A DNA stretch of 62,930 bases from Desulfobacterales bacterium (GTDB lineage: Bacteria; Desulfobacterota; Desulfobacteria; Desulfobacterales; Desulfosalsimonadaceae): positions 1 to 62,930 of the forward strand of contig JAGXKN010000018.1 of assembly GCA_018335195.1 (NCBI GenBank). Direction: 5' to 3'. The notes under the pieces are model-generated. The model searched no databases. It was not told where the DNA came from and saw only the letters and a list, made by a program, of their open reading frames with translations. A program made the translations under genes and the position numbers. Shown here one piece after another: positions 1 to 62,930 of this stretch (positions within the stretch are counted from its first letter, which is position 1; every line of letters starts with the position of its first letter).

Positions 1-26
1 TGCTTTTTCTTTTCCCAACCCCCACT

Positions 27-46
27 ATACCAGAATGTTCTGGTAT
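27..46. promoter_or_regulatory. 20-bp palindrome, operator-like
   Basis: ATACCAGAATGTTCTGGTAT is a perfect inverted repeat with 9-bp arms and a 2-bp centre. It lies directly in front of a strong Shine-Dalgarno-like AAGGAGGTG. The arrangement is typical of an autoregulated small operon, for example an antitoxin, but no such gene follows intact. Confidence 0.45.
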
Positions 47-71
47 GAAGGAGGTGCCTTTTATATGATTA

Positions 72-122
72 TCAAGTCTGCCCTTGACTCTTTTGGCAAA
101 AAAGAGTCAAGGGCAGACTTGA
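72..122. repeat. REP-like long perfect hairpin
   Basis: Arms of 23 bp (72-94 and 100-122) are perfectly complementary around the 5-base loop GGCAA. There is no T-tract after either arm, so it is a poor intrinsic terminator. The GGGGTCAAGTCTGCCCTTGAC-type arm resembles palindromes that accompany REP-associated tyrosine transposases (from memory). No such transposase is in the window. Confidence 0.5.
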
Positions 123-344
123 CCCCTATGGACACTTTCCGCAAAAATGATTTTACTTGCGAAGCTTTCCCTGCTATATATTTTTTTACAAAAACAATTT
201 GTTACATCAATCCGCCTCCCGCCCGGAACACGCGCAGGCGGGCCGGAGTGAAGTCAAAAAAGCCGAACTCACCAATTACACAGGCTGCCGCTTTTCGATG
301 CCCTGATTTTTGGGCGCTTGGTGCGAAAACATTGAGCTGAAACC

Positions 345-2051
345 ATGGAACAACAAGATTCTCATCTGCAGCCAGCCACAGCCCCTGGGAAAAACCAGGT
401 GCATGAAGCCGAGCAGATTGTAACCCGGTTTCTCCTGGCTGCAAAAAACCTCAATCTGTATCCGGACGATCATGCCATCTCCCGAAGATCCATCCAGGAT
501 CTTCACGAAAAGCTGACTGCGTTCATAAACCGGTACGGGGATTTGTCCCTGGAAGTGTTCAAGACCCATCTCGAATACGAGGGCCAACAACTGCTGCCCG
601 GAACCGATCCGGAGCAGAATCTGGCTTACCTCTGCTACCGCGACGGCATCCAGTGGCTAATTTTTTCCGAGGGTGTTTCCGACACCGAATTGGAGGAATT
701 TTTAAAAATCGTTAATACGCACCAGGTCATGGAAGAGGAAACCCAGGGAGATATTGTAACCAACCTGTGGGAAGCCGACCTGTTTAATATTCAGTACCGC
801 ACCAATGAAAAAATCTGGGAAAACGAACCATTGCTCGATCTTTCCAGTCTGGACACCGCCCCCCGGGGTGAGCCGTTTGCGGCGGCAACGGGTCCGGAAT
901 CCGTTGAAAGCGCTTCAGCCCTGGACAAAGAACTTTGGCGGCTCGCTCCCGAGGAAATCGAAAAAACCCAAAGTATGGCAGCCAGAGAGGAATCCCGGAA
1001 TTTCAACGAGGATGTCTTCGAGGTCCTGCTGGTCATCCTGGCCGAACAGCGCGTCCACCAGGATTATGCTAATCTGCTGGAGATCATATACGAATGCTTT
1101 GTGGATGAACTGGCCAAGTGGGATTTTCCCCGCATCAACGGGTTTCTGCGAAGTTTTTACGCCACCCGCCGCGCCTACGAGGCAGACGGGCACTGGGCCC
1201 TGCCTTACCTGGACGATTTTCTGCGCAAGATTTCAGGGCCGCACGGGCTGTCGCCACTGAATACATATCTGACAAAAATCAATACCCAGGATCCAAAGCA
1301 GCTTAAAGCCCTGGAAGAAATGATCGGCCTGCTGGCTCCGGAAAGCATCCTGAGTCTCGGGCCCACGCTGCCGAAGGTAAAATCCAGCGGAGCTCGACGG
1401 GCAATCGTATCCGCCCTTGCCGGACTGGCAAAAACGGATCTGCGCCCGCTGATCCATCTGTTCAGAAACTCCCAGGCAGCCGTGGCAGCCGAAGCGATCA
1501 TGATTTTATCCGAAACCATAACACTTTTATCCGAAACCCGGAGCAGGGAAGCATTGGCTGTACTTTTCGAGGCCAGCCGGTCGGATGCGGACAGCGTCCG
1601 GAAATCCGCGGTTTTTGCCTTGACAAAACAGGAAAGCGCAGAGGTTTACCCTCGCCTGATCCCGTCTATTGCCGACAGCAACCCCGCAATCCGGAAAATG
1701 GTGTTCCGGTTTTTCTCCCGGCAGCGCAGCCCGGAAGCTGAAGCCGCATTGATAAAACGAATCAAAAAAAATGATTTCACCAGAAAAGACGCCGCATTTC
1801 TGCAGATACTTTATCAGGCATTAGGCAGTTGCGGCTCCCGGAAAACCGTTGATTTCCTGCGGACCCGGTTATTTGCACGGCCCCTGCGGATCGGGAAGGT
1901 CCGGGCGCTCCACCGCGCAGGCTCGGCCATGGCACTGCGCCGGATGGAGGCACCTGAATCCGGGGCGCTGCTGGAAAAAGCGTCCAAAAGCCTCTGGCCC
2001 ACGATACGCAGGGCAACACGGCGAGCCAAGGAGACCGGCGATGAGCTATGA
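345..2051 (+). CDS. HEAT-repeat protein with N-terminal domain shared with the next gene
   Basis: A 568-residue soluble protein without signal peptide or membrane segment. Residues about 20-130 form a compact alpha/beta-looking domain (IVTRFLLAAKNLNLYP, then a VFKTHLEYEGQQLL strand pair, then WLIFSEGVSDTELEEFL) that aligns by eye with the N-terminus of the following HD-GYP protein. Residues about 300-560 carry HEAT/armadillo-type helical repeats (GARRAIVSALAGLAKTDL, SVRKSAVFALTKQES, AIRKMVFRFFSRQ), which usually act as protein-binding scaffolds. The gene overlaps the HD-GYP gene by 11 bp (ATGAGCTATGA), so the two are probably translationally coupled partners in cyclic-di-GMP signalling. No catalytic motif is visible; the molecular role is unknown. 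Confidence 0.8.
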   Translation: MEQQDSHLQPATAPGKNQVHEAEQIVTRFLLAAKNLNLYPDDHAISRRSIQDLHEKLTAFINRYGDLSLEVFKTHLEYEGQQLLPGTDPEQNLAYLCYRDGIQWLIFSEGVSDTELEEFLKIVNTHQVMEEETQGDIVTNLWEADLFNIQYRTNEKIWENEPLLDLSSLDTAPRGEPFAAATGPESVESASALDKELWRLAPEEIEKTQSMAAREESRNFNEDVFEVLLVILAEQRVHQDYANLLEIIYECFVDELAKWDFPRINGFLRSFYATRRAYEADGHWALPYLDDFLRKISGPHGLSPLNTYLTKINTQDPKQLKALEEMIGLLAPESILSLGPTLPKVKSSGARRAIVSALAGLAKTDLRPLIHLFRNSQAAVAAEAIMILSETITLLSETRSREALAVLFEASRSDADSVRKSAVFALTKQESAEVYPRLIPSIADSNPAIRKMVFRFFSRQRSPEAEAALIKRIKKNDFTRKDAAFLQILYQALGSCGSRKTVDFLRTRLFARPLRIGKVRALHRAGSAMALRRMEAPESGALLEKASKSLWPTIRRATRRAKETGDEL

Positions 2052-3495
2052 AGAAACCAACCCCGGCGCCGTCGAATCCGAAACCGAAACGCACCGCTTA
2101 GAGGAAACCTTTATCTGCCGTTTCATGCGACTTCTCCAGCTGGCCCGGATTCATGAGTCCGGCAATCGTCTGACAGTGGAAGCCCTCAACAACTTTATTT
2201 CCACAGGGCGCCGCTTGCTGGATGAAGAAGGCGATGAGATAACCATTGAAGCCAGCCACGGCCGGTTTTTCGTCCAGGGGCGGAAACTGCTGATTCGCAA
2301 GCAAAGCGCGGTTTTTGTGCTTTCCCTGCTGGGCTGGTTCGAACGGCTGGGGCTCTACGGCCTGCGGTTTAATGCCGACTTTGACAAGGTTACCAACAAA
2401 AAGGCCTATGATTTCATTCTGGAAATGATCGAGGCGCAAAATCACAACGAACCGGCGGAGTGGCTTGGCAAACGCCTTGAAGAAGAACGGTTTTTCTGGG
2501 TGGAAACGGTTGCCGCCCCGCAGAGCGAAGCCGGGGCATCTGCCGTTGAAAATCCGGAGCTGGCCCATAGGCTTTATTCCTACGCCTATAATTCGCTTAA
2601 ATCAGTCGGGCAAAAAATCCTGAAAGGAAAACCCTCCGGTATTCGCAAACCATTGCGGGTGATTCAGGATATTACAGACCTGGCCTTTGTTAACAATGAG
2701 GTCCTGATGGGAATTACAACCATCCGGGATCATGACGACTACACGTTTACCCATTCGGTAAATGTCGCCATTCTATCCATCTGCCTGGGTCAACAGATCG
2801 GTTTATCGCGCAGAAGCCTGGTGCGCCTGGGCATCTCCGCCCTGTTTCACGACCTGGGCAAGATCGATGTGCCCCTTGAGATTCTAAACAAGCCGGGCCC
2901 CCTGGATACCCGTGAATTCCAGGAAATTCAACACCATCCATTAAACGGGGTCCGCCGGATCATCAAGCTGAACGCCGATTCCGAGCTGAAGGCCAGGATC
3001 CTGCTGCCGCCATTTGAACATCACCTCCGCTATGATCTTTCCGGCTATCCGGAGACAGACTGGAACCGGCCGCTGAGCCTGTTCGGGCGGATCATAGAAA
3101 TCTGCGATGTCTACGACGCCCTGACATCCGCCCGGAGCTACCGGCAGACCCCCCTGAGCCAGGATCGGGCGCTGGGCATTATGCTGGCCAAATCGGGCAG
3201 GGATTTTGATCCCGTGCTGCTCAAATGGTTTGTCAACTTGCTGGGAGTACTGCCCATGGGCACACTGGTGAAACTGAATACCGGCCATTTCGGGCTGATT
3301 TACAACGGAGGAAATTTTAAGGAAGACCACCTGCCCAAGGTCCTTGTGCTCAGGCAGCAAAACGGGCGATACACAAAAGGCGAAATCCTTGATTTGAACC
3401 AGCGGGACACCAAAACCGGGCAGCCCCCGTACACCATTGAAAGCACCCACCACCCCACGGACCTGGGCATCCAGCCCGCTGTTTATCTCATGTAG
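2041..3495 (+). CDS. HD-GYP domain protein (probable cyclic-di-GMP phosphodiesterase)
   Basis: 484 residues from the ATG at 2041, chosen because it overlaps the upstream stop; a longer frame reaches back to 1849 but runs inside the upstream gene. Residues about 20-125 repeat the fold seen in the neighbouring HEAT protein. The HD-GYP domain spans about 215-400: H238, the HD pair in FHDLGK at 270-271, HHP at 298-300, a HHLRYDLSGYP segment at 327-337 and DVYDA near 357. HD-GYP enzymes hydrolyse cyclic-di-GMP using metals bound by these residues. The GYP segment is slightly degenerate (family usually HHExxDGxGYP), so activity is likely but not certain. A diguanylate cyclase gene follows 130 bp downstream. 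Confidence 0.88.
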   Translation: MSYEETNPGAVESETETHRLEETFICRFMRLLQLARIHESGNRLTVEALNNFISTGRRLLDEEGDEITIEASHGRFFVQGRKLLIRKQSAVFVLSLLGWFERLGLYGLRFNADFDKVTNKKAYDFILEMIEAQNHNEPAEWLGKRLEEERFFWVETVAAPQSEAGASAVENPELAHRLYSYAYNSLKSVGQKILKGKPSGIRKPLRVIQDITDLAFVNNEVLMGITTIRDHDDYTFTHSVNVAILSICLGQQIGLSRRSLVRLGISALFHDLGKIDVPLEILNKPGPLDTREFQEIQHHPLNGVRRIIKLNADSELKARILLPPFEHHLRYDLSGYPETDWNRPLSLFGRIIEICDVYDALTSARSYRQTPLSQDRALGIMLAKSGRDFDPVLLKWFVNLLGVLPMGTLVKLNTGHFGLIYNGGNFKEDHLPKVLVLRQQNGRYTKGEILDLNQRDTKTGQPPYTIESTHHPTDLGIQPAVYLM

Positions 3496-3625
3496 TACCG
3501 CAAATACCGGTGATGATAACATTCTCAACCCGATTTCCCGCTGCCGTGTGACAAACAATTTTTGCTTTTCCGGATACCCGGAGTTAATTTATATATTTAA
3601 AAAACCGCCGTCATGGAGCTGAATC

Positions 3626-5314
3626 ATGTCTCAGGATCCGTCCGTTCCGGAAGCAAAAAATCGACCCGGCCAAATCAGCCTCCCGGAAAAACAAGACATT
3701 CTGGAAGACGCGCCAGTGGGCATCTTCACCTCCACCCCGGCCGGAGGCGTTTCATATGCAAACAAAACTCTGGCCCGCATGCTGGGTTATGAATCGCCCC
3801 GGGGCCTGATTGCCGCCGTAACCGACATTGCCACGCAAATATATGCCAATCCCCGGGACAGGAAGGAGTTCCAGCGCCTTGTGGACATGCACGGTGAGGT
3901 GAAAAACTACGAATGCCGTTTTCTTGACTGCAACGGGGCAGCGTTCTGGGTGTCCATCAATGCGCGTTCCGTCAGCGGCCGGAAAGCAAGCACCACATGT
4001 TACCATGGTTTTGTAACCGACATTGATGAGCACAAGCGGGCCGAAAAGGCGTTGCAGGAAAGCCGGAACTTACTTGCAAAAGCCCAGGAAATCGCCCATA
4101 TCGGAAGCTGGGAATTGGACCTGCAAGCCGATCGCCTGACATGGACAGATGAGGTATACCGCATTTTCGGCCTGCACCCGCAGGAATTTGGTGCCACCTA
4201 CAGGGCCTTTCTGGATCACGTGCATCCGGATGACCGTGCGAGAGTGGATGCGGCCTATGTAAAATCGCTAAATGAAGGAAAAGACACCTACGAGATTCAA
4301 CACCGGGTTATCCGTAAAAATACCGGTGAAATCCGAGAGGTTTATGAAAAGTGTTTTCATGAACGCGACTCCTCCGGAAGGATCATCCGGTCTGTCGGAA
4401 TGATTCAGGATGTCACCAAACTCAAGCGCGCCGAAGAGGCGCTGCAGAAAAGCGAGGAGCGCTTTCAAAAAATGCTCGCCCTTGTGCCGGACATGATATC
4501 AATACAGGATGCCGACATGAATATCGTTTACAGCAACTGGAAGGGAATCGCCGAGGTTCCGGAACAAAATCGGGCCCTTGGCACAAAATGTTACCGGACC
4601 TACAGGGGATATGATCATGTATGCCCTGATTGCCTGCCCATATCGGTTATTGATTCAAAACAGGCCTTCCAGGAGGAGATAAAATTGCCTGACGGGGGTT
4701 GGCTCGATCTCCGGATCATTCCCATTTTGGATGCGCAAGGAAATGTCGAGTGTTTCGTGGAATGGGCCAGGGACATTACCCAGCAAAAGCGCTTAGAGGA
4801 AAGGCTGCAGGCCCTGGCCACCATAGATGACCTTACCAATCTCTGGAACCGCAGGTATTTTCTAAATAAGGCCACCCACGAAATCGAGCGTGCCAAGCGC
4901 TACGGGACGGTTTTTTCCGTTTTGATCCTTGATATCGATGATTTTAAAAATATTAATGACACTTACGGTCATGCTGCAGGTGACGCCGTATTAAAACATT
5001 TTGCGGCAAAGATAAAAGACAGCCTTCGTCAGGCGGATTTATCAGGGCGCCTGGGCGGCGAGGAATTCGGCATACTCCTGCCGAATACAGGCATTGACGA
5101 TGCATATCTGCTGGCCGAAAGGCTGAGACGGGTAACAGAAAAAACGCCCGGAAACTATGCAGATAATGATCTTTTTATTACGGCGAGCATCGGCGTGGCA
5201 GTTTACCGCCGGGATCTTGCCAGCGTGGATGAACTGTTTCTGGAGGCAGACAAGGCCTTATACAAAGCCAAAACAGACGGCAAAAACCGCGTCAGAAAAA
5301 CGGCTCCGGGATAA
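3626..5314 (+). CDS. PAS-PAS-PAS-GGDEF diguanylate cyclase
   Basis: 562 residues, no membrane segment. Three PAS/PAC modules lie at about 25-135, 145-265 and 275-390. The second and third are joined by RAEEALQKSEERF, and the third holds several cysteines (CYRTYRGYDHVCPDC), perhaps sensing redox state. The GGDEF domain covers about 395-560 with an intact active site GGEEF near 476. An RQAD inhibition (I) site lies five residues before it, so the enzyme should make cyclic-di-GMP with product inhibition. The ATG at 3626 follows a GGAGC-like ribosome site. It sits just after the HD-GYP gene on the same strand, giving opposing cyclic-di-GMP activities in one cluster. Confidence 0.92.
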   Translation: MSQDPSVPEAKNRPGQISLPEKQDILEDAPVGIFTSTPAGGVSYANKTLARMLGYESPRGLIAAVTDIATQIYANPRDRKEFQRLVDMHGEVKNYECRFLDCNGAAFWVSINARSVSGRKASTTCYHGFVTDIDEHKRAEKALQESRNLLAKAQEIAHIGSWELDLQADRLTWTDEVYRIFGLHPQEFGATYRAFLDHVHPDDRARVDAAYVKSLNEGKDTYEIQHRVIRKNTGEIREVYEKCFHERDSSGRIIRSVGMIQDVTKLKRAEEALQKSEERFQKMLALVPDMISIQDADMNIVYSNWKGIAEVPEQNRALGTKCYRTYRGYDHVCPDCLPISVIDSKQAFQEEIKLPDGGWLDLRIIPILDAQGNVECFVEWARDITQQKRLEERLQALATIDDLTNLWNRRYFLNKATHEIERAKRYGTVFSVLILDIDDFKNINDTYGHAAGDAVLKHFAAKIKDSLRQADLSGRLGGEEFGILLPNTGIDDAYLLAERLRRVTEKTPGNYADNDLFITASIGVAVYRRDLASVDELFLEADKALYKAKTDGKNRVRKTAPG

Positions 5315-5333
5315 CCACGGTCGGGCCCCAAAA

Positions 5334-5365
5334 CCGGCCCGCCTGCGTATCGATCGGCGGGCCGG
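5334..5365. terminator. Hairpin between convergent genes
   Basis: Ten-base arms CCGGCCCGCC and GGCGGGCCGG with a 12-base loop lie between the stop of the diguanylate cyclase and the stop of the catalase gene on the other strand. There is no clear T-tract, so the call as a bidirectional terminator rests on position and stem strength. Confidence 0.5.
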
Positions 5366-5382
5366 CAAGGGATAGAAGGCGA

Positions 5383-6837
5383 TCAGCCACTGTTTACGCC
5401 CTTGGCAATGCGGTCGCCGATCTCCTGGTCAATGTTTCTCCAGTATTCAAGCGCGCGCTTTAACACGGGTTCGGATACGCCTTTTTTGAGATGCCCGACC
5501 ACGTTGGCCACCAGCCGATCGCGCTGGGCATCGTCCATGACCTCGCGCACCAGCTTGCCGGGCTGACTGAAATCGTCGTCATCCTTGCGAAGGGTGTAGG
5601 CCGCGCGGATGAAATCGCCGCTGGCGCTCCAGACGGCGTCTTCCGGGTAACGCTTGGCATCAGCCTGGGGGCCGCCCTTTGAATTGGGTGCATACACCGG
5701 ATCAGATACATTTTCAAAGCGCATCCGGCCGCCCTTGCTGTAGCTGTGCACCGGGCTTTTGGGCCGGTTGACCGGAATCTGCTTGTAATTGACGCCTAGT
5801 CGCGCACGATGGGCATCAGCGTAGGAGGTCAAGCGGGCGAGCAGCATTTTGTCCGGGCTCGGGCCGATGCCGGGAACAAAGCTGTTGGGTTCGAATGCCG
5901 CCTGTTCGATCTCTGTGTGAAAATCGCTGGGATTTCGGTTCAGGGTCATCCGTCCGACCTCGTGGAGCGGATAATCACTGTGGGGCCACACCTTGGTCAG
6001 GTCAAACGGGTTGAACCGGTAGTTTTCAGCGTCTTTAAAAGGCATGATCTGCACCTTGAGTGTCCAGCTGGGATAATCTCCGCGCTGGATGGCTTCACAA
6101 AGATCCTTCCGGTGGTAGTCCGGATCCGCGCCAGCCATCCGGTCAGCCTCCTCATCGGTGAGAAAATCAATACCCTGGTCGGTTTTGAAGTGATACTTCA
6201 CCCAGAAGCGCTCTCCGTCCGCGTTGACCCACATATAGGTATGACTCGTGTAGCCGTTCATGTGCCGATAGCTCTTGGGCACCCCGCGGTCACTCATCAG
6301 GATGGTGACCTGATGGGCGGTTTCAGGCGACAGGGTCCAGAAGTCCCACTGCATGTCATGGTCGCGCAGGCCGTTGTCGGCGCGGCGTTTTTGCGAATGG
6401 ATGAAGTGCTGGAACTTCATGGGATCGCGCACAAAAAACACCGGTGTGTTGTTGCCCACCATGTCGTAGTTGCCCTCGTCGGTATAAAACTTCAGGGCAA
6501 AGCCGCGCACGTCCCGCCATGTGTCGGGACTGCCGGCCTCGCCGGCCACGGTGGAGAACCGGGCCAGCATGTCGGTTTTCGCGCCCGGTTGAAATAAGTT
6601 CGCCTTGGTGTAGGCGCTGACGTCCTGCGTGACCTCGAACTGGCCAAAGGCCCCCGAACCCTTGGCATGGGGCTGGCGGTCCGGAATCATCTCCCGGTTG
6701 AAGTTGGCCATCTGCTCGGCAAGATAGTGATCCTGGAGCAGGATGGGGCCGTCGGGGCCGACGGTAAGCGAAAACTCATCGCTGGATACGGGGTTTCCGG
6801 CATCGTTGGTAGTGGGCTTGCGGTCGTCATTTTTCAT
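5383..6837 (-). CDS. katA: Monofunctional haem catalase
   Basis: Degrades hydrogen peroxide to water and oxygen in the cytoplasm, protecting an anaerobe during oxygen exposure. 484 residues, normal for a small-subunit catalase. Visible signatures are the distal histidine segment [15 protein letters not shown], the asparagine in [12 protein letters not shown], and the proximal haem-ligand tyrosine in [14 protein letters not shown]. The ATG at 6837 is preferred over the one seven codons upstream because AAGGAGG lies eight bases before it. It is convergent with the diguanylate cyclase and divergent from the endonuclease V gene. I could not pick out an OxyR or PerR site in the upstream spacer. 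Confidence 0.95.
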
Positions 6838-7136
6838 TTGAATACCTCCTTGATTCATCCACGCATCATCAAACCTGGTGGATGACCTTGTGTGCGGTTG
6901 TTTTCAGTTTTTCAATGATCGTTTCAAATCGATTTCTGAATTTACGGGTTGGCGGAACTTTTCTGATCCGTTGGTATGCAATTTTAATGCATAATCCTTA
7001 TTGCCCGGATGTCAAAGAAATTATTCATTCGCCCCTGTTGCCGGATTCTGATAAAAACATTGTATCGGATAAACACTGCGTTCTTCGCATACAGCGGTTA
7101 AGGGGCTGGTGCAGGAGAAAAAAACGGAGGGGCAAG
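6838..7136. other. Divergent intergenic spacer
   Basis: About 300 bases between catalase (minus) and the repair gene (plus). It must hold both promoters. It is AT-rich around 6950-7030, with a repeated TGCATAAT-type stretch at 6978-6992, but I see no convincing operator, riboswitch or small gene. Confidence 0.3.
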
Positions 7137-7835
7137 TTGCGTATCTGGGATATACAGCCGGGCTACCTGAATCGCCAGAGCCTGCTTGGCGAACACCGGG
7201 AGCTGCATGCCATGGTTTCAATAATTGTCAACAGGAAAAAGGGATATGCCCGGCATCCCGAAACCCTGCGCTGGCGGGGATATGGCTGGGCGCTGCGGCA
7301 GCGTCACCGGATGTTGGCCGAGGAGATGGCACTGCGGGGCTACCGGGACCAATCCCCGGTGCGGCTGCGCTCCGGGGCCGGCCGCTGGCCCGAAACTTAC
7401 CTGGATCCGCCGGAGCAACAGTTTCATCTCCTGGCGGAAAAATATCGCACCCGCTGTTCGGGGCGAATTCCACTGCCGCAGACAATCCAACAGTTATGGC
7501 GCCATCACAAATATTCCATCATGGCACGCGATCCCAGTGCCTGCCGGGAAATCGGCCAAAGGGTGGCCCGGTGCCCAAGGCGGGAAAATTTCGCAGCGCT
7601 GGCCGGCCAATTCGTGGAAATATCCCGCCGTCCGCCGTCTGCCGGCGGCATTCGCAACACCCTGCTGCATATGTGGGAACATGTTTCCGAGCATTATTTT
7701 TCCCGGGGCGCAACACCTGTTGCCGACTGGCCCCTGCGGCGGCTCCTGGACGAAACCCGCCGGCTGGCCTGGCGGCACAACGAACCCTACCTGACGGCCT
7801 CAACAGCCTTAGGCGAACTGGGCGCCTGGCTGTAA
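7137..7835 (+). CDS. Pyrimidine-dimer glycosylase/endonuclease V-like protein with DUF1722
   Basis: 232 residues from a TTG start at 7137. GGAGGGG ends about five bases before it, and the protein then begins LRIWDIQPGYLNRQSL exactly as in the bacterial endonuclease V-like family. Residues 1-80 match the T4 DenV type, including the GEHREL helix that carries the expected catalytic glutamate and the RWRGYGWALRQRH segment. These enzymes cut UV-induced pyrimidine dimers by a glycosylase/AP-lyase reaction. Residues about 115-230 match DUF1722 (HHKYSIMARDP, RNTLLHMWEHVS), a domain also found in YbgA and near photolyases. A UV-repair role is inferred for the fusion. It stands alone next to catalase, consistent with a light/oxygen stress cluster. 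Confidence 0.8.
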   Translation: MRIWDIQPGYLNRQSLLGEHRELHAMVSIIVNRKKGYARHPETLRWRGYGWALRQRHRMLAEEMALRGYRDQSPVRLRSGAGRWPETYLDPPEQQFHLLAEKYRTRCSGRIPLPQTIQQLWRHHKYSIMARDPSACREIGQRVARCPRRENFAALAGQFVEISRRPPSAGGIRNTLLHMWEHVSEHYFSRGATPVADWPLRRLLDETRRLAWRHNEPYLTASTALGELGAWL

Positions 7836-7888
7836 ACCCCGCAGAAGATTCCTTCCCTTCGGATGCAGCCTGAATCCCGATAAACGAA

Positions 7889-8668
7889 TTATTGTTCTTC
7901 GTTTTCCAGATAATCCATCAGTTCACTGAACACCGGCGGAAAATGGGCCTGATAGAGAAGAAACGAAGGCGTGGGATATCGCATGCCTGCCTTATGCGTG
8001 GCCTCGAGCCCCTGGGCAATGCTTTCCAGGCGGCTTGCCGGAATGGCAAAAGCGGCTTCGTGATCATGGGACTGGGCAATTGCCCTGTCTCCGCCGCCGG
8101 TCATCACCAACTGGCATTCATCGCTTAAAAACGGCTGCGTGATCTCGCCCCCGCAGGCAAAACCGCCCGTGCTGGGCGAAGACACCGCCTCGCCTGTGGC
8201 ATAAACCGCGCTTTGGACAAATCTGGCCAACTGGGCCGGATTGCCATAAAAAATGACCACCTGCGGTTCAAAATCCGCCCTATGCGCGGGCGCCATGAGA
8301 ATCCGGCTGAACCGGCCATATGTCAGCCTGGGCATATTCTGCGTCATCCTCGCCCGAACCGCCTGGTCCTTGACCCAGAACTGGATATTAAACTCGCCGT
8401 CCAGGATTTTCTGCTTGGCCGGCACAAACCCGAGAGTCAGGGAACCCAGCGGACAAAGCATGTCCTCCTGTCCCATTGCCAGGGACCATCCGTAGCGCCT
8501 TGCCAGGGCAATACCCTGGCAGACCGGCATGGCTGCTCCGAAGTCCTGTTTCGGCTGCTTTGCTTTTCCGGCAACCGCCTCGTCTGACTGGATCAACCGG
8601 ACCGCCACCGGAAAGGTCTGCGGCCGCACATATTTTTCGATTATTTGGATTGCCTGCTGAAATTCCAT
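7889..8668 (-). CDS. DUF169 family protein
   Basis: 259 residues, soluble. The pattern matches DUF169, a family common in strict anaerobes: an N-terminal EYVRPQTFPVAVRLIQ-like strand, the CQGIALARRYGWSLAMG segment, CPLGSLTLGF, and a glycine-rich STGGFACGGEITQPF loop. Three cysteines (in PVCQG, LCPLG and FACGG) could bind a metal or cluster, but no function is established. The ATG at 8668 follows GGGGGGAC-type purine-rich sequence. It is convergent with the endonuclease V gene, and the IS21 element begins about 200 bp upstream of its start, so its original promoter may have been altered. Confidence 0.8.
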   Translation of the reverse strand: MEFQQAIQIIEKYVRPQTFPVAVRLIQSDEAVAGKAKQPKQDFGAAMPVCQGIALARRYGWSLAMGQEDMLCPLGSLTLGFVPAKQKILDGEFNIQFWVKDQAVRARMTQNMPRLTYGRFSRILMAPAHRADFEPQVVIFYGNPAQLARFVQSAVYATGEAVSSPSTGGFACGGEITQPFLSDECQLVMTGGGDRAIAQSHDHEAAFAIPASRLESIAQGLEATHKAGMRYPTPSFLLYQAHFPPVFSELMDYLENEEQ

Positions 8669-8870
8669 TTGTCCCCCCTGGTTTCATTTTCTTACAGCCG
8701 GCCTGGTTGTCCGGCATGTAACAAGCCTTCTCCAAGCGCTCATAGACCTTTTTTAGCGCTGCCTAACCCTACAACGCAATTTATGTTTTAATATCGTTAC
8801 GCAACAACTTTTTTCGTCTGTGCGATAAGTAAGCCCTGTGATTTTTGAGTTGTATCCATTTAATCTGATT
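8669..8870. other. Spacer between DUF169 gene and IS21
   Basis: About 200 bases holding the upstream region of the minus-strand DUF169 gene. No gene or strong structure is visible. GATT at 8867-8870 recurs as GATT at 11346-11349 and may be a 4-bp target duplication of the insertion sequence. Confidence 0.3.
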
Positions 8871-8926
8871 ATGATAACCGAAAACTGATCAATTTTTGGC
8901 CTTGTGATAACCGAAAATTGACCACC
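8871..8926. repeat. IS21 left-end repeats
   Basis: Two imperfect copies of GATAACCGAAAAYTGAYCA, at 8871-8892 and 8904-8926. They are the inverse of the right-end copies and are likely IstA binding sites. Confidence 0.75.
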
Positions 8927-8984
8927 TTCAGCAAACCATCCATCTTGCAGAAGAACGTGAACCGCAAGATGGAGGAAAGGAGGA

Positions 8985-10481
8985 ATGCTGAAGGTGGAAC
9001 AGTATGAATTCATTCGTTCCGGTTACAGGGTCTACGGACTTTCAATATCGGAGCTGTCCAGGCGAACCGGTCATTCAAGAAACACCATCCGCAAATTGTT
9101 AAACAACGAATACACAGGCTATTCTGCAAGAAGTCATCAGCCGTTCCCGGCACTGGAGCCTTATATTGATATTATAAACTCCTGGCTGGAAAAGGACAAG
9201 GAGCAACACAGAAAACAAAAGCATACAGCCAGAAGGATTTATACCCGGCTGGTCCGGGAACACGGTTTTGAAGGCGCCGAGTCCACCGTGCGCAGATATG
9301 TCCGCCTGGTCAGGGGCAAGTACGGCATGGATCCAAACAAAGCATATATCCCGGCAGATCCGGATGCCGGCCTGGAAGCCGAGGTGGACTGGGGCGAGTT
9401 CAGCGCTGTTATTGGCGGCAGGACCCGCAGGCTTAAGCTCTTTTGCATGCGCTCGAAGTACTCGGGCAAATGCTTTGTCCGGGCTTATCCCGTGGAGCGG
9501 CAGCAGGCGCTGTTTGATGCCCATATTCATGCTTTTGCTTTCTTCAACGGCGTGTTCCGCCGTCTGATCTATGACAATATGACTCCGGCTGTGCAAAAGG
9601 TGCTCCACGGCCAAAAACGGGTGGAGCAGGACAGCTTTACCCGGTTCCGAGCTTATTACTCCTTTGAGGCCGTGTTCTGCAACCCCGGCCAGGGCCATGA
9701 AAAAGGCGGTGTCGAGGGCCTGGTCGGATTTGCCAGAAGAAATTTTCTTGTGCCCGTGCCCCGGGTGCACACACTTGAAGAGTTAAACCGGCACCTGCTT
9801 GAAGAATGCATGGCCTATGGCAATCACACTATATCCGGCCGCCAAAATACCGTAAACGAGCGGTTTGAACATGAAAAAGAGCATCTGATTGATCTGCCTC
9901 AAGTCCCTTATGCCAATGAAATGCCGCTTGGCGGCAAGGCGGATCACTACAGCACCGTGGTTCTGGATAAAAACCGCTACTCGGTGCCGACCCGCTATGC
10001 CGGCTTCCGGGTCCGGGCTCTGCTCGGCGTGGATACGGTGACAATCTATCACAGCGGCCGCAAAATCGCAGAGCACCCTCGTGCATACGGCAACAACAAG
10101 TGGATCCTGGAGCCGGACCATTACCTGGATCTGCTCCACCGGCGGCCGGCTGCCTTTGCCACCGCCAAGCCGATCCGGCAGTGGCGCAACCATTGGCCTG
10201 AAAATCATGAACACCTGCTGGAGCGGTTTAAATCCGCTCAGGGCACCAGCAAGGGGACCCGGGACTTTATTGAGGTGCTCATGCTTTACCGGGAGCTTGG
10301 ACCCGCAGAAGTCGAATCGGCTGTGGAGCGGGCGCTTGCCTCGGGCGTGAGCTCGGCGGATGCGGTAAAGCATCTGGCAAGAGCTCCTGCAGCAGAATAT
10401 TTGCCGGAGCGGCTCCGATCCTGGCCGAGCCTGCCGCAGGCCGACGTATCGATATACAGCCGGCTGGGAGGTGTGGCATGA
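8985..10481 (+). CDS. istA: IS21-family transposase IstA
   Basis: 498 residues. The N-terminal helix-turn-helix (LSISELSRRTGHSRNTIRKLL, residues 19-39) binds the element ends. The rve/DDE integrase core follows with the first aspartate in AEVDWGEF (about residue 135), the second in LIYDNMTP (about 199) and the glutamate in EKGGVEGLVGFARR (about 245), so the catalytic triad is complete. A Mu-type C-terminal beta domain follows (YSVPTRYAGFRVRALLG). The ATG at 8985 follows GGAGGAAAGGAGGA. Its stop overlaps the istB start (GGCATGAA), as usual in this family. Confidence 0.95.
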   Translation: MLKVEQYEFIRSGYRVYGLSISELSRRTGHSRNTIRKLLNNEYTGYSARSHQPFPALEPYIDIINSWLEKDKEQHRKQKHTARRIYTRLVREHGFEGAESTVRRYVRLVRGKYGMDPNKAYIPADPDAGLEAEVDWGEFSAVIGGRTRRLKLFCMRSKYSGKCFVRAYPVERQQALFDAHIHAFAFFNGVFRRLIYDNMTPAVQKVLHGQKRVEQDSFTRFRAYYSFEAVFCNPGQGHEKGGVEGLVGFARRNFLVPVPRVHTLEELNRHLLEECMAYGNHTISGRQNTVNERFEHEKEHLIDLPQVPYANEMPLGGKADHYSTVVLDKNRYSVPTRYAGFRVRALLGVDTVTIYHSGRKIAEHPRAYGNNKWILEPDHYLDLLHRRPAAFATAKPIRQWRNHWPENHEHLLERFKSAQGTSKGTRDFIEVLMLYRELGPAEVESAVERALASGVSSADAVKHLARAPAAEYLPERLRSWPSLPQADVSIYSRLGGVA

Positions 10482-11236
10482 ATACAGCCGTTGACGTCAA
10501 TTTAAAAGAGAATCTAAAGAGCCTGAAGCTCCCGCACATGGCAGGCGAGCTTGACAGCGCCCTGCGGCAGGCCAGGGATGCCGGCCAGGATTATGCCGAT
10601 TTTTTGCTCCAGCTCACAGAGCATGAGATCCGGATCCGGTCCGAGAACCGGCTGAAGCGAAGGCTTAAGGAGGCCCGGTTCCCGCTTTTAAAAACCATGG
10701 AGGATTTTGACTTCTCCGCAGCCCCGGATCTGGACAGGCGCCTTATCCGGCATATCTGCACCAATGAATATGTCAAAGAGCGCAAAAACGTGATCTTTAT
10801 GGGCAAAAGCGGCACCGGCAAAACTCATCTGGCTACAGCCCTCGGCGTTGAGGCCTGCCGCCAGGGCATCCGAACCCGGTTTGCTTCTGCCTGTGGACTG
10901 GCCAATGAACTGATCGAGGCCAGGCACGAAAAGGATCTGCAGCGGGCTCTGAAGCGGTACGCCAGCTACGGGCTTCTGATCCTGGATGAACTGGGCTACA
11001 TCCCGTTCTCCAAAGAAGGGGCCGAGCTTTTGTTCCAGGTCCTGGCCGAGCGCCATGAGAAAGGTTCGGTGATTATCACCACCAACCTGGGCTTTGCCGA
11101 CTGGACCGAAGTCTTTGGAGATGCCAACCTCACCGCAGCCTTATTGGACCGGTTGACCCACAGGGCGCATATTATTGAATGCACCTGGGAGAGCTACCGG
11201 CTACAGGAGACAATGAAAAACAGGCAAAAAGCCTGA
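10478..11236 (+). CDS. istB: IS21-family helper ATPase IstB
   Basis: 252 residues, a DnaC-like AAA+ ATPase that selects the target and activates IstA. Walker A is GKSGTGKTHLA (about residue 110), Walker B is LLILDELGYIPF (about 168), and the sensor region is SVIITTNLGFADW. The N-terminal KLPHMAGELDSALRQARD helices are the usual IstA-contact region. Start overlaps the istA stop by four bases (ATGA), implying translational coupling. Length and motifs are normal. Confidence 0.95.
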   Translation: MNTAVDVNLKENLKSLKLPHMAGELDSALRQARDAGQDYADFLLQLTEHEIRIRSENRLKRRLKEARFPLLKTMEDFDFSAAPDLDRRLIRHICTNEYVKERKNVIFMGKSGTGKTHLATALGVEACRQGIRTRFASACGLANELIEARHEKDLQRALKRYASYGLLILDELGYIPFSKEGAELLFQVLAERHEKGSVIITTNLGFADWTEVFGDANLTAALLDRLTHRAHIIECTWESYRLQETMKNRQKA

Positions 11237-11278
11237 TCCGGCAGGCGTCCCCGGCCGGCCGGGGACGCCTGCCGGATC
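11235..11278 (+). terminator. 44-bp perfect palindrome after istB
   Basis: GATCCGGCAGGCGTCCCC, then GGCCGGCC, then the exact complement back to GATC: a perfect 44-base palindrome that begins at the istB stop and is followed by TTAAAAACTT. It should fold into a very stable hairpin and probably ends istA/istB transcription, or blocks outside transcription. Confidence 0.65.
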
Positions 11279-11295
11279 TTAAAAACTTAATCCGG

Positions 11296-11343
11296 GGGTG
11301 GTCAATTTTGCGTTATCACACCTGGTCAATTTTGGGTTGTCAC
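11296..11343. repeat. IS21 right-end repeats
   Basis: Copies at 11296-11318 (GGTGGTCAATTTTGCGTTAT) and 11321-11343 (CTGGTCAATTTTGGGTTGTC) are inverted relative to the left-end repeats. Confidence 0.75.
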
Positions 11344-11403
11344 AACGATTGTGTAGCATTAAATAATATCCCAATCTGGCCCAAAAAGTAAAAGAGTGAT
11401 TAG

Positions 11404-11804
11404 ATGGCGATACCATCCAAACGATTATACAGCCGTTCGAAAATATGGATTGAGGATGCCGAGGGCAAAGTGGTGTTCGGCTCCGGAAGGCTGCGGATTT
11501 TAAAGGCGATCCAAAAAACCGGTTCCATCCATGCCGCGGCCAAGGAGTTGAAAATGGGCTACAGGGCGGTATGGGCAAGAATTCATGCCACTGAAAAACG
11601 GCTGGGCATCCAGTTGCTGGAAAAACAAATCGGGGGGGCGCAGGCGGCGGCTCCCGACTGACCCCGGTTGCCGAAAAACTTCTCCATACCTTTACACATC
11701 TGGAGCGGGAACTTGAAGAGGAAACCGATGCCCGGTTTCAGAAGCTTGAAAACATATTGAATATCGAAATCTCGGGCGCCAGTTCAACAGGGACGGATCA
11801 TTGA
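11404..11804 (+). pseudogene. ModE-like winged-helix regulator, frameshifted in a G7 run
   Basis: Residues 1-80 match the N-terminal DNA-binding domain of ModE, the molybdate-responsive repressor: a VVFGSGRLRILKAIQKTGSI start, then the helix-turn-helix IHAAAKELKMGYRAVWARI, then LEKQIGG. The frame then meets a run of seven G at 11641-11647 and stops at 11661. Shifting one base restores GAGGGSRLTPVAEKLLHTF and a natural C-terminus ending at 11804, as in intact family members (LLEKQVGGxGGGxxxLTP). The full protein would be about 133 residues with no molybdate-binding domains. The restored end overlaps the 3' end of the formate dehydrogenase gene by about 20 bp, a plausible regulatory partner. 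Cause: mutation, slippage or sequencing error. Confidence 0.75.
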
Positions 11805-14692
11805 TAAATAATTGCCAAATCCGGTTTTGGCGTTAAATCCGGCTACATTGCCCTTCTGCAGCCCACTGCGTTGTTTTTGCAGATAAAATCCCTCGATGTC
11901 CATGCCCAGCTGAATAAACCAATCTGCATCAAACCGGCACATATGATTCTCGATAAATTGCAATGTTGCGGGATCACTATTTGCCCGTTTGTTTGCAAGA
12001 CCCTCAAAATTCCATACTCCCCAGGAAATGAGAAAATTCATGGTGTCCGTAATTTTTCGCAATCGAACATGGCATGCATCAATATAGGCATTCGGGACAA
12101 ATCTGGAGGCGACCTTTATTGTTTCATGCTGGGAAATACCCAGCCGCTGGGCATCGGCGAAGGAAATATCCGCGGTTTCCTCCCCCAGCAGATCGTTTAA
12201 GCCTTCGCACCGGCCGGTCTGGGTCCGGGTGTGATAATGGCAGAGGCGTCTGCCGGTGCTGAGCACCAGGGGATAATCCCCATCCGGCACTTCGGCAGGG
12301 GGCGTCCAGTCTGCGGGGCTGAACCGGCCCAGGCCGCAGGCAAATTCCCCGGCCCCGTGCAGAACGCAGGTACCCGGATGATCCTGGCTCGGACACGGCC
12401 ACTGTAGACCGTCCTGCTCGATGCGATGGTACTTGATGCCGGCAAAATTCGGCGCCAACACGGAAATTTCATCATCCCAGATTTCTCTGGCGCTTGCCGA
12501 CGGCCATTTATGGTCGAACCGTCTGGCGACTTCCCGGAATATCCACCAATTGGGATGCGCGGCACCCGGCGACGGGCTGGCGGTGCACACGCCGTTGACC
12601 CGGCGCTCGCTGTTGTTGAAGGTGCGGTCATTTTCGCTCCAGGCCGCGGCCGGCAGGATCACATCTGCATACCGGGTGGTTTCGGTTTCAAAAATATCCT
12701 GGCAGACCACGAACTCGGCGGATTCCAATTCATGGGCCACCTTGTGCATGTCCGGCTCGGTATTGGCCAGGTTTTCCCCGAAGATGTAAAATCCCCTGAC
12801 CCGCTGACTGGGCAGCGCCTCCATCATCTGCGGGATCATCATGCCGGGTTTTTCCGACATGCCACTGACCCCCCAGGCCTGTTCAAACTTTTGCCGCACC
12901 TTTGGATCATCGACGCGCTGATAGCCCGGATAGACATTGGGCAGGGCCGCCAGTTCGCATGCCCCCTGGACGTTGTTCTGGCCCCTGAGGGGATTGACCC
13001 CGCCGCATTCCATACCCACGCTGCCCAGCAGCATCTGGAGGTTGGCAATGGACATGACGTTGTTTTTCCCGCAGGTATGTTCGGTAATACCCAGGGTATA
13101 GCAGAGCATGACCGGTTTTACCGCGGCCAGCTCCCGGGCTGTCTGCCTGAGGGTTTCCGCATCAATGCCGCAGATCTCGGCCGCCTGCTCCGGGCGATAT
13201 TCGGCCACTTTTTCTTTCAGATCTGCAAAACCGGTGCAGCAGGAGGACACGAAATCATGATCATAGAGATCCTCTTTGATAAGCACGTGCATGATGGCAT
13301 GTAAAAGTGCGAGGTCGCTTCCCACCCGAAGGGGCAGATGCCGGGTGGCAAAGTCCACCAGGCGATGCCGCCGGGGGTCGACCACAATGAGCCCGGCGCC
13401 GTTTTGCACCGCGTTTTTGACAAAGGTGGCGGCCACGGGGTGGGCCTCGGTCATGTTGGAACCGATCACCAGAAACATTTTGGCGCGGGCGAATTCGGAA
13501 AACGAATTGGTCATGGCACCCGAGCCGAACGTGGCTGCCAGCCCGGCGACCGTGGAGGCGTGTCAGGTGCGAGCGCAATGATCGATATTGTTGGTTTTGA
13601 AAACCGCCCGGAAAAGCTTCTGCATTTGGTGGGAGTCTTCGTTGATGCTTCTGGCGCAGCTCACGCCGGCCACTGCATCCGGGCCGTCCTCGGCGATGAT
13701 CTGTCTGAACTTGTCCGCCACGAGTTTTAAGGCCTCATCCCACGTGGCTTTCCGGAACTGGCCGTTTTCCTTTATCAGGGGAGCGGTCAGCCGCTTGTCC
13801 GAGTATATGAAATCATATCCAAATCGCCCTTTAACGCACAGGCGCCCATTATTGGGCGCCCCGTCTTCTACGCCTATCACCTTGACAATGCGCTGGTCTT
13901 TTACGTGCAGGTTCAACTGGCAACCCACGCCGCAGTAGGGACAGGAGGTGCGAATGACTTCGGTGTTCCAGGGCCGCCAATGGTACCGGGACTTTTTCTC
14001 CACCAATGCGCCCAGCGGGCAGACCTGCACGCATTCCCCGCAGAAAACGCAGTCCGATTCCTTTAGTGGCATGTCCCCGGCGGCCACGATTTTGCTTTCC
14101 TTGCCGCGGTAGCCGAAGCTGATGGGCTGATTGACCTGGATTTCATTGCAGGCCTGAACACATCTGCCGCAGAGAATGCAGCGCGAAAAATCCCGGATGA
14201 TCAGCGGGTTGACAGTTTCCATGGGATAATCCACAGGCCTTCGGCTATATTTGCCGCCCTCCACCTGATAATGGTAGTCCAGCGCCTGCAGACGGCAGTC
14301 GCCCAGCCCGGGCACAGCTCTGCCTCCTGCTCATCTGCCAGGGCGTTTGCCTGAAAAGCGCTCCAGTGCTTTTGCCCGGATGAGCCGATGGCGCAATTGT
14401 GATTGCCCGTGGCCAGCAGCAGGGCCAGGGTCTCTTTTCTTGAGGCGATCACCTTCGGCGATTCCGTCCAGATGACCATGGCGTTTTCCGCAGGCGTGCT
14501 GCAAGCGGTCACCAGGCTGGGCCGGCCTTCGATCGCCACCACGCAGATGCGGCAGGTTCCCGTGGGTGCAGCCCCTTTGAGATATCACAGCGATGGTATC
14601 TGGATATGATTTTCTTCGGCTGCCTCGAAAATCGTCTGGCCGGGGGTAAAGCCGCAGGCCTTCCCGTTGATGGTGATGCAGTGGTTTTCCAT
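11784..14692 (-). CDS. fdhA: Selenocysteine formate dehydrogenase alpha subunit, interrupted near the N-terminus
   Basis: Oxidises formate (or reduces CO2) at a Mo/W-bis-pterin site. From the ATG at 14692 the domains are a [2Fe-2S] ferredoxin domain, two [4Fe-4S] motifs (CILCGRCVQAC and CVFCGECVQVCPLG), the [4Fe-4S] of the catalytic domain (CPYCGVGC), then the pterin domains ending at 11784. At 13563-13565 an in-frame TGA gives DHCART-U-HASTVAGLAATFGSG, the exact selenocysteine site of formate dehydrogenases. Two further problems lie upstream: a TGA at 14585-14587 where a cluster cysteine is expected, and a one-base frameshift near 14310 (ELCPG to LGDCRLQAL). The stretch from 14315 down is otherwise intact. 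The full protein would be about 970 residues. No beta subunit adjoins; a ModE-like gene faces it. Confidence 0.88.
13520..13565 (-). promoter_or_regulatory. Selenocysteine UGA and SECIS-like hairpin
   Basis: The UGA at 13565-13563 is followed by CACGCCTCCACGGTCGCC, then GGGCT, then GGCAGCCACG. GTCGCC can pair with GGCAGC around a GGGCU loop about 20 bases after the UGA, much like the SECIS of E. coli fdhF with its GGUCU loop. SelB would bind here. Fold judged by eye. Confidence 0.7.
14585..14587 (-). other. Second in-frame UGA in the [2Fe-2S] domain
   Basis: Codon 36 from the ATG at 14692 reads TGA in HIQIPSL-(TGA)-YLKGAAPTGTCRICV. Homologous ferredoxin domains have cysteine here (IPTLCY), the first ligand of the [2Fe-2S] cluster. 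It is either a TGC-to-TGA nonsense change or a second selenocysteine. No convincing SECIS hairpin is visible downstream, so a lesion is the safer reading. Confidence 0.6.
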
Positions 14693-15159
14693 GAAATGCC
14701 TTTCCTGAACCCGTCTGTTCCATCTGAATTGTAAAAATCATATTGACACGCCTAAATTTCAGGCCCTGCACTGCAACAGTGGTAAAGTTGGATTTACCAT
14801 GCGGATTTCGTTGTATCAATATTGTCATAACGTAACAATGGCTATTCGCTGGTCCCCCTCTCTGTCTATGATGTTTGGACACGCGCCGTTGAATGCCGGA
14901 TTGAAACCCTGGAAAACAGCGAATTTGATTTTATTCCGAAATAAGGCTATGGTGCATTTGTCCGGCTTCCTTTCTTTTTCTTTGTATTGTTTGGTGCAAA
15001 CAAAGTCTCAAGGAAAGTAAAATCAGGTAATACTAATTATAATTTCAGGATGTTATGCTTCAACGCATTTCACCTCTCCCTCCGAAAGCGGAGTTATGAT
15101 AAAAGCACACGGCCGATACTTTGTCCGAACGCCCGCTGTGAGGATTATAAGGAGTTCGG
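14693..15159. other. Intergenic region, 467 bases
   Basis: Lies between the divergent formate dehydrogenase and QueG-like genes, so it should hold both promoters. A short CTCCG-AAAG-CGGAG hairpin lies at about 15079-15093. I see no gene, riboswitch or long repeat. Confidence 0.3.
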
Positions 15160-16035
15160 ATGAACGATAAAACAACAGGAAGAGATATTGAAGCCATTCT
15201 CGAAGATTTTATCTCCCGGGACCCTGCAAACACCCTCAAAAACGAGGTAAATGAAAAGGCTTTTGACAAGCCATTGGTGGGATTTGCAAGTGGTGACGAT
15301 CCGATTTTCGAAGAATACAAGGATCACGTGGGGCCTTTTTACATGACCCCCTGGGAAATTTTCGCACTCACGTACAACGACCTGGAAATCAAGCCGGATG
15401 AGTTGACCGTGATCAGTTACATTCTTCCCCAGACTACAGCTACAAAGAAAGACAACAGGAAGGAAAATTTCTACCCCTCGGAACGCTGGGCGCGTGCGCG
15501 AATTTTTGGCGAAGAGACCAATACGGCCTTACGCCGGCATATCGTTGAAAGTCTAAAAGCAAAAAGCATTCGCGCAGTAGCCCCCGCGCTGACCCCTCAA
15601 TTCAATGTACGGATATCCCCCGAATACGGCTTTTCCTCTACATGGTCGGAACGCCATGCAGCTTATGCAGCCGGATTGGGGACTTTCGGGTTGTGCGACG
15701 GTTTGATAACACCCCTGGGAAAAGCCATGCGCACCGGATCAGTCGTGGCTCAAATGCATATCCCCGCCACCTCGCGCCCGTATACAGATCATCGGGCATA
15801 CTGTCTCTATTTTGCAGAGGGTACCTGTAAAAAATGCATTTCCAGATGTCCTGCGGGAGCCATCAGCGAATCCGGAAAAAACAAGCAGATCTGTAAAGAC
15901 CACCTGTTTCCTGTCACCAGCAGCTATGTTAAGCAAAATTTCGGATTTGACGGCTACGGGTGCGGCCTCTGCCAAACCGGTGTTCCCTGTGAATCAGGCA
16001 TACCACCCGGCAAGAACGGCCGATCTGATTCCTGA
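15160..16035 (+). CDS. QueG-like double-cluster Fe-S protein
   Basis: 291 residues, ATG at 15160 with AAGGAG eight bases before it. The C-terminal half carries a ferredoxin-type pair of cluster motifs: CLYFAEGTCKKCISRCPAGAI at about 225-245, then a CKDHLF residue and GCGLCQTGVPCESGIP near the end. The central region (AAYAAGLGTFGLCDGLITPLGKAMR) matches the epoxyqueuosine reductase/COG1600 group. True QueG is longer and has HEAT repeats, which are missing here, so this is better called an iron-sulfur reductase-like protein of unknown substrate. It is cytoplasmic and has no obvious operon partner. Confidence 0.7.
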   Translation: MNDKTTGRDIEAILEDFISRDPANTLKNEVNEKAFDKPLVGFASGDDPIFEEYKDHVGPFYMTPWEIFALTYNDLEIKPDELTVISYILPQTTATKKDNRKENFYPSERWARARIFGEETNTALRRHIVESLKAKSIRAVAPALTPQFNVRISPEYGFSSTWSERHAAYAAGLGTFGLCDGLITPLGKAMRTGSVVAQMHIPATSRPYTDHRAYCLYFAEGTCKKCISRCPAGAISESGKNKQICKDHLFPVTSSYVKQNFGFDGYGCGLCQTGVPCESGIPPGKNGRSDS

Positions 16036-16049
16036 TTCACCCGGGATTC

Positions 16050-16464
16050 CTATACATGGCAAAAAGGGGGCACTACAGCCATGCCCCGACAATCGTCCGG
16101 ATTTTTCTCCGGTGACCCGTGTGACGTCAAAAACATCGGTGGCCTGTCGCCGTCGGAGTTGACCAGCCTGGATACCGCAGGGTCCCGGGTGTAGAACACG
16201 TCGCCAAGGAAAGCAAAGCAAGGCTGATATTCCGGCGGCATTATGCGGAAGTGATTGGCCATGCCCTGACTTTTCTGCGAATACGCATCCCGGCAACTGT
16301 GCTTTTGAACGGTTCTTTCCGGCATCGCCTTGTTTTTCCCCGGCCCGGCCCGGCCGTGGGCCGATGACGGAATCAAGGGCGTTGAAGTCTGCAAGAGATT
16401 GATTCGCAAAGAGGCAGGTCAGTAACAGGAAACAAATCCCGAAAGCATATCCAGTCTTTAACAA
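16050..16464 (-). pseudogene. Small secreted protein, apparently frameshifted
   Basis: From a TTG at 16464 the minus strand encodes a good signal peptide (LLKTGYAFGICFLLLTC then LFANQSLADF). Near 16360 that frame becomes arginine/glycine-rich nonsense, while the next frame gives natural-looking protein (HFRIMPPEYQPCFAFLGDVF, then RLVNSDGDRPPMFLTSHG) ending at 16050. A single indel in the GC-rich GGGCCGGGCCGGGG stretch would join them into about 135 residues. Product unknown; possibly a periplasmic protein. The TTG start lacks a clear ribosome site. It is convergent with the QueG-like gene. Treat as tentative. Confidence 0.35.
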
Positions 16465-16558
16465 GTAGTTTACAAATCTTTGTGAACCAGCTATGCTTCA
16501 CGTTATGATTCCGGAATAAATGGAATGAAGGCAGTCCCAAAACAACGGGTGCTTGGTG

Positions 16559-19324
16559 ATGACAGATTTTTATACAACCGGAGATATCGGGGGAGGCCCG
16601 CCGCAACGACCGTTCCGCCTGGACGACATTAATTTTCCCGGGCTTACAAAGATCGTCAGGCTCATATTGCTGGGGCTGGTTGTGTTGGGCGTCTTTATGG
16701 GGCTCATCTGGGCCCGGGGATTTTATACGGACTGGCTGTGGTTTTCCAGCCTCGGCCATGAGCAGGTGTTGTTCGTCCGCGTAACCTCGCAGATATGGCT
16801 TTACCTGCTTGGAATCCTGGTTTTTGTCGCTCTGGCGGCGCCCAATTTGTATGCGGCTTACAGAAACACGGCTGATTATCAATGGCGGCAGGGAAAGGAG
16901 CTGTCCCGGCAAGCCTATCAGGGCGCCCGGCGCCTGATGCTGTGGGTCGGCATACTCGCCGTCGTGCTCGGGGCCATATATCTGGCGATCTATTTTTCCG
17001 CCCGGTGGGAGACGTTTCTGCGTTTTTTCAACGGAGTCCCCTTTAATCAGGTGGATCCGGTTTTTGAACGGGATTTTTCCTTCTATGTTTTCGGCCTGCC
17101 TGTTCTCAACTTCCTCCGCACTTGGCTTTTGGGCGTGATGACCGTAATCATTCTTTTTGTCGCGGGTTTTTATTACGTGTCCGCCAACCTGAAGGGGGAG
17201 ACTTTTACCTTTGAAGGCAGCCTGAGAACGCATCTGCTGATACTCGGCTCTGTTATTTTCTTTCTGATTGCCGCGGGTCACTGGCTCGGGAGATACGAGC
17301 TTTTGTTTTCAAAAACCGGCACGGTTTTCGGGGTCGGTTACACGGACGACAATATTATCATTCCGGCCCGAACGATTCTGACCTTTATTGCACTGGCTGC
17401 CGGCGGGACACTTTTGGCGGCCACCCGTTTGCGGGGACACCGTCTGATTGCAGTCGGCATTGGCCTGTGGCTTGTTTCAAGCATCCTGGGCCTGATCGCC
17501 CTGCCCGGGATCGTCCAGCGCCTGCAGGTGGAACCCAGCGAACTGGCCAGGGAAAGGCAATATATCGCCAAAAACATCGAGTATACGAGAAAGGCTTACG
17601 GGCTCGAGGATATTGCGGGCAAAAGCCATCCTGCGCGCGGCGAGGTCCGGTCTGAAACAATTGATGAAAACCAGGGCACCATCCGGAACCTGCGTTTCTG
17701 GGACGAGGAACCACTGCTGCAGAGTTATAACCAGATCCAGTTTTTCCGGCTTTATTATGATTTTTTAAGTGTTCAGACGGATCGCTACATGCTTGACGGA
17801 AATCTCCGTCAGGTAATGCTCTCCACCCGGGAGCTGTCCTCGGAGAAACTGCCCTCAGAGGCTCAGCGCTGGGTCAACCGGTATCTTCAGTTCACCCACG
17901 GCTACGGGGTCGCCATGAGCCCGGTAACTGAAGTGGCAGAAGGCGGCCGCCCGAATTTTTTCCTGCGCGATCTGCCCCCACAGGGGAAGATCGCGCTTGA
18001 GCGCCCGGAGATTTATTACGGATTAAAGAGTCTGCCGTTTGCCATTGTCAACAGTGACATGGAAGAATTCAATTATCCGGCACAGGACGGCCCGGTTTAT
18101 ACCCATTACCAGGGGGAAGGCGGGGTTGAGCTCAACTCTTTTTTCAGGCGGTTTTTATATGCATGGCAGTTCATGGATCTCAATATTCTGATTTCCGGGG
18201 AAATCAATAAAAACAGCCGAATCCAGTACAAACGAACCGTGGCCGAGCGCTTTGCCAAAATTTCACCGTTTCTCAAGCGGGACGGGGAAGCCTATACGGT
18301 GGTGGCAAACGGCAGGCAGTTTTTCATCCAGGATGCATACACCACAACCGCCCGGTATCCCTACTCCACCGCTTGGCAGGGGCAGTTCAACTATATGAGA
18401 AACAGCGTCAAGGCGGTTGTTGATATGTATAACGGCAATATGGACTACTACGTTTATGACGAATCGTGTCCCATTATCCAGACATACATGAAAATATTTC
18501 CCGGGCTTTTTAAGCCCGCCGATGAAATGCCCGATTACCTGCGGGATCATGTCCGTTATCCCATGGATCTTTTCAGCGTCCAGACCCGGATGCTGCTCCA
18601 GTACCACATGACCGATCCCGTGGTGTTCTACAACAAGGAAGATCAGTGGTCGGTACCGCAACACGCCGCCTCCGGACAGACCGAAACACTGAGGCCGTAT
18701 TATATCGTGGCGCGGCTTCCCGGCGAGCAAAAGGAAGAATTTCTTCTGATCCAGCCTTTTACCCCTGACAAGCGCCACAACCTTGTGGGATGGATGGCTG
18801 CAAGAATGGACGGCGATAACTACGGTGAAAAGATTTTGTATGAGTTTCCCGCCGGCCGACACGTGGACGGTCCCAGGCAGGTGGAGGCCAGGATAGACAA
18901 CGATGCGGTGATATCCGAGCAGTTCACACTTTGGGGGCAGGTGGGCTCCGAGGTCATGCGCGGGGATATCCTGGTAATTCCGCTGGGGCGAAGCCTGCTG
19001 TATGCAGAGCCGGTATTTTTAAAACCCGAATCTCTCGCGTTTCCGGAACTCAGACGCATCATCCTTGCCGACAGCCGTCGGGTGGTTATGCACCCGAGCC
19101 TGGAAGACTCTGTTGATGCACTTGTAGGAAACAAGGCCACGGTGGCTCCCCCTGTTGGGGAAGATGCGGATCTTGAGGAATATAGGGCAGGTATCAAACC
19201 GGGCGATGAGGATGTTCCGGCCGAGGGGCTAGAGGCCGTTCGCGAAGGACTCCAGAATGCAATCGACAGGCTCCAGGAAGTGGCAGACCAATTAAACCGT
19301 ATGGAGCAACCGCAGGAAGAGTAA
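16559..19324 (+). CDS. UPF0182 family large membrane protein
   Basis: About 921 residues. GTG (16556) and TTG (16553) are alternative starts two or three codons upstream, and no strong ribosome site separates them. The N-terminal third has about seven membrane helices (for example LTKIVRLILLGLVVLGVFMG, LYLLGILVFVALAAPNLYAA and TWLLGVMTVIILFVAGFYYV). A large extracytoplasmic domain follows with the conserved family blocks NIEYTRKAYGL, TRNLRFWDEEPLLQSYNQ-like, YQGEGGVELNSFFRR and GRQFFIQDAYTTTARYPYS. The C-terminus ends in an acidic coiled tail (LQNAIDRLQEVADQLNRM). UPF0182 proteins are found in actinobacteria, cyanobacteria and anaerobes and have no established function. No operon partner is evident. 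Confidence 0.9.
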   Translation: MTDFYTTGDIGGGPPQRPFRLDDINFPGLTKIVRLILLGLVVLGVFMGLIWARGFYTDWLWFSSLGHEQVLFVRVTSQIWLYLLGILVFVALAAPNLYAAYRNTADYQWRQGKELSRQAYQGARRLMLWVGILAVVLGAIYLAIYFSARWETFLRFFNGVPFNQVDPVFERDFSFYVFGLPVLNFLRTWLLGVMTVIILFVAGFYYVSANLKGETFTFEGSLRTHLLILGSVIFFLIAAGHWLGRYELLFSKTGTVFGVGYTDDNIIIPARTILTFIALAAGGTLLAATRLRGHRLIAVGIGLWLVSSILGLIALPGIVQRLQVEPSELARERQYIAKNIEYTRKAYGLEDIAGKSHPARGEVRSETIDENQGTIRNLRFWDEEPLLQSYNQIQFFRLYYDFLSVQTDRYMLDGNLRQVMLSTRELSSEKLPSEAQRWVNRYLQFTHGYGVAMSPVTEVAEGGRPNFFLRDLPPQGKIALERPEIYYGLKSLPFAIVNSDMEEFNYPAQDGPVYTHYQGEGGVELNSFFRRFLYAWQFMDLNILISGEINKNSRIQYKRTVAERFAKISPFLKRDGEAYTVVANGRQFFIQDAYTTTARYPYSTAWQGQFNYMRNSVKAVVDMYNGNMDYYVYDESCPIIQTYMKIFPGLFKPADEMPDYLRDHVRYPMDLFSVQTRMLLQYHMTDPVVFYNKEDQWSVPQHAASGQTETLRPYYIVARLPGEQKEEFLLIQPFTPDKRHNLVGWMAARMDGDNYGEKILYEFPAGRHVDGPRQVEARIDNDAVISEQFTLWGQVGSEVMRGDILVIPLGRSLLYAEPVFLKPESLAFPELRRIILADSRRVVMHPSLEDSVDALVGNKATVAPPVGEDADLEEYRAGIKPGDEDVPAEGLEAVREGLQNAIDRLQEVADQLNRMEQPQEE

Positions 19325-19361
19325 AAAGCCGATCCAACCTTGAAGACATAGACGGCCGCAT

Positions 19362-19626
19362 TTAATAGACGACAAAACCAAAAAGCGGTTTCGTCTGGCG
19401 GAGACGATTACGCGACATTTCTACAAAATTCATGAAGGCAGAATCCAGGAACTCCGGGATGAAGGGGTAAAGGTTTGCATGCCGCAAGATGACCTTGCTG
19501 ACGATCTCGATGGGAGCCCCGGCCCTGCTTGCCCTCCGATGCGATGTTCTTTGACCGGATATATTCCCTGAGCCGGGCATGGCAAGCATAGTGCATTCCA
19601 AGGCAATCCTTTGATACTTCAGACAA
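19362..19626 (-). pseudogene. Small unknown gene, apparently frameshifted
   Basis: Starting at a TTG at 19626, MSEVSKDCLGMHYACHARL and REYIRSKN read naturally. After CCGGGGCTCC near 19519 the adjacent frame continues naturally (IEIVSKVILRHANLYPFIPE, then FMNFVEMSRNRLRQTK) to a TAA at 19362. One indel in the G run would give about 88 residues. I do not recognise the family. It sits just downstream of the EamA transporter gene, within a few bases of its stop, and may have been co-transcribed with it. Confidence 0.35.
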
Positions 19627-19629
19627 TTA

Positions 19630-20505
19630 TTACCGCTGCACCACAACCACGCCTGCTGCCACTATAATCAGGCCGATGACGTCTATTGACTGAAGCGTAT
19701 CGCCAAATGCAACCCATGCCATTATCATGGTTACCGGGGGTCCCAAATAAAAAAGGCTTGCCACACGAGTTGCATCGAGCCGCGAAAGCAGCAACCACAT
19801 CAAGGCATAAGCTGCCAGGGAGACGCCGAGAATGAGCCAGACCATGGCGCTCATGAACGTCGGTTCCCAGCGGGTCGCTAAACGCTCAAAACCTATTGCG
19901 GGGATCGTTGCTGCCAAAGCAGTTGCCAGACTCTGGTAGAAAAGCGAGATATCCACGGGAAGGCGATGGGCGCGGCCGTGCACCTCTATGTACCTTTGAA
20001 GCAGACTTGCCGCCGTTATGCCGACCACCGACCCGAACGGAATAAAGTAACCGAAAAGGGATCCAGCATCGTTCAAATCGGTCCGGGCGCCCACGGCAAT
20101 AATAACCCCGCAAAATCCGACGAACAACCCGAACCAGCGAGTAAGAGGAGTATGTTCCCCCACAACGGGACCGGACAAGGCACCGGTGAGCATCGGCTGG
20201 AGAGCCACGACAAGGGCAACAATGCCCGCGGGAACACCCTGTTGCAATGAAAAGAGCACGCAGCCCAACCATACGCCATGTGCCAGGAACCCGACAAGTA
20301 ATGCAGTAAAGGCCTCGTAAAAACCCGGCCAACGCAGCCGGCCGCTTAGCGTCAGGTAAATCAGAAGAATGCACGTCAGCGCCCAATAACGCCAAAACAG
20401 AAGGGTAAACGGCCCGGTAAACGGCAGACCATATTCCGCACCGATGAATCCCGAGTTCCAGAGCAGGACGAAACCGACTGCCAAGCATGCCGTAGAGGAA
20501 ACCAT
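19630..20505 (-). CDS. EamA/DMT-family transporter
   Basis: 291 residues with ten predicted membrane helices in two five-helix EamA repeats (first about 5-140, second about 155-290), for example FWRYWALTCILLIYLTLSG, IVALVVALQPMLTGALSG and VIGLIIVAAGVVVVQ. The family exports or exchanges small metabolites, often amino acids or nucleotide precursors, across the inner membrane. The substrate cannot be read from sequence. The motif PMLTGALSGPVVGEHTPLTRW is the typical end of the first repeat. It lies downstream of the primase-like gene on the same strand with a 70-bp gap. Confidence 0.88.
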   Translation of the reverse strand: MVSSTACLAVGFVLLWNSGFIGAEYGLPFTGPFTLLFWRYWALTCILLIYLTLSGRLRWPGFYEAFTALLVGFLAHGVWLGCVLFSLQQGVPAGIVALVVALQPMLTGALSGPVVGEHTPLTRWFGLFVGFCGVIIAVGARTDLNDAGSLFGYFIPFGSVVGITAASLLQRYIEVHGRAHRLPVDISLFYQSLATALAATIPAIGFERLATRWEPTFMSAMVWLILGVSLAAYALMWLLLSRLDATRVASLFYLGPPVTMIMAWVAFGDTLQSIDVIGLIIVAAGVVVVQR

Positions 20506-20577
20506 AACGCGGTATAAAAGTCCTCCTGTCCAAGAATTTTAAATCGGTCGCCGTATCCACCAATGTTCATACATGGT

Positions 20578-21891
20578 CTATATATGAAGCCTGCCTGTTT
20601 TCCAGAGGGCAACCGCGCTATAGGTACGCGCCCAGAAATTCGCCTTTTCTTCTGCCGGATGCTTGAAGAAATCTTGCGTCCAGTTGAAATCCGGGTTCTG
20701 ATACAGGTCTCGAAGGATGTTTGCTATGTGTTTGGGTTGCCATCCGGCATGAATAAGGAAATCGTGGACAAACCCGATGAGCTTGACCGGCTGAAGCGCC
20801 GACGGGTTGGGGGAACCCAGGATTTCCCCCGCCCAGTCGGGAATGTGGGGTTCGTTTTTTGCAAATTCCAGGGCGCGGCTCCGGGCAAGGTCCTGTTGGC
20901 GATCGAAATCCTGGTGGAACGCATACAGATCCGATGCCTTGTATTCCCTGACAAAATCAATCATGGTGGCATTTGAGCAGGGGACGAAACCGGAAAAATT
21001 CTGTGCGTTTGCTGCCGCCTTTTCCAGGTCCCACATGCAGTCCAGAATCAAATCAATATCCCCGATTTCGGTTGCCTGATGTCCGTCAAAGCATGCCCCG
21101 ATGACATCTGCCAGGGGCGGCTGGTGCCGGTTGTCGTATTTTTCCCGGTTCTTCTTGTGAAGGCTGAAAGGACTCCGGATGGCGCGCAGGTAGGGTGGTC
21201 CCTCGCTCCAGGTATTATCGAAGTTGACGCAGTGCTCGGCACTGTCTGAGATGGTCACCGGCAAAAGCCCTCGGTCTTCATTCTCCCGGAAGGCTTTCAT
21301 GGCCAGCAGGGCCAGATATTCCGCAAGCCTGCCCAGTCCGCTGAAGACCCGGGCCGTATCTATGGAAACCCCGTGCCAGCGCCGGATATCCCCGGGGTCG
21401 ATGTAATTGCACGCCCGGACCAGATCTTCTTCCACAAAGCCGATTTCCCGCACTTCTTCCGTGGCCCGGTACCCCAGGACGTTCTGGAACAGGAAATGCC
21501 CCCCGGACGGCGTGTAATCCAAGAGATACGGCATCCCCCTGGAGCGGAAGATGTCTTGCACAAAATCCATCAAGGGGTGCACCTGCTGAAACAGTTGTTT
21601 CTGTTCTTCCTTGTCCGTGTAGAGTCGGTGCTGGTCGGCTCCCAGAAAAATTTCGATATCCAAGGGCATCAGCACCGCCTGCGATCTTTCCCCCACCACT
21701 GGCAGGTGAACCTCAAGACCACGCGTCACGGTGAATTCTTCCAACTGCTCCACACCGGCTGCAACAGCGGGGAATATCGGATCGCAGGTTTCCGCTGCGA
21801 GCGCTTCCCCGGTTGCGATAAAATGGCGGCTGAACTGGTAGCAATTTTTCAGCCGGTCGATAACTTTCCGATAGTATTGCTGTTCTTTCAT
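20578..21891 (-). CDS. Uncharacterised protein with archaeo-eukaryotic primase (AEP)-like motifs
   Basis: 437 residues, soluble. The motif order recalls the prim-pol fold: MPLDIEIF (D78, E80; motif I hDhD/E), YTPSGGHFLF (S129-G-G-H132; motif II SxH) and LRAIRSPFSLHKK (R236, R239, S243, H245). The last resembles the RLIRxPxSLHxK block of primase small subunits and LigD polymerase domains. The C-terminal ALQPVKLIGFVHDFLIHAGW, then HIANILRDLYQNPDFNWTQD, looks like a small helical accessory domain. If correct, it would be a stand-alone bacterial primase-polymerase of unknown role; neither mobile-element genes nor a ligase is adjacent. Motif assignment is by eye from remembered family patterns, and motif spacing is somewhat unusual. 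Confidence 0.5.
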   Translation of the reverse strand: MKEQQYYRKVIDRLKNCYQFSRHFIATGEALAAETCDPIFPAVAAGVEQLEEFTVTRGLEVHLPVVGERSQAVLMPLDIEIFLGADQHRLYTDKEEQKQLFQQVHPLMDFVQDIFRSRGMPYLLDYTPSGGHFLFQNVLGYRATEEVREIGFVEEDLVRACNYIDPGDIRRWHGVSIDTARVFSGLGRLAEYLALLAMKAFRENEDRGLLPVTISDSAEHCVNFDNTWSEGPPYLRAIRSPFSLHKKNREKYDNRHQPPLADVIGACFDGHQATEIGDIDLILDCMWDLEKAAANAQNFSGFVPCSNATMIDFVREYKASDLYAFHQDFDRQQDLARSRALEFAKNEPHIPDWAGEILGSPNPSALQPVKLIGFVHDFLIHAGWQPKHIANILRDLYQNPDFNWTQDFFKHPAEEKANFWARTYSAVALWKTGRLHI

Positions 21892-22097
21892 AGGCCGCTC
21901 ATAAGCAATCGCATCTCGGATAGCTCCTTAAAAAAGGGATGCTTGCATAATTCTAATTCCTTCATGCCCCGATTCCGATATGCTACAGATTTGTGCATCA
22001 TCCTGAAAGTAAAACCCCGGCTCAGCAGTCGCCTGAGCTATGTCTATGTATTGCTCAAAAAGGGACGGGGCCAAATCCTATTTATAATAAGAATAAC

Positions 22098-22316
22098 ATG
22101 CCAGAACCATGGTGCAAATTTGAGGACGCCCGGAAATGTTGCATGGGTTGGCAGGAACGGCACGAGATAAAAGCTGTAACAAACCGGCTTTTAGAGCATG
22201 TGGAAAATGGGAGCCATAATAAGGGTTCTATCGCATTTGCTACCAACCGAGCAGCGCGCGAAAATGGCTGGTTTGTTTTTTGTAAATTGCACACTGCGGC
22301 GATAGGACCCGATTAA
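22098..22316 (+). CDS. Possible small cysteine-containing ORF
   Basis: A 72-residue frame from ATG at 22098 (MPEPWCKFEDARKCCMGW, then RHEIKAVTNRLLEHVENG). It has balanced composition and several cysteines but no ribosome-binding site and no recognised family. It lies in the 477-base gap between the primase-like gene and the autotransporter; nothing else is seen in that gap. It may be chance. Confidence 0.2.
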   Translation: MPEPWCKFEDARKCCMGWQERHEIKAVTNRLLEHVENGSHNKGSIAFATNRAARENGWFVFCKLHTAAIGPD

Positions 22317-22368
22317 TGCCCGCCAATTAGTAACCAGTGACTGCATTTGAGGAACGCGGCACCAAAAC

Positions 22369-25300
22369 TTAAAATGTGAAGCGAATTTCTCCGAGTATTC
22401 CGTGAGACACGTATTTCTCCCGGAATTCACCCTGGTACTGAATAGAGGTGGACAACCCCCGCTGAGCGCCATAGGTGAATCCGGCTGCCAGGACAGCGCC
22501 GTGCTTTTTCACATCCGGCCCCTTGATGGAAACCGAAGCCCCCGGAGATCCTGCGTAAGAAGCCCGGATCAACCGGTCGTCAATATCGAAATCATAACTC
22601 CAGGCTGCGCTCAGCTCGGGAAGAATGTAGCCGTTTTTCAAATACACGACCCTGAATGCACGCATACCCAGTTCCGATACCAATGCGTTCGTGCTCGTTT
22701 TTTCCATAATCAGGTTGATACCCCCGGCTCCTGTTTCAATGAACCCATCCTCTCTGAGGTAGCTGTATGCAATGTTGCCATAAGGGCCTGCCTGCCATTT
22801 GCCCGCGTCAAACATGTAATTGCCGCCAAAATCTGCAGAAAACAAATCACCGTCATGCTCGCTTTCCGCTGTTCCGCTAATGGAGCCAACCGAGGCATTG
22901 CGCTTGTTATCGTAACGATTCATGCCGTAAGCAAGAGATCCTTCCAGATAGAAGCGCTTTGTAAAATAGCTGCCGTAGAAGGCCCCGGAAAAATTGTCAA
23001 TACGGCTTTCCCCGCGGTTGCGGTCGAAATCCAGATCAGCCCTGGAAAGCCCGGCACTCAGGCCGACGATCAGGTTGTCGGTCAGTCCGTCAAAACCCAG
23101 GGCCCCGCCGCGGGAGAAGTAATCGTAGCCGGTATAGCCGTCTTCTGCGTCCTGGTCCCCCCAATTGCTAAAGGCGTTGAACCAGAATCCGGCCTCGCCC
23201 TGCACCTGAGACAGATCCGCAGATGAATAAAGCCGGCCGAGATCTGCAAGGGAGCCGTTATAGGCAAGAAGCACCGGTTCATTGCGGGTTGCCCCCTGTG
23301 CATGCAGATAAGATCTCACCGTGCCCATGCGCTGCTGAACCGCACCCGTGAACTCCCGGCCGATCCGGTAGGTGGTTTTTGTGCCGCTGTCGTAGGAATC
23401 CGGGCTCAGGCTGGAAAAGGCTTCCCTGAACTCTGACCGGGATAATGACTGGAACTCCCCGAGCACATCCAGAAGATCGCCGGAAGCAGTCGGGGTGATT
23501 CTGTCCAGGTAATCCGCGGTGGCTCTTTCCACCCGGTTTGTGGCCACAGTGGTGTTGCGGGGCGCATCGACCGCCACTTCCACGGAGTGATCCCGCTGGT
23601 TGACATCAAAACCGAGCAGCGGCTTTCGCTCCGGAACGACGAGGCTGCTGAAGGACCCGCTGATCCCCTCTCCGCCCTGCGCCTCGATAATGCTGTACGT
23701 GGTCCCGTCATAATAAAGCCCCTGTTCTCTGGCGACCTGGAGGGTTCCGGCGAGGCGGGCGGAGCCATCTGTTACATGCAGTGTGTCATGGTTACCGTCT
23801 GTAAAAACCTCGGCAAGAAAAGTGCCCGAACCGCCCTGCTCAAAATTGCTGCCGAGAACCGTTGCGACAGGATTCCCAGAACCGCCAGGAGAAAATAAAC
23901 CTTCATTGATAAATGTATTGTCCCGGCCCAGGTCAATGCTCGCGCCGGATTCAAATACTCCCAGCCCATAGTTGTGGAAGGAATTGGAACCTTCTCCCAG
24001 GTCGACCGACCCGATTATCGTGCCATGGTTATGGATCGTGTCGTTGCCGGTCGTCGCCGAAACTGCGGTGCCGGTGATGCCGGCGGCGGTGGTGATTACG
24101 CCATGATTTGTGAAAGTGTTATCAATGCCGCCAAGCAGGCTTACCGCCGAAGCGCTGCCGCCCGTTATGGTGCCGCCTGCGTGATTGATATCGATATTTC
24201 TCCTGCCTGCGGTTCCCTCGCTCTGGGCGATGACCGGAAGCGCGCCTTCGCCATGAACGGTGATATCGCCTGATACTGTCACAATCACATCACCGCCGTA
24301 GTATTGTCCGCCCACGCTCTGGGCAAAGATTCCGTGAGCGTTATCCCCGTAGGTCGTAATATTCCCGCTATGATCAACTTCAACCCGGCCCCCGTCGCCG
24401 GCACCGCCCACGCTGCCCGCAAAACCGAGTCCAAATCCGACTTCGCCGCCCAGGCCGCCGCCGCCGCCGACGCTTTGCGCAAAAACACCGATTGCAGCAT
24501 CCCCTTCAGTGATGATGTCTCCTTCGCTGTTAGAGAAAATATCACCGCCGTTACCGGCATCACCGCCGTCGCCGCCCATGGCGGCATTAATCCCGAACTC
24601 TGTCACTCCCCGGTCGATGTTGCCGGCATAACCGCCGCCGCCGCCAACACTCTGGGCAAAAATGCCGTGCGCGGCAACGCCCCGGGTATGGATGGATCCC
24701 GAAAGATCAACCGCAACGCTTCCGCCGTCTCCCCCGAGGCCGCCGTTGCCCCCGAGGCCGACAGATCCGTCACCGCCTGTTGCGCCCACGCCAGCCAAGC
24801 CTCCCCCGCCGCCAATGCTCTGTGCCAGTATTGCCAAAGCCCCGGCACCGAAAGTATTGATGTCTCCATTATTCGTAACATCCACATCGTCACCGTCGCC
24901 GCCGCCGCCGCCGGTTCCGCCCAGGGTAATGTCCAGGTCGCTGTCGTCCTGGACGGGCAGAAGATCCTGATACTGTGCGTATTCCTCGGGTACTCCGAAA
25001 TCCTCCAGGTCAAGACCGTGGTAGCCGCTTCCGCCGACCCCGCCGCCGCCGCCCACGCTCTGGGCCAGTATGCCGAAAGCATCCGCGCCCCGGGTCATGA
25101 TCCCGCCTTGGTTTTCAACAAATACGGTTCCGCCGTGGCTGGCAGCGCCGCCGCTGCCGCCCAGGCTCATTGTCGCACCAACACTGAAACTCGTCGGATC
25201 AGGCGGGCCTTCGGCAGGAACCCAGTTCGACGGATCGATGCTTAAGATCATGGAGCGTGCGTCTCCTCCGGAGCCGCCGCCCCCGCCCACGCTCTGGGCA

Positions 25301-27498
25301 AAAATCCCGTAAGCACGGGTTCCGGATGTTTCAAGCAGGCCGTCATTTTCAACACTTACATCTCCGCCGAAGCCGCCGGCAGCCCCTTCTCCGCCGAGGC
25401 TGGCAAAAAGCCCGAATTCACCGCCCCCGCTGCCGCCCCCGCCACCGATACTCTGGGCAAGAATCGCATGACTGTGATCACCGCTTGTTATTACACTTCC
25501 GCCTGCCAAGTTTATAACCTCGACATCTCCGCCGCTTCCGCCGCTGTTGCCATCCCCGCCAAAAGAACAAAACAGCCCCCAGTTCGAGCCCCCGGAGCCG
25601 CCGACACTCTGGGCATACAGACCGTAAGCGGTAAGCCCGGAAGTTTCAATATCCCCGCTGCTGTGCAGGGTAACCCTGCCGCCGTCGGTTGCCTGTCCGC
25701 CTGCACCGGGATCGCCCCACAGCCAGCCGCCGCTGCCGCCGTCACCGGCATTTCCGCCCAGGCTCTTGGCCCAGATGCCATGGGCCTTGTCCCCCTCAGT
25801 TGTAACATGCCAACTACCGTTGACATCAACGATGCCGCCCCTGCCGCCATATCCGCCCATACCGCCGCTCATGGCGCCGCCGGTGCTTCCGCCGGCACCG
25901 CCGTTGCCCCCGCCGCTCAGTGCCACGATACCACTGGCGTAATCACCCCGGGTTTCAATATCGGCACTTCCGCTGACCGCAACCTCACCGCCGTCACCTC
26001 CGGTGCCGCCCCGACTGCCATCCCGATAGGCCACCCCGTCGCCCCCGGGTCCCCCTTCCCCGCCGGCGCTGATCGCCGAGATACCGCTGGATTTGTCCTG
26101 GCCTGTTACAATGCGGCCGTCTGCACTGATGTTTATGTCTCCGGGTGATTCCCCATCCCCGCCTTCGGTAGGCGCACTTTCCCAGAACAAATAAAATGTC
26201 GAGTCCGCTCCCGGTGCACCCTCGCCACCGATACTGTACGCATGAATCCCGTGGGATTCTTCTCCCCGTGTTTCAATGTTTCCATCGCTGTTGACGGTTA
26301 TTGTTCCGCCGGCGCCGCCGCTTGTTGCATGGGCCAGCAAACCGTCGACATAGCCCTGCAGATCGGGAAAAACTGTTGGATTGTTATCATCCGCCGGTTT
26401 TGTGCTTAACCCAAAGCTGTCAAATTCCGCAACCCTTATCTCTTCAAGGCTGCCGTCCTCATTATTGTGATAAAGGACGACAATCAGCCTGCCGTCATCG
26501 GTACGCGAGTCCCCCTCTCCCTGGCCCTCAATTGTGTAATTGGCGGCTATGGCACATGACTCGTGTTCTTCAAGCAATTGGTCGATTTCACCTTCACTAA
26601 AGCTAAGGGAATAGGTTCCGTCCGTTCCGATGAGGAAAGTCCCGTGCTCGATTACGTTTTCATCGTCGTCTGTAACCGGGTTTCCCTCCTCGTCAATGAG
26701 GTAGCCGCGTACTTGCGCATCTCCCTGTTCATTAAAATCGATTGCAGTATCCCCGGAGTCCCGGACTTCAGTAACCTCAAAAGAAAAATCATTCTCGTCA
26801 AAGCTCTCAAGCGCATTGATCACGGAGTCTGGATAGCCGCCGCTGGCGCTGTATGCATGAATACCATTCGCCTTGTAACCGTCGGTCGTAATTTCGCTAT
26901 AGCTGTTGATCTCCACCCGACCGCCAGCTACCGCAGGATTTTCCCCGACAAGCGGAACCCCGAGAAAAGGATCGGCATCTCCGGTGCTCTGCGGATCCCC
27001 GACGGCGATCCCGGCAACTCCGAAAGCATCCGCGCCCATAGTTACAATGGACAACGCATCCTCGCCGGTGCCGCTGTTGACGATCACATTACCGCCCTGA
27101 TCATTTTTAAAATAAATTCCGGAAACACCCGTGTTCGGCCGGATCGGCAAAAACAGGTCATGCACATCAAGGATTGTTGCCGGCGGAGAACTGAAATCAG
27201 AAGCACTCGAAATGCCCCCGGACTGGTCACCCGTGCATGTAACGACACCGTCCGGTCCTACAGTGCAGGGATCCGGGCCGGCCTGCACGAAAAGCGGCCA
27301 GGCTGCACAAATAAGAGCCGCTGTCAAAATACCTGAAATTTGTTTTTGTATCGGCCTGCCAATTATGATCATGGTGCGCATCCGGGAAATCATCCGGGAA
27401 TCGAGGGAGGTGATTTTTGGGGCAGGAAAAAATGACCCGGGAACACTTTTTAAAAACCGCAGAAAAAATAATTTTAAAGGTCCTCTCGCATCATTCAT
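22369..27498 (-). CDS. Autotransporter adhesin with glycine-rich repeats
   Basis: 1709 residues, type V secreted surface protein. An extended signal peptide of about 73 residues ends at LICAAWPLFVQA. The passenger (about 75-1400) holds about fourteen copies of a unit with the core GIFAQSVGGGGGxGG, spaced 45-110 residues, beginning as GIHAYSASGG and ending as VIAQSEGTAG. Each is preceded by a G(D/E)xAHGI-like turn, suggesting a beta-helix stalk. The last 300 residues form the outer-membrane autotransporter beta-barrel (GFWFNAFSNWGDQDAEDGY onward), ending in IRFTF with the expected terminal phenylalanine. ATG at 27498 follows AAGGAGGG. The gene sits behind a GEMM-like riboswitch, so expression probably follows a cyclic dinucleotide, fitting a role in adhesion or biofilm. 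Confidence 0.92.
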   Translation of the reverse strand: MNDARGPLKLFFLRFLKSVPGSFFPAPKITSLDSRMISRMRTMIIIGRPIQKQISGILTAALICAAWPLFVQAGPDPCTVGPDGVVTCTGDQSGGISSASDFSSPPATILDVHDLFLPIRPNTGVSGIYFKNDQGGNVIVNSGTGEDALSIVTMGADAFGVAGIAVGDPQSTGDADPFLGVPLVGENPAVAGGRVEINSYSEITTDGYKANGIHAYSASGGYPDSVINALESFDENDFSFEVTEVRDSGDTAIDFNEQGDAQVRGYLIDEEGNPVTDDDENVIEHGTFLIGTDGTYSLSFSEGEIDQLLEEHESCAIAANYTIEGQGEGDSRTDDGRLIVVLYHNNEDGSLEEIRVAEFDSFGLSTKPADDNNPTVFPDLQGYVDGLLAHATSGGAGGTITVNSDGNIETRGEESHGIHAYSIGGEGAPGADSTFYLFWESAPTEGGDGESPGDINISADGRIVTGQDKSSGISAISAGGEGGPGGDGVAYRDGSRGGTGGDGGEVAVSGSADIETRGDYASGIVALSGGGNGGAGGSTGGAMSGGMGGYGGRGGIVDVNGSWHVTTEGDKAHGIWAKSLGGNAGDGGSGGWLWGDPGAGGQATDGGRVTLHSSGDIETSGLTAYGLYAQSVGGSGGSNWGLFCSFGGDGNSGGSGGDVEVINLAGGSVITSGDHSHAILAQSIGGGGGSGGGEFGLFASLGGEGAAGGFGGDVSVENDGLLETSGTRAYGIFAQSVGGGGGSGGDARSMILSIDPSNWVPAEGPPDPTSFSVGATMSLGGSGGAASHGGTVFVENQGGIMTRGADAFGILAQSVGGGGGVGGSGYHGLDLEDFGVPEEYAQYQDLLPVQDDSDLDITLGGTGGGGGDGDDVDVTNNGDINTFGAGALAILAQSIGGGGGLAGVGATGGDGSVGLGGNGGLGGDGGSVAVDLSGSIHTRGVAAHGIFAQSVGGGGGYAGNIDRGVTEFGINAAMGGDGGDAGNGGDIFSNSEGDIITEGDAAIGVFAQSVGGGGGLGGEVGFGLGFAGSVGGAGDGGRVEVDHSGNITTYGDNAHGIFAQSVGGQYYGGDVIVTVSGDITVHGEGALPVIAQSEGTAGRRNIDINHAGGTITGGSASAVSLLGGIDNTFTNHGVITTAAGITGTAVSATTGNDTIHNHGTIIGSVDLGEGSNSFHNYGLGVFESGASIDLGRDNTFINEGLFSPGGSGNPVATVLGSNFEQGGSGTFLAEVFTDGNHDTLHVTDGSARLAGTLQVAREQGLYYDGTTYSIIEAQGGEGISGSFSSLVVPERKPLLGFDVNQRDHSVEVAVDAPRNTTVATNRVERATADYLDRITPTASGDLLDVLGEFQSLSRSEFREAFSSLSPDSYDSGTKTTYRIGREFTGAVQQRMGTVRSYLHAQGATRNEPVLLAYNGSLADLGRLYSSADLSQVQGEAGFWFNAFSNWGDQDAEDGYTGYDYFSRGGALGFDGLTDNLIVGLSAGLSRADLDFDRNRGESRIDNFSGAFYGSYFTKRFYLEGSLAYGMNRYDNKRNASVGSISGTAESEHDGDLFSADFGGNYMFDAGKWQAGPYGNIAYSYLREDGFIETGAGGINLIMEKTSTNALVSELGMRAFRVVYLKNGYILPELSAAWSYDFDIDDRLIRASYAGSPGASVSIKGPDVKKHGAVLAAGFTYGAQRGLSTSIQYQGEFREKYVSHGILGEIRFTF

Positions 27499-27746
27499 AA
27501 CTCCCTCCTTCTGTGCATTGCTTAGCCCTGAAATCCGGGGACAGGCGATTTATGCGCCGTATATAAATATATCCAACAAAAAAACTGGAATGCTGATACG
27601 GTCCGGGATCTTAAGCCGATGCGGTCTTATTGGCGTGATCCCAAATAACGGGTCATTCCGACACCGACTTCGGAATTTATAGAATCCCCGGCGGAGAAGC
27701 ATCTTTATGGGAAGCATGATTTGAGGTTAAATGCTTTGGAAGGCTT

Positions 27747-27797
27747 AAAAAAAGACAGCCGGACCGCCTTATTTTAATGGCAGTCCGGCTGTCTTTC
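27747..27797 (-). terminator. Intrinsic terminator overlapping the riboswitch
   Basis: On the minus strand AAAGACAGCCGGACTGCC pairs with GGCGGTCCGGCTGTCTTT (one mismatch) across a 10-base loop and is followed by a T-run (27753-27747). Its 5' arm is the 3' strand of the aptamer, so the two structures exclude each other. Ligand-bound aptamer should let transcription pass into the autotransporter gene. Confidence 0.88.
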
Positions 27798-27876
27798 TGT
27801 GCACACATGTAAAGCACAGCGATCAAAAGAGCCGTGACTTTCCGTCCCAATCTTACGACTGGTTTGGCTTTATCAT
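27779..27876 (-). promoter_or_regulatory. GEMM-type (cyclic-di-GMP-I-like) riboswitch aptamer, copy 1
   Basis: Minus-strand RNA starting near 27876. Elements in order: AAAGCCAAACC, a short stem AGTC-GTAA-GATT with a GNRA tetraloop, GGGACGGAAAGTCACGG, a variable arm, then AGCCGGACTGCC. This is the layout of GEMM-I (AAACC, tetraloop stem, GGGACGCAAAGCC, ACGGGUCU, AGCCGGGYUGCC). It departs at GCCAAACC (usual GGCAAACC) and GACGGAAAGTC (usual GACGCAAAGCC). Copy 2 has the same changes, so they are not sequencing errors. It precedes the autotransporter by about 250 bases. The ligand could be cyclic-di-GMP or a relative. Confidence 0.8.
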
Positions 27877-27882
27877 AATTTA

Positions 27883-27911
27883 TATATGATCCCGAAAAAA
27901 CAGGATGTCAA
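27883..27911 (-). promoter_or_regulatory. Sigma-70 promoter of the autotransporter leader
   Basis: TTGACA (27911-27906), exactly 17 bases, then CATATA (27888-27883). Start predicted near 27876, the first base of the aptamer. The same boxes and spacing precede riboswitch copy 2. A CCATCA-GT-TGATGG inverted repeat at 27946-27959 lies further upstream. Confidence 0.82.
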
Positions 27912-28001
27912 ATGTTTTGTTTATGTTTAACTGAAGCTTGACAGTTCCATCAGTTGATGGAGGCATAATTCCCTAAAAATATTGACCCGCATCCGGAAAT
28001 G

Positions 28002-29747
28002 GTAGTGCCAACAGACTGGGATAAAAAGCTTTCAATTCCAATTAATAAAATATAAATTGGGGGTGTCAAAAGAAAGGAGCCCCCATGTTCGCCAGAGTTA
28101 AAAAATCTGGAAAATATCAGTACTTGCAGATCGTCGAAAACACCAAGGTCAAGGGCAGGGTCCGCCAGCAGGTCATCGCCACTGTCGGCCGCCTGGATCA
28201 CCTCCAGGAAAAGGGGCGTGTAGAAACGCTGATCAAATCCCTGTCCCGATACTCTGAAAAAGCCATGCTGATTTTGACGGGGCACAGCGACCCGGATGCG
28301 GTTACAATCAAGATCGGCCCGGCCCTGATCTTTGAACGGCTGTGGAAAAACACCGGCATCAAGCAGGCCCTGCAGAAATTGCTCCGAGACCGCAAATTTG
28401 GGTTCGATGTGGAAAGAGCCGTGTTTCTTACCGTGTTTCACCGGCTGATGAGCGCCGGCTCGGATCGGTACTGCGAGCGCTGGCGGCGCGATTATGCCGT
28501 TGCCGGCACCGAAGATCTTGAACTTCACCATCTTTACCGCGCCATGGCGTTTTTGGGAGAGGCCCCTGGCGATCAGAGCCGGGCTTCGGATCTGGCCCCC
28601 AGGTGCAACAAGGACCTGGTTGAAGAAGAGATGTTTAAGACCTGGCGGAACCTGTTCACCGGCCTGGAGCTGGTCTTCTTTGATACCACCTCGATCTATT
28701 TTGAGGGCGAAGGCGGAGAAACCCTCGGAGAAAGAGGCTTTAGCAAGGATCACCGGCCGGATCTCAAGCAGATGATGGTCGGTGTGGTCATCGATGATGA
28801 GGGTCGGCCCATCTGTTGCGAGATGTGGCCCGGCAATACCGCAGATGTCACAAGTCTTGTGACCATCAGCGAACATATGCGGGAGCGATTTGGCATCAAG
28901 CGCTTCTGTATCGTGGCAGATCGGAGCATGATCAGCTCCGGCAACCTCAACTACCTGGAGGAAAACGGAATCCCGTATATCCTGGGCACCCGGATGCGAA
29001 AGGACAAGGAGGTCCGCGAGCAGGTACTCACCTGCGGTGGCCGCTACCGTGAGGTTCATCCCATCGGATCCGATGCCAAAGACCCATCGCCGCTCAAGGT
29101 AAAAGAGGTGCGCCACATGGACCGGCGCTACATCGTGTGCCTTAACGAACGGCAGGCTGCCAAAGACAGGCTGACCCGGGAGGCCATCATCGAGGCCCTC
29201 AAGGAAAAGATCCCGCAGGGCCCCAAGAGCCTGGTGGGCAACAAGGGATACCGCAGATATGTCCGGATCGAAAAGCACAGCGCTTCGATCGACTCTGAGA
29301 AAGTAAAAAGCGAGGCCCGTTTTGACGGCAAGTATATCCTGCGAACCAATACCGACCTGCCCGCTGACAAGGTCGCGATGAAGTACAAGGAGCTGTGGCA
29401 GGTCGAGCGGGTGTTCCGGGACATAAAATCCATGTTCGAAACCCGGCCCATCTTCCACCAGCGCGATGATACCATCCGCGGGCATGTCTTCTGCAGTTTT
29501 CTGGCCCTGGTCCTGCGCAAGGAGCTGGAGCGCAATCTGGAAAAGGCCGGTCACGTGTTTGAGTGGTCGCATATAAAACGGGATCTGCAGGCGCTGCAGG
29601 AGACCTACATAGAGGAAAACGGCAACAAGCTTGCGATTCGCAGCCGGGCAGAAGGCGTATGCGGCAAGGTGTTCCAGGCTGTCGGCATGGCGATGCCGCC
29701 GACAATCCGCGAAATTTAATGTGCGGTTTCTACAGTTTTGGCATGAG
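28002..29747 (+). mobile_element. IS1634-type (IS4 group) insertion sequence
   Basis: One intact transposase gene bounded by imperfect inverted ends (AGTGCCAACAGACTG on the left; complement of CATGCCAAAACTGTAG on the right). The 11-bp direct repeat GGTAGTGCCAA occurs at 28001-28011 and 29748-29758 and may be part of a target duplication; precise tips are uncertain. It lies between riboswitch copy 1 and the truncated TPR gene, and probably removed the N-terminal part of the latter. Confidence 0.7.
28085..29719 (+). CDS. IS1634-family transposase
   Basis: 544 residues, full family length. The N-terminus FARVKKSGKYQYLQIVENTK is typical. DDE residues are seen in FFDTTSIYFEGEG (first D, about residue 200), IVADRSMISSGN (second D, about 280) and the YREK-like block YKELWQVERVFRDIKSM (E, about 440). 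ATG at 28085 follows AAAGGAGC. The frame is open throughout, so the element may still move. The long antisense frame over this gene is not considered real. Confidence 0.92.
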   Translation: MFARVKKSGKYQYLQIVENTKVKGRVRQQVIATVGRLDHLQEKGRVETLIKSLSRYSEKAMLILTGHSDPDAVTIKIGPALIFERLWKNTGIKQALQKLLRDRKFGFDVERAVFLTVFHRLMSAGSDRYCERWRRDYAVAGTEDLELHHLYRAMAFLGEAPGDQSRASDLAPRCNKDLVEEEMFKTWRNLFTGLELVFFDTTSIYFEGEGGETLGERGFSKDHRPDLKQMMVGVVIDDEGRPICCEMWPGNTADVTSLVTISEHMRERFGIKRFCIVADRSMISSGNLNYLEENGIPYILGTRMRKDKEVREQVLTCGGRYREVHPIGSDAKDPSPLKVKEVRHMDRRYIVCLNERQAAKDRLTREAIIEALKEKIPQGPKSLVGNKGYRRYVRIEKHSASIDSEKVKSEARFDGKYILRTNTDLPADKVAMKYKELWQVERVFRDIKSMFETRPIFHQRDDTIRGHVFCSFLALVLRKELERNLEKAGHVFEWSHIKRDLQALQETYIEENGNKLAIRSRAEGVCGKVFQAVGMAMPPTIREI

Positions 29748-29786
29748 GGTAGTGCCAAAGACATTTTTGCGCCTTATATCTGACTG

Positions 29787-30431
29787 TTTTTAAAAAAGAT
29801 TACAAAATGCACTGTTAAAGATCAGTATAAAGGATATTTGCCTGAAGCCGAGCAGTATCTCGCGGAGGCGATGGCGTATTATGAAAAAGCGTCTATTGGT
29901 TTTTATGGACAAGTGGCAGCTGGATATCTGGGAAACACTTACAAGGACATGAGCAAATACAATAAAGCTCTGGGATTTATAAAAAAGTTTATTTCCATGA
30001 TTCAGGACACAAGGACGCTGTTGTCCTGGCACAACGTCTATAAATTATTCATGGTCAATGTCCATATTCTCAACAAGAAGAAGGATGTTGACCTACATGA
30101 GGTGGAAGATCTCATTGCATCTCATGAAAATAACCGGCTTGCGGCATGCGAAGCATTCGGGGCCCGTTTCATCGCAGAAATTTATATGCATATCGATGAT
30201 CATCAAATGATTGAGGCAGAATCATGGATAAACCACGCGATTGGCTTTAATACGAAATACGACACCGAGTGGGAATTGGCCCGGGACTATGTCGTCTATG
30301 CCGAGTGGTTCCTCAAGGGTGGGGACTCTCCAAAGGCAAGGGAGCAGCTCACAACGGCCATTGGTTTTTGCGAGAAATGCGGGGCTGACGGGTGGGTTGA
30401 AAAATATGAAAGGGACCTGGCAACGTTATAA
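29787..30431 (+). pseudogene. Orphan C-terminal TPR fragment of a cyclase/ATPase-type regulator
   Basis: About 214 codons open from just after the insertion sequence to a stop at 30431, with no good start; only TTG at 29838. It contains TPR-like helices (EAEQYLAEAMAYYEKASIGF, then YNKALGFIKKF) and ends CEKCGADGWVEKYERDLATL. That end matches the C-terminus of the large cyclase at 32350-35718 (MQECGADGWVKRYREALADL). It is therefore the tail of a second, paralogous cyclase whose front is gone. The rest of the gene is not found on the other side of the insertion, so a deletion accompanied or followed insertion. Confidence 0.7.
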
Positions 30432-30458
30432 GCAAAATATAAACTGCGTCAACTCCGG

Positions 30459-32303
30459 TCAAAACAGGCTCACCACCTCGTATTCGTCCACTCCTCTTTT
30501 AAATGTAACCTTTTCACCTTTTTGGATCAGCCCCTGCATCTTCTGATTCTGGGTCAGAACATATGCCTTAAATCCCCGTATTCCCTTTAACCTGGCGTAT
30601 TCCTCCATTCTCTGCTGCAGGGCTGTTCCCAGTCCAAGCCCCTGCCATTCCGGCTGGATCATATACGCCACTTCCGCAAGCTTGTCATCCGGATCAACAA
30701 AATAACATGAACAGCCAACCACCTTTTCATTTTCCGGGTCCCCGGTGACCGCGGTAAACGCCATCTGATTTTCATAGTCGACGTTGCAAAGCGGATCTGC
30801 CCGGCACTCGTCTAATGCCGGCAGATTGACAAAAAATCTCAAAAACACGTCCTCTTTGCGCATGTTATAGAAAACATCCTGAAGGCCCCGCACATCACTT
30901 GCCTTTGAAGGCCGGATGCGCACTTTATCACCTGATTTGAGCGCTATCTCGCGTTCTTCTTCTTCCGGATAGGCCATCCGGCTTTTTAATTTCTGCCCCT
31001 TTCGAACATAGCCCAGGCGGATTGCTTCTTCCAAAAGCCAGGGCCGAAATTCCGGATGGGCGATTTCTATGAGTGCAAGGGCTTTTTCCTGAATGGACTT
31101 GCAAAACAGGTAGGCACAGCCATATTCCGTAACCACATAATGAACGTCCGCCCGAGGGATGGTCACCCCTTCTCCTTCTCTCAGCAGGGGGCGAATCCGG
31201 GACGCTTTACTTTCATCTGTGGTCGAGGCAAGGCATATAATCGGTTTTCCGCCGGGTGAGGCGGCAGCAGCCCGAATAAAATCCGGCTGCACACAGATGC
31301 CGCTGTAAAGCTCTCCAGCGAACTGATCCGCACATACCTGCCCCATCAGATCGATACACAATGCCTGTGTCACCGAAACCAGTTGTTTTATACCACTCAA
31401 AATATCCGGCCTGCAAATATAGTCGATCGGATAAAAGGAAAAACGGGGATTGCGGTGGACAGAATCGTAAAGCCGCTTTGTCCCCATGCAATAGCTCGCT
31501 GCAATCGGGCCCGTAATAACGCCTTTTTCCATGAGATCGAGCACCGGCTCGGTGATGACATCGGAGTGGATGCTAAGGCCCTTGCGGTTGGTGAGATATT
31601 TCAGCATTTCATTCGGTATTCGTCCAATTCCGATATGAAGGGTCGAATTATCCCTCACAATCCGGGCCACATACCGGGCGATCTGTCTGGCAACAGCATC
31701 TGCCAATTCATGCACGTATTCGATAAGCGGCGTGTCCACTTCCACGAAATGATCGATCCGCTCTGCAGAAATGGTTGAATCACCGAGCGTGTAGGGCATG
31801 TTCGGATTTACTTCGGCAACAACATGCCCGGCTTTCAGAGCGGCCGCCCGGGTAATGTCCACAGATATCCCGAGGCTCACCCGGCCCTCCTCATCCGGCA
31901 GAGAGACCTGTATCAGGGCCACATTCACAGGGATCACCTCTTTTTCAATCAACTGCGGAAGATGGGCGATGGAGACCGGAACATATTGCGCTTTGCCCTG
32001 CTTGATCGCTTCCCGGCTGTCTGATCCGACGAAAAACACCTTGTGCCGGAATCGCGTTTCCGGAACACCGTCTTTTATCGGGATCGCCCCGTCGGTCAGA
32101 AAATGGAGCAGCCGGACATCATCAAGCCGGCCGCCCCTTTCTTCCAGGGCTTTTATCAACACCCTGGGCGTGGCGCAGGCGGAACCGACAAAGACCCTGT
32201 CTCCGGACTTTACAACTGAAACCGCCGCTTCGGGTGTCGACAGTTTATCTGCCAGCTTTTCAGCACCCTTTGTATCGGCTTTGTTTAAAATCCCGCTGCC
32301 CAT
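30459..32303 (-). CDS. Acetyl-CoA hydrolase/transferase fused to GNAT acetyltransferase
   Basis: 614 residues. About 20-440 form the acetyl-CoA hydrolase/CoA-transferase fold (start KLSTPEAAVSVVKSGDRVFV; LHIGIGRIPNEMLKYL; HSDVITEPVLDLM with the likely catalytic glutamate; IPRADVHYVVTEYGCAYL). About 460-614 are a GNAT domain with the acetyl-CoA loop QPEWQGLGLGTALQQRM. The first part moves CoA between acetyl-CoA and other acids. The second may acetylate a small molecule or protein. The fusion is known in deltaproteobacterial relatives, so it is not unique. ATG at 32303 follows AGGGGG. It lies 46 bp downstream of the cyclase regulator on the same strand and may share its riboswitch-controlled transcript. 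Confidence 0.9.
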   Translation of the reverse strand: MGSGILNKADTKGAEKLADKLSTPEAAVSVVKSGDRVFVGSACATPRVLIKALEERGGRLDDVRLLHFLTDGAIPIKDGVPETRFRHKVFFVGSDSREAIKQGKAQYVPVSIAHLPQLIEKEVIPVNVALIQVSLPDEEGRVSLGISVDITRAAALKAGHVVAEVNPNMPYTLGDSTISAERIDHFVEVDTPLIEYVHELADAVARQIARYVARIVRDNSTLHIGIGRIPNEMLKYLTNRKGLSIHSDVITEPVLDLMEKGVITGPIAASYCMGTKRLYDSVHRNPRFSFYPIDYICRPDILSGIKQLVSVTQALCIDLMGQVCADQFAGELYSGICVQPDFIRAAAASPGGKPIICLASTTDESKASRIRPLLREGEGVTIPRADVHYVVTEYGCAYLFCKSIQEKALALIEIAHPEFRPWLLEEAIRLGYVRKGQKLKSRMAYPEEEEREIALKSGDKVRIRPSKASDVRGLQDVFYNMRKEDVFLRFFVNLPALDECRADPLCNVDYENQMAFTAVTGDPENEKVVGCSCYFVDPDDKLAEVAYMIQPEWQGLGLGTALQQRMEEYARLKGIRGFKAYVLTQNQKMQGLIQKGEKVTFKRGVDEYEVVSLF

Positions 32304-32349
32304 AATAACCCCCTTTTGTCATGCTCATTTCAAGGATTCCGCAGCGCTG

Positions 32350-35300
32350 TCAAGCCTGTAAATCGGCAAGGGCTTCCCGATATCTCTTTACCCAGCCGTC
32401 TGCGCCGCATTCCTGCATGATTTCAGTGGCCTTGTTCAGGCCGGCCACAGCCCCTGCCGGATCACCTTTTTTCCGGCAAACCCCGGAAAGTGCCTCATAA
32501 TCTTTTGCAAGGGACCAGCGCGTTCCGTTTTTCTCATCTTCGGCAATGGCGTCCGCAAGCAGTGCCTCGGCGTCGCTGATGCGGGACGGGTCGATTTTCA
32601 CCATGGTTTCCGCCACTGTTGCTTCAATCTGGCCGACAACAGATTTCAGATGGTTTTTCTCCCGGTAGCCCTCGGGCGGAAAGGGTTGTTCAATTTCCCC
32701 GCCTCCTTCAACAATGGCTCTTTTCAGGCACAACTGGGCATAAACCCCCCAGAATGAGAAATGCTTTAAATTTTGAATCGTCGATATGGTCTGGCTGAAA
32801 AATTTTTGAGCATCCCCATAATTCCGATTGCAATGACACGTGAATGCAAGATAAAATTCTGCCCATCCCTGCCAGAACCCATGCCCGGAATTCCGGCAAA
32901 AATCGATTGCTTTAAGAAGCAGATGCTCGGCTTGTTCAAGATCGCCTTTGAAAAAACAAGCAGTCCCGTGCGCAGTATAAGCCATTCCCTTGGTATGGAA
33001 ATCACCGCAGACTTCAGCCGTATGGGCGGCTTCTTGGCTCAAATAGAACGCATCCGAGACTCTTCCCTGAAAATTCAAGACACATCCACACATGGCGCTC
33101 TTTACATATACCGTGCCCTCAAGACTGCGGGTTTTTTCACTAAGTTGCAGAGCCGTTTCAAGGCACTCCATGGCTTTTTCAAACTGGCAATTACTTGCGA
33201 GACCGAAACCGAGAAAAAAATTTCCGCTCCAGTAGCTTAGCCAGTCCCCGATATCATGGGCTGCATCGATGGCTTGCTGCAAATAGGCGATGGCCTTGTC
33301 ATAGTCTTCCCTTACCAACCAGTAGGACCCCAGGGCGGCAAATATTGCCGGCAGGCTCCTCCGGTAATCCAGTTCGAGAGCCAGGTCAACAATCGGGTCC
33401 ACGGCTTCTTTGGCCTCGATATGACGCGTCAGGGCCATGTAATGGTTGGCCAGCGTGGTTCGGGAATCGATGCGCCATTTGGCCACCTCTTCGGCGTGTG
33501 GCAATTGCTCAATTTCCTGAACACGTTTTATCGAATAGTCAATTGCATCTTCATACGAACCGGCCCGCCTGGCCTTTTTGGCCGCCAGTTTAAGGTATTT
33601 GGCAGCTTTTTCATGCAGGCCGCCCCCGATAAAATGCCGGGCAAGCGATGCACTGTGCTCTTCGAGATTTCCCTCGTAAAGCTTCTCCATGGCCTCCCCG
33701 ATACTTCGGTGGAGCTCTTTTTTATGGCGCGACAGTATTGATGCATACACGACCTCCATGGTCAGGGCATGCCTGAAAATATAAGTGGACTCAGGCACGA
33801 TTCCGCGCTGGAGAATGAGTTCGTCGGCTTTCAATGAAGCCAGCGCCCCGGAGAACTCCGTTTCAGAAAGACCGGCGATCTTTTTGATCAAATGGTAGCC
33901 GAATTCGCGTTCAATGGCGGATCCGATACGCAGGACGGCCTTGGCAGGCTCAGGCAGGGCGTCCACACGGGCCATTATAACGTCCTGGATGGTGGCGGGG
34001 ACGCCCACATCTTTGCTGCTTTTAGCGATTCGGCACCTTCCCGCCTTATTTTTGATGACACCCAGGTCGACAAAGGATCGGACAAATTCCTCGATAAAAA
34101 AGGGAACGCCCTCGGTTTTTTCCACCAGCAGCTCTCCCAGGTCGTTTTCAATGGCTTCTGCCCGGAGCAAGTGGCCTGCCATTGCCAAACATTCACGATC
34201 CAACAGCCTTGAGAGCAGCATCTGGCTATGGTGAGAACGGGTGCCCCACGGCGGACTGAAATCAGGCCTGTAGGTGAGTATAAGAAGGACCTTCTCCGCC
34301 GGGATGTTTTCCAGGATTTCACCGATGACCTCCTTTGAACTGTTGTCGATCCATTGGAGGTCTTCAACGGCAAGGATCAATGGCCTCGCCTGCGCCCCTT
34401 TGATGACAATACGAATCAATGCCCCGATAATCCGCTCCCTTTTGGCATCAGGGCTTGTTACCGGCATATCAATACTGCTGTCAGCTGCATCCAGGAGCTC
34501 CAGTAGATATGGCGCTGTGGTCTCCACGTCGAGCCCCATGACTTTCAGGCCGCCTTTTACCTTTTCCCGGATGCCTGTGGCGCGGTCTGTGTCCTGAATC
34601 CTGAAATTGGACCGGAGAATGTCAACCAGAGGATGATAGGGAACGCCTTTGCTGTAGGAAAGGCACCGGCCTTCCAGGAAAGTAATGTATTCATGCGCAA
34701 GCCCTTTTCTGAACTCATAGAGCAGCCGGGATTTGCCCATGCCGGCCACCGATACGATCGACACTGCCTGTCCCCGTCCGCCCCTTGCCCGGCGATAAAT
34801 ATCCATGAGAATTTCCAGTTCCCGCTCCCTGGCCATTAACGGGGTAAGCCCTCTCTCCGCGTTCACGTCAAATCGCGTGCGGCTGGTGCCGGGGGCGATT
34901 ACACGGTAAACTTTGATCGGCCCGCTTTTACCCTTTATTTCTTTATCCCCCATGTTCTCGAACCGGAAGAGACCCTCAGTAAGTTTGAAAACTGCCTGGG
35001 TCACATAGGTTGTTCCCGGCTCTGCCAGCGACTCCATCCGGGAGGCCAGATTCACGGTATCCCCGATTGCCTTGAAATCCACGCGCAGGTCATTGCCCAC
35101 TGTCCCGACCACTACAGGGCCGGTGTGTATACCGATCCGCATCCGGGGCGATGAAAGTTCGCATTCTGATTTTATTCTTTCGCTGAAACGCGCCATTTCA
35201 CGATGGATTGCGAGGGCTGAGCGGATGGCCCGCTGAGGTGCATCTTCCAGGGCAATGGGCGCGCCGAACATGGCCATGATCCCGTCCCCGGTCAACTCAT

Positions 35301-35718
35301 TGACGGTTCCCTCATAGTCATTTACCTTATGCGTTAAAATCTCATAGACTTGATCCATGAGAGAGTAGGCCTCTTCGGCGCCCAGCTGCTCGGCAAGAGA
35401 TGTATATCCTGCCATATCGCAAAACATGATGGTCACCGCTTTCTTCTCACCCTCGATCCGGTCCCTTTGGGACAGTATCTTTTGGGTCAGGCCTTCTGGG
35501 AGGTATTTCTGGATTTTTGAAATTTTTTCGTCAAAAGAGAGTTCCCGATCCTTGCCCGGGGCGGAGTTGGCCAGCGCATGCCCGCACTCTCCGCAGAACT
35601 TGTCCCCGGGAGTGTTTTCACACCCGCACCCGGGGCAGGCAGCAACGAGCTTGCCGCCGCACTCCCGGCAGAATTTCCGGGTATCCGGGTTTTCGGTCTG
35701 ACAGTATGAACACTGCAT
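32350..35718 (-). CDS. Zinc-ribbon / class III nucleotide cyclase / AAA ATPase / TPR regulator
   Basis: 1122 residues. Two zinc ribbons at 1-47 (CSYCQTENPDTRKFCRECG, CPGCGCENTPGDKFCGECG). Class III cyclase at about 85-275 with the metal aspartates in IMFCDMAGYTSL and NELTGDGIMAMFG, and VDFKAIGDTVNLASRM holding the purine-specificity and transition-state residues, so it looks active. AAA/NACHT-like ATPase from about 285 (Walker A VAGMGKSRLLYEF, Walker B PLILAVEDLQWID). TPR-type repeats fill about 640-1122. The architecture fits a signalling scaffold that makes cAMP or cGMP in response to a bound partner. The leader carries riboswitch copy 2, so its synthesis should respond to a cyclic dinucleotide. 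A truncated paralogue lies at 29787-30431. Confidence 0.9.
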   Translation of the reverse strand: MQCSYCQTENPDTRKFCRECGGKLVAACPGCGCENTPGDKFCGECGHALANSAPGKDRELSFDEKISKIQKYLPEGLTQKILSQRDRIEGEKKAVTIMFCDMAGYTSLAEQLGAEEAYSLMDQVYEILTHKVNDYEGTVNELTGDGIMAMFGAPIALEDAPQRAIRSALAIHREMARFSERIKSECELSSPRMRIGIHTGPVVVGTVGNDLRVDFKAIGDTVNLASRMESLAEPGTTYVTQAVFKLTEGLFRFENMGDKEIKGKSGPIKVYRVIAPGTSRTRFDVNAERGLTPLMARERELEILMDIYRRARGGRGQAVSIVSVAGMGKSRLLYEFRKGLAHEYITFLEGRCLSYSKGVPYHPLVDILRSNFRIQDTDRATGIREKVKGGLKVMGLDVETTAPYLLELLDAADSSIDMPVTSPDAKRERIIGALIRIVIKGAQARPLILAVEDLQWIDNSSKEVIGEILENIPAEKVLLILTYRPDFSPPWGTRSHHSQMLLSRLLDRECLAMAGHLLRAEAIENDLGELLVEKTEGVPFFIEEFVRSFVDLGVIKNKAGRCRIAKSSKDVGVPATIQDVIMARVDALPEPAKAVLRIGSAIEREFGYHLIKKIAGLSETEFSGALASLKADELILQRGIVPESTYIFRHALTMEVVYASILSRHKKELHRSIGEAMEKLYEGNLEEHSASLARHFIGGGLHEKAAKYLKLAAKKARRAGSYEDAIDYSIKRVQEIEQLPHAEEVAKWRIDSRTTLANHYMALTRHIEAKEAVDPIVDLALELDYRRSLPAIFAALGSYWLVREDYDKAIAYLQQAIDAAHDIGDWLSYWSGNFFLGFGLASNCQFEKAMECLETALQLSEKTRSLEGTVYVKSAMCGCVLNFQGRVSDAFYLSQEAAHTAEVCGDFHTKGMAYTAHGTACFFKGDLEQAEHLLLKAIDFCRNSGHGFWQGWAEFYLAFTCHCNRNYGDAQKFFSQTISTIQNLKHFSFWGVYAQLCLKRAIVEGGGEIEQPFPPEGYREKNHLKSVVGQIEATVAETMVKIDPSRISDAEALLADAIAEDEKNGTRWSLAKDYEALSGVCRKKGDPAGAVAGLNKATEIMQECGADGWVKRYREALADLQA

Positions 35719-35927
35719 GGCATGCCCCTGTATGCATAAGATTCACTTGCCCGGCAAAAAAAATCAATCGATATTGACTTTATATGCGCGGACTATGAAC
35801 GAATATGTACCCCGGGATAAAACACATTAAGAAGAGCCGTCCGTGTGAAGAAATGAAGCAAATGGAGGAAAGGAAATGTTGCCATACAAGCCCCGAGGTT
35901 GGTTAAAGTCTTTACAAGGGATCCGAT

Positions 35928-35969
35928 AAAAATAGCCGAACCACCACACATAAATGGCAGTCCGGCTAT
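35928..35969 (-). terminator. Intrinsic terminator overlapping riboswitch copy 2
   Basis: Minus strand: ATAGCCGGAC pairs with GTTCGGCTAT around a loop of about 18 bases, followed by TTTTT-ATC. As in copy 1, the 5' arm is the 3' strand of the aptamer, so ligand binding should prevent termination. Confidence 0.82.
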
Positions 35970-36055
35970 CTGTGATCCGAATCAACGATGAAAAGCGCTA
36001 CCGAAAAGACCCGTGACTTTCCGTCCCAATCTTACGATTGGTTTGGCTTTATCAT
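35955..36055 (-). promoter_or_regulatory. GEMM-type (cyclic-di-GMP-I-like) riboswitch aptamer, copy 2
   Basis: Same order as copy 1 on the minus strand: AAAGCCAAACC, AATC-GTAA-GATT stem, GGGACGGAAAGTCACGGGTCT, a longer variable arm, AGATAGCCGGACTGCC. The small stem is AATC/GATT here and AGTC/GATT in copy 1 (a pairing-preserving change). The distal arms differ in sequence while the cores are identical, as expected of a structured RNA. It controls the cyclase regulator, whose ATG lies about 210 bases past the terminator. The intervening leader (35719-35925) holds no other gene. Confidence 0.8.
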
Positions 36056-36061
36056 AATTTT

Positions 36062-36090
36062 TATATGCTCCTGGAAATCCTCCGTGTCAA
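36062..36090 (-). promoter_or_regulatory. Sigma-70 promoter of the cyclase leader
   Basis: TTGACA (36090-36085), exactly 17 bases, CATATA (36067-36062), with start near 36055 at the first bases of the aptamer. Identical boxes and spacing to the autotransporter promoter. Confidence 0.82.
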
Positions 36091-36370
36091 TTATTTTCGG
36101 AGATTTAACAAAAATTCTTCCATTATCCCAAAATGGAGATTACGTCTATCATTGCACATGCAATTACACACAAAAACTCCTGTGCACAATACCGGGGGCA
36201 TGTTTTAAAATATTGAAATTGGCAACCTGTCTCACACAGTGGAACTGACGGAATAGAACCTGAAGTGCGGGAAATGGTCTTTTTTCGGCGGTCCGGGCTC
36301 TGCGAGCGCTGCACCGCAGGGGTTTATGTTGTGGCTTGACATTTCAACCTTTACCGGCGATTATGAGAAC
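36091..36370. other. Divergent spacer before the metallophosphoesterase
   Basis: About 280 bases upstream of riboswitch promoter 2 on one side and the metallophosphoesterase on the other. It contains a TGCACATGCA palindrome-like stretch near 36155 but no gene or clear second riboswitch. Confidence 0.3.
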
Positions 36371-37777
36371 ATGGCACAAACAAATTTTGACAACAACCCC
36401 CGGCGCACGGCTTTTTTAATTGTTGCCGCAGTGTTTTGCTTGTTTTGCGTGGGCTGCGGTGTGTCCAAACATCCGCCCGTGGAATTCAGGTACCAGCAGG
36501 AAGAAACTGTAAAAGATCTGCAGGCAAAAAATTTTTCCTACCCCCAGACACGATTCGTTGTCCTTTCAGATCCGCACTACTACCATCCGAGCCTGGGCAC
36601 CTCCGGGCCGGACTTTGAAGCATACATCCGCGATGACCGGAAGATGCTGGCAAAAAGCGATGAGATACTGGATGCGGCCATTGAACGGGTAAGGCGGGAA
36701 AAAGCGGATTTTATCCTGATTTGCGGCGATCTCACCAAGGACGGAGAAAAAATCAATCATCGGTATATTGCCGAAAAAATTGCAAATCTGCATCCCTCGG
36801 CAGACCTATACGTGGTTCCCGGCAATCACGACGTGGCAAACGGCATATCCCGCAGGTACACAAAAGACAGAACAGAGCCGGTTGCCAGTGTTTCCCCGGA
36901 AGAATTCAAGAGAATATACGCAGATTACGGGTATGCCTCTTGCCTGGATGCCGACGCAGCATCGCTTAGCTACGTGGCCGAACCCGTGCCCGGCTTGTGG
37001 GTCCTGGCACTGGATTCATGCCTGTGGCGGGAAAACGACCCCGGCAAGCATCCGGTCACAGACGGCCGGTTTCCCGGGCAAACCCTGAAATGGATCGAGA
37101 AAGTGCTGATCCGGGCCAGGCAGCAGGAAAAAGCAGTGCTGTCCTTCATGCACCACGGCCTGATGGAACACTATCCATCCAACGAAAAATATTACGGCCA
37201 ATACGTGGTCGACAACAGCGACACATTAACCCGGCTTTTTGCCGCCTACGGCGTGCGCCTGGTATTCACCGGCCACTTTCACGCCCAGGACATCACCGCA
37301 AAAAACCCGGAACAACACACATCCCGGGTTTTTGACGTGGAAACCGGATCCCTGGTCACCTATCCCTGCCCTTACCGCACAGTGGCCTTTTCCGGGGACG
37401 GCACGTGCACCATTGAAAGCCGGTTCATCCAATCCATTGACTCCGTGGACACGGGCTTTCCCGATTATGCCCGGGATTTCGCATTCCGGGGAACCGTGGA
37501 GCTGGCGGACAAAGCGCTTGAAGGATATTGGGTCTCCGAAAAAGGCAGAAAGATCCTTGCCCCGCAGATAGCAGAAGCCTACGTGGCCCACCTGGAAGGC
37601 AACGAAAACAGGCCCGAACAAGTACTCAAGGCTAAAGGCACCGGCCTGATGGGCCGCATCGTGGTGTTTTCTCAAAAAGACTTGGTGCGGGGCTGGTGGA
37701 CCGACCTCTGGCCGGCAGACAACCGCCTGACAATCGATTTCAAAGACGGATCCATTTCCAGCGATACTCGGCATTGA
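36371..37777 (+). CDS. Metallophosphoesterase, probable lipoprotein
   Basis: 468 residues from ATG at 36371, chosen over the in-frame ATG at 36326 because a signal peptide begins here (RRTAFLIVAAVFCLFCVGC). The final cysteine fits a lipobox, so the protein is probably anchored in the envelope. All calcineurin-type metal motifs are present: SDPHY (D-x-H), GDLTKDG, GNHDV, FMHHGL and GHFHAQD. It should hydrolyse a phosphoester; the substrate is unknown, and the family includes cyclic-nucleotide and nucleotide phosphodiesterases. It is transcribed away from the cyclase regulator across a shared upstream region. Confidence 0.88.
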   Translation: MAQTNFDNNPRRTAFLIVAAVFCLFCVGCGVSKHPPVEFRYQQEETVKDLQAKNFSYPQTRFVVLSDPHYYHPSLGTSGPDFEAYIRDDRKMLAKSDEILDAAIERVRREKADFILICGDLTKDGEKINHRYIAEKIANLHPSADLYVVPGNHDVANGISRRYTKDRTEPVASVSPEEFKRIYADYGYASCLDADAASLSYVAEPVPGLWVLALDSCLWRENDPGKHPVTDGRFPGQTLKWIEKVLIRARQQEKAVLSFMHHGLMEHYPSNEKYYGQYVVDNSDTLTRLFAAYGVRLVFTGHFHAQDITAKNPEQHTSRVFDVETGSLVTYPCPYRTVAFSGDGTCTIESRFIQSIDSVDTGFPDYARDFAFRGTVELADKALEGYWVSEKGRKILAPQIAEAYVAHLEGNENRPEQVLKAKGTGLMGRIVVFSQKDLVRGWWTDLWPADNRLTIDFKDGSISSDTRH

Positions 37778-37878
37778 TACCGGCAGAAGTCGTTATTTCG
37801 GGCCTGACCAAAGTGCCGGAGTCTCCCGGAACGCATACCGGAATGCCCTGTACGATTGCAAGACCATCAGCGGCGGGG

Positions 37879-38565
37879 CTATGCGGCAGGAAGCCGAAAA
37901 ATGCGGAGAAATTCATTTGCGTAAACATTCTCAAACCGGTCGTCCAGAAACGGAGCCAGGCAATCGGCCATGCTTACAATCGTCAGGGGACGGTCATGTG
38001 CGGCAAGCTTTTCGGCAACTGCACGGTAAAATGCATTGCCGTTGTCCCCGGGCCGGGTGGGTCGGTACAGGTAAATCAATTCCACTCCCGCAAAATTCGC
38101 CTGTGCAACGTCTGCATGTTCCCAGGCGACTTGTTGCGGATCCATATTCAGGGCCTGCTGATACAATCTGCCCATTTCAATGAGCCGCCCGGAGATTTCC
38201 AGGAGCCGGGTCTTGTGATGGGGGCACAATCTTTGCAGAAGCAATCCCTGCAGGCCATTTCCGGCTCCCAGGTCGGCGGTGACGCTGTCCGGGCCGATCA
38301 GGTGCCGGGCCAGCATCAACGGCAACATGCCCCCGGGCAGGCAGTCAAGCCCCGACCATGCGGCCAGCGTATCGGATTCTTCCTGCTGATAGGCGGCGCC
38401 GGCTGCGTGAAGGCACAGGTAGAGATTAATCAGCACGGTTTCCCTGTCTGAGTTATCCCCGCTACCCCGGGCCTCAAACAGGCTTTCAGCCAATTGCCCC
38501 GCCCGGGGCACCGCACGGGCGACCGCGGAATCCGAGGCAATCTGCATGAGCGCGTCTTCAATCAT
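37879..38565 (-). CDS. SAM-dependent methyltransferase-like protein
   Basis: 228 residues from ATG at 38565. Motif I VTADLGAGNGLQGLLLQRL (about 91-109) and an acidic strand after it (TRLLEISGRLIEMG) mark a class I SAM-binding fold. The acceptor is not evident. Natural-looking sequence continues in frame upstream of this ATG (ISGDQLEATFRRIQAGFYND), just after a GGAGG at 38651-38655, but without ATG, GTG or TTG. The true start may be a rare codon there or the region may contain an error. It lies downstream of the acyl-CoA ligase on the same strand and may form an operon with it. Confidence 0.65.
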   Translation of the reverse strand: MIEDALMQIASDSAVARAVPRAGQLAESLFEARGSGDNSDRETVLINLYLCLHAAGAAYQQEESDTLAAWSGLDCLPGGMLPLMLARHLIGPDSVTADLGAGNGLQGLLLQRLCPHHKTRLLEISGRLIEMGRLYQQALNMDPQQVAWEHADVAQANFAGVELIYLYRPTRPGDNGNAFYRAVAEKLAAHDRPLTIVSMADCLAPFLDDRFENVYANEFLRIFRLPAA

Positions 38566-38691
38566 CTGCGCTCGGGGATCATTATAGAATCCCGCCTGTA
38601 TCCGCCGGAATGTTGCCTCCAGTTGATCCCCGCTGATATATATCCTCCAATCTGCCGCAAACTCGCATGATTGCCCGAAACTGCCGGATGA

Positions 38692-40197
38692 TCACATCTT
38701 GCGCAATTCCTTGCGCAGGATTTTTCCTACCAGGCTCTTGGGCAGCGAATCAAGGAAAACCACCTCCTTGGGCGACTTGAACCGCTTAAGCCTTTCCCTG
38801 CAGAAATCGATGATCTCCTCTTCAGTGGCGCTCTGCCCGGGCAGCAGCACCACAAAGGCCTTGATGTCCTCGCCGTAGACCTCGTCGGCCACGCCCACCA
38901 CCGCGGCTTCGGATACCTTGGGATGACTGTAGATCACCTCTTCGATCTCCCGGGGCGCAATGTTTTCCCCGGCCTTGATGATCAGGTCCTTTTTGCGCTC
39001 GGTGATGAAAAAATACCCCTCTTCATCCTTGTATCCCACGTCACCGGTGTAAAGCCACCCGCCTTTTAAAACCTTTTCGGTTTCCTCGGGCCGGTTCCAG
39101 TAGCCTTTCATAAGCATGGGCCCGGAGATGATGATTTCGCCCTCCTGGTTTGCCGGCAGTTCCCGGTCTTCATCATCTACGACCTTCATGTGCGTACCTT
39201 TCATGGGAAGACCGATGGAGCCGACCTTTTTCTTGCCTTCCAGGGGATTGACCGAATTGTTGGCGCCTGCCTCGGTCAGCCCCCAGCCCTCGATAATTTC
39301 AAAGCCGAAGGTGTCCCTGAAACGCTCCCAGGTCTCCAGGGTCAGGGGGGCGGATCCGCAGATCCAGTATTTCATGGAACTCAGGTCGTATTTTTTCGGA
39401 TCCGGATGCAGCAGCATGAACACGTACATCGTGGGCACCGCGCCCATGATGTTGGCCCGGTATTTCTCAATTGCGCCAAAAACCGTGTCAATGTCAAAGG
39501 TGTTTAAAACAACGGTCCTGCCGCCGCCCACATACATCCCGTAGTTCATGCTGGCAATTCCGTAAGAGTGACACAGGGGCAAAACGCTGATACTGGTCAT
39601 GTCCGGAGGCAGGTCGAGCGTGTCCTGCTGCATCTTGGCATTGGCATACAGGCTGTAATGTGTGTGCATCACGCCCTTGGGCTGGCCCGTGGTGCCAGCC
39701 GTATAGATCAGGGCGGCCAGATCATCGTCTGCGGTCTGCACCATGGAAATCTCGTCTGAATGCTGCTCTAAAAGCTGCTGATAAGACAGCACCCCATGGG
39801 GCATATCCCGGTCGGTAAGAATCACGTATTCGATATTCGGGGCTTTTTGCCGGCAGGTCTCGATTTTTTCCATAAAATCCGAACTACTGATAATCACCCT
39901 GGCGCCGGTGTCCTGGTAAATAAATGCGGTTTCCCCCTCTCCCACCATGAAATTAATGGGCACCACCACCGCGCCGATGGTGTAGACGGCCATGAAGCCC
40001 TGCAGCACTTCCGGGCAGTTGGGCATCTGGATGATCACCCGGTCGCCCTTTTCCACGCCCAGTTCTTTTAACGCATTTGCCAAGCGGTTTGAAGCGCTGC
40101 GCATCTCCAGGTTGGTCCACTGGAGATCTTCAAAGATCACCGAGACATGCTCCCCGAATCGTTCGATCTCCCTTTCCGGCAATTCCACAAGATTCAT
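38692..40197 (-). CDS. Acyl-CoA synthetase (AMP-forming)
   Basis: 501 residues from ATG at 40197, preceded by GGGAGGGGG; the ATG nine codons upstream has no ribosome site. ANL superfamily signatures: the P-loop LIYTAGTTGQPKGVMHTH (about 155-172), the A4/A5 region EGWGLTEAGANN, the A7 aspartate in YTGDVGYKDEEGYF, ERKKDLIIKAGENIAP and the catalytic lysine in SLVGKILRKELR at the end. It activates a carboxylic acid, probably a fatty or aromatic acid, to its CoA thioester. The upstream intergenic region has two palindromes that could bind a lipid-responsive repressor. Confidence 0.9.
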   Translation of the reverse strand: MNLVELPEREIERFGEHVSVIFEDLQWTNLEMRSASNRLANALKELGVEKGDRVIIQMPNCPEVLQGFMAVYTIGAVVVPINFMVGEGETAFIYQDTGARVIISSSDFMEKIETCRQKAPNIEYVILTDRDMPHGVLSYQQLLEQHSDEISMVQTADDDLAALIYTAGTTGQPKGVMHTHYSLYANAKMQQDTLDLPPDMTSISVLPLCHSYGIASMNYGMYVGGGRTVVLNTFDIDTVFGAIEKYRANIMGAVPTMYVFMLLHPDPKKYDLSSMKYWICGSAPLTLETWERFRDTFGFEIIEGWGLTEAGANNSVNPLEGKKKVGSIGLPMKGTHMKVVDDEDRELPANQEGEIIISGPMLMKGYWNRPEETEKVLKGGWLYTGDVGYKDEEGYFFITERKKDLIIKAGENIAPREIEEVIYSHPKVSEAAVVGVADEVYGEDIKAFVVLLPGQSATEEEIIDFCRERLKRFKSPKEVVFLDSLPKSLVGKILRKELRKM

Positions 40198-40271
40198 GCT
40201 TCCCCCTCCCGTCAATGGTCTCAATGGAATGTCCTAAAAAAATCCATTTAAAGCGATTTGACAATTTTGAC

Positions 40272-40291
40272 TTTATCAATTAATTGATAAA
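40272..40291. promoter_or_regulatory. 20-bp palindrome upstream of acyl-CoA synthetase
   Basis: TTTATCAATTAATTGATAAA is a perfect 20-base palindrome, 75 bases upstream of the acyl-CoA synthetase start and 160 upstream of the divergent GGDEF gene. It is operator-like; a TetR/FadR-type regulator is a guess. Confidence 0.5.
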
Positions 40292-40303
40292 AAATCAAAA
40301 ATT

Positions 40304-40320
40304 CATTTCATACTGAAATG
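40304..40320. promoter_or_regulatory. 17-bp inverted repeat
   Basis: CATTTCA-TAC-TGAAATG, perfect 7-base arms, 12 bases from the previous palindrome and on one face of the same divergent control region. A possible second operator. Confidence 0.4.
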
Positions 40321-40450
40321 TCAGGGCCTTAACAATCCGGATGAATATGAATTGACGAAAGCCGGAGAAGATGTAAATTCAAAACAAGGCAGTAAAAAAA
40401 TTAGGTATCGCTGCAGGACTTGAACGCCACGCGATTTTCCGAGAGAACAG

Positions 40451-41530
40451 ATGACCAGCCCGGCCGGATCCAAACACATTGCGCAAAAAGAGCATGCACA
40501 GGCCTTAAGGCTGCGACGCGCGTTTCTGGCATTTTGCGGGTATATACTGGTTTCCGCCGGGGCACTTTTAAGCTACTATCTCGGATTTATACGGGATATC
40601 GGCATCTTCGGCATTACAGCAATCCTGCTCGCCCTGCTGCTGGGAAACCTCATTGTTTTTGCCCTGATACATACCGGCATAAACAGACGCTTTGCCGATC
40701 CCAGCATGACCCTGCCTCAGCTGGTGATAGGCATCGTCTTCTGTACGGTGCTCGCTTACTACACAAAAAGCCCCTTGCGGGGCATGGATATTCTGCTTTA
40801 CATCCTGGTGCTCATGTTCGGTGTATTCCGGCTGCGGCTGATTAATTTTATTATTCTTTCAATCATTACAACCTTTTTGTATGCCGGCACCGTCGCGCTG
40901 CTGCATCATTTTCACCCTGCTCATGTCGATATCCGGCTTGAAACACTCCGCACGGCAAGCCTGCTGCTGGCGACCACATGGACGTCTTTCATATTTAATT
41001 ATATTGCAAGCATGAGAAGAAAAATCCGGCGGATCGCCAGCCATGACGAGCTCACCGGGCTTTACAACAGAAGGGAAATCTTTCGCATCCTTGCGCGCGA
41101 AAAGGCCCTGTCCCAGCGCTCCGGACTGCCGTTTTCCCTCTGCATCCTGGACCTGGACGATTTCAAGGCCGTCAATGACACCTATAGTCATCTAGCCGGG
41201 GATTTCGTGTTAAAGGAATTTGCCAGAATTCTCAGGGAAAACATCCGCGCCGAGGATTATGCCGGCAGATACGGAGGCGAGGAATTTATCGTGATTTTCG
41301 TTAATTACAACCTCAAGGACAATCATACGCCAAGCGCACAAAGACTGCTGGCGGCGATCCGCAACCTGCGGTTCCCGGACATTTCTGACAGCCTCCGAAT
41401 CGCCGCCTCGATCGGCGTGGCCGCCTATCGGCCCGAAGAAAGCATTGACTCCCTGCTGGCCAGAGCCGACCAGGCCCTGTACCTGGCCAAGCTCGCAGGT
41501 AAAAACCGGATCGTGTGCGGGGAAAAATGA
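40451..41530 (+). CDS. Membrane-anchored GGDEF diguanylate cyclase
   Basis: 359 residues. The first 190 contain about six membrane helices (FLAFCGYILVSAGALLSYYL, FGITAILLALLLGNLIVFAL, LILYILVLMF-like, FIILSIITTFLYAGTVALL, LLLATTWTSFIFNYI), a MASE-like sensor. The GGDEF domain covers 195-359: DELTGLYNRREIF, DLDDFKAVNDTYSHLAGD, active-site GGEEF near 274 and an RAED inhibitory site five residues before it. It should make cyclic-di-GMP in response to a membrane signal. Its stop overlaps the start of the SDR gene by four bases (ATGA), so the two are translationally coupled. Confidence 0.92.
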   Translation: MTSPAGSKHIAQKEHAQALRLRRAFLAFCGYILVSAGALLSYYLGFIRDIGIFGITAILLALLLGNLIVFALIHTGINRRFADPSMTLPQLVIGIVFCTVLAYYTKSPLRGMDILLYILVLMFGVFRLRLINFIILSIITTFLYAGTVALLHHFHPAHVDIRLETLRTASLLLATTWTSFIFNYIASMRRKIRRIASHDELTGLYNRREIFRILAREKALSQRSGLPFSLCILDLDDFKAVNDTYSHLAGDFVLKEFARILRENIRAEDYAGRYGGEEFIVIFVNYNLKDNHTPSAQRLLAAIRNLRFPDISDSLRIAASIGVAAYRPEESIDSLLARADQALYLAKLAGKNRIVCGEK

Positions 41531-42354
41531 AAACGCTTGAAAACCGGATTATTTTGATTACAGGTGCTACCGACGGGCTCGGGAAAAAGCTCTCCCTGGA
41601 TCTGGCCGCCCGCGGTGCGGAGCTTGTTTTGCACGGGCGCAGCCCGGAGAAAGAAAAGGCTGCCGCCCGGGAAATCCGGGACGCTACGGGCAATTCGAAG
41701 CTCGCCTGCTATAACGCCGATTTTTCCTCGCTTGCCGCGGTCAGGGATTTTTCTGAGAACATCCGGGCGGATTGCAAGCAAGTCGACGTGCTGATCAACA
41801 ATGCCGGAATCGGGCCGGGATCGAGCAAGGTGCAGCGGGAACTCAGCAAGGACGGCCATGAATTGCGCTTTGCCGTCAATTATCTTGCCCATTTTCTTTT
41901 AACCCACCGGCTGCTGCCTCTGCTGGGCCGATCCGGCTCCGCGCGCATCGTAAACGTGGCCTCCGGCGCCCAGCAGGCAATTGACTTTGACAACGTGATT
42001 CTCAAGCGCGGATACGACGGCAGGCGGGCATACAGCCAAAGCAAGCTTGCGATGGTGATGTTTACCTTTGACCTGGCCGAGGACTTGAGAGAAAGCGCAA
42101 TTGCAGTGAACTGCCTGCACCCGGCAACGCTCATGCCTACCAACATGGTGCTGGATACGGATTATTTCAAAACTACGGTGGACAGTGTAGGAAAAGGCGC
42201 GGATGCAGTCGAATACCTGGCTGTTTCCCCCGAGATCGAAGGCGTAAGCGGCAAGTACTTCGAGGGCAGACAGCGGGCAAAGGCTCACGCGCAGGCCTAC
42301 GACAGCCAGGCGCGTCAGAAACTGCGAACTCTAAGCAATCAGCTCACCGAGTGA
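41527..42354 (+). CDS. Short-chain dehydrogenase/reductase
   Basis: 275 residues from ATG at 41527, which overlaps the GGDEF stop. Rossmann cofactor motif TGATDGLGKK at about 12-21, NNAG at about 88, the active-site serine in NVASGAQQ and YSQSK with catalytic Tyr and Lys (about 166-170). The type is close to retinol-dehydrogenase/WW-oxidoreductase-like SDRs. The basic residue after the second strand (HGRSPEK) favours NADP(H). The substrate is unknown; the coupling to a diguanylate cyclase is unexplained. Confidence 0.88.
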   Translation: MKTLENRIILITGATDGLGKKLSLDLAARGAELVLHGRSPEKEKAAAREIRDATGNSKLACYNADFSSLAAVRDFSENIRADCKQVDVLINNAGIGPGSSKVQRELSKDGHELRFAVNYLAHFLLTHRLLPLLGRSGSARIVNVASGAQQAIDFDNVILKRGYDGRRAYSQSKLAMVMFTFDLAEDLRESAIAVNCLHPATLMPTNMVLDTDYFKTTVDSVGKGADAVEYLAVSPEIEGVSGKYFEGRQRAKAHAQAYDSQARQKLRTLSNQLTE

Positions 42355-42407
42355 TGACGTGCTGTGCCGACCCGGTTTTCCAAACCAGACCGCAACATCA
42401 TCACCTC

Positions 42408-44390
42408 CTATTTCAGCCCGATATCCCAGTTCCACTTGCCGGGGCGTTTTTTCATTTTGATCCCCGCGGGCAGGGGCTCGCGCATGTGCACGAACATGCT
42501 GTAGCCCAGGTTCCTCAGGGTTTCGGCATGCGCGGTGAGGTCTACTGCCCAGTCCGGATAGACCCAGTAATTGTCATCGCTCCGGCTCACCCAGGCAAAC
42601 TCCCCCCTCGGGCTTTTAAACAGGCGGTCCTGTGCCAGGGTATCCGAGACCGTGCGGGATATGCACAGCGGCCAGTTGCCGTATATCACCGCGCCCAGGG
42701 CCAGCGGGGTTCTTGCCGGCAGGCGGGTAAAATCCTTTTTCCCCAGTTCCGGACTGACAATCACGCCGGAAAATCCCAGGACGGCCAAGTTTTCCATGGC
42801 AAGCTCATTGGTGATATTGCAGAACGGGCCGGCCCATGCGGCCACCTTTTTGCCGGGCTGAAAAAAAATCATCTGCCACGGGGCGTTTAACACGAACCGC
42901 TTGAATCCCTTGTCCAGCGCCCGGCCGATGACAGAGGCGATTTTTTCCTCTTCATCCGGCCAGATCACCGGCGGCAGCCACCACCAGGTGCGCGAGGACA
43001 GCGGCATGGCCGCGGGGTCTATCTCCGTGGAGATCCAGATTCCGATATCCGTGCCGGAATCAAGGGTTTCCGGCGGTGTTCGCATCACGTGCATTTCCGC
43101 GTAGGACTGCCGATGCAGGGTCTTTTGCGGCAGGGCCGGCCTGAAACGGGAGGCGCCAATCTTTGCGTCGGAAACGGTCTCCAGTTGATCGGCGAACTTT
43201 TTCATCTCCGCGGCCAGCTCCGGTTCCCTGCGGTCGATTAAAAACACCGGCGTGCCGTTTGCCGGCCGTTCCTTTTCCCCGAGGCTCAGGTAAAACCGGC
43301 CCTTTTTGGGCACGGACTTGGGCATCCGCATCACCCGGTGCCAGGATTCATCCTCGTAGCCGATGCGCAGCAGGTCTCCGGAAAAGAGATCGTCCCTGGG
43401 CTCCAGGTACGGCTTGTTTTTCGAACCCCGGATCCGTCCCATCATCTTGCCCGAGCCGGTCTGGGTGTCGGTGTCAATGGGGTTGTACATGCGCTGGGGC
43501 AGAAACCGGTAATGGGTCGCATTGCGGCCCAGGGCGTTTTCAAGCAGGGACATGGCGGTCTTTTTTGCCTGGCTGTCCTCCGGGTGATCGCGCAGCAGCT
43601 TGTATGCCGCCGTGGTATAGTAGACGTAATGGGGCCCCTTTTTTCGCCCCTCGATTTTCAGACCGGAAACCGCCGGCACATCGAGCATCACCTTGGCCAG
43701 CACATCGAGCCACAGATCGTTGCAGGAAAAAAACCGGGCCCGCTGCTCGCCCTGCCTGTAAATGCGCCTGCAGGGCTGCACGCACCTGCCCCGCAGCCCG
43801 CTTTTGCCGCCCAGAAAGCTGCTCCAGTAGCATCTGCCGGAAACCCCGTAGCAAAGCGCCCCGTGCACGAACACCTCCAGGGAGAGGCCCTCGGGGCAGG
43901 CCCCGGACACGGCCTTGATCTCGTCGATGGAAAACTCCCGGGGCAGCACCACCCGGGTGACATTCGGGAAAAACCGCGCCAGTTGAACTGCAGACGGGAA
44001 ACTGACATTGGCCAGGGTGGAAAAATGGATCTCGCCTGCATACCCGGTCTGTGCGGCCAGAGACAATGCCCCCAGGTCCTGGACGATCAAGGCATCGGGC
44101 CGGACATGCCGCTTGAGTCCGTCGACCAGGGCGCCCGCGGTTTCGAGTTCATCGGGCTTGAGCAGGCTGTTTAGCGCCACGTACACCCGCACGCCCTGAT
44201 CGTGGGCCAGCCGGGTCAGGCCGGCCAGTTCCCCGATGGAAAAGTTGTCCGCGGCCATGCGCGCGGAAAACTGCTTCAGCCCGCAGTAAACCGCATCCGC
44301 GCCCGCGGCCAGCGCGGCGAAAAACCCCTCCCGGTCCCCGGCCGGAGCCAGAATTTCGGGTTTGTTGTTTTGTAATGTTTTTTGGGACAT
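42408..44390 (-). CDS. U32 family peptidase / tRNA-hydroxylation-type protein
   Basis: 660 residues. It begins KPEILAPAGDREGFFAALAA, and the U32 signature EVFVHGALCYGVSGRCYWSS lies at about 175-194. The conserved cysteines of CVQPCRRIY follow, and these usually bind an Fe-S cluster. Relatives act in tRNA uridine hydroxylation (TrhP/RlhA group) or are annotated collagenase-like. The long C-terminal half (about 330-660) matches the larger RlhA-like type. The only usable ATG (44390) lies inside a reiterated AT-rich repeat and has no Shine-Dalgarno sequence, so translation initiation is odd. It is divergent from cooC. Confidence 0.85.
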   Translation of the reverse strand: MSQKTLQNNKPEILAPAGDREGFFAALAAGADAVYCGLKQFSARMAADNFSIGELAGLTRLAHDQGVRVYVALNSLLKPDELETAGALVDGLKRHVRPDALIVQDLGALSLAAQTGYAGEIHFSTLANVSFPSAVQLARFFPNVTRVVLPREFSIDEIKAVSGACPEGLSLEVFVHGALCYGVSGRCYWSSFLGGKSGLRGRCVQPCRRIYRQGEQRARFFSCNDLWLDVLAKVMLDVPAVSGLKIEGRKKGPHYVYYTTAAYKLLRDHPEDSQAKKTAMSLLENALGRNATHYRFLPQRMYNPIDTDTQTGSGKMMGRIRGSKNKPYLEPRDDLFSGDLLRIGYEDESWHRVMRMPKSVPKKGRFYLSLGEKERPANGTPVFLIDRREPELAAEMKKFADQLETVSDAKIGASRFRPALPQKTLHRQSYAEMHVMRTPPETLDSGTDIGIWISTEIDPAAMPLSSRTWWWLPPVIWPDEEEKIASVIGRALDKGFKRFVLNAPWQMIFFQPGKKVAAWAGPFCNITNELAMENLAVLGFSGVIVSPELGKKDFTRLPARTPLALGAVIYGNWPLCISRTVSDTLAQDRLFKSPRGEFAWVSRSDDNYWVYPDWAVDLTAHAETLRNLGYSMFVHMREPLPAGIKMKKRPGKWNWDIGLK

Positions 44391-44455
44391 TCGGATTTCT
44401 GATTTGTTTCGGATTTCGAAATTCGAATTTCGGATTTTTCAATCCGCGATTCTGG
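44391..44455. repeat. Reiterated AAATCCGAAATTCG-type intergenic repeat
   Basis: On the minus strand the unit (G)AAATCCGAA(A/T)TTCGAA recurs at least four times with small variations. It abuts and supplies the start codon of the U32 gene. Similar low-complexity repeats are widespread between genes in deltaproteobacteria and planctomycetes (from memory); function unknown. Confidence 0.6.
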
Positions 44456-44536
44456 TCTTGTCTCCAAAAATTATTAATGATATTAAAAAATTTTATGAAT
44501 ATCAATCAATAATACAACCAACTAAAGGATAACCAT

Positions 44537-45292
44537 ATGAAAATCGCTGTCAGCGGAAAAGGCGGGGTGGGTAAAACCACCTTTGCGGCCCTTTTGATTC
44601 GGGCCATGAGCGAACAGAAAAAACAGGTGCTGGCCATTGACGCAGATCCCGACGCCAACCTGGCCGGGGCCGTGGGCATTGCCAATGCCGAGGAAATCGT
44701 GCCCATTTCGGAGATGAAGGACCTGGTCTACGAGCGCACGGAAGCCAAGCCCGGAAGTGTCGGCGGGTTTTTCAAAATGAACCCCAAGGTGGACGACCTG
44801 CCGGATGCGCTTTCTGCCAGGCTGGACAACATCAAGCTCATGCGCCTGGGGGGTGTCAAAAAAGGCGGCGGCGGCTGTATCTGCCCGGAAAGCACCCTGC
44901 TCAAGGCCCTGATCACTCATATCGTGCTTGGCCGCGACGAAGCCGTGATCATGGACATGGAAGCCGGCATCGAGCACCTGGGCCGGGCCACGGCCGGGGC
45001 CGTGGACCGGCTGATCGTGGTGGTGGAGCCCGGCCGGAGAAGCATTGACACGGCCATGCACATCAAGCAGCTGGCCGGGGAAATCGGTTTAAACAAGATC
45101 TCTATTGTGGGCAACAAGATCCGGGGCGAGCAGGACCGGGAATTTCTCCGGAAATACCTGTCGGATTTTGAATTCCTGGGGTTTCTGCCCTATGATGACG
45201 CGCTTATTGAAGCCGATCTTGCCGGCCGATCCCCGTATGAAGCCGATTCAATTGCCAGATCGAAAATTGCCAACATTATTGAAGCGATTTAA
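44537..45292 (+). CDS. cooC: CooC-type nickel-insertion/CO dehydrogenase maturation ATPase
   Basis: 251 residues. Deviant Walker A KGGVGKTTFAALL at 8-20, the switch I aspartate in IDADPDAN, Walker B VIMDMEAGIEHL at about 138-150, and a CxC motif (GGCICPE, about 115) that in CooC dimers binds Zn or Ni. The SIMIBI ATPase drives nickel incorporation into the C-cluster of CO dehydrogenase/acetyl-CoA synthase. ATG at 44537 follows AAAGGATAA. No CODH gene is in the window. It overlaps the next helicase gene by one base (TAATG). Presence fits a Wood-Ljungdahl-using anaerobe. Confidence 0.9.
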   Translation: MKIAVSGKGGVGKTTFAALLIRAMSEQKKQVLAIDADPDANLAGAVGIANAEEIVPISEMKDLVYERTEAKPGSVGGFFKMNPKVDDLPDALSARLDNIKLMRLGGVKKGGGGCICPESTLLKALITHIVLGRDEAVIMDMEAGIEHLGRATAGAVDRLIVVVEPGRRSIDTAMHIKQLAGEIGLNKISIVGNKIRGEQDREFLRKYLSDFEFLGFLPYDDALIEADLAGRSPYEADSIARSKIANIIEAI

Positions 45293-47424
45293 TGACAGAT
45301 AAACGATCCGTTCCGACCCGGCGGCGAAAACCCGGGGCCGGCAAGCGCCAAAAGCTCAAGCCCGGCTCGGATGCCAGGCTCAAAAAGGTCTTTGCCGAAA
45401 TCGGCCGGCCCGAGCAATGCCCTTTCGAGCCGGACCCGTTTCAGCTCGAGGCCCTGGAGGCCATCGAAAAGGGCGACTGCCTGGTAACCGCCCCCACGGG
45501 CGCCGGCAAAACCTGGATCGCGGTGGAGGCCATCCGGAAAATCTTCAATGCCGGCGGAAGGGCCTGGTATGCCTCTCCGTTAAAGGCCCTGACCAATTCC
45601 AAGTACAGCGAGTTTTCCGGGATCTTTGGCGAGGCCAACCTGGGCATTCTCACCGGCGACCGCAAGGAAAACCCGGAAGCCCCCATCACCGTGGGCACAA
45701 CGGAAATCCTGAGAAACCAGCTCTATGACGCCATGTCCCGTGGCGAAGACCTGGGCTCGGATTTCGTGGTACTCGACGAGGCGCACTTTCTGGGCGACGA
45801 GGACCGCGGCGTGGTGTGGGAGGAAATCATGATCTACCTGCCCGCCCGCATTCCGCTGCTCATGCTTTCGGCCACGGTGGGCAACGCCGATCAGATCGCT
45901 GCATGGCTCGAGTCCATCCGCAACAAGGATTGCATCATCGTGCAGGAAAAACAGCGGCCCGTTCCCCTGTACCCGCTTTTTCTGCACCCTTCCGGGACCC
46001 TGTTTCCACTGCTGGGCCAGAAGAAGAAAAAAGGCGGCACCCGGCTGTACAAGAAAGTCATGCACTTCTTAAAAGACCAGCCCAGCGGGCGCGGTGCGCG
46101 CGGTGGATTCGGCGCCGGCCTGCCCCGCATGGGCGAGGTCCTGGCCGTTTTCCGGAAATACAACCTGCTGCCCGCCATATTTTTCTTAAAATCCCGGGCC
46201 GATTGCGACAACGCCCTGCAGCTTTGTGCCGAGTACAAGGTTATGGAGTCTCCGGAACGCAAAGCCGGAAGGCGGCAGCGGACCCAGGAACTGGTTGAAA
46301 AAGTCCCCCACGTGGCCGGGCACAAACAGATGACGGATCTGACCGAAAAGGCTTTAGCCGCCCATCACAGCGGGCAGCTTCCGGCATGGAAGCTGGTGAT
46401 CGAAACCCTGATGACCGAGGGCTACCTGGACGCCGTGTTTGCCACCTCCACGGTGGCCGCCGGGGTGAATTTTCCGGCGCGCACAATCGTGTTTTTAAAC
46501 TCGGACCGGTTCAACGGCCGCGAATTCGTGCCGCTAAACCCCACGGAATTTCACCAGATGACCGGCCGGGCCGGCCGCCGGGGCATGGACAACATCGGGT
46601 TTGCCGTGCTCATCCCGGGGCGGTTCATGGATACGCGCTACGTGGCCCGGCTCGTGGATATGTCGCCCACCGACGTGGACAGCCAGATCAAGATCAATTT
46701 TTCCATGACCCTGAACCTGCTGCTGTCGCATTCGCCCGAACAGGTGCGGGAACTGCTGGGCAAGTCCTTTGCCAACTTCCAGTTCCAGTCCAGGCGGAAA
46801 AAGAAGAAAAAGCAGCGGGCCGGGGCGGTTCCGGATACCGAGTACCTGTGGGCGGAATTCATCCGCCACCTTGACTTTTTAAAAGAAAAAGAGTATGTTA
46901 CAAGGGACAACAAGTTGACCGAAGACGGCGTGTGGGCCTCCCAGCTCCGCATTGATCATCCGCTCATGGTTGCCGAGGGCTTCCGCAACAACCTGTTTCC
47001 CCAATCCGATCCCGCACTGCTGGCAGCAATCATGGCCGCCTTTGTCAACGAACGGGAAACCGACGAGGAAAGCATTCATCCAAAGGACGTGCCAGAGGCG
47101 CTCGAGGAGGCATACTTAAACATCCGGGAAGGGTTGCGGCCGTTTGCACGGGAGATGATCGCAAAAGGTTTTTCCGCGACACTTTTGTTCATGCGGCCGG
47201 CCATGACCGTGTATCACTGGACCGCCGGGCGGGACTGGGAATTCGTGCTCGCCCTGTGGGACAGCGCTGAAGGCGATCTGGCCATGCTGATCATGCGGAC
47301 CGCGGATAATCTGCGGCACATCCGCAACCTTCAAAACGTATTTCCCGAGGCGGCAGAAAGCGCAAGGGAAGCCATGGAGAGAATCCTTCGGGATCCCGTG
47401 GTCCCGCCGCTTGAAGCCAAATAA
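45292..47424 (+). CDS. Ski2-like DEAD/DEAH-box helicase
   Basis: 710 residues. Motif I APTGAGKTWIA (about 60), motif Ia SPLKALTNSKYSEF, motif II LDEAHFLGDEDRG (about 160), motif III LSATVGN, motif V ATSTVAAGVNFPARTIVF and motif VI QMTGRAGRRGMDNIGF. This is the full superfamily 2 set of the Ski2/Mtr4 group, RNA or DNA helicases that act 3'-5'. Basic stretches occur at the N-terminus and at KKKKKQR near 505. It starts one base within the cooC stop, so translation is coupled, although a joint role with CooC is not obvious. Its position before cls may reflect a housekeeping run of genes. Confidence 0.9.
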   Translation: MTDKRSVPTRRRKPGAGKRQKLKPGSDARLKKVFAEIGRPEQCPFEPDPFQLEALEAIEKGDCLVTAPTGAGKTWIAVEAIRKIFNAGGRAWYASPLKALTNSKYSEFSGIFGEANLGILTGDRKENPEAPITVGTTEILRNQLYDAMSRGEDLGSDFVVLDEAHFLGDEDRGVVWEEIMIYLPARIPLLMLSATVGNADQIAAWLESIRNKDCIIVQEKQRPVPLYPLFLHPSGTLFPLLGQKKKKGGTRLYKKVMHFLKDQPSGRGARGGFGAGLPRMGEVLAVFRKYNLLPAIFFLKSRADCDNALQLCAEYKVMESPERKAGRRQRTQELVEKVPHVAGHKQMTDLTEKALAAHHSGQLPAWKLVIETLMTEGYLDAVFATSTVAAGVNFPARTIVFLNSDRFNGREFVPLNPTEFHQMTGRAGRRGMDNIGFAVLIPGRFMDTRYVARLVDMSPTDVDSQIKINFSMTLNLLLSHSPEQVRELLGKSFANFQFQSRRKKKKKQRAGAVPDTEYLWAEFIRHLDFLKEKEYVTRDNKLTEDGVWASQLRIDHPLMVAEGFRNNLFPQSDPALLAAIMAAFVNERETDEESIHPKDVPEALEEAYLNIREGLRPFAREMIAKGFSATLLFMRPAMTVYHWTAGRDWEFVLALWDSAEGDLAMLIMRTADNLRHIRNLQNVFPEAAESAREAMERILRDPVVPPLEAK

Positions 47425-47432
47425 GGCAGCAG

Positions 47433-48872
47433 ATGCCGTTTGTTCACTGGACAATCCTTGTCTTAAATGTCGTCCTGTCCCTGCTTGCAGCCGGGCACGC
47501 CCTGTTTTTCAAACGAACCCCGCAATCGGCCCTCGGCTGGGTGGCCGTAAGCCTGGCCTTCCCTTTTGTGGGGCCGGTGACGTATTTCCTGTTCGGCATT
47601 AATCGCGTCCAGACCCGGGCCCAGAAACTCGAGGACAAGCATCCGCCGCATCGCGTGGAGCCCGGCGGCGGCCGCTCGATTGACACGCTCAAATACAGCT
47701 TTTCAGAACTGGAACTATCGCGTGCGGCTAAGGAAATTGCCCGGATATCGGACAATGTCTTCCGCATGCCGCTGGTGGGGGGAAACCGGGTCAAGATGCT
47801 GCACAACGGCGAGCAGGCCTACCCGGAAATGCTGGAAACCATCGAAAACGCCGAAGACCGGATTTTCCTGTGCACCTATATTTTTGACACGGACCGCTCC
47901 GGACGGCGGTTGATCGATGCGCTTGCAGCCGCCGCTGACCGCGGCGTGAAGGTGTGCGTGATCGTGGACGGATTCGGGGAGCTTTATTCCCGGACCCGGG
48001 CCAGCACGCTGCTGCAAAAAGCCGGCGTTTCCTGCGCCCGATTCCTGCCGCCCCGGCTACTGCCACTGCCCATGCTGCATATCAACCTGAGCACCCACAG
48101 AAAAATCCTGATCGCTGACGGGGAACTCGGGTATGCCGGCGGGATGAACATCAGCGACCGGCACATGGCCGAAGACCTGTACAACCGCAAACGGGTCGTG
48201 GACACCCATTTTCAGATCAGCGGCCCTGTAGTGCGCCAGCTTGAACAGAGCTTTATCGAGGACTGGGCCTTTTGCAAAGGCGAAATCCTGGAGCCGACCA
48301 ACACCCCGGTCAGGACCCGGGGACTGGCCGTATGCCGCACGCTCGTCGACGGGCCCAACGAGCCGGTAAACAAGCTCTCAACCATCCTGATGGGTGCCAT
48401 TTCAGCGGCCCGCAGGCGCGTGCGGATCATGACCCCCTATTTTCTGCCCTCGGTGGAGATGATATCGGCCATCCAGATTGCAGTGCTTCGCGGCACCCGC
48501 GTGGACATCGTGCTGCCGTCTGTCAACAACCTGCCCTATATTCAATGGGCCAGCAATAACATGCTCTGGGAGCTGCTTTACTGGGGCGCAAACGTTTATT
48601 TCCAGCCGCCGCCATTTGTCCATTCCAAGCTGTTTGCGGCAGACGACGAATACGCCCAGATCGGTTCGGCCAATCTCGACCCGCGCAGCCTGAAGCTCAA
48701 CTTTGAACTCAACGTGGAAATCTTTGACAGGGAGACAACAGAGGCAATTGCCGCTCACATTGACGAAAGAATCGACCGGTCGCGGCAGATTTTCCTCGAG
48801 GACATCGACAAACGGCCGTTTCCGGCAAAAACCCGGGATGCGCTGATGTGGCTGTTTTCGCCGTACCTGTAA
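47433..48872 (+). CDS. cls: Cardiolipin synthase (phospholipase D family)
   Basis: 479 residues. Two N-terminal membrane helices (ILVLNVVLSLLAAGHALFF, LGWVAVSLAFPFVGPVTYFL) and two HKD catalytic motifs, HRKILIADGELGYAGGMN (about 224) and HSKLFAADDEYAQIGSAN (about 396). It condenses phosphatidylglycerol into cardiolipin at the inner membrane. ATG at 47433 follows AAGGCAG nine bases after the helicase stop, so it is probably in the cooC-helicase operon. Length and motif spacing are normal. Confidence 0.92.
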   Translation: MPFVHWTILVLNVVLSLLAAGHALFFKRTPQSALGWVAVSLAFPFVGPVTYFLFGINRVQTRAQKLEDKHPPHRVEPGGGRSIDTLKYSFSELELSRAAKEIARISDNVFRMPLVGGNRVKMLHNGEQAYPEMLETIENAEDRIFLCTYIFDTDRSGRRLIDALAAAADRGVKVCVIVDGFGELYSRTRASTLLQKAGVSCARFLPPRLLPLPMLHINLSTHRKILIADGELGYAGGMNISDRHMAEDLYNRKRVVDTHFQISGPVVRQLEQSFIEDWAFCKGEILEPTNTPVRTRGLAVCRTLVDGPNEPVNKLSTILMGAISAARRRVRIMTPYFLPSVEMISAIQIAVLRGTRVDIVLPSVNNLPYIQWASNNMLWELLYWGANVYFQPPPFVHSKLFAADDEYAQIGSANLDPRSLKLNFELNVEIFDRETTEAIAAHIDERIDRSRQIFLEDIDKRPFPAKTRDALMWLFSPYL

Positions 48873-48920
48873 GAAGAAAACAGATCTATTGCCGGGCAAC
48901 GGATTTCAATTCCGTCCCCG

Positions 48921-49862
48921 TCAGTACGCCCCGGCCGCGCGGCGGTTTTTCCGGTGCCGCTTGATCCGCTCCTTGAGCCTTCTGGATCGGGTATTGATCA
49001 CGGCATACCCGTAGCGCATGTTTTTACCGATCAAATCCGGGGAGTTGCGGAGATTTGTGCGGATTTTCATGCTGTTGGAAGTCATCTTCCGCAGGAGGTT
49101 GACTTCCTTTCCCACCACCCGGGTGCGGTTGTTTCTGACTGCATCGAGAAACGATGCCGGGGTTTTCCCGGAAACACAGCACGTCACGGAGCGCCCCATC
49201 TGGAAAAGGTTGTGACCGTCTGATCCGCCGGTGAGCCCGGTGTCCAGGTTGAATCCGAGTTCCGTGCTTTTGCGATTCCATCGGTGCACATTGCCGGCGT
49301 TGATCACCTCAATGCCGTCTGCCAAGGAAAGCAGCAAATTCTGCCGGGCCCGGGAAAACACCGGATTGCACACGCCGGTAAACATGGCGCAGTAAGGGTG
49401 GGGAAAGACAACCAAGGACCGGTAGTGGCGGGCCGATGCCATCAGGGCCTCCATGGAAAGCCCGGACGAGGACATGACCTCCTTGCCCAGGTAGGGCGTG
49501 AGCTCGGTGTCAAAGAACCGCACCAGCTCGTCGATGGTCTCGCAATACACCAGCAGGTGTGCACCTTCACGGGAGGTGATCTCAATGCCGGGAATGCTGA
49601 ACACATCCTTGTATTCGGCAATCCGCACGGCCCCCTCGATGGCGTTATGGTCCGTGACGGCGATGCCGATGTTCAGCCTGCGCGCTCGTTCCGCGATGGC
49701 CGGGATATCGTTGAACCCGTCGGAATACCGGCTGTGAAAGTGCATGTCAACGACCGTGGTCTCCCGGGTCAGGCCGGGCAGTTCCGGACGGGCAAAGCAA
49801 ATCCGCTGATAATTGTCCGGATCTTCGGGCAATACATCAAAAATTTTCGGTGCAGTCTGCAT
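48921..49862 (-). CDS. PHP-domain phosphoesterase
   Basis: 313 residues. The metal-binding PHP motifs are MHFHSRYSDG (about 40), TDHNAIEG (about 73), the glutamate in PGIEITSREGAHLLVY and a C-terminal TGGSDGHN. The fold resembles the YciV/RnaseAM-type PHP enzymes, which hydrolyse phosphodiester or phosphomonoester bonds in nucleotides; the exact substrate is not known. The C-terminal tail is very basic (RSRRLKERIKRHRKNRRA), which could contact RNA. ATG at 49862 follows AGGAG. It is divergent from the DUF2868 gene. Confidence 0.85.
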   Translation of the reverse strand: MQTAPKIFDVLPEDPDNYQRICFARPELPGLTRETTVVDMHFHSRYSDGFNDIPAIAERARRLNIGIAVTDHNAIEGAVRIAEYKDVFSIPGIEITSREGAHLLVYCETIDELVRFFDTELTPYLGKEVMSSSGLSMEALMASARHYRSLVVFPHPYCAMFTGVCNPVFSRARQNLLLSLADGIEVINAGNVHRWNRKSTELGFNLDTGLTGGSDGHNLFQMGRSVTCCVSGKTPASFLDAVRNNRTRVVGKEVNLLRKMTSNSMKIRTNLRNSPDLIGKNMRYGYAVINTRSRRLKERIKRHRKNRRAAGAY

Positions 49863-49922
49863 ATCTGCCTATACTCCTGTTAGACCAATACTTCATTATA
49901 GTCCAGGATGCACAAAAATTCA

Positions 49923-49980
49923 ACCACTGTTTGAAAATCGACCATTGTTTAAAATCCGGCCGGTTTATGATACATAAACC
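49923..49980. promoter_or_regulatory. Direct repeats plus palindrome in a divergent promoter region
   Basis: ACCACTGTTTGAAAATCG (49923-49940) is followed at once by ACCATTGTTTAAAATCC (49941-49957), a tandem near-repeat. Then comes GGTTTATGATACATAAACC (49962-49980), a perfect inverted repeat with 8-base arms. The cluster lies about 60-115 bases upstream of the PHP gene and 75-135 upstream of the DUF2868 gene, so it could control either. Confidence 0.5.
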
Positions 49981-50055
49981 ATACAGTCCGGATTTCACCG
50001 GTTTTTTCAAACAAGAAACCCGATTCAGGCAAGCAGCATTCACAGGACACGGCTG

Positions 50056-51624
50056 ATGGCAAATCGCTGGCACATCCGGGACATCATCGACCTGGAATAT
50101 TTCCTGCATCAGGATCCGGAAACGGTCTCCGGCCGGGACCGCCGGGTCTATCTGGAATATATCCGCAGTCATTCAGGCTCCCCGAAACGGCGCGCGGTTT
50201 TGAAATCCTGGCTGGAAGACCGCCGGCGCCGGGAGGCCGGGGATCGCGCCGAGGCCCTGCCCGGCACGATTTACAAGGAAACCGCGGCCCTGGCGGGAAT
50301 GATCCTGTGTACCCTGCTCCTGGCGACAGGCGCGGTGCTTGCCTGGACACTGCTGTCTTACAGCGGAACCACGCCGGTGAACATATTTACCTGCCTGTGG
50401 GTGCTGCTCGCACCGCAGGTGTTCCTGCTGCTGATCCTGCTGGTATCTGCCTGGATTTCACGCATCAGTCGGGGCGGGGGGCTGAAAAACCGGTATCCGT
50501 GGATCACCGTCCTGCTCCGGCGCCTTGCAGAACGAATCCTGGATTACGCGGGCAAAAGCCTGTCAAAGGACCGGAAAAACCGCCTGCAGTCGGCCCTGGG
50601 ACTGGTGGGGCAGACCCGGACGGTCTACGGCGGCATATTTTTCTGGCCGGTGTTCAATATGGCCCAGACAGCGGGCGTGTGCTTCAATATCGGCATCCTG
50701 GCGGCCATGCTCCTTCGCATCACCATCACGGACGTCGCCTTTGGATGGCAATCCACGCTGCAGCCCGACCCGCAAACCGTATACCGGATCGTGGAAATCA
50801 TGGCCGCGCCCTGGGCCTGGTTCACCGCAGAACCGGTCACGCACCCCACCGCGGCCCAGATTGCAGGCAGCAAAATGGTGTTAAAAGACGGCATCGATCA
50901 CCTGTCCACCCGGGATCTGGGCTCCTGGTGGCTGTTTTTGTGCCTGTCCGTGACGTTTTACGGACTGCTGCCCCGGGTTGCACTGCTGGCCCTGGGTGCC
51001 TGGCGCCAGAACCGGGAACTTGCCGCCCTGAAATTTACTCATGCCGCCTGTGATCGATTGTGGCAGCGCATGACCGCCCCCCGGGTGGAAACGCTGAGTC
51101 GCGCCTACGGCATAGCCGCACCGGAAGAACCCGCGGCTGCTTCCGGATTTACCGATTCCCCGCCCGGCGGCTCCGATCCAGGTGCCCTGATCCCCGCCAT
51201 AGTTGCCGTGCCCGAAGAAATCACCCCGGATCATGAAGCCCTTAAACGGCAACTGGGATCCCGGCTCGGTGCTGTACCGGCTGCCGTGATCACAGTAAAC
51301 GGGGATATGGATGCGGATGCAGAAAAGCTCGCACAGGCCCTGCAGTCCCGGCAGCCCGGGCAATCCCGCCGCCTGGTGATCATCCAGGAATCCTGGCAGC
51401 CGCCCATCAGGGAAAACCTGACATGGATCCGGCACATGAAGCAGGCCGCAGGCCCGGAAACCGGCGCGATTGTCGGCCTGATCGGAAAGCCCGAAAAAGC
51501 AGGTTCATTTGCAGCACCTGTTCCGGAAACCGAGCGGATTATCTGGCAGCAGGCAGTCAACAGCCTGGGCGACCCGTACACCCGTGTGGAAGTTCTTGGA
51601 GAAAAAAGCCGTGAAAACCGATAA
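50056..51624 (+). CDS. DUF2868 membrane protein
   Basis: 522 residues. The N-terminal RDIIDLEYFLHQDPETVSGRDRRV is typical of DUF2868, followed by about four membrane helices (GMILCTLLLATGAVLAWTLL, IFTCLWVLLAPQVFLLLILL, TAGVCFNIGILAAMLLRITI, WLFLCLSVTFYGLLPRVALL). The cytosolic C-terminal half contains a nucleotide-fold-like segment (AVITVNGDMDADAEKLAQAL). The family is almost always encoded next to a DUF3482 GTPase, as here, and the two probably form a membrane complex of unknown function. It overlaps the GTPase gene by 14 bases. Confidence 0.88.
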   Translation: MANRWHIRDIIDLEYFLHQDPETVSGRDRRVYLEYIRSHSGSPKRRAVLKSWLEDRRRREAGDRAEALPGTIYKETAALAGMILCTLLLATGAVLAWTLLSYSGTTPVNIFTCLWVLLAPQVFLLLILLVSAWISRISRGGGLKNRYPWITVLLRRLAERILDYAGKSLSKDRKNRLQSALGLVGQTRTVYGGIFFWPVFNMAQTAGVCFNIGILAAMLLRITITDVAFGWQSTLQPDPQTVYRIVEIMAAPWAWFTAEPVTHPTAAQIAGSKMVLKDGIDHLSTRDLGSWWLFLCLSVTFYGLLPRVALLALGAWRQNRELAALKFTHAACDRLWQRMTAPRVETLSRAYGIAAPEEPAAASGFTDSPPGGSDPGALIPAIVAVPEEITPDHEALKRQLGSRLGAVPAAVITVNGDMDADAEKLAQALQSRQPGQSRRLVIIQESWQPPIRENLTWIRHMKQAAGPETGAIVGLIGKPEKAGSFAAPVPETERIIWQQAVNSLGDPYTRVEVLGEKSRENR

Positions 51625-53026
51625 TATCCCGGTATTCGCAGTCATGGGCCATCCCAACGAGGGCAAGTCCTCGGTGGTGGCCACCCTGGCAGAGGATGAC
51701 ACCGTCCCGGTCAGCCCCACGCCCGGCGAGACCCGGCAGTGCCGCCAATACCCTGTAACCATTGACGGCCGGGAGGTCATCTGCTTTGTGGACACCCCGG
51801 GATTCCAAAATCCCCGGGCTGCGCTCAACTGGATCACCCGGGCCGAAGCAGCCGAAACCGTCTGGCTCTCCGCGTTTGTCAACGCCAACCGGGAAAACCC
51901 GGAGCTTGCAGACGAGTGCGAACTGCTTGCCCCCCTGGCAGACGGGGCCGGGATCATTTTCGTGGTGGACGGTTCCCGGCCGGTACGCAACATCGACCGC
52001 ACGGAAATGGAAATTCTGCGCCTTACCGGCCTGCCCCGCATGGCAGTGATCAACACAAAGGACCGCCAACACGGCGAATATATCGAGGAGTGGAAAAACG
52101 CGGCCAGAACTCATTTTAACACCATCCGGATTTTTGATGCCCACCGGGCCAGTTTTGCAGAACGCATGGCGCTTCTGGAAAGCCTCAAGGCAATCGACCC
52201 GGACTGGCAGGAAGCGCTTCAAACTGTAATCGAGGCTTTTTCAGAAGACTGGCGGCACCGCATCAACGAGTCGGCCGCCATTGTCACCGAACTGCTCAAA
52301 TCCGTGCTGACACACAAGGCGGAAAAGACCGTTGGCAAGGCCGCGGACACGGAAGAAGCCGAAACCGCCCTGGCCGCGAAATATCAAAAAGAAATCGCAG
52401 AGCTGGAAAAGCAGGCCCATGCGCGCATCAAGAAAAGGTTCAAGCACAACATCTTTTCCTATGACCTGCCGGCCCGGTCCATGGTCAACCAGGACCTGTT
52501 TTCCCGGAAAACCTGGAAGGCCCTGGGCCTGACCCGCAACCAGATGGCCTGGGCCGGGGCCGGCATCGGTGCGGGCATCGGCGCCAAGGCGGATCTGGCA
52601 GCAGCCGGGCTGAGCTTCGGGGTGTTTACCGCCCTGGGAGGCGCGCTGGGGGGGGGATCCGGGGCCTGGGGCACCCGGAAAATCGCGCGTACACGAATCA
52701 AGGGGCAATCCCTGGGCGGCATCCGGATCCGGGTGGGGCCGATCCGAAACGATCAACTGCTTTACGTGATCATCGACCGCGCACTGATCTACTTCTGGCA
52801 CGTGATCAACTGGGCCCACAGCCGCCGGGACCAGCCCGAACCCGGCTGGCCCGAAAACCCTGAACTCCAAAAGTCTTTGACAGCCAATTGGAGCGACACG
52901 CAAAGAACCGTCAGCAAACGTTTTTTCAAAGCCGCCAGCAAAAACAATCCGAACGTTATCGAAACTGCGGCAGCTGATTTCAAAGGCTTTTTCGGCGGCA
53001 TCATGAATCAAATATCCGGGATATGA
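51611..53026 (+). CDS. DUF3482 GTPase
   Basis: 471 residues from GTG at 51611, chosen because it begins KTDNIPVFAVMGHPNEGKSS just after GGAG and overlaps the upstream stop. G1 is GHPNEGKSSVVATL, G2/G3 TPGETRQCRQY and VDTPGFQNP, and G4 is NTKD (MAVINTKDRQ), so the TRAFAC GTPase core is complete. The DUF3482 region follows, with a glycine-rich hydrophobic hairpin (GAGIGAGIGAKADLAAAGLS, FGVFTALGGALGGGSGAWG) likely to insert in membrane. It is paired with the DUF2868 protein. Its stop overlaps the next methyltransferase gene by four bases. Confidence 0.9.
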   Translation: MKTDNIPVFAVMGHPNEGKSSVVATLAEDDTVPVSPTPGETRQCRQYPVTIDGREVICFVDTPGFQNPRAALNWITRAEAAETVWLSAFVNANRENPELADECELLAPLADGAGIIFVVDGSRPVRNIDRTEMEILRLTGLPRMAVINTKDRQHGEYIEEWKNAARTHFNTIRIFDAHRASFAERMALLESLKAIDPDWQEALQTVIEAFSEDWRHRINESAAIVTELLKSVLTHKAEKTVGKAADTEEAETALAAKYQKEIAELEKQAHARIKKRFKHNIFSYDLPARSMVNQDLFSRKTWKALGLTRNQMAWAGAGIGAGIGAKADLAAAGLSFGVFTALGGALGGGSGAWGTRKIARTRIKGQSLGGIRIRVGPIRNDQLLYVIIDRALIYFWHVINWAHSRRDQPEPGWPENPELQKSLTANWSDTQRTVSKRFFKAASKNNPNVIETAAADFKGFFGGIMNQISGI

Positions 53027-53883
53027 TAAACCAGCCCACGCCTTTTAAAAACAAACTCTGGGACGCGGTCATGGAGTATGTCCGCAATGCGGATCACAGG
53101 TGCACGCCTCAGGACATAGAGGGAGCCATTTCCTTGCGCCTGAACACGCACCGCAGAACCGTGCGGCAGGCCGTCAGGGACCTGGTCCTTGAAAACCGGC
53201 TTGTCTACACCTACCTGATGGGCCACACTTTCCTGGACATTTCCTACAGACAGCCGGTGGACGTGGGCGGCGGGGTGATCCTGGCACCGGCCGAGGCATC
53301 CTGCCGGCCCGAACCGGACCAGATCCTGATCCGCATTGCTCCGGGGGCGTCCTTTGGCATGGGCGATCACGCCACTACAAGAATCTGCCTCCAATTGATT
53401 TCCTGGGCTATGCACACCCGCCATCTGCCAGCTCCGTCTTCGGCCCTCCGGGTGCTGGATATCGGCACCGGATCGGGCGTGCTGGCAATTGGCGCGTGCC
53501 TGATGGGTGCGGTTGCTGCGGTGGGCATTGACACGGATGCCTGCGCGCAGGCCGAAGCCCGGCAGAACGTGCGCTTAAACGGCCTGGAAGATCGCGTATG
53601 CATCATGGACACAATAGAAAACGGATTAGAAATCTGTTTGCAAAACCATGGTGCCGCTCTAATCCCCCTTATCCTGGCCAATTTGCGCTACCCCACCCTG
53701 GCACATTTGTGCAGCCGGATCACAGCGTTTGCCGCACCCGGGGCGCTGCTGATTTTTTCCGGCTTCCGGCAAAACGAACTGCCAGATCTCGTTGATACCT
53801 ATGAATCATGCGGATTTCAGTGCCTGCGCACCCTGAGCGAAAACGCGTGGCATGGCTTCATCTTGAAGAAACTGCCCCGATAA
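53023..53883 (+). CDS. PrmA-like methyltransferase with N-terminal winged helix
   Basis: 286 residues, ATG overlapping the GTPase stop (ATGA). Residues 1-75 look like a winged helix (CTPQDIEGAISLRLNTHRRT, VRQAVRDLVLENRLVYTYL). Then comes a PrmA-type methyltransferase with the GMGDHATTR lead block, motif I VLDIGTGSGVLAIGACLMGA and the VGIDTDACAQAEARQNVRLN strand. The post-I catalytic block of PrmA (N-I-L-A) is here LANLRYPTL. The target may be a ribosomal protein L11-like protein or something specific to this operon. The added winged helix is unusual for PrmA. It is coupled to the DUF2868/DUF3482 pair. Confidence 0.8.
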   Translation: MINQPTPFKNKLWDAVMEYVRNADHRCTPQDIEGAISLRLNTHRRTVRQAVRDLVLENRLVYTYLMGHTFLDISYRQPVDVGGGVILAPAEASCRPEPDQILIRIAPGASFGMGDHATTRICLQLISWAMHTRHLPAPSSALRVLDIGTGSGVLAIGACLMGAVAAVGIDTDACAQAEARQNVRLNGLEDRVCIMDTIENGLEICLQNHGAALIPLILANLRYPTLAHLCSRITAFAAPGALLIFSGFRQNELPDLVDTYESCGFQCLRTLSENAWHGFILKKLPR

Positions 53884-53988
53884 TCCGGAAATCCCGCAGA
53901 ATTTGTGCACTCTGGGGATTTCGTGGTTATACTGTAAGACAAACAGCTTCCCGGTTTTCCCGGAAGACTGAACAGACAAGGCCCGGAC

Positions 53989-55188
53989 ATGGAACGGTAT
54001 TACAAGGAAAGATTCGAAGCCCAGCGCCGGCTGGCCCGGAAGGTCGCCCCGTTTATGGAGGCAAACGAGATCCTTGAAAAGATGCGCTCCGAGCTCAGGG
54101 AAATCATCCCCGTGGCAATGGAGGCCTGCATCCTGCTGCTCGACCCCGAGGCCGGCAAATACACCCGCCCGCTGCAGTGCGCCTTATATGACCGGCCGGT
54201 CAATTGCCTGAAATGCAAGCGCCACCGCCCGGCCATACAGCAGGCCATTTCCAGAAAAAAAGCGGTGATGGTCAAGGGCAGCGAACCGGTTGAAAGGCAT
54301 GACGGCACCTCGGTGCCGATCGGACCGGAAGCCGCAGCACCCGTGTTTTCAGAAGACACTCTGCTCGCAGTGGTCAGTGTCGTGGCTAGACCCGGGACGA
54401 GTTTTTCCGGCAGGGACTTCTTTCTGCTCCAGGACTTTGCCGAAACCGTGGGCCACCTAATCGGCAGCGCAAAAAAACACTGGTCCATGACACAGGAAAA
54501 AATCCGGATCAACCAGATGTTAACCCACCTGTCGCCCTTTGTTCCCCAGTCCGTGCGTACCATGGCAGAAAAAAACCCGGAGATGCTCGGTCGAGAAAAG
54601 GAAAAAAAGGATGTCAGCGTACTTTTTCTGGATTTGGAAGGATATACCAAGCTCAGCATGGACCGGCCCGAGGCAGAGGTAAACACCCTGGTGGAAAAAA
54701 TCTTTTCCAGCTTTGTCGACCCCATCCACCGATCCCACGGGGAGATCAACGAAACCGCAGGAGACGGGCTCATGATCATATTCAAGGACGACGATCCCCG
54801 GCAAAACGCAGCAAACGCGGTCAAGGCAGCCATAGACATCCGGCAGAGAAACCGCGAGGTAAACCGTGAGCTTGCTGCAAGCCACAAACCGGTCAACGTG
54901 AACATGGGAATCAACACCGGAGAGGCCCTGCTGGGCATGACCCGCCTGGAAGGGACATTGAGCACCCGCATGACATATACTGCAAGCGGCACTGTCACCA
55001 ACCTGGCCGCACGCTTGGCCGAACACGCCCAGGGCGGCGAAATCCTGTTCGGCCAGCGCACCCGCGACATGATCGAAAACCTCTGGCCAGTCTACGACCG
55101 CGGCAAAATCCGCCTCAAGGGCATGGATGCGCCGGTGCAGATCTATTCACTTTTTAGTCCGGAAGGTCTCAAAAATAGACAACCATAG
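53989..55188 (+). CDS. GAF-domain class III adenylate/guanylate cyclase
   Basis: 399 residues. Residues about 20-170 are a GAF-like sensor with a CxxC pair (VNCLKCKRHRPAIQQA), possibly redox or metal responsive. The cyclase domain covers about 200-385: VLFLDLEGYTKLS (first metal aspartate), NETAGDGLMIIF (second), NMGINTGEALLG and TYTASGTVTNLAARLAEH with the transition-state Asn and Arg. The usual Asp of the GDTVN block is absent (SGTVTN), so base specificity is uncertain. It is soluble, and follows the methyltransferase by 105 bases on the same strand. Confidence 0.88.
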   Translation: MERYYKERFEAQRRLARKVAPFMEANEILEKMRSELREIIPVAMEACILLLDPEAGKYTRPLQCALYDRPVNCLKCKRHRPAIQQAISRKKAVMVKGSEPVERHDGTSVPIGPEAAAPVFSEDTLLAVVSVVARPGTSFSGRDFFLLQDFAETVGHLIGSAKKHWSMTQEKIRINQMLTHLSPFVPQSVRTMAEKNPEMLGREKEKKDVSVLFLDLEGYTKLSMDRPEAEVNTLVEKIFSSFVDPIHRSHGEINETAGDGLMIIFKDDDPRQNAANAVKAAIDIRQRNREVNRELAASHKPVNVNMGINTGEALLGMTRLEGTLSTRMTYTASGTVTNLAARLAEHAQGGEILFGQRTRDMIENLWPVYDRGKIRLKGMDAPVQIYSLFSPEGLKNRQP

Positions 55189-55284
55189 CTGTTTTTCGAT
55201 GCAGAAAAAAGATGCAACACCTTAAACGGCCCTTTTCCCTGCCGGAGCTCCTATGACAAATTTTTTCAATAAAGGACAAACCTG

Positions 55285-56406
55285 ATGAATGCAATGTCGC
55301 AGTCTGCCATTGCCGTGCCTGCCTGGCTTCCGGGCTGGCTTGAAAGCACCTGGCATCTGCTGGCTGCTTACCCCTTGCTTCTGGCTCTTGTTGTGGTGGC
55401 ATTGGGTCTGGGCCTGGCCTTTATGGTCCGGGCGTTTATTCTGTTCTGGGGGCTGAAAATCACCGCGCATACGGATACCGAGCTGATCGGGAAGCTGGTG
55501 CGCATCGGGGCGGGGGTTGCCGGGCTGGTGGTGGCCTATATCAGCCTGGTAACCGCCTTGCACGTGCTTCCCATGAGCGAAAAAGCCCTTTCCGTGACTA
55601 CCCGTTTGCTGGTGAGCATTTTCGTTTTACAGCTCATCCGGGCGGCCTTAAAAGCCAGCCACGTGGTACTCGATATTCTCGGAAAAATCCAGGATCGCTT
55701 CGCCCTGGTCGAGGAGCGGACACTGCCGCTGTTTGATCTGATTTTTACGGTGGCGATCGTGGCCGCAGGTGCATATGCCCTGCTGCAGATCTGGAACATC
55801 GATGCGACCGCATGGCTGGCCTCTGCCGGAATCATTGGTATCGCCGTGGGCTTTGCCGCCAAGGACACCCTGGCCAACCTGTTTGCAGGATTTTTTATTA
55901 TCGCAGATGCCCCGTACAAACTGGGCGATTACGTGGTGCTGGAATCCGGCGAACGCGGGGAGGTCACAAAGGTGGGCATCCGCTCCACCCGATTGCTCAC
56001 CCGGGATGATGTGGAGGTGACCATCCCAAATTCCGTGATTGCAAATGCCAAGATCATGAACGAATCCGGCGGCCGGTGGATGAAATACCGCATCCGGCTC
56101 CAGGTGGGCGTGGCATACGGATCTGATGTTCATCAGGTGGTGGAAGTGCTCGAAACGGCAGCAAAAACGCATTCCCAGGTATGCCAGGACCCGCCGCCCC
56201 GTGTTCGCATGCGCGGGTTCGGGGATTCCAGCCTGGATTTCGAGCTGCTGTGCTGGATCGAGCGTCCCGTGCTCAGGGGCGCGGTAACCCATGAACTCTA
56301 CATGGCGGTTTACGACGCGCTGAATGCCAATGGCATCGAAATCCCCTTTCCCCAGCGGGATCTGTGGGTTCGAAGGCTGCCGGAGTCAAATAATGCTTTT
56401 TCATAA
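55285..56406 (+). CDS. MscS-family small-conductance mechanosensitive channel
   Basis: 373 residues. About four or five membrane helices (HLLAAYPLLLALVVVALGLG, IGAGVAGLVVAYISLVTAL, LFDLIFTVAIVAAGAYALLQ), with the pore-lining TM3 segment ASAGIIGIAVGFAAKDTLAN and the following FFIIADAPYKLGDYV that starts the cytosolic beta domain (GERGEVTKVGIRSTRLLTRD). The C-terminal domain is complete (FPQRDLWVRRL). The channel releases osmolytes on hypo-osmotic shock. ATG at 55285 follows AAAGGACA. The upstream cyclase ends 96 bases before. Confidence 0.93.
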   Translation: MNAMSQSAIAVPAWLPGWLESTWHLLAAYPLLLALVVVALGLGLAFMVRAFILFWGLKITAHTDTELIGKLVRIGAGVAGLVVAYISLVTALHVLPMSEKALSVTTRLLVSIFVLQLIRAALKASHVVLDILGKIQDRFALVEERTLPLFDLIFTVAIVAAGAYALLQIWNIDATAWLASAGIIGIAVGFAAKDTLANLFAGFFIIADAPYKLGDYVVLESGERGEVTKVGIRSTRLLTRDDVEVTIPNSVIANAKIMNESGGRWMKYRIRLQVGVAYGSDVHQVVEVLETAAKTHSQVCQDPPPRVRMRGFGDSSLDFELLCWIERPVLRGAVTHELYMAVYDALNANGIEIPFPQRDLWVRRLPESNNAFS

Positions 56407-56435
56407 AAAATTTCAATAAATGAGGCGGTGCAACA

Positions 56436-57188
56436 ATGCGCATCCTTGCACTGGGGATCCTGCTGGTTCTGCTTTTTGCCGCCTGCGAAAACCCTGGGCA
56501 GTATTCAGTTGAAAAGGATCAAAAAGACGTGTCCGGAAAAACCGTGGTTCTCGTGCATGGCTACAGCAAGGGTCCCGCGGATATGCACACGCTTGCAGAT
56601 TTTCTCAAACAAGCCGGTTACCGGCCCGTGACAGTGGCTCTGCCGCTGACATTCGATTATGTGCAAGAGGCGGCAGACATTTTCGAGAAAAAAGTCGGGA
56701 CAATTTTATCCGAGCTGCCGAATAATGAATCCATTGCAATGGTGGGGCACAGTACCGGCGGTATTGTGATCCGCTATTTTCTGTCGCATTCCGGGGACTG
56801 CCGGCGGGTGGACCGGGCGGTGCTCATTGCCGCGCCCAACCAGGGAAGCCGGCTTGCGGGCATGGCCGGGGAAGTTTCGGACCTGCTGGTGGAGACCTTT
56901 GCCACCCTGGACTCCCTGCGGCCGGAAAAAATCGCCGAAATGGGACTTGACGTCCCGAAAGAAACCAGAATCGGCGCGATTGCCGGAAACAAGGCCGACC
57001 TTGCCCTCGGCCGGCTGCTGGAAAATGAAAACGACGGGCGGGTCGAGGTGGCATCCGTGTATTACCCCGGACTGGATGATTTTATTGTTGTGCCTTACAA
57101 CCACAACGAAATCCACCACAGGGAAAAGACCGCATCCCTGGTGATCCGTTTTCTGGAATCCGGACGGTTTACGAAAACACTGGATTGA
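56436..57188 (+). CDS. Alpha/beta-hydrolase lipoprotein (lipase-like)
   Basis: 250 residues. A lipoprotein signal MRILALGILLVLLFAAC puts Cys17 at the lipobox. The hydrolase core has the oxyanion block VVLVHGYSKGPADM, the nucleophile elbow VGHSTGGIVIRYFL (Ser about 108) and a late histidine in NHNEIHHREKT; the acid is probably in YPGLDDFIVVP. It resembles PGAP1/triacylglycerol-lipase-like esterases. It is anchored in the envelope and would act on an ester in membrane or cell wall. It follows mscS by 29 bases and is probably co-transcribed. Confidence 0.85.
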   Translation: MRILALGILLVLLFAACENPGQYSVEKDQKDVSGKTVVLVHGYSKGPADMHTLADFLKQAGYRPVTVALPLTFDYVQEAADIFEKKVGTILSELPNNESIAMVGHSTGGIVIRYFLSHSGDCRRVDRAVLIAAPNQGSRLAGMAGEVSDLLVETFATLDSLRPEKIAEMGLDVPKETRIGAIAGNKADLALGRLLENENDGRVEVASVYYPGLDDFIVVPYNHNEIHHREKTASLVIRFLESGRFTKTLD

Positions 57189-57211
57189 AATATCGGTTTT
57201 GCAGTCCTATA

Positions 57212-57232
57212 ATATAACTATAATCGTTATAT
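57212..57232. promoter_or_regulatory. AT-rich inverted repeat
   Basis: ATATAAC, seven bases, GTTATAT: perfect 7-base arms in the spacer before the acyltransferase gene. A possible operator; no family assigned. Confidence 0.3.
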
Positions 57233-57365
57233 TTACGAATACTTGCAACTGAGAAAAGGCGGACACACAGCTCCACCCCACAGATATACGATTGTCAATA
57301 TATGCATCCTTTTGGAAGAACGCATCAACAGTTCATAAAACAAAATCTTTACACGCTCCGCTGAA

Positions 57366-58811
57366 ATGAAACTCTACCGTGTAATCATATGGCTGCTGCG
57401 GGTTTTCAGCCGCCTGTATTTTGTCGAGGTACGCAGCTTGCATCCGGAGCGCATCTCCGGCTCCGGCCCCGTAATCCTGGCGGCCAATCACCCCGCCTCC
57501 ATTCTCGATGCAATCCTGCTGGCAACGCAGACCCCGCGCCGGATCCATTTCCTGGCTCACAGCCGTCTGTTTAAAAACCGTTTTGTGGGCGGGTTGCTGC
57601 GGCGCCTGGGAGCGATTCCCGTATACCAAGCCCGGGAGACCGAGGATCACGTCAGTCGCAACCTGGCCGTATTCGGCAAGGTATACGAGCTGTTTGAAAG
57701 GGGCGGATGCCTAGGGCTTTTCCCCGAGGGCGGCAATTCTCCGCCCGGGCAGATGGCGCAGCTGCGCACGGGCGGCGCCAGAATGGCGCTTGGCGCGGAA
57801 GAGCGCAACAACTACCGGCTCGGGCTGACCATCGTGCCGGTGGGTATTAATTACGAACACCGGGAGCTGTTCATGTCATCGGCGCTTCTGCGTTTCGGCC
57901 GGCCGCTTTACGCGGCCGATTACGCGGGGCTGCACCGCAATGACCCGGCAGAGGCGGTACGGCGCCTGACCGCGGATCTCCAGGCATCGCTGCGGCAGCA
58001 GGCAATGCACGTGGAAGACGAGCAGGTCGATGAATTGGCCGAAGATCTCTCAGAAGTCCTCGGCTACAACCTTGCGCCCCTTGCCCCTGAGGAGCCGGAA
58101 CCGGAGACGGCCGACACAAAGCCGCAGTCCCGGGTAAAACGATGGATGTGGAAACTGCTGGAATGGTACAGGCCCGATCCCGGGGAAATTGCCGATCCCT
58201 TTGAATCCCGTGCTCGGAATCGCAGGCAACTGACCGATATCCTGGCAAAGGCAGCGGCAAGTGATCCGGCTTCGGTTGCGGCCCTGCGCCGCCAGGCGGA
58301 TCGCTATAAGGACCATTTGCGCCAGGCGGAGCTGAGCCAGGCAGTAAAGCGATCCCTGGACAATCCCGTACGCGAAAGGCTCATCCGTCTGCGGATGACG
58401 CTTTACGCACTGCTCATGGCCCCGGTGGCCCTGTTCGGCCTGATGCATAACGTTGTTCCCTACATGTTTACAAAATACGCGGCCCGCCTTGTCAAACAGG
58501 AGCCGACCCGGGCCTTTGCCTATTTCGGGGTGGGCTTTCTGGCATTTACGCTGACCTACCTCTCACTGGGCTTCTGGCTGTGGTATTTTGCCGACATGAA
58601 CTGGAAATGGGTCCTTTGTTATCTCGCACTTCTGCCGCCTGCGGGCTTTGCCGCCCTGCATTACAGACGAAACATTCTCATCTACCGCGAAAAGATCCTT
58701 GTGCGCACTTTCTTCTGGAAGCAGGACGAACTGGTAAGGCTTCTGCGCCGCGAACGCCGAGAGGTGATCCGCCGCTTTGAAGAACTGGAGGCAACTTTCC
58801 GGCCACAGTAG
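57366..58811 (+). CDS. PlsC-like 1-acylglycerol-3-phosphate acyltransferase with C-terminal membrane domain
   Basis: 481 residues. The acyltransferase motif NHPASILDAI (NHxxxxD, about 40-48) and the FPEGGNS block (about 120) lie in residues 1-230. The C-terminal part has three to four membrane helices (LRMTLYALLMAPVALFGLMH, FAYFGVGFLAFTLTYLSLGF, WVLCYLALLPPAGFAAL), longer than housekeeping PlsC (about 240 residues). Relatives with this tail are annotated 1-acyl-sn-glycerol-3-phosphate acyltransferase-like (GPAT/DHAPAT group). It transfers an acyl chain to a lysophospholipid or glycerol phosphate at the membrane. Confidence 0.88.
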   Translation: MKLYRVIIWLLRVFSRLYFVEVRSLHPERISGSGPVILAANHPASILDAILLATQTPRRIHFLAHSRLFKNRFVGGLLRRLGAIPVYQARETEDHVSRNLAVFGKVYELFERGGCLGLFPEGGNSPPGQMAQLRTGGARMALGAEERNNYRLGLTIVPVGINYEHRELFMSSALLRFGRPLYAADYAGLHRNDPAEAVRRLTADLQASLRQQAMHVEDEQVDELAEDLSEVLGYNLAPLAPEEPEPETADTKPQSRVKRWMWKLLEWYRPDPGEIADPFESRARNRRQLTDILAKAAASDPASVAALRRQADRYKDHLRQAELSQAVKRSLDNPVRERLIRLRMTLYALLMAPVALFGLMHNVVPYMFTKYAARLVKQEPTRAFAYFGVGFLAFTLTYLSLGFWLWYFADMNWKWVLCYLALLPPAGFAALHYRRNILIYREKILVRTFFWKQDELVRLLRRERREVIRRFEELEATFRPQ

Positions 58812-58897
58812 CAGACTGATCAATCAGCCGCCGGGCCGCAAACATGAGGAACATCGCCATTCGTTGTCTGGAAAGGGTGCGCGCCAGGCATATGTGA

Positions 58898-59299
58898 TTA
58901 TCGGATATATAACGCAGCCGGCATCTCCCCGATGGTGCCTGACTCGACGCCGCCGCAACTGGGCTTGCCCACAAGACTGACGCGGATCATGAATTTATAG
59001 TCACCGGATCCGGGGCATACGATCTTGACCCTGGGATATCCCGGTATGATTTCCGGTGTTTCCGGCGCCTCGAGTACATTGATCAGGGTGCTGATATAAA
59101 AACCGGAGGGAATATCGGACGGCTTAACAATGACAGTGAAATAAACAGGCTCGCCCGGTTTTCCGGTTTTTGTGAGCTCTTCGAGTTCAGCCGTGTAACC
59201 GGAAAAATCAATGGTGCCGCGCAGCAGTTCCTCCGCCTGCACTACCCCCGGAAGCATGCAAATCAATAATAATAAAATTTTCACCGCCCCGCGCTTCAT
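58898..59299 (-). CDS. Small periplasmic protein of the DMSO-reductase-type operon
   Basis: 133 residues from ATG at 59299, with GGAG ten bases upstream; an ATG three codons earlier is less well placed. Signal peptide KILLLLICMLPGVVQA, then a beta-rich domain (YTAELEELTKTGKPGEPVYF, YPRVKIVCPGSGDYKFMIRV) with two cysteines that could form a disulfide. No family recognised. It is last in the minus-strand catalytic / Fe-S / anchor operon, 86 bases after the anchor gene, so it may be an assembly or accessory factor. Confidence 0.7.
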   Translation of the reverse strand: MKRGAVKILLLLICMLPGVVQAEELLRGTIDFSGYTAELEELTKTGKPGEPVYFTVIVKPSDIPSGFYISTLINVLEAPETPEIIPGYPRVKIVCPGSGDYKFMIRVSLVGKPSCGGVESGTIGEMPAALYIR

Positions 59300-59384
59300 C
59301 GCAACCATGCTCCATTTCTTTGATGGGGCCAGGCGGCCGGTCTTTTTTGCCCGGACCGCCCGATTGTTGTAATATGCCAGGATT

Positions 59385-60182
59385 TTAGTAGATCCCGCCC
59401 ATGTTTGCCGAGGCGTGCACGGCAAGCGAAAAAAAGGCAATGCGCCCCATGATTTCGCCTGCCAGGACAAGAACCGGGGCCCAGGCCGGAACGGTTTTCA
59501 TCCGCCACACCGCCAAAAGCGGCACAATCAGGCCGGCGATGATCCTGGCCCAGTACAGCGGCGAGGAAATGTAGTTCAGGCCGGTCTGGCGCATCACCGT
59601 GCCGCCCGAAAGCCAGAGGCAGGGTACCACCAGGTAGACCACGAGCCCGACAATGAGGCTTACGGTCAGAATCCGGGTTATCAGGGGCATTTTTTCTGCC
59701 GGGGTAAAATACGAGGCAAAGCCCGCACCCAGAATGGCTGCGGTGAGCAGGAAAAACACAAACGGCATGACATTGTTTAGCGCGGGAAAGCCCGGCGGCG
59801 AATAGGTCATGCCCGTAAAAAACAGGGCGATCAACCCGACGACTGCGGCTGCAAATGACAGCCCGGCGTTGACCCTGCCCCTGGCGCTTAGCAACCCGGC
59901 GATCACCAGGGCCGTGAACACCCCGGTTCCCAGGGCCTCCCGGGAAAGCCAGGCGCTGCCCAGGTGCTTGATCGCCAGGGACGCGCCCAGGGGATGGCCC
60001 AGGTGAAACAATGATGCCACGAGCCCCGCGATGAGCAAAAGCGCGGCTGTCATCCACTCCGGTCTGACACTGCCGGCCGGGCCTTCTGCCGCATGCTGGC
60101 GTATGGCGCTGATTGCCACAAGGCCCACTGCGGTCTGGCTCAAAACCGTAAATATGACCAGGGGCAGCTCCATCTCGCTCAT
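59385..60182 (-). CDS. dmsC: DMSO-reductase-type membrane anchor subunit (DmsC-like)
   Basis: 265 residues with eight hydrophobic helices (MELPLVIFTVLSQTAVGLVA, LFHLGHPLGASLAIKHLGSA, NNVMPFVFFLLTAAILGAGF, ILTVSLIVGLVVYLVVPCL). The HLGHPLxAxxAI motif is typical of DmsC, which carries electrons from menaquinol to the Fe-S subunit. ATG at 60182 overlaps the stop of the Fe-S subunit (ATGA). The frame is intact, unlike the two genes before it. Confidence 0.9.
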   Translation of the reverse strand: MSEMELPLVIFTVLSQTAVGLVAISAIRQHAAEGPAGSVRPEWMTAALLLIAGLVASLFHLGHPLGASLAIKHLGSAWLSREALGTGVFTALVIAGLLSARGRVNAGLSFAAAVVGLIALFFTGMTYSPPGFPALNNVMPFVFFLLTAAILGAGFASYFTPAEKMPLITRILTVSLIVGLVVYLVVPCLWLSGGTVMRQTGLNYISSPLYWARIIAGLIVPLLAVWRMKTVPAWAPVLVLAGEIMGRIAFFSLAVHASANMGGIY

Positions 60183-60746
60183 AACTTCCTCCTTATCATT
60201 TTGGGCATGGCCGGCAGGCGGAAACTCACGGACGGATTCAGGGCCGGATAGCGCGGAAATCCGGCCGGGTACTGCACCGCGTTTGCCTCGTCGAATTCTG
60301 CCAGGTCCACGATTTGCAGCGCATCTGTGGGACAGCCCAGAACGCAGGCCGGCTTGCGCCCGTCATCAAGCCGCTGCCAGCAAAAGCTGCATTTTTCGGC
60401 CCTCTTGAGCACCGGGTTATATCGCGGCGCCCCATAGGGGCAGGAGCGGATGCAGTTGCCGCAGCCGATGCATTTATCCTGCTCGTGAACAACCACGCCG
60501 TCGGCATCTCGCTTGTAATAGGCCACAACCGGGCAGACGTTAAGGCACGTCGGATTTTCGCAGTGATTGCAGGCCAGGGAATAAAACGCCCGCTCCCGAT
60601 GGGGGTAAATCTCTTCCTTTAGTTCGTAAACATCGCGCCAGATCACGCCGTTTTCCTGGTGGTACTGGTTCTTGCAGGCCATGGCGCAGGTAAAGCAGCC
60701 GATGCAGCGTTTGGCGTCAATGTAGAATGCAAGCTGTTTTTTTCAT
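60179..60746 (-). pseudogene. dmsB: Four-cluster Fe-S electron-transfer subunit (DmsB-like), frameshifted at the start
   Basis: ATG at 60746 follows AAGGAGGGCGAG, but seven A after ATG put MKKTACILH out of frame after a few codons; six A would give MKKQLAFYIDAKRCIGCFTC. From there the frame is intact to 60179. Four [4Fe-4S] groups are visible: CIGCFTCAMAC, CNHCENPTCLNVCP, CIGCGNCIRSCPYG and CSFCWQRLDDGRKPACVLGC. It would pass electrons from the anchor to the catalytic subunit. Whether the extra A is a mutation or a read error cannot be told here. An internal start at 60682 would lose the first cluster. Confidence 0.85.
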
Positions 60747-60759
60747 GGTCTCGCCCTCC

Positions 60760-62930
60760 TTATACCTTTGCCACATCTGCGAACTGGTCATGTATGGCCA
60801 CACCGGGTGCGCCGGTCTTGTACTTGCCCATATCCGATGAGGTGTCGTCCACCACGCTCTGGCAGTTGTAGGAATTGTTTTTAAACCAGGCCTCGTACAT
60901 CATGACCACGTCTGCGGGTACGTTTTCCGTGAGCTTGACCTCGAGTTCCACCTCTCCGACCTTGTTGAAAACCCGGACCTGATCGCCGTCGCTGATTCCC
61001 CTTTCCCTGGCTGCCCCGGGATGCAGGTAGCAGTAGGGTTTTTTGTTAAACTCCGCCATCCAGTCGATGTTGATGAACTGGGAGTGTATGCCGAACTTGG
61101 TGTGCGGGGTAAGCAGCCTCAGCTTGTCATAGGGCTTGCGGGCTTCCTTGAATTCGGGCAGGGCCTGGTGGCCGTGTTCCGCGCAGAGATCGGGCCTGAA
61201 TTCGTATTTTTTCGAAGGCGTGCCGAATTCCAGGTCATGCCAGGATGCCGGATGCATTTTGGCCTTGGCCGGACCGTTTTTCAGGTCCTCCCAGGAATCG
61301 ATGCCGAACAGATCGTAAATGTCCTGGTTAAACTCCCTGATCATCCACTGCCGGGGGTCGACTTCCGTGGGGAAAGTGCAGGAGCCGGGCTTGAGTTTGT
61401 TCATGCGCGCGGAGAGCGCGGCCGCGATCTCGATATTGGACTTGGCCTCGTACATGGGCTTTATGGCCTGCTCGTTGACAGACAGCCAGTAATGCCAGTA
61501 GCTCGCGTTGATGGTGTATTCCTCGAACAAAGTGGTCACCGGCAGCACGATATCCGAAAGCTCGACGGTCTGGGTGAAGAACTGCTCCACGCTGACGATG
61601 ATTTCGGGCTTCTTGAACGCCTCGAGCATCTTGGGCCGGTCAAAGTCCTGGGACAGCACGTTCTTGCATGAAATCCAGAGCACCCGGATCGGCGGAGCAT
61701 CGGCTGTAAGCAACATCTCCGCGGTTTTGTTGATGTTCAACGTACGATCCGTGTATTCGGCCTCTTCATCGCCGGAAAAATCAAAGTCGCCCTTGGGGCC
61801 CTTGCCGCCTATAAACCCCTTGGCGCCCTCGGGGCGCTTCTGGAGCAGAGCGTGGTAGTTAAACCCCCAGGTGCGAAGATGGCCGTAACGGGCGCCGCCC
61901 CGGTCTTACCGACGTTTCCGGTCATGGCAGCCAGCGCGTCAATGGAACGAACCGTGGCCCCACCGTTGACATGGCGCTGCAGGCCGTAGCCGATCCATAT
62001 GGTGGCCGGCTTTGCCGTGGCAAATTCCTCTGCAACCGCAACGATCTGCTGCTGCGGAATGCCGGAGTTTTCCGCGGCCCACTGCACCGTGATCTCATTT
62101 CGCAGGTAATCGGCAAACTACTTAAACCCCACGGAATTTTCCTCCACCCAGGCTTTGTCAAAAAGCCCCTCGTCCAGGATGTGCCTGGCCATGCCCAGGG
62201 CCAGGGCGCCGTCCATGGAGGTATCCACCTGCCAGTAAACATCCGACTTGGCCGCGGTCTGGGTAAACACCGGGTCGCTGCACACGACCTTGGCGCCCCG
62301 GTCCTGTGCAGCGTAGATGTATTTCATGCTGTGCACGGAGTTCCAGGCCGGATTGGCACCCCACAGGATGATATAGCGGGAGTTGACCATGTCCTCGGGG
62401 TCATTGCACCACATGTCTCCCAGGTCGTAATTCTGGGCGTCAATGCCCGCAGGCCAGCACGGTGTCCCCACAAGGCGCGTGGTTTAGCCAAGCGAGGTCA
62501 TCATGCCCTCAACGGCGTAGTTGGTGATCCCGAAGTTGCCGGAATACTTGGTCAGACCCAGGCCGAGCATGGAATCGTCCTTTTCATTGATCTCCACGAA
62601 CTTTTTGGCGATAATATCCATGGCCTCATCCCAGGAAATGCGCCGCCAGTTGCCCGAGCCCCGGCCGTCCTGGATCATGGGATACTTGATCCTGTCCGGG
62701 CTGTATGGGCGGCGCGTGTAGGCATAGCCCTTGACACAGAGCCCTCCGTCGGTGAAGGTCGACTCCTTGGCGCCTTCGATGAACTGCAGCACGCCGTCTT
62801 TTACATAGCTTTTAATGGAGCAGGTATCATAGCAGTTGCGCGGGCAGGCGTTGCGGTATATTTCATAGTCGCCCTCGTAGAAGATTTTCTCGGCTTTGGC
62901 GTTAAAAGGCCTCAGCAGGCCGCCCGGCAT
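60760..62930 (-). pseudogene. DMSO-reductase-family molybdopterin catalytic subunit, two stops and a frameshift, runs off the window
   Basis: The visible N-terminal part has the [4Fe-4S] motif CPRNCYDTCS with GGLCVKG. An in-frame TAA at 62484-62486 replaces a residue in TSLG-(TAA)-TTRLVGTPCW; a TAG at 62118-62120 interrupts NSVGFK-(TAG)-FADYLR. Near 61900 a missing G shifts GNVGKTG into another frame, whereas the other frame reads GGARYGHLRTWGFNYHALLQ and stays open to 60760. The cysteine in GTPCWPAG is at about the metal-ligand position, which would suggest a Cys-type enzyme (polysulfide/thiosulfate group) rather than true DMSO reductase; this is inference. The ATG at 62930 may be internal, as the gene touches the edge. 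It heads the operon. Confidence 0.85.

Follow-up and report, generated by a model that had tools for sequence, protein, structure and literature searches.

Vc2 of Vibrio cholerae (c-di-GMP-I/GEMM-I, RF01051) is the described riboswitch to which the element reported here can best be compared; its positions 21 and 46 form a G-C pair, and an A at position 20 (G20A) marks the cGAMP riboswitches (GEMM-Ib). The contacts of Vc2 with c-di-GMP are G20, A47, and C92 (PMC4744006), and a survey of the class does not include positions 21 and 46 in the list of highly conserved ones (PMC3764141). A class III cyclase is tied to c-di-GMP signaling in the Xanthomonas campestris system XC_0250/XC_0249, in which cGMP stimulates a diguanylate cyclase, the direction being from cGMP to a GGDEF protein and c-di-GMP (PMC3770947). 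A c-di-GMP-sensing leader RNA that undergoes a rearrangement is also found in Clostridioides difficile, in the form of a c-di-GMP-II aptamer with a group I intron (PMC12564702); that system differs in its aptamer and in its splicing output and is compared here for a side finding alone, namely, aptamers with an insertion in P3. The literature searched, some of it accessible as excerpts, describes no class III cyclase gene preceded by a c-di-GMP riboswitch, and the preliminary description of this locus had likewise known of no such report.

The window, i.e., the whole stretch of 62,930 nucleotides analyzed, stems from a Desulfobacterales bacterium of the GTDB family Desulfosalsimonadaceae and contains two copies of a c-di-GMP-I-type element. 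The features are listed below, where R1 is a model that we built from aligned aptamers (n = 38) of the subtype defined in the next paragraph.

36090-36062, (-) strand: promoter, TTGACA at 36090-36085, 17-base spacer, CATATA at 36067-36062 (sequence)
36057-35952, (-) strand: aptamer of the c-di-GMP-I clan (Rfam RF03167 and RF01051, R1 model, subtype covariation)
35969-35928, (-) strand: terminator overlapping the aptamer (leader fold, arm match, constrained folds)
35718-32350, (-) strand: zinc ribbon + class III cyclase + AAA_16 + TPR protein (P0001), 1122 aa (Pfam, alignment to solved cyclases)
32303-30459, (-) strand: acetyl-CoA hydrolase/transferase + GNAT fusion, 614 aa (ORF, Pfam)
27878-27752, (-) strand: first copy, aptamer (27878-27775) plus terminator (Rfam, terminator match, constrained fold)
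27498-22369, (-) strand: autotransporter, 1709 aa, target of the first (twin) copy (PF03797, E 6e-55)
36326-37777, (+) strand: calcineurin-like phosphoesterase with a lipoprotein-like signal (by eye), divergent and outside riboswitch control (Pfam)

The aptamer upstream of the cyclase reached its highest Rfam score, 68.7 bits, with RF03167 (c-di-GMP-I-GGC; hit 36056-35952, gathering score 59, E 3.6e-14, Rfam cmscan), followed by 65.3 bits with RF01051 (cut-off 35), and scored 79.5 bits with R1; among the 14 aptamers of its genome, it ranked 4th by RF03167 and 2nd by RF01051. Like Vc2, it has the P1/P2/P3 layout, with 2 to 3 pairs in P1, a GNRA loop on P2 (here GUAA), and the contacts G20 (36047), A47 (36020), and C92 (35957, next to C93 at 35956). 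It differs from Vc2 in that (i) the pair 21-46 is C-G (C21 at 36046, G46 at 36021), an arrangement that we call flipped and that also deviates from the G-C of the RF03167 consensus, (ii) the terminator takes the 3' strand of the aptamer, and (iii) the target is a class III cyclase. The 5' arm of this terminator (35969-35954) is the 3' strand of P3/P1, C92 included; the 3' arm covers 35947-35932 and the U run 35932-35928, and about 200 bases separate the terminator from the start codon of the cyclase gene (35718). Transcription is predicted to start at approximately the first aptamer base. Unconstrained folding of the 142-base leader gave -52.9 kcal/mol (z -4.5) with an 18-pair terminator hairpin, as opposed to -30.6 kcal/mol with the aptamer pairs enforced, a difference of about 22 kcal/mol in favor of the terminator state. 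A generic consensus scan flagged neither promoter nor terminator in the cyclase-side leader, where CATATA violates the final-T rule of the scan and the terminator stem extends into its own U run; at the twin copy, it flagged the terminator and not the promoter.

The twin aptamer scored 65.2 bits with RF03167 (hit 27877-27775, cut-off 59) and 60.8 bits with RF01051 (cut-off 35). The two cores had been called nearly identical in the preliminary description, and they indeed agree at 46 of the 48 bases at the 5' end and at 17 of the 18 at the 3' end. The A/G change that it regarded as pairing preserving is found at base 20 counted from the aptamer start, where it faces a U in P2 and converts A-U into G-U; the variable arm and the terminator loop differ between the copies, again as it had stated. 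Both copies possess G20, A47, and C92 as well as the flipped pair. A DDE transposase gene (28085-29719, + strand) lies between the two riboswitches, and beside it is a 197-aa fragment (29838-30428, + strand) with 28% identity to the C terminus of the cyclase, perhaps the remnant of a second cyclase-type gene.

The cyclase protein matches PF00211 (E 1e-26), AAA_16 (3e-23), a double zinc ribbon (1e-8), and TPR (3e-13), and its best match among solved cyclases is 3r5g CyaB (E 3.5e-25). The metal-binding aspartates D101 and D145, the asparagine N223, and the arginine R227 are intact; together with the Rfam scores and the Pfam matches, this bears out the earlier proposal of a second riboswitch copy, with promoter and terminator, upstream of a gene for a class III cyclase. 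The substrate pair is E141/K216. As a rule, Lys with Asp or Thr at these two sites corresponds to ATP, and Glu with Cys or Gly to GTP. The first site is occupied by Lys in CyaB and 1wc0 and by Glu in 3et6, annotated as a guanylyl cyclase, and 2w01, annotated as an adenylate cyclase although it makes cGMP; at the second site the aligned solved cyclases have Thr, Cys, or Gly in place of K216. Activity is uncertain because E141/K216, which differs from their Lys/Thr, Glu/Cys, and Glu/Gly pairs, matches none of the solved cyclases aligned; Glu with Lys, although not a pair of an assignable type, may point to GTP as the substrate and perhaps to cGMP as the product, one of the two candidates (cAMP or cGMP) of the preliminary description. 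The acetyl-CoA hydrolase/GNAT gene follows 46 bases downstream of the cyclase and, judging by this spacing, is probably on the same transcript. The divergent phosphoesterase was considered as a partner cNMP phosphodiesterase and rejected, since it carries a lipoprotein-like signal and nothing speaks in its favor. Elsewhere in the window are a second class III cyclase (53938-55185, + strand) with GAF domains and the residue set D-E-D-T-N-R and two GGDEF domains (40451-41530 and 4817-5290, both + strand). The genome, a 99-contig assembly, encodes 7 class III cyclases, 8 cNMP-binding domains over the cut-off, and 20 GGDEF matches besides a weak match of the cyclase itself.

The flipped subtype is widespread in the GTDB family. 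We examined 136 of the 139 aptamers listed for the family, omitting three below the cut-off (G032:C331, G032:C497, and G029:C64:195372). In these aptamers, which come from 34 of the 36 family genomes, the pair 21-46 was flipped in 107 cases and standard in 24, and 5 could not be read by the pattern. A number of features characterize the subtype. (i) When 38 flipped aptamers are aligned, 95.0% of the cells pair, and the covariation amounts to 0.459, compared to 0.193 after shuffling and at most 0.120 with slid partners; two-sided changes occur at 10 of the 20 pairs, so that P1, P2, and P3 are all backed by covariation, P1 being the weakest (77%). (ii) A47 is present in 104 of the 107, and G20, A47, and C92 are jointly kept in 93 of the 102 with a readable 3' end (5 more unread). 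(iii) A terminator overlaps the aptamer in 91/106 flipped but only 2/24 standard-pair aptamers, the score used being reached in 96/135 aptamers and in 11/637 unrelated control stretches; the arrangement in 11 of the 24 standard-pair aptamers is rather CTCCT with AGGAG behind it, which could cover a ribosome site. (iv) TTGAC is found between positions -50 and -16 in 67 of the 103 flipped aptamers with enough upstream DNA, as compared to 69 of 2060 shuffles, and in 38 of the 103 it lies exactly 33 bases upstream of the aptamer; given this enrichment, transcription probably starts at the aptamer itself. In the order, R1 matches 130 of 194 genomes at an E value of at most 1e-6. Some flipped-type aptamers have an A at position 20, the base of the cGAMP sensors (L195, L198, L125, L135, and L139), and runs of three neighboring aptamers occur at L049:730-1017 (G012), L238:3230-3758 (G199), and L018:16491-18983 (contig C93 of the genome studied here).

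Because both window copies keep the contacts G20, A47, and C92, c-di-GMP is their likely ligand. The Rfam label c-di-GMP-I-GGC could instead be taken to point to a different cyclic dinucleotide as the ligand, 3',3'-cGAMP or an unknown one, in line with the higher score for RF03167 than for RF01051 and with the flipped pair beside the binding pocket. However, the RF03167 consensus has a G at model position 37 (Vc2 position 47), where both copies have an A, and the label, whose GGC we infer to stand for bases 20/47/92, therefore rests on overall similarity. Position 20, moreover, is G in both copies and not the A of the cGAMP sensors. A Ser at the base-contact position of GGDEF domains is typical of hybrid cGAMP synthases; this position was readable for 12 of the genome's 20 GGDEF matches, and none of the 12 has Ser. 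A ligand other than c-di-GMP is thus unlikely, and the cGAMP or new-ligand reading of the label was rejected in view of the three conserved contacts; it follows that the label can fall on aptamers with standard ligand contacts. With c-di-GMP as the ligand, RNA polymerase would start at the aptamer, and binding would allow P1 and P3 to keep the 3' strand that carries C92, so that the cyclase gene is read; in the absence of c-di-GMP, this strand would pair with the next bases to form the terminator. High c-di-GMP would then result in more cyclase synthesis. Since the terminator reuses the 3' strand of the aptamer, the two states are mutually exclusive, and the ligand is expected to prevent termination, i.e., the folding model argues for an ON switch; the greater stability of the terminator state in the full leader implies that switching would have to be co-transcriptional. 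That the element is an OFF switch, or that it has decayed and has no regulatory role, appears even less probable than a different ligand. Degenerate aptamers do exist in this genome, as illustrated by the copy on C73, which is below the RF01051 cut-off and has no good terminator match, but the window aptamer ranks high (4/14 and 2/14), and no decay is evident in its terminator arms, its promoter boxes, or the residues of its binding pocket. Read as an ON switch for c-di-GMP, the locus is a testable example of an RNA that senses c-di-GMP and would thereby control the transcription, and so the level, of a cyclase, the reverse of the Xanthomonas route.

A profile search of all six-frame ORFs in the fetched stretches placed a cyclase behind an aptamer at two sites, namely, the window and G020:C46. 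At the latter site, the cyclase is the third gene of an operon with small gaps, in which the aptamer is followed by OpuAC, a hybrid histidine kinase, and a REC+cyclase+AAA+TPR protein. A third candidate, G035:C146 (L139), was rejected as an independent riboswitch-cyclase case, as its protein combines a zinc ribbon with AAA and TPR and lacks a cyclase domain. The first gene behind each family aptamer was taken mechanically as the longest ORF starting at most 800 bases from the aptamer or, otherwise, the longest in the stretch, a rule that is wrong in places (it skipped, for instance, the TetR-like gene that follows one C59 copy). It yielded 126 different ORFs with a length of 100 aa or more from the 34 genomes (3 aptamers had no ORF and 5 shorter ones only), 125 of which were scanned with Pfam after one doubtful ORF was dropped. 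Only one of the 126 is a cyclase, with 0.20 expected (P of at least one, 0.18); when three genes per aptamer are considered, 2 cyclases compare to 0.59 expected (P of at least two, 0.12). The expected values are based on 153 class III cyclase domains in the 36 family genomes and an assumed 0.95 genes per kb. In the order-level sample, restricted to the best matches listed, no cyclase was found behind 94 aptamers in 86 loci; in 26 of these loci the flank does not exceed 1.5 kb, and contig ends shorten several more.

The same question was approached from the cyclases. We typed 35 of the 153 family cyclases, a set that had been fetched by similarity to the window's protein, and found the Glu/Lys residue set in 9 of them (the window, G015, G020:C46, G021, G027, and four in G029); the sets DDDKNR and EENKNR, represented by one gene each, were kept out of this count. 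G029 (5.1 Mb; L171-L174 and L178) contains 28 class III cyclase domains, many of them in head-to-tail zinc-ribbon/cyclase/AAA/TPR clusters. An aptamer in cis accompanies 2 of the 9 Glu/Lys cyclases, directly in the window and with the cyclase as third gene in the other operon, and none was found for the other 7 in the DNA examined. Missed aptamers before other cyclases were considered and rejected, since R1 detected nothing at E < 1 in 21 sources, some of whose stretches end at contig ends, beyond the window, L100, and L139; a search by named genomes retrieved 3 loci, none of which (0/3) has an aptamer. The closest orthologue (83% identical in G015:C53 and 84% in JAIPDS010000009.1, a contig of a Desulfobacteraceae MAG) is likewise without an aptamer, and the similarity to the window's upstream DNA starts only 27 bases before the start codon. 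In G015, it lies downstream of a GGDEF gene that also gives a PAS match below the threshold. The preliminary description had presented the locus as a direct link between two second-messenger systems; the gene arrangement is real, but a conserved coupling finds no support in the relatives sampled, the homologous genes largely lacking the element.

These data bear on a more far-reaching proposal, according to which Glu/Lys class III cyclases, with a zinc ribbon or receiver, AAA, and TPR, form a dedicated and conserved output arm of c-di-GMP that makes a cyclic mononucleotide, probably cGMP, and is controlled by portable riboswitch cassettes in some genomes and by adjoining diguanylate cyclases in others. 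One GTP-derived messenger would then set the synthesis of another through RNA. The proposal draws on the Glu/Lys subtype of both aptamer-led cyclases, on the REC+cyclase+AAA+TPR gene that ends the operon at G020:C46, on the GGDEF gene in front of the G015 orthologue, and on two cNMP-binding proteins that are also encoded downstream of c-di-GMP-I aptamers. We nonetheless judge it improbable: no aptamer was found for 7 of the 9 Glu/Lys cyclases, a single direct target among 126 first genes could be due to chance, and the 94 sampled aptamers of the order precede no cyclase. Given the window's cyclase, the chance that the second one is also Glu/Lys is 0.06 to 0.26, and this coincidence is weak because the set occurs in 9 of the 35 typed cyclases, which had themselves been selected for similarity to that of the window.

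We therefore favor, with a probability of about 75%, the reading that a lineage-wide, flipped c-di-GMP-I riboswitch acts as an ON switch of the cyclase, and probably of the acetyl-CoA hydrolase/GNAT gene as well, and that it reached this site as a copied cassette that made the cyclase a recent recruit. The 14 aptamers of the genome are up to 93% alike, and the genes behind them include two for AMP-binding enzymes and others for TetR, DUF362, OpuAC, a strictosidine-synthase-like protein, the autotransporter, and the cyclase. Over 175 bases (-42 to +132), the cassette before the cyclase shows 89% identity to the C93 copy upstream of the DUF362 gene; its identity to the C8 copy amounts to 91% over 134 bases, and that between the C93 and C8 copies to 93% over 133 bases. 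The likeness of the copies is best explained if promoter-aptamer-terminator cassettes have been copied within the genome and gained or lost at single genes, in which case a broad c-di-GMP regulon has most likely acquired the cyclase in the recent past. The Pfam families listed for the 125 downstream proteins include fn3 (10), MopE-like (8), pectinacetylesterase (5), PAS (4), TetR (3), GGDEF (2), and cNMP binding (2). The survey thus suggests how such links may originate, namely, by cassettes copied before different genes, which widen the c-di-GMP regulon.

In addition, six c-di-GMP-I aptamers of one genus share an insertion within P3 that is conserved and about 170 bases long, the whole element measuring 242 to 244 bases:

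L155:301-544
L163:301-546
L164:301-545
L165:301-545
L168:2336-2581, (-) strand
L169:1295-1538, (-) strand

In Rfam, these aptamers match c-di-GMP-I alone, over the cut-off in 5 of the 6, and a core pattern occurs in 2 of the 194 genomes of the order. Two-sided changes are seen at 11 of 68 predicted pairs, and the insertion may represent an embedded RNA. Downstream of two of the inserted aptamers are genes for cNMP-binding proteins (PF00027; L165:566-1069 and L168:1568-2095, the latter on the - strand), one of them about 20 bases away.
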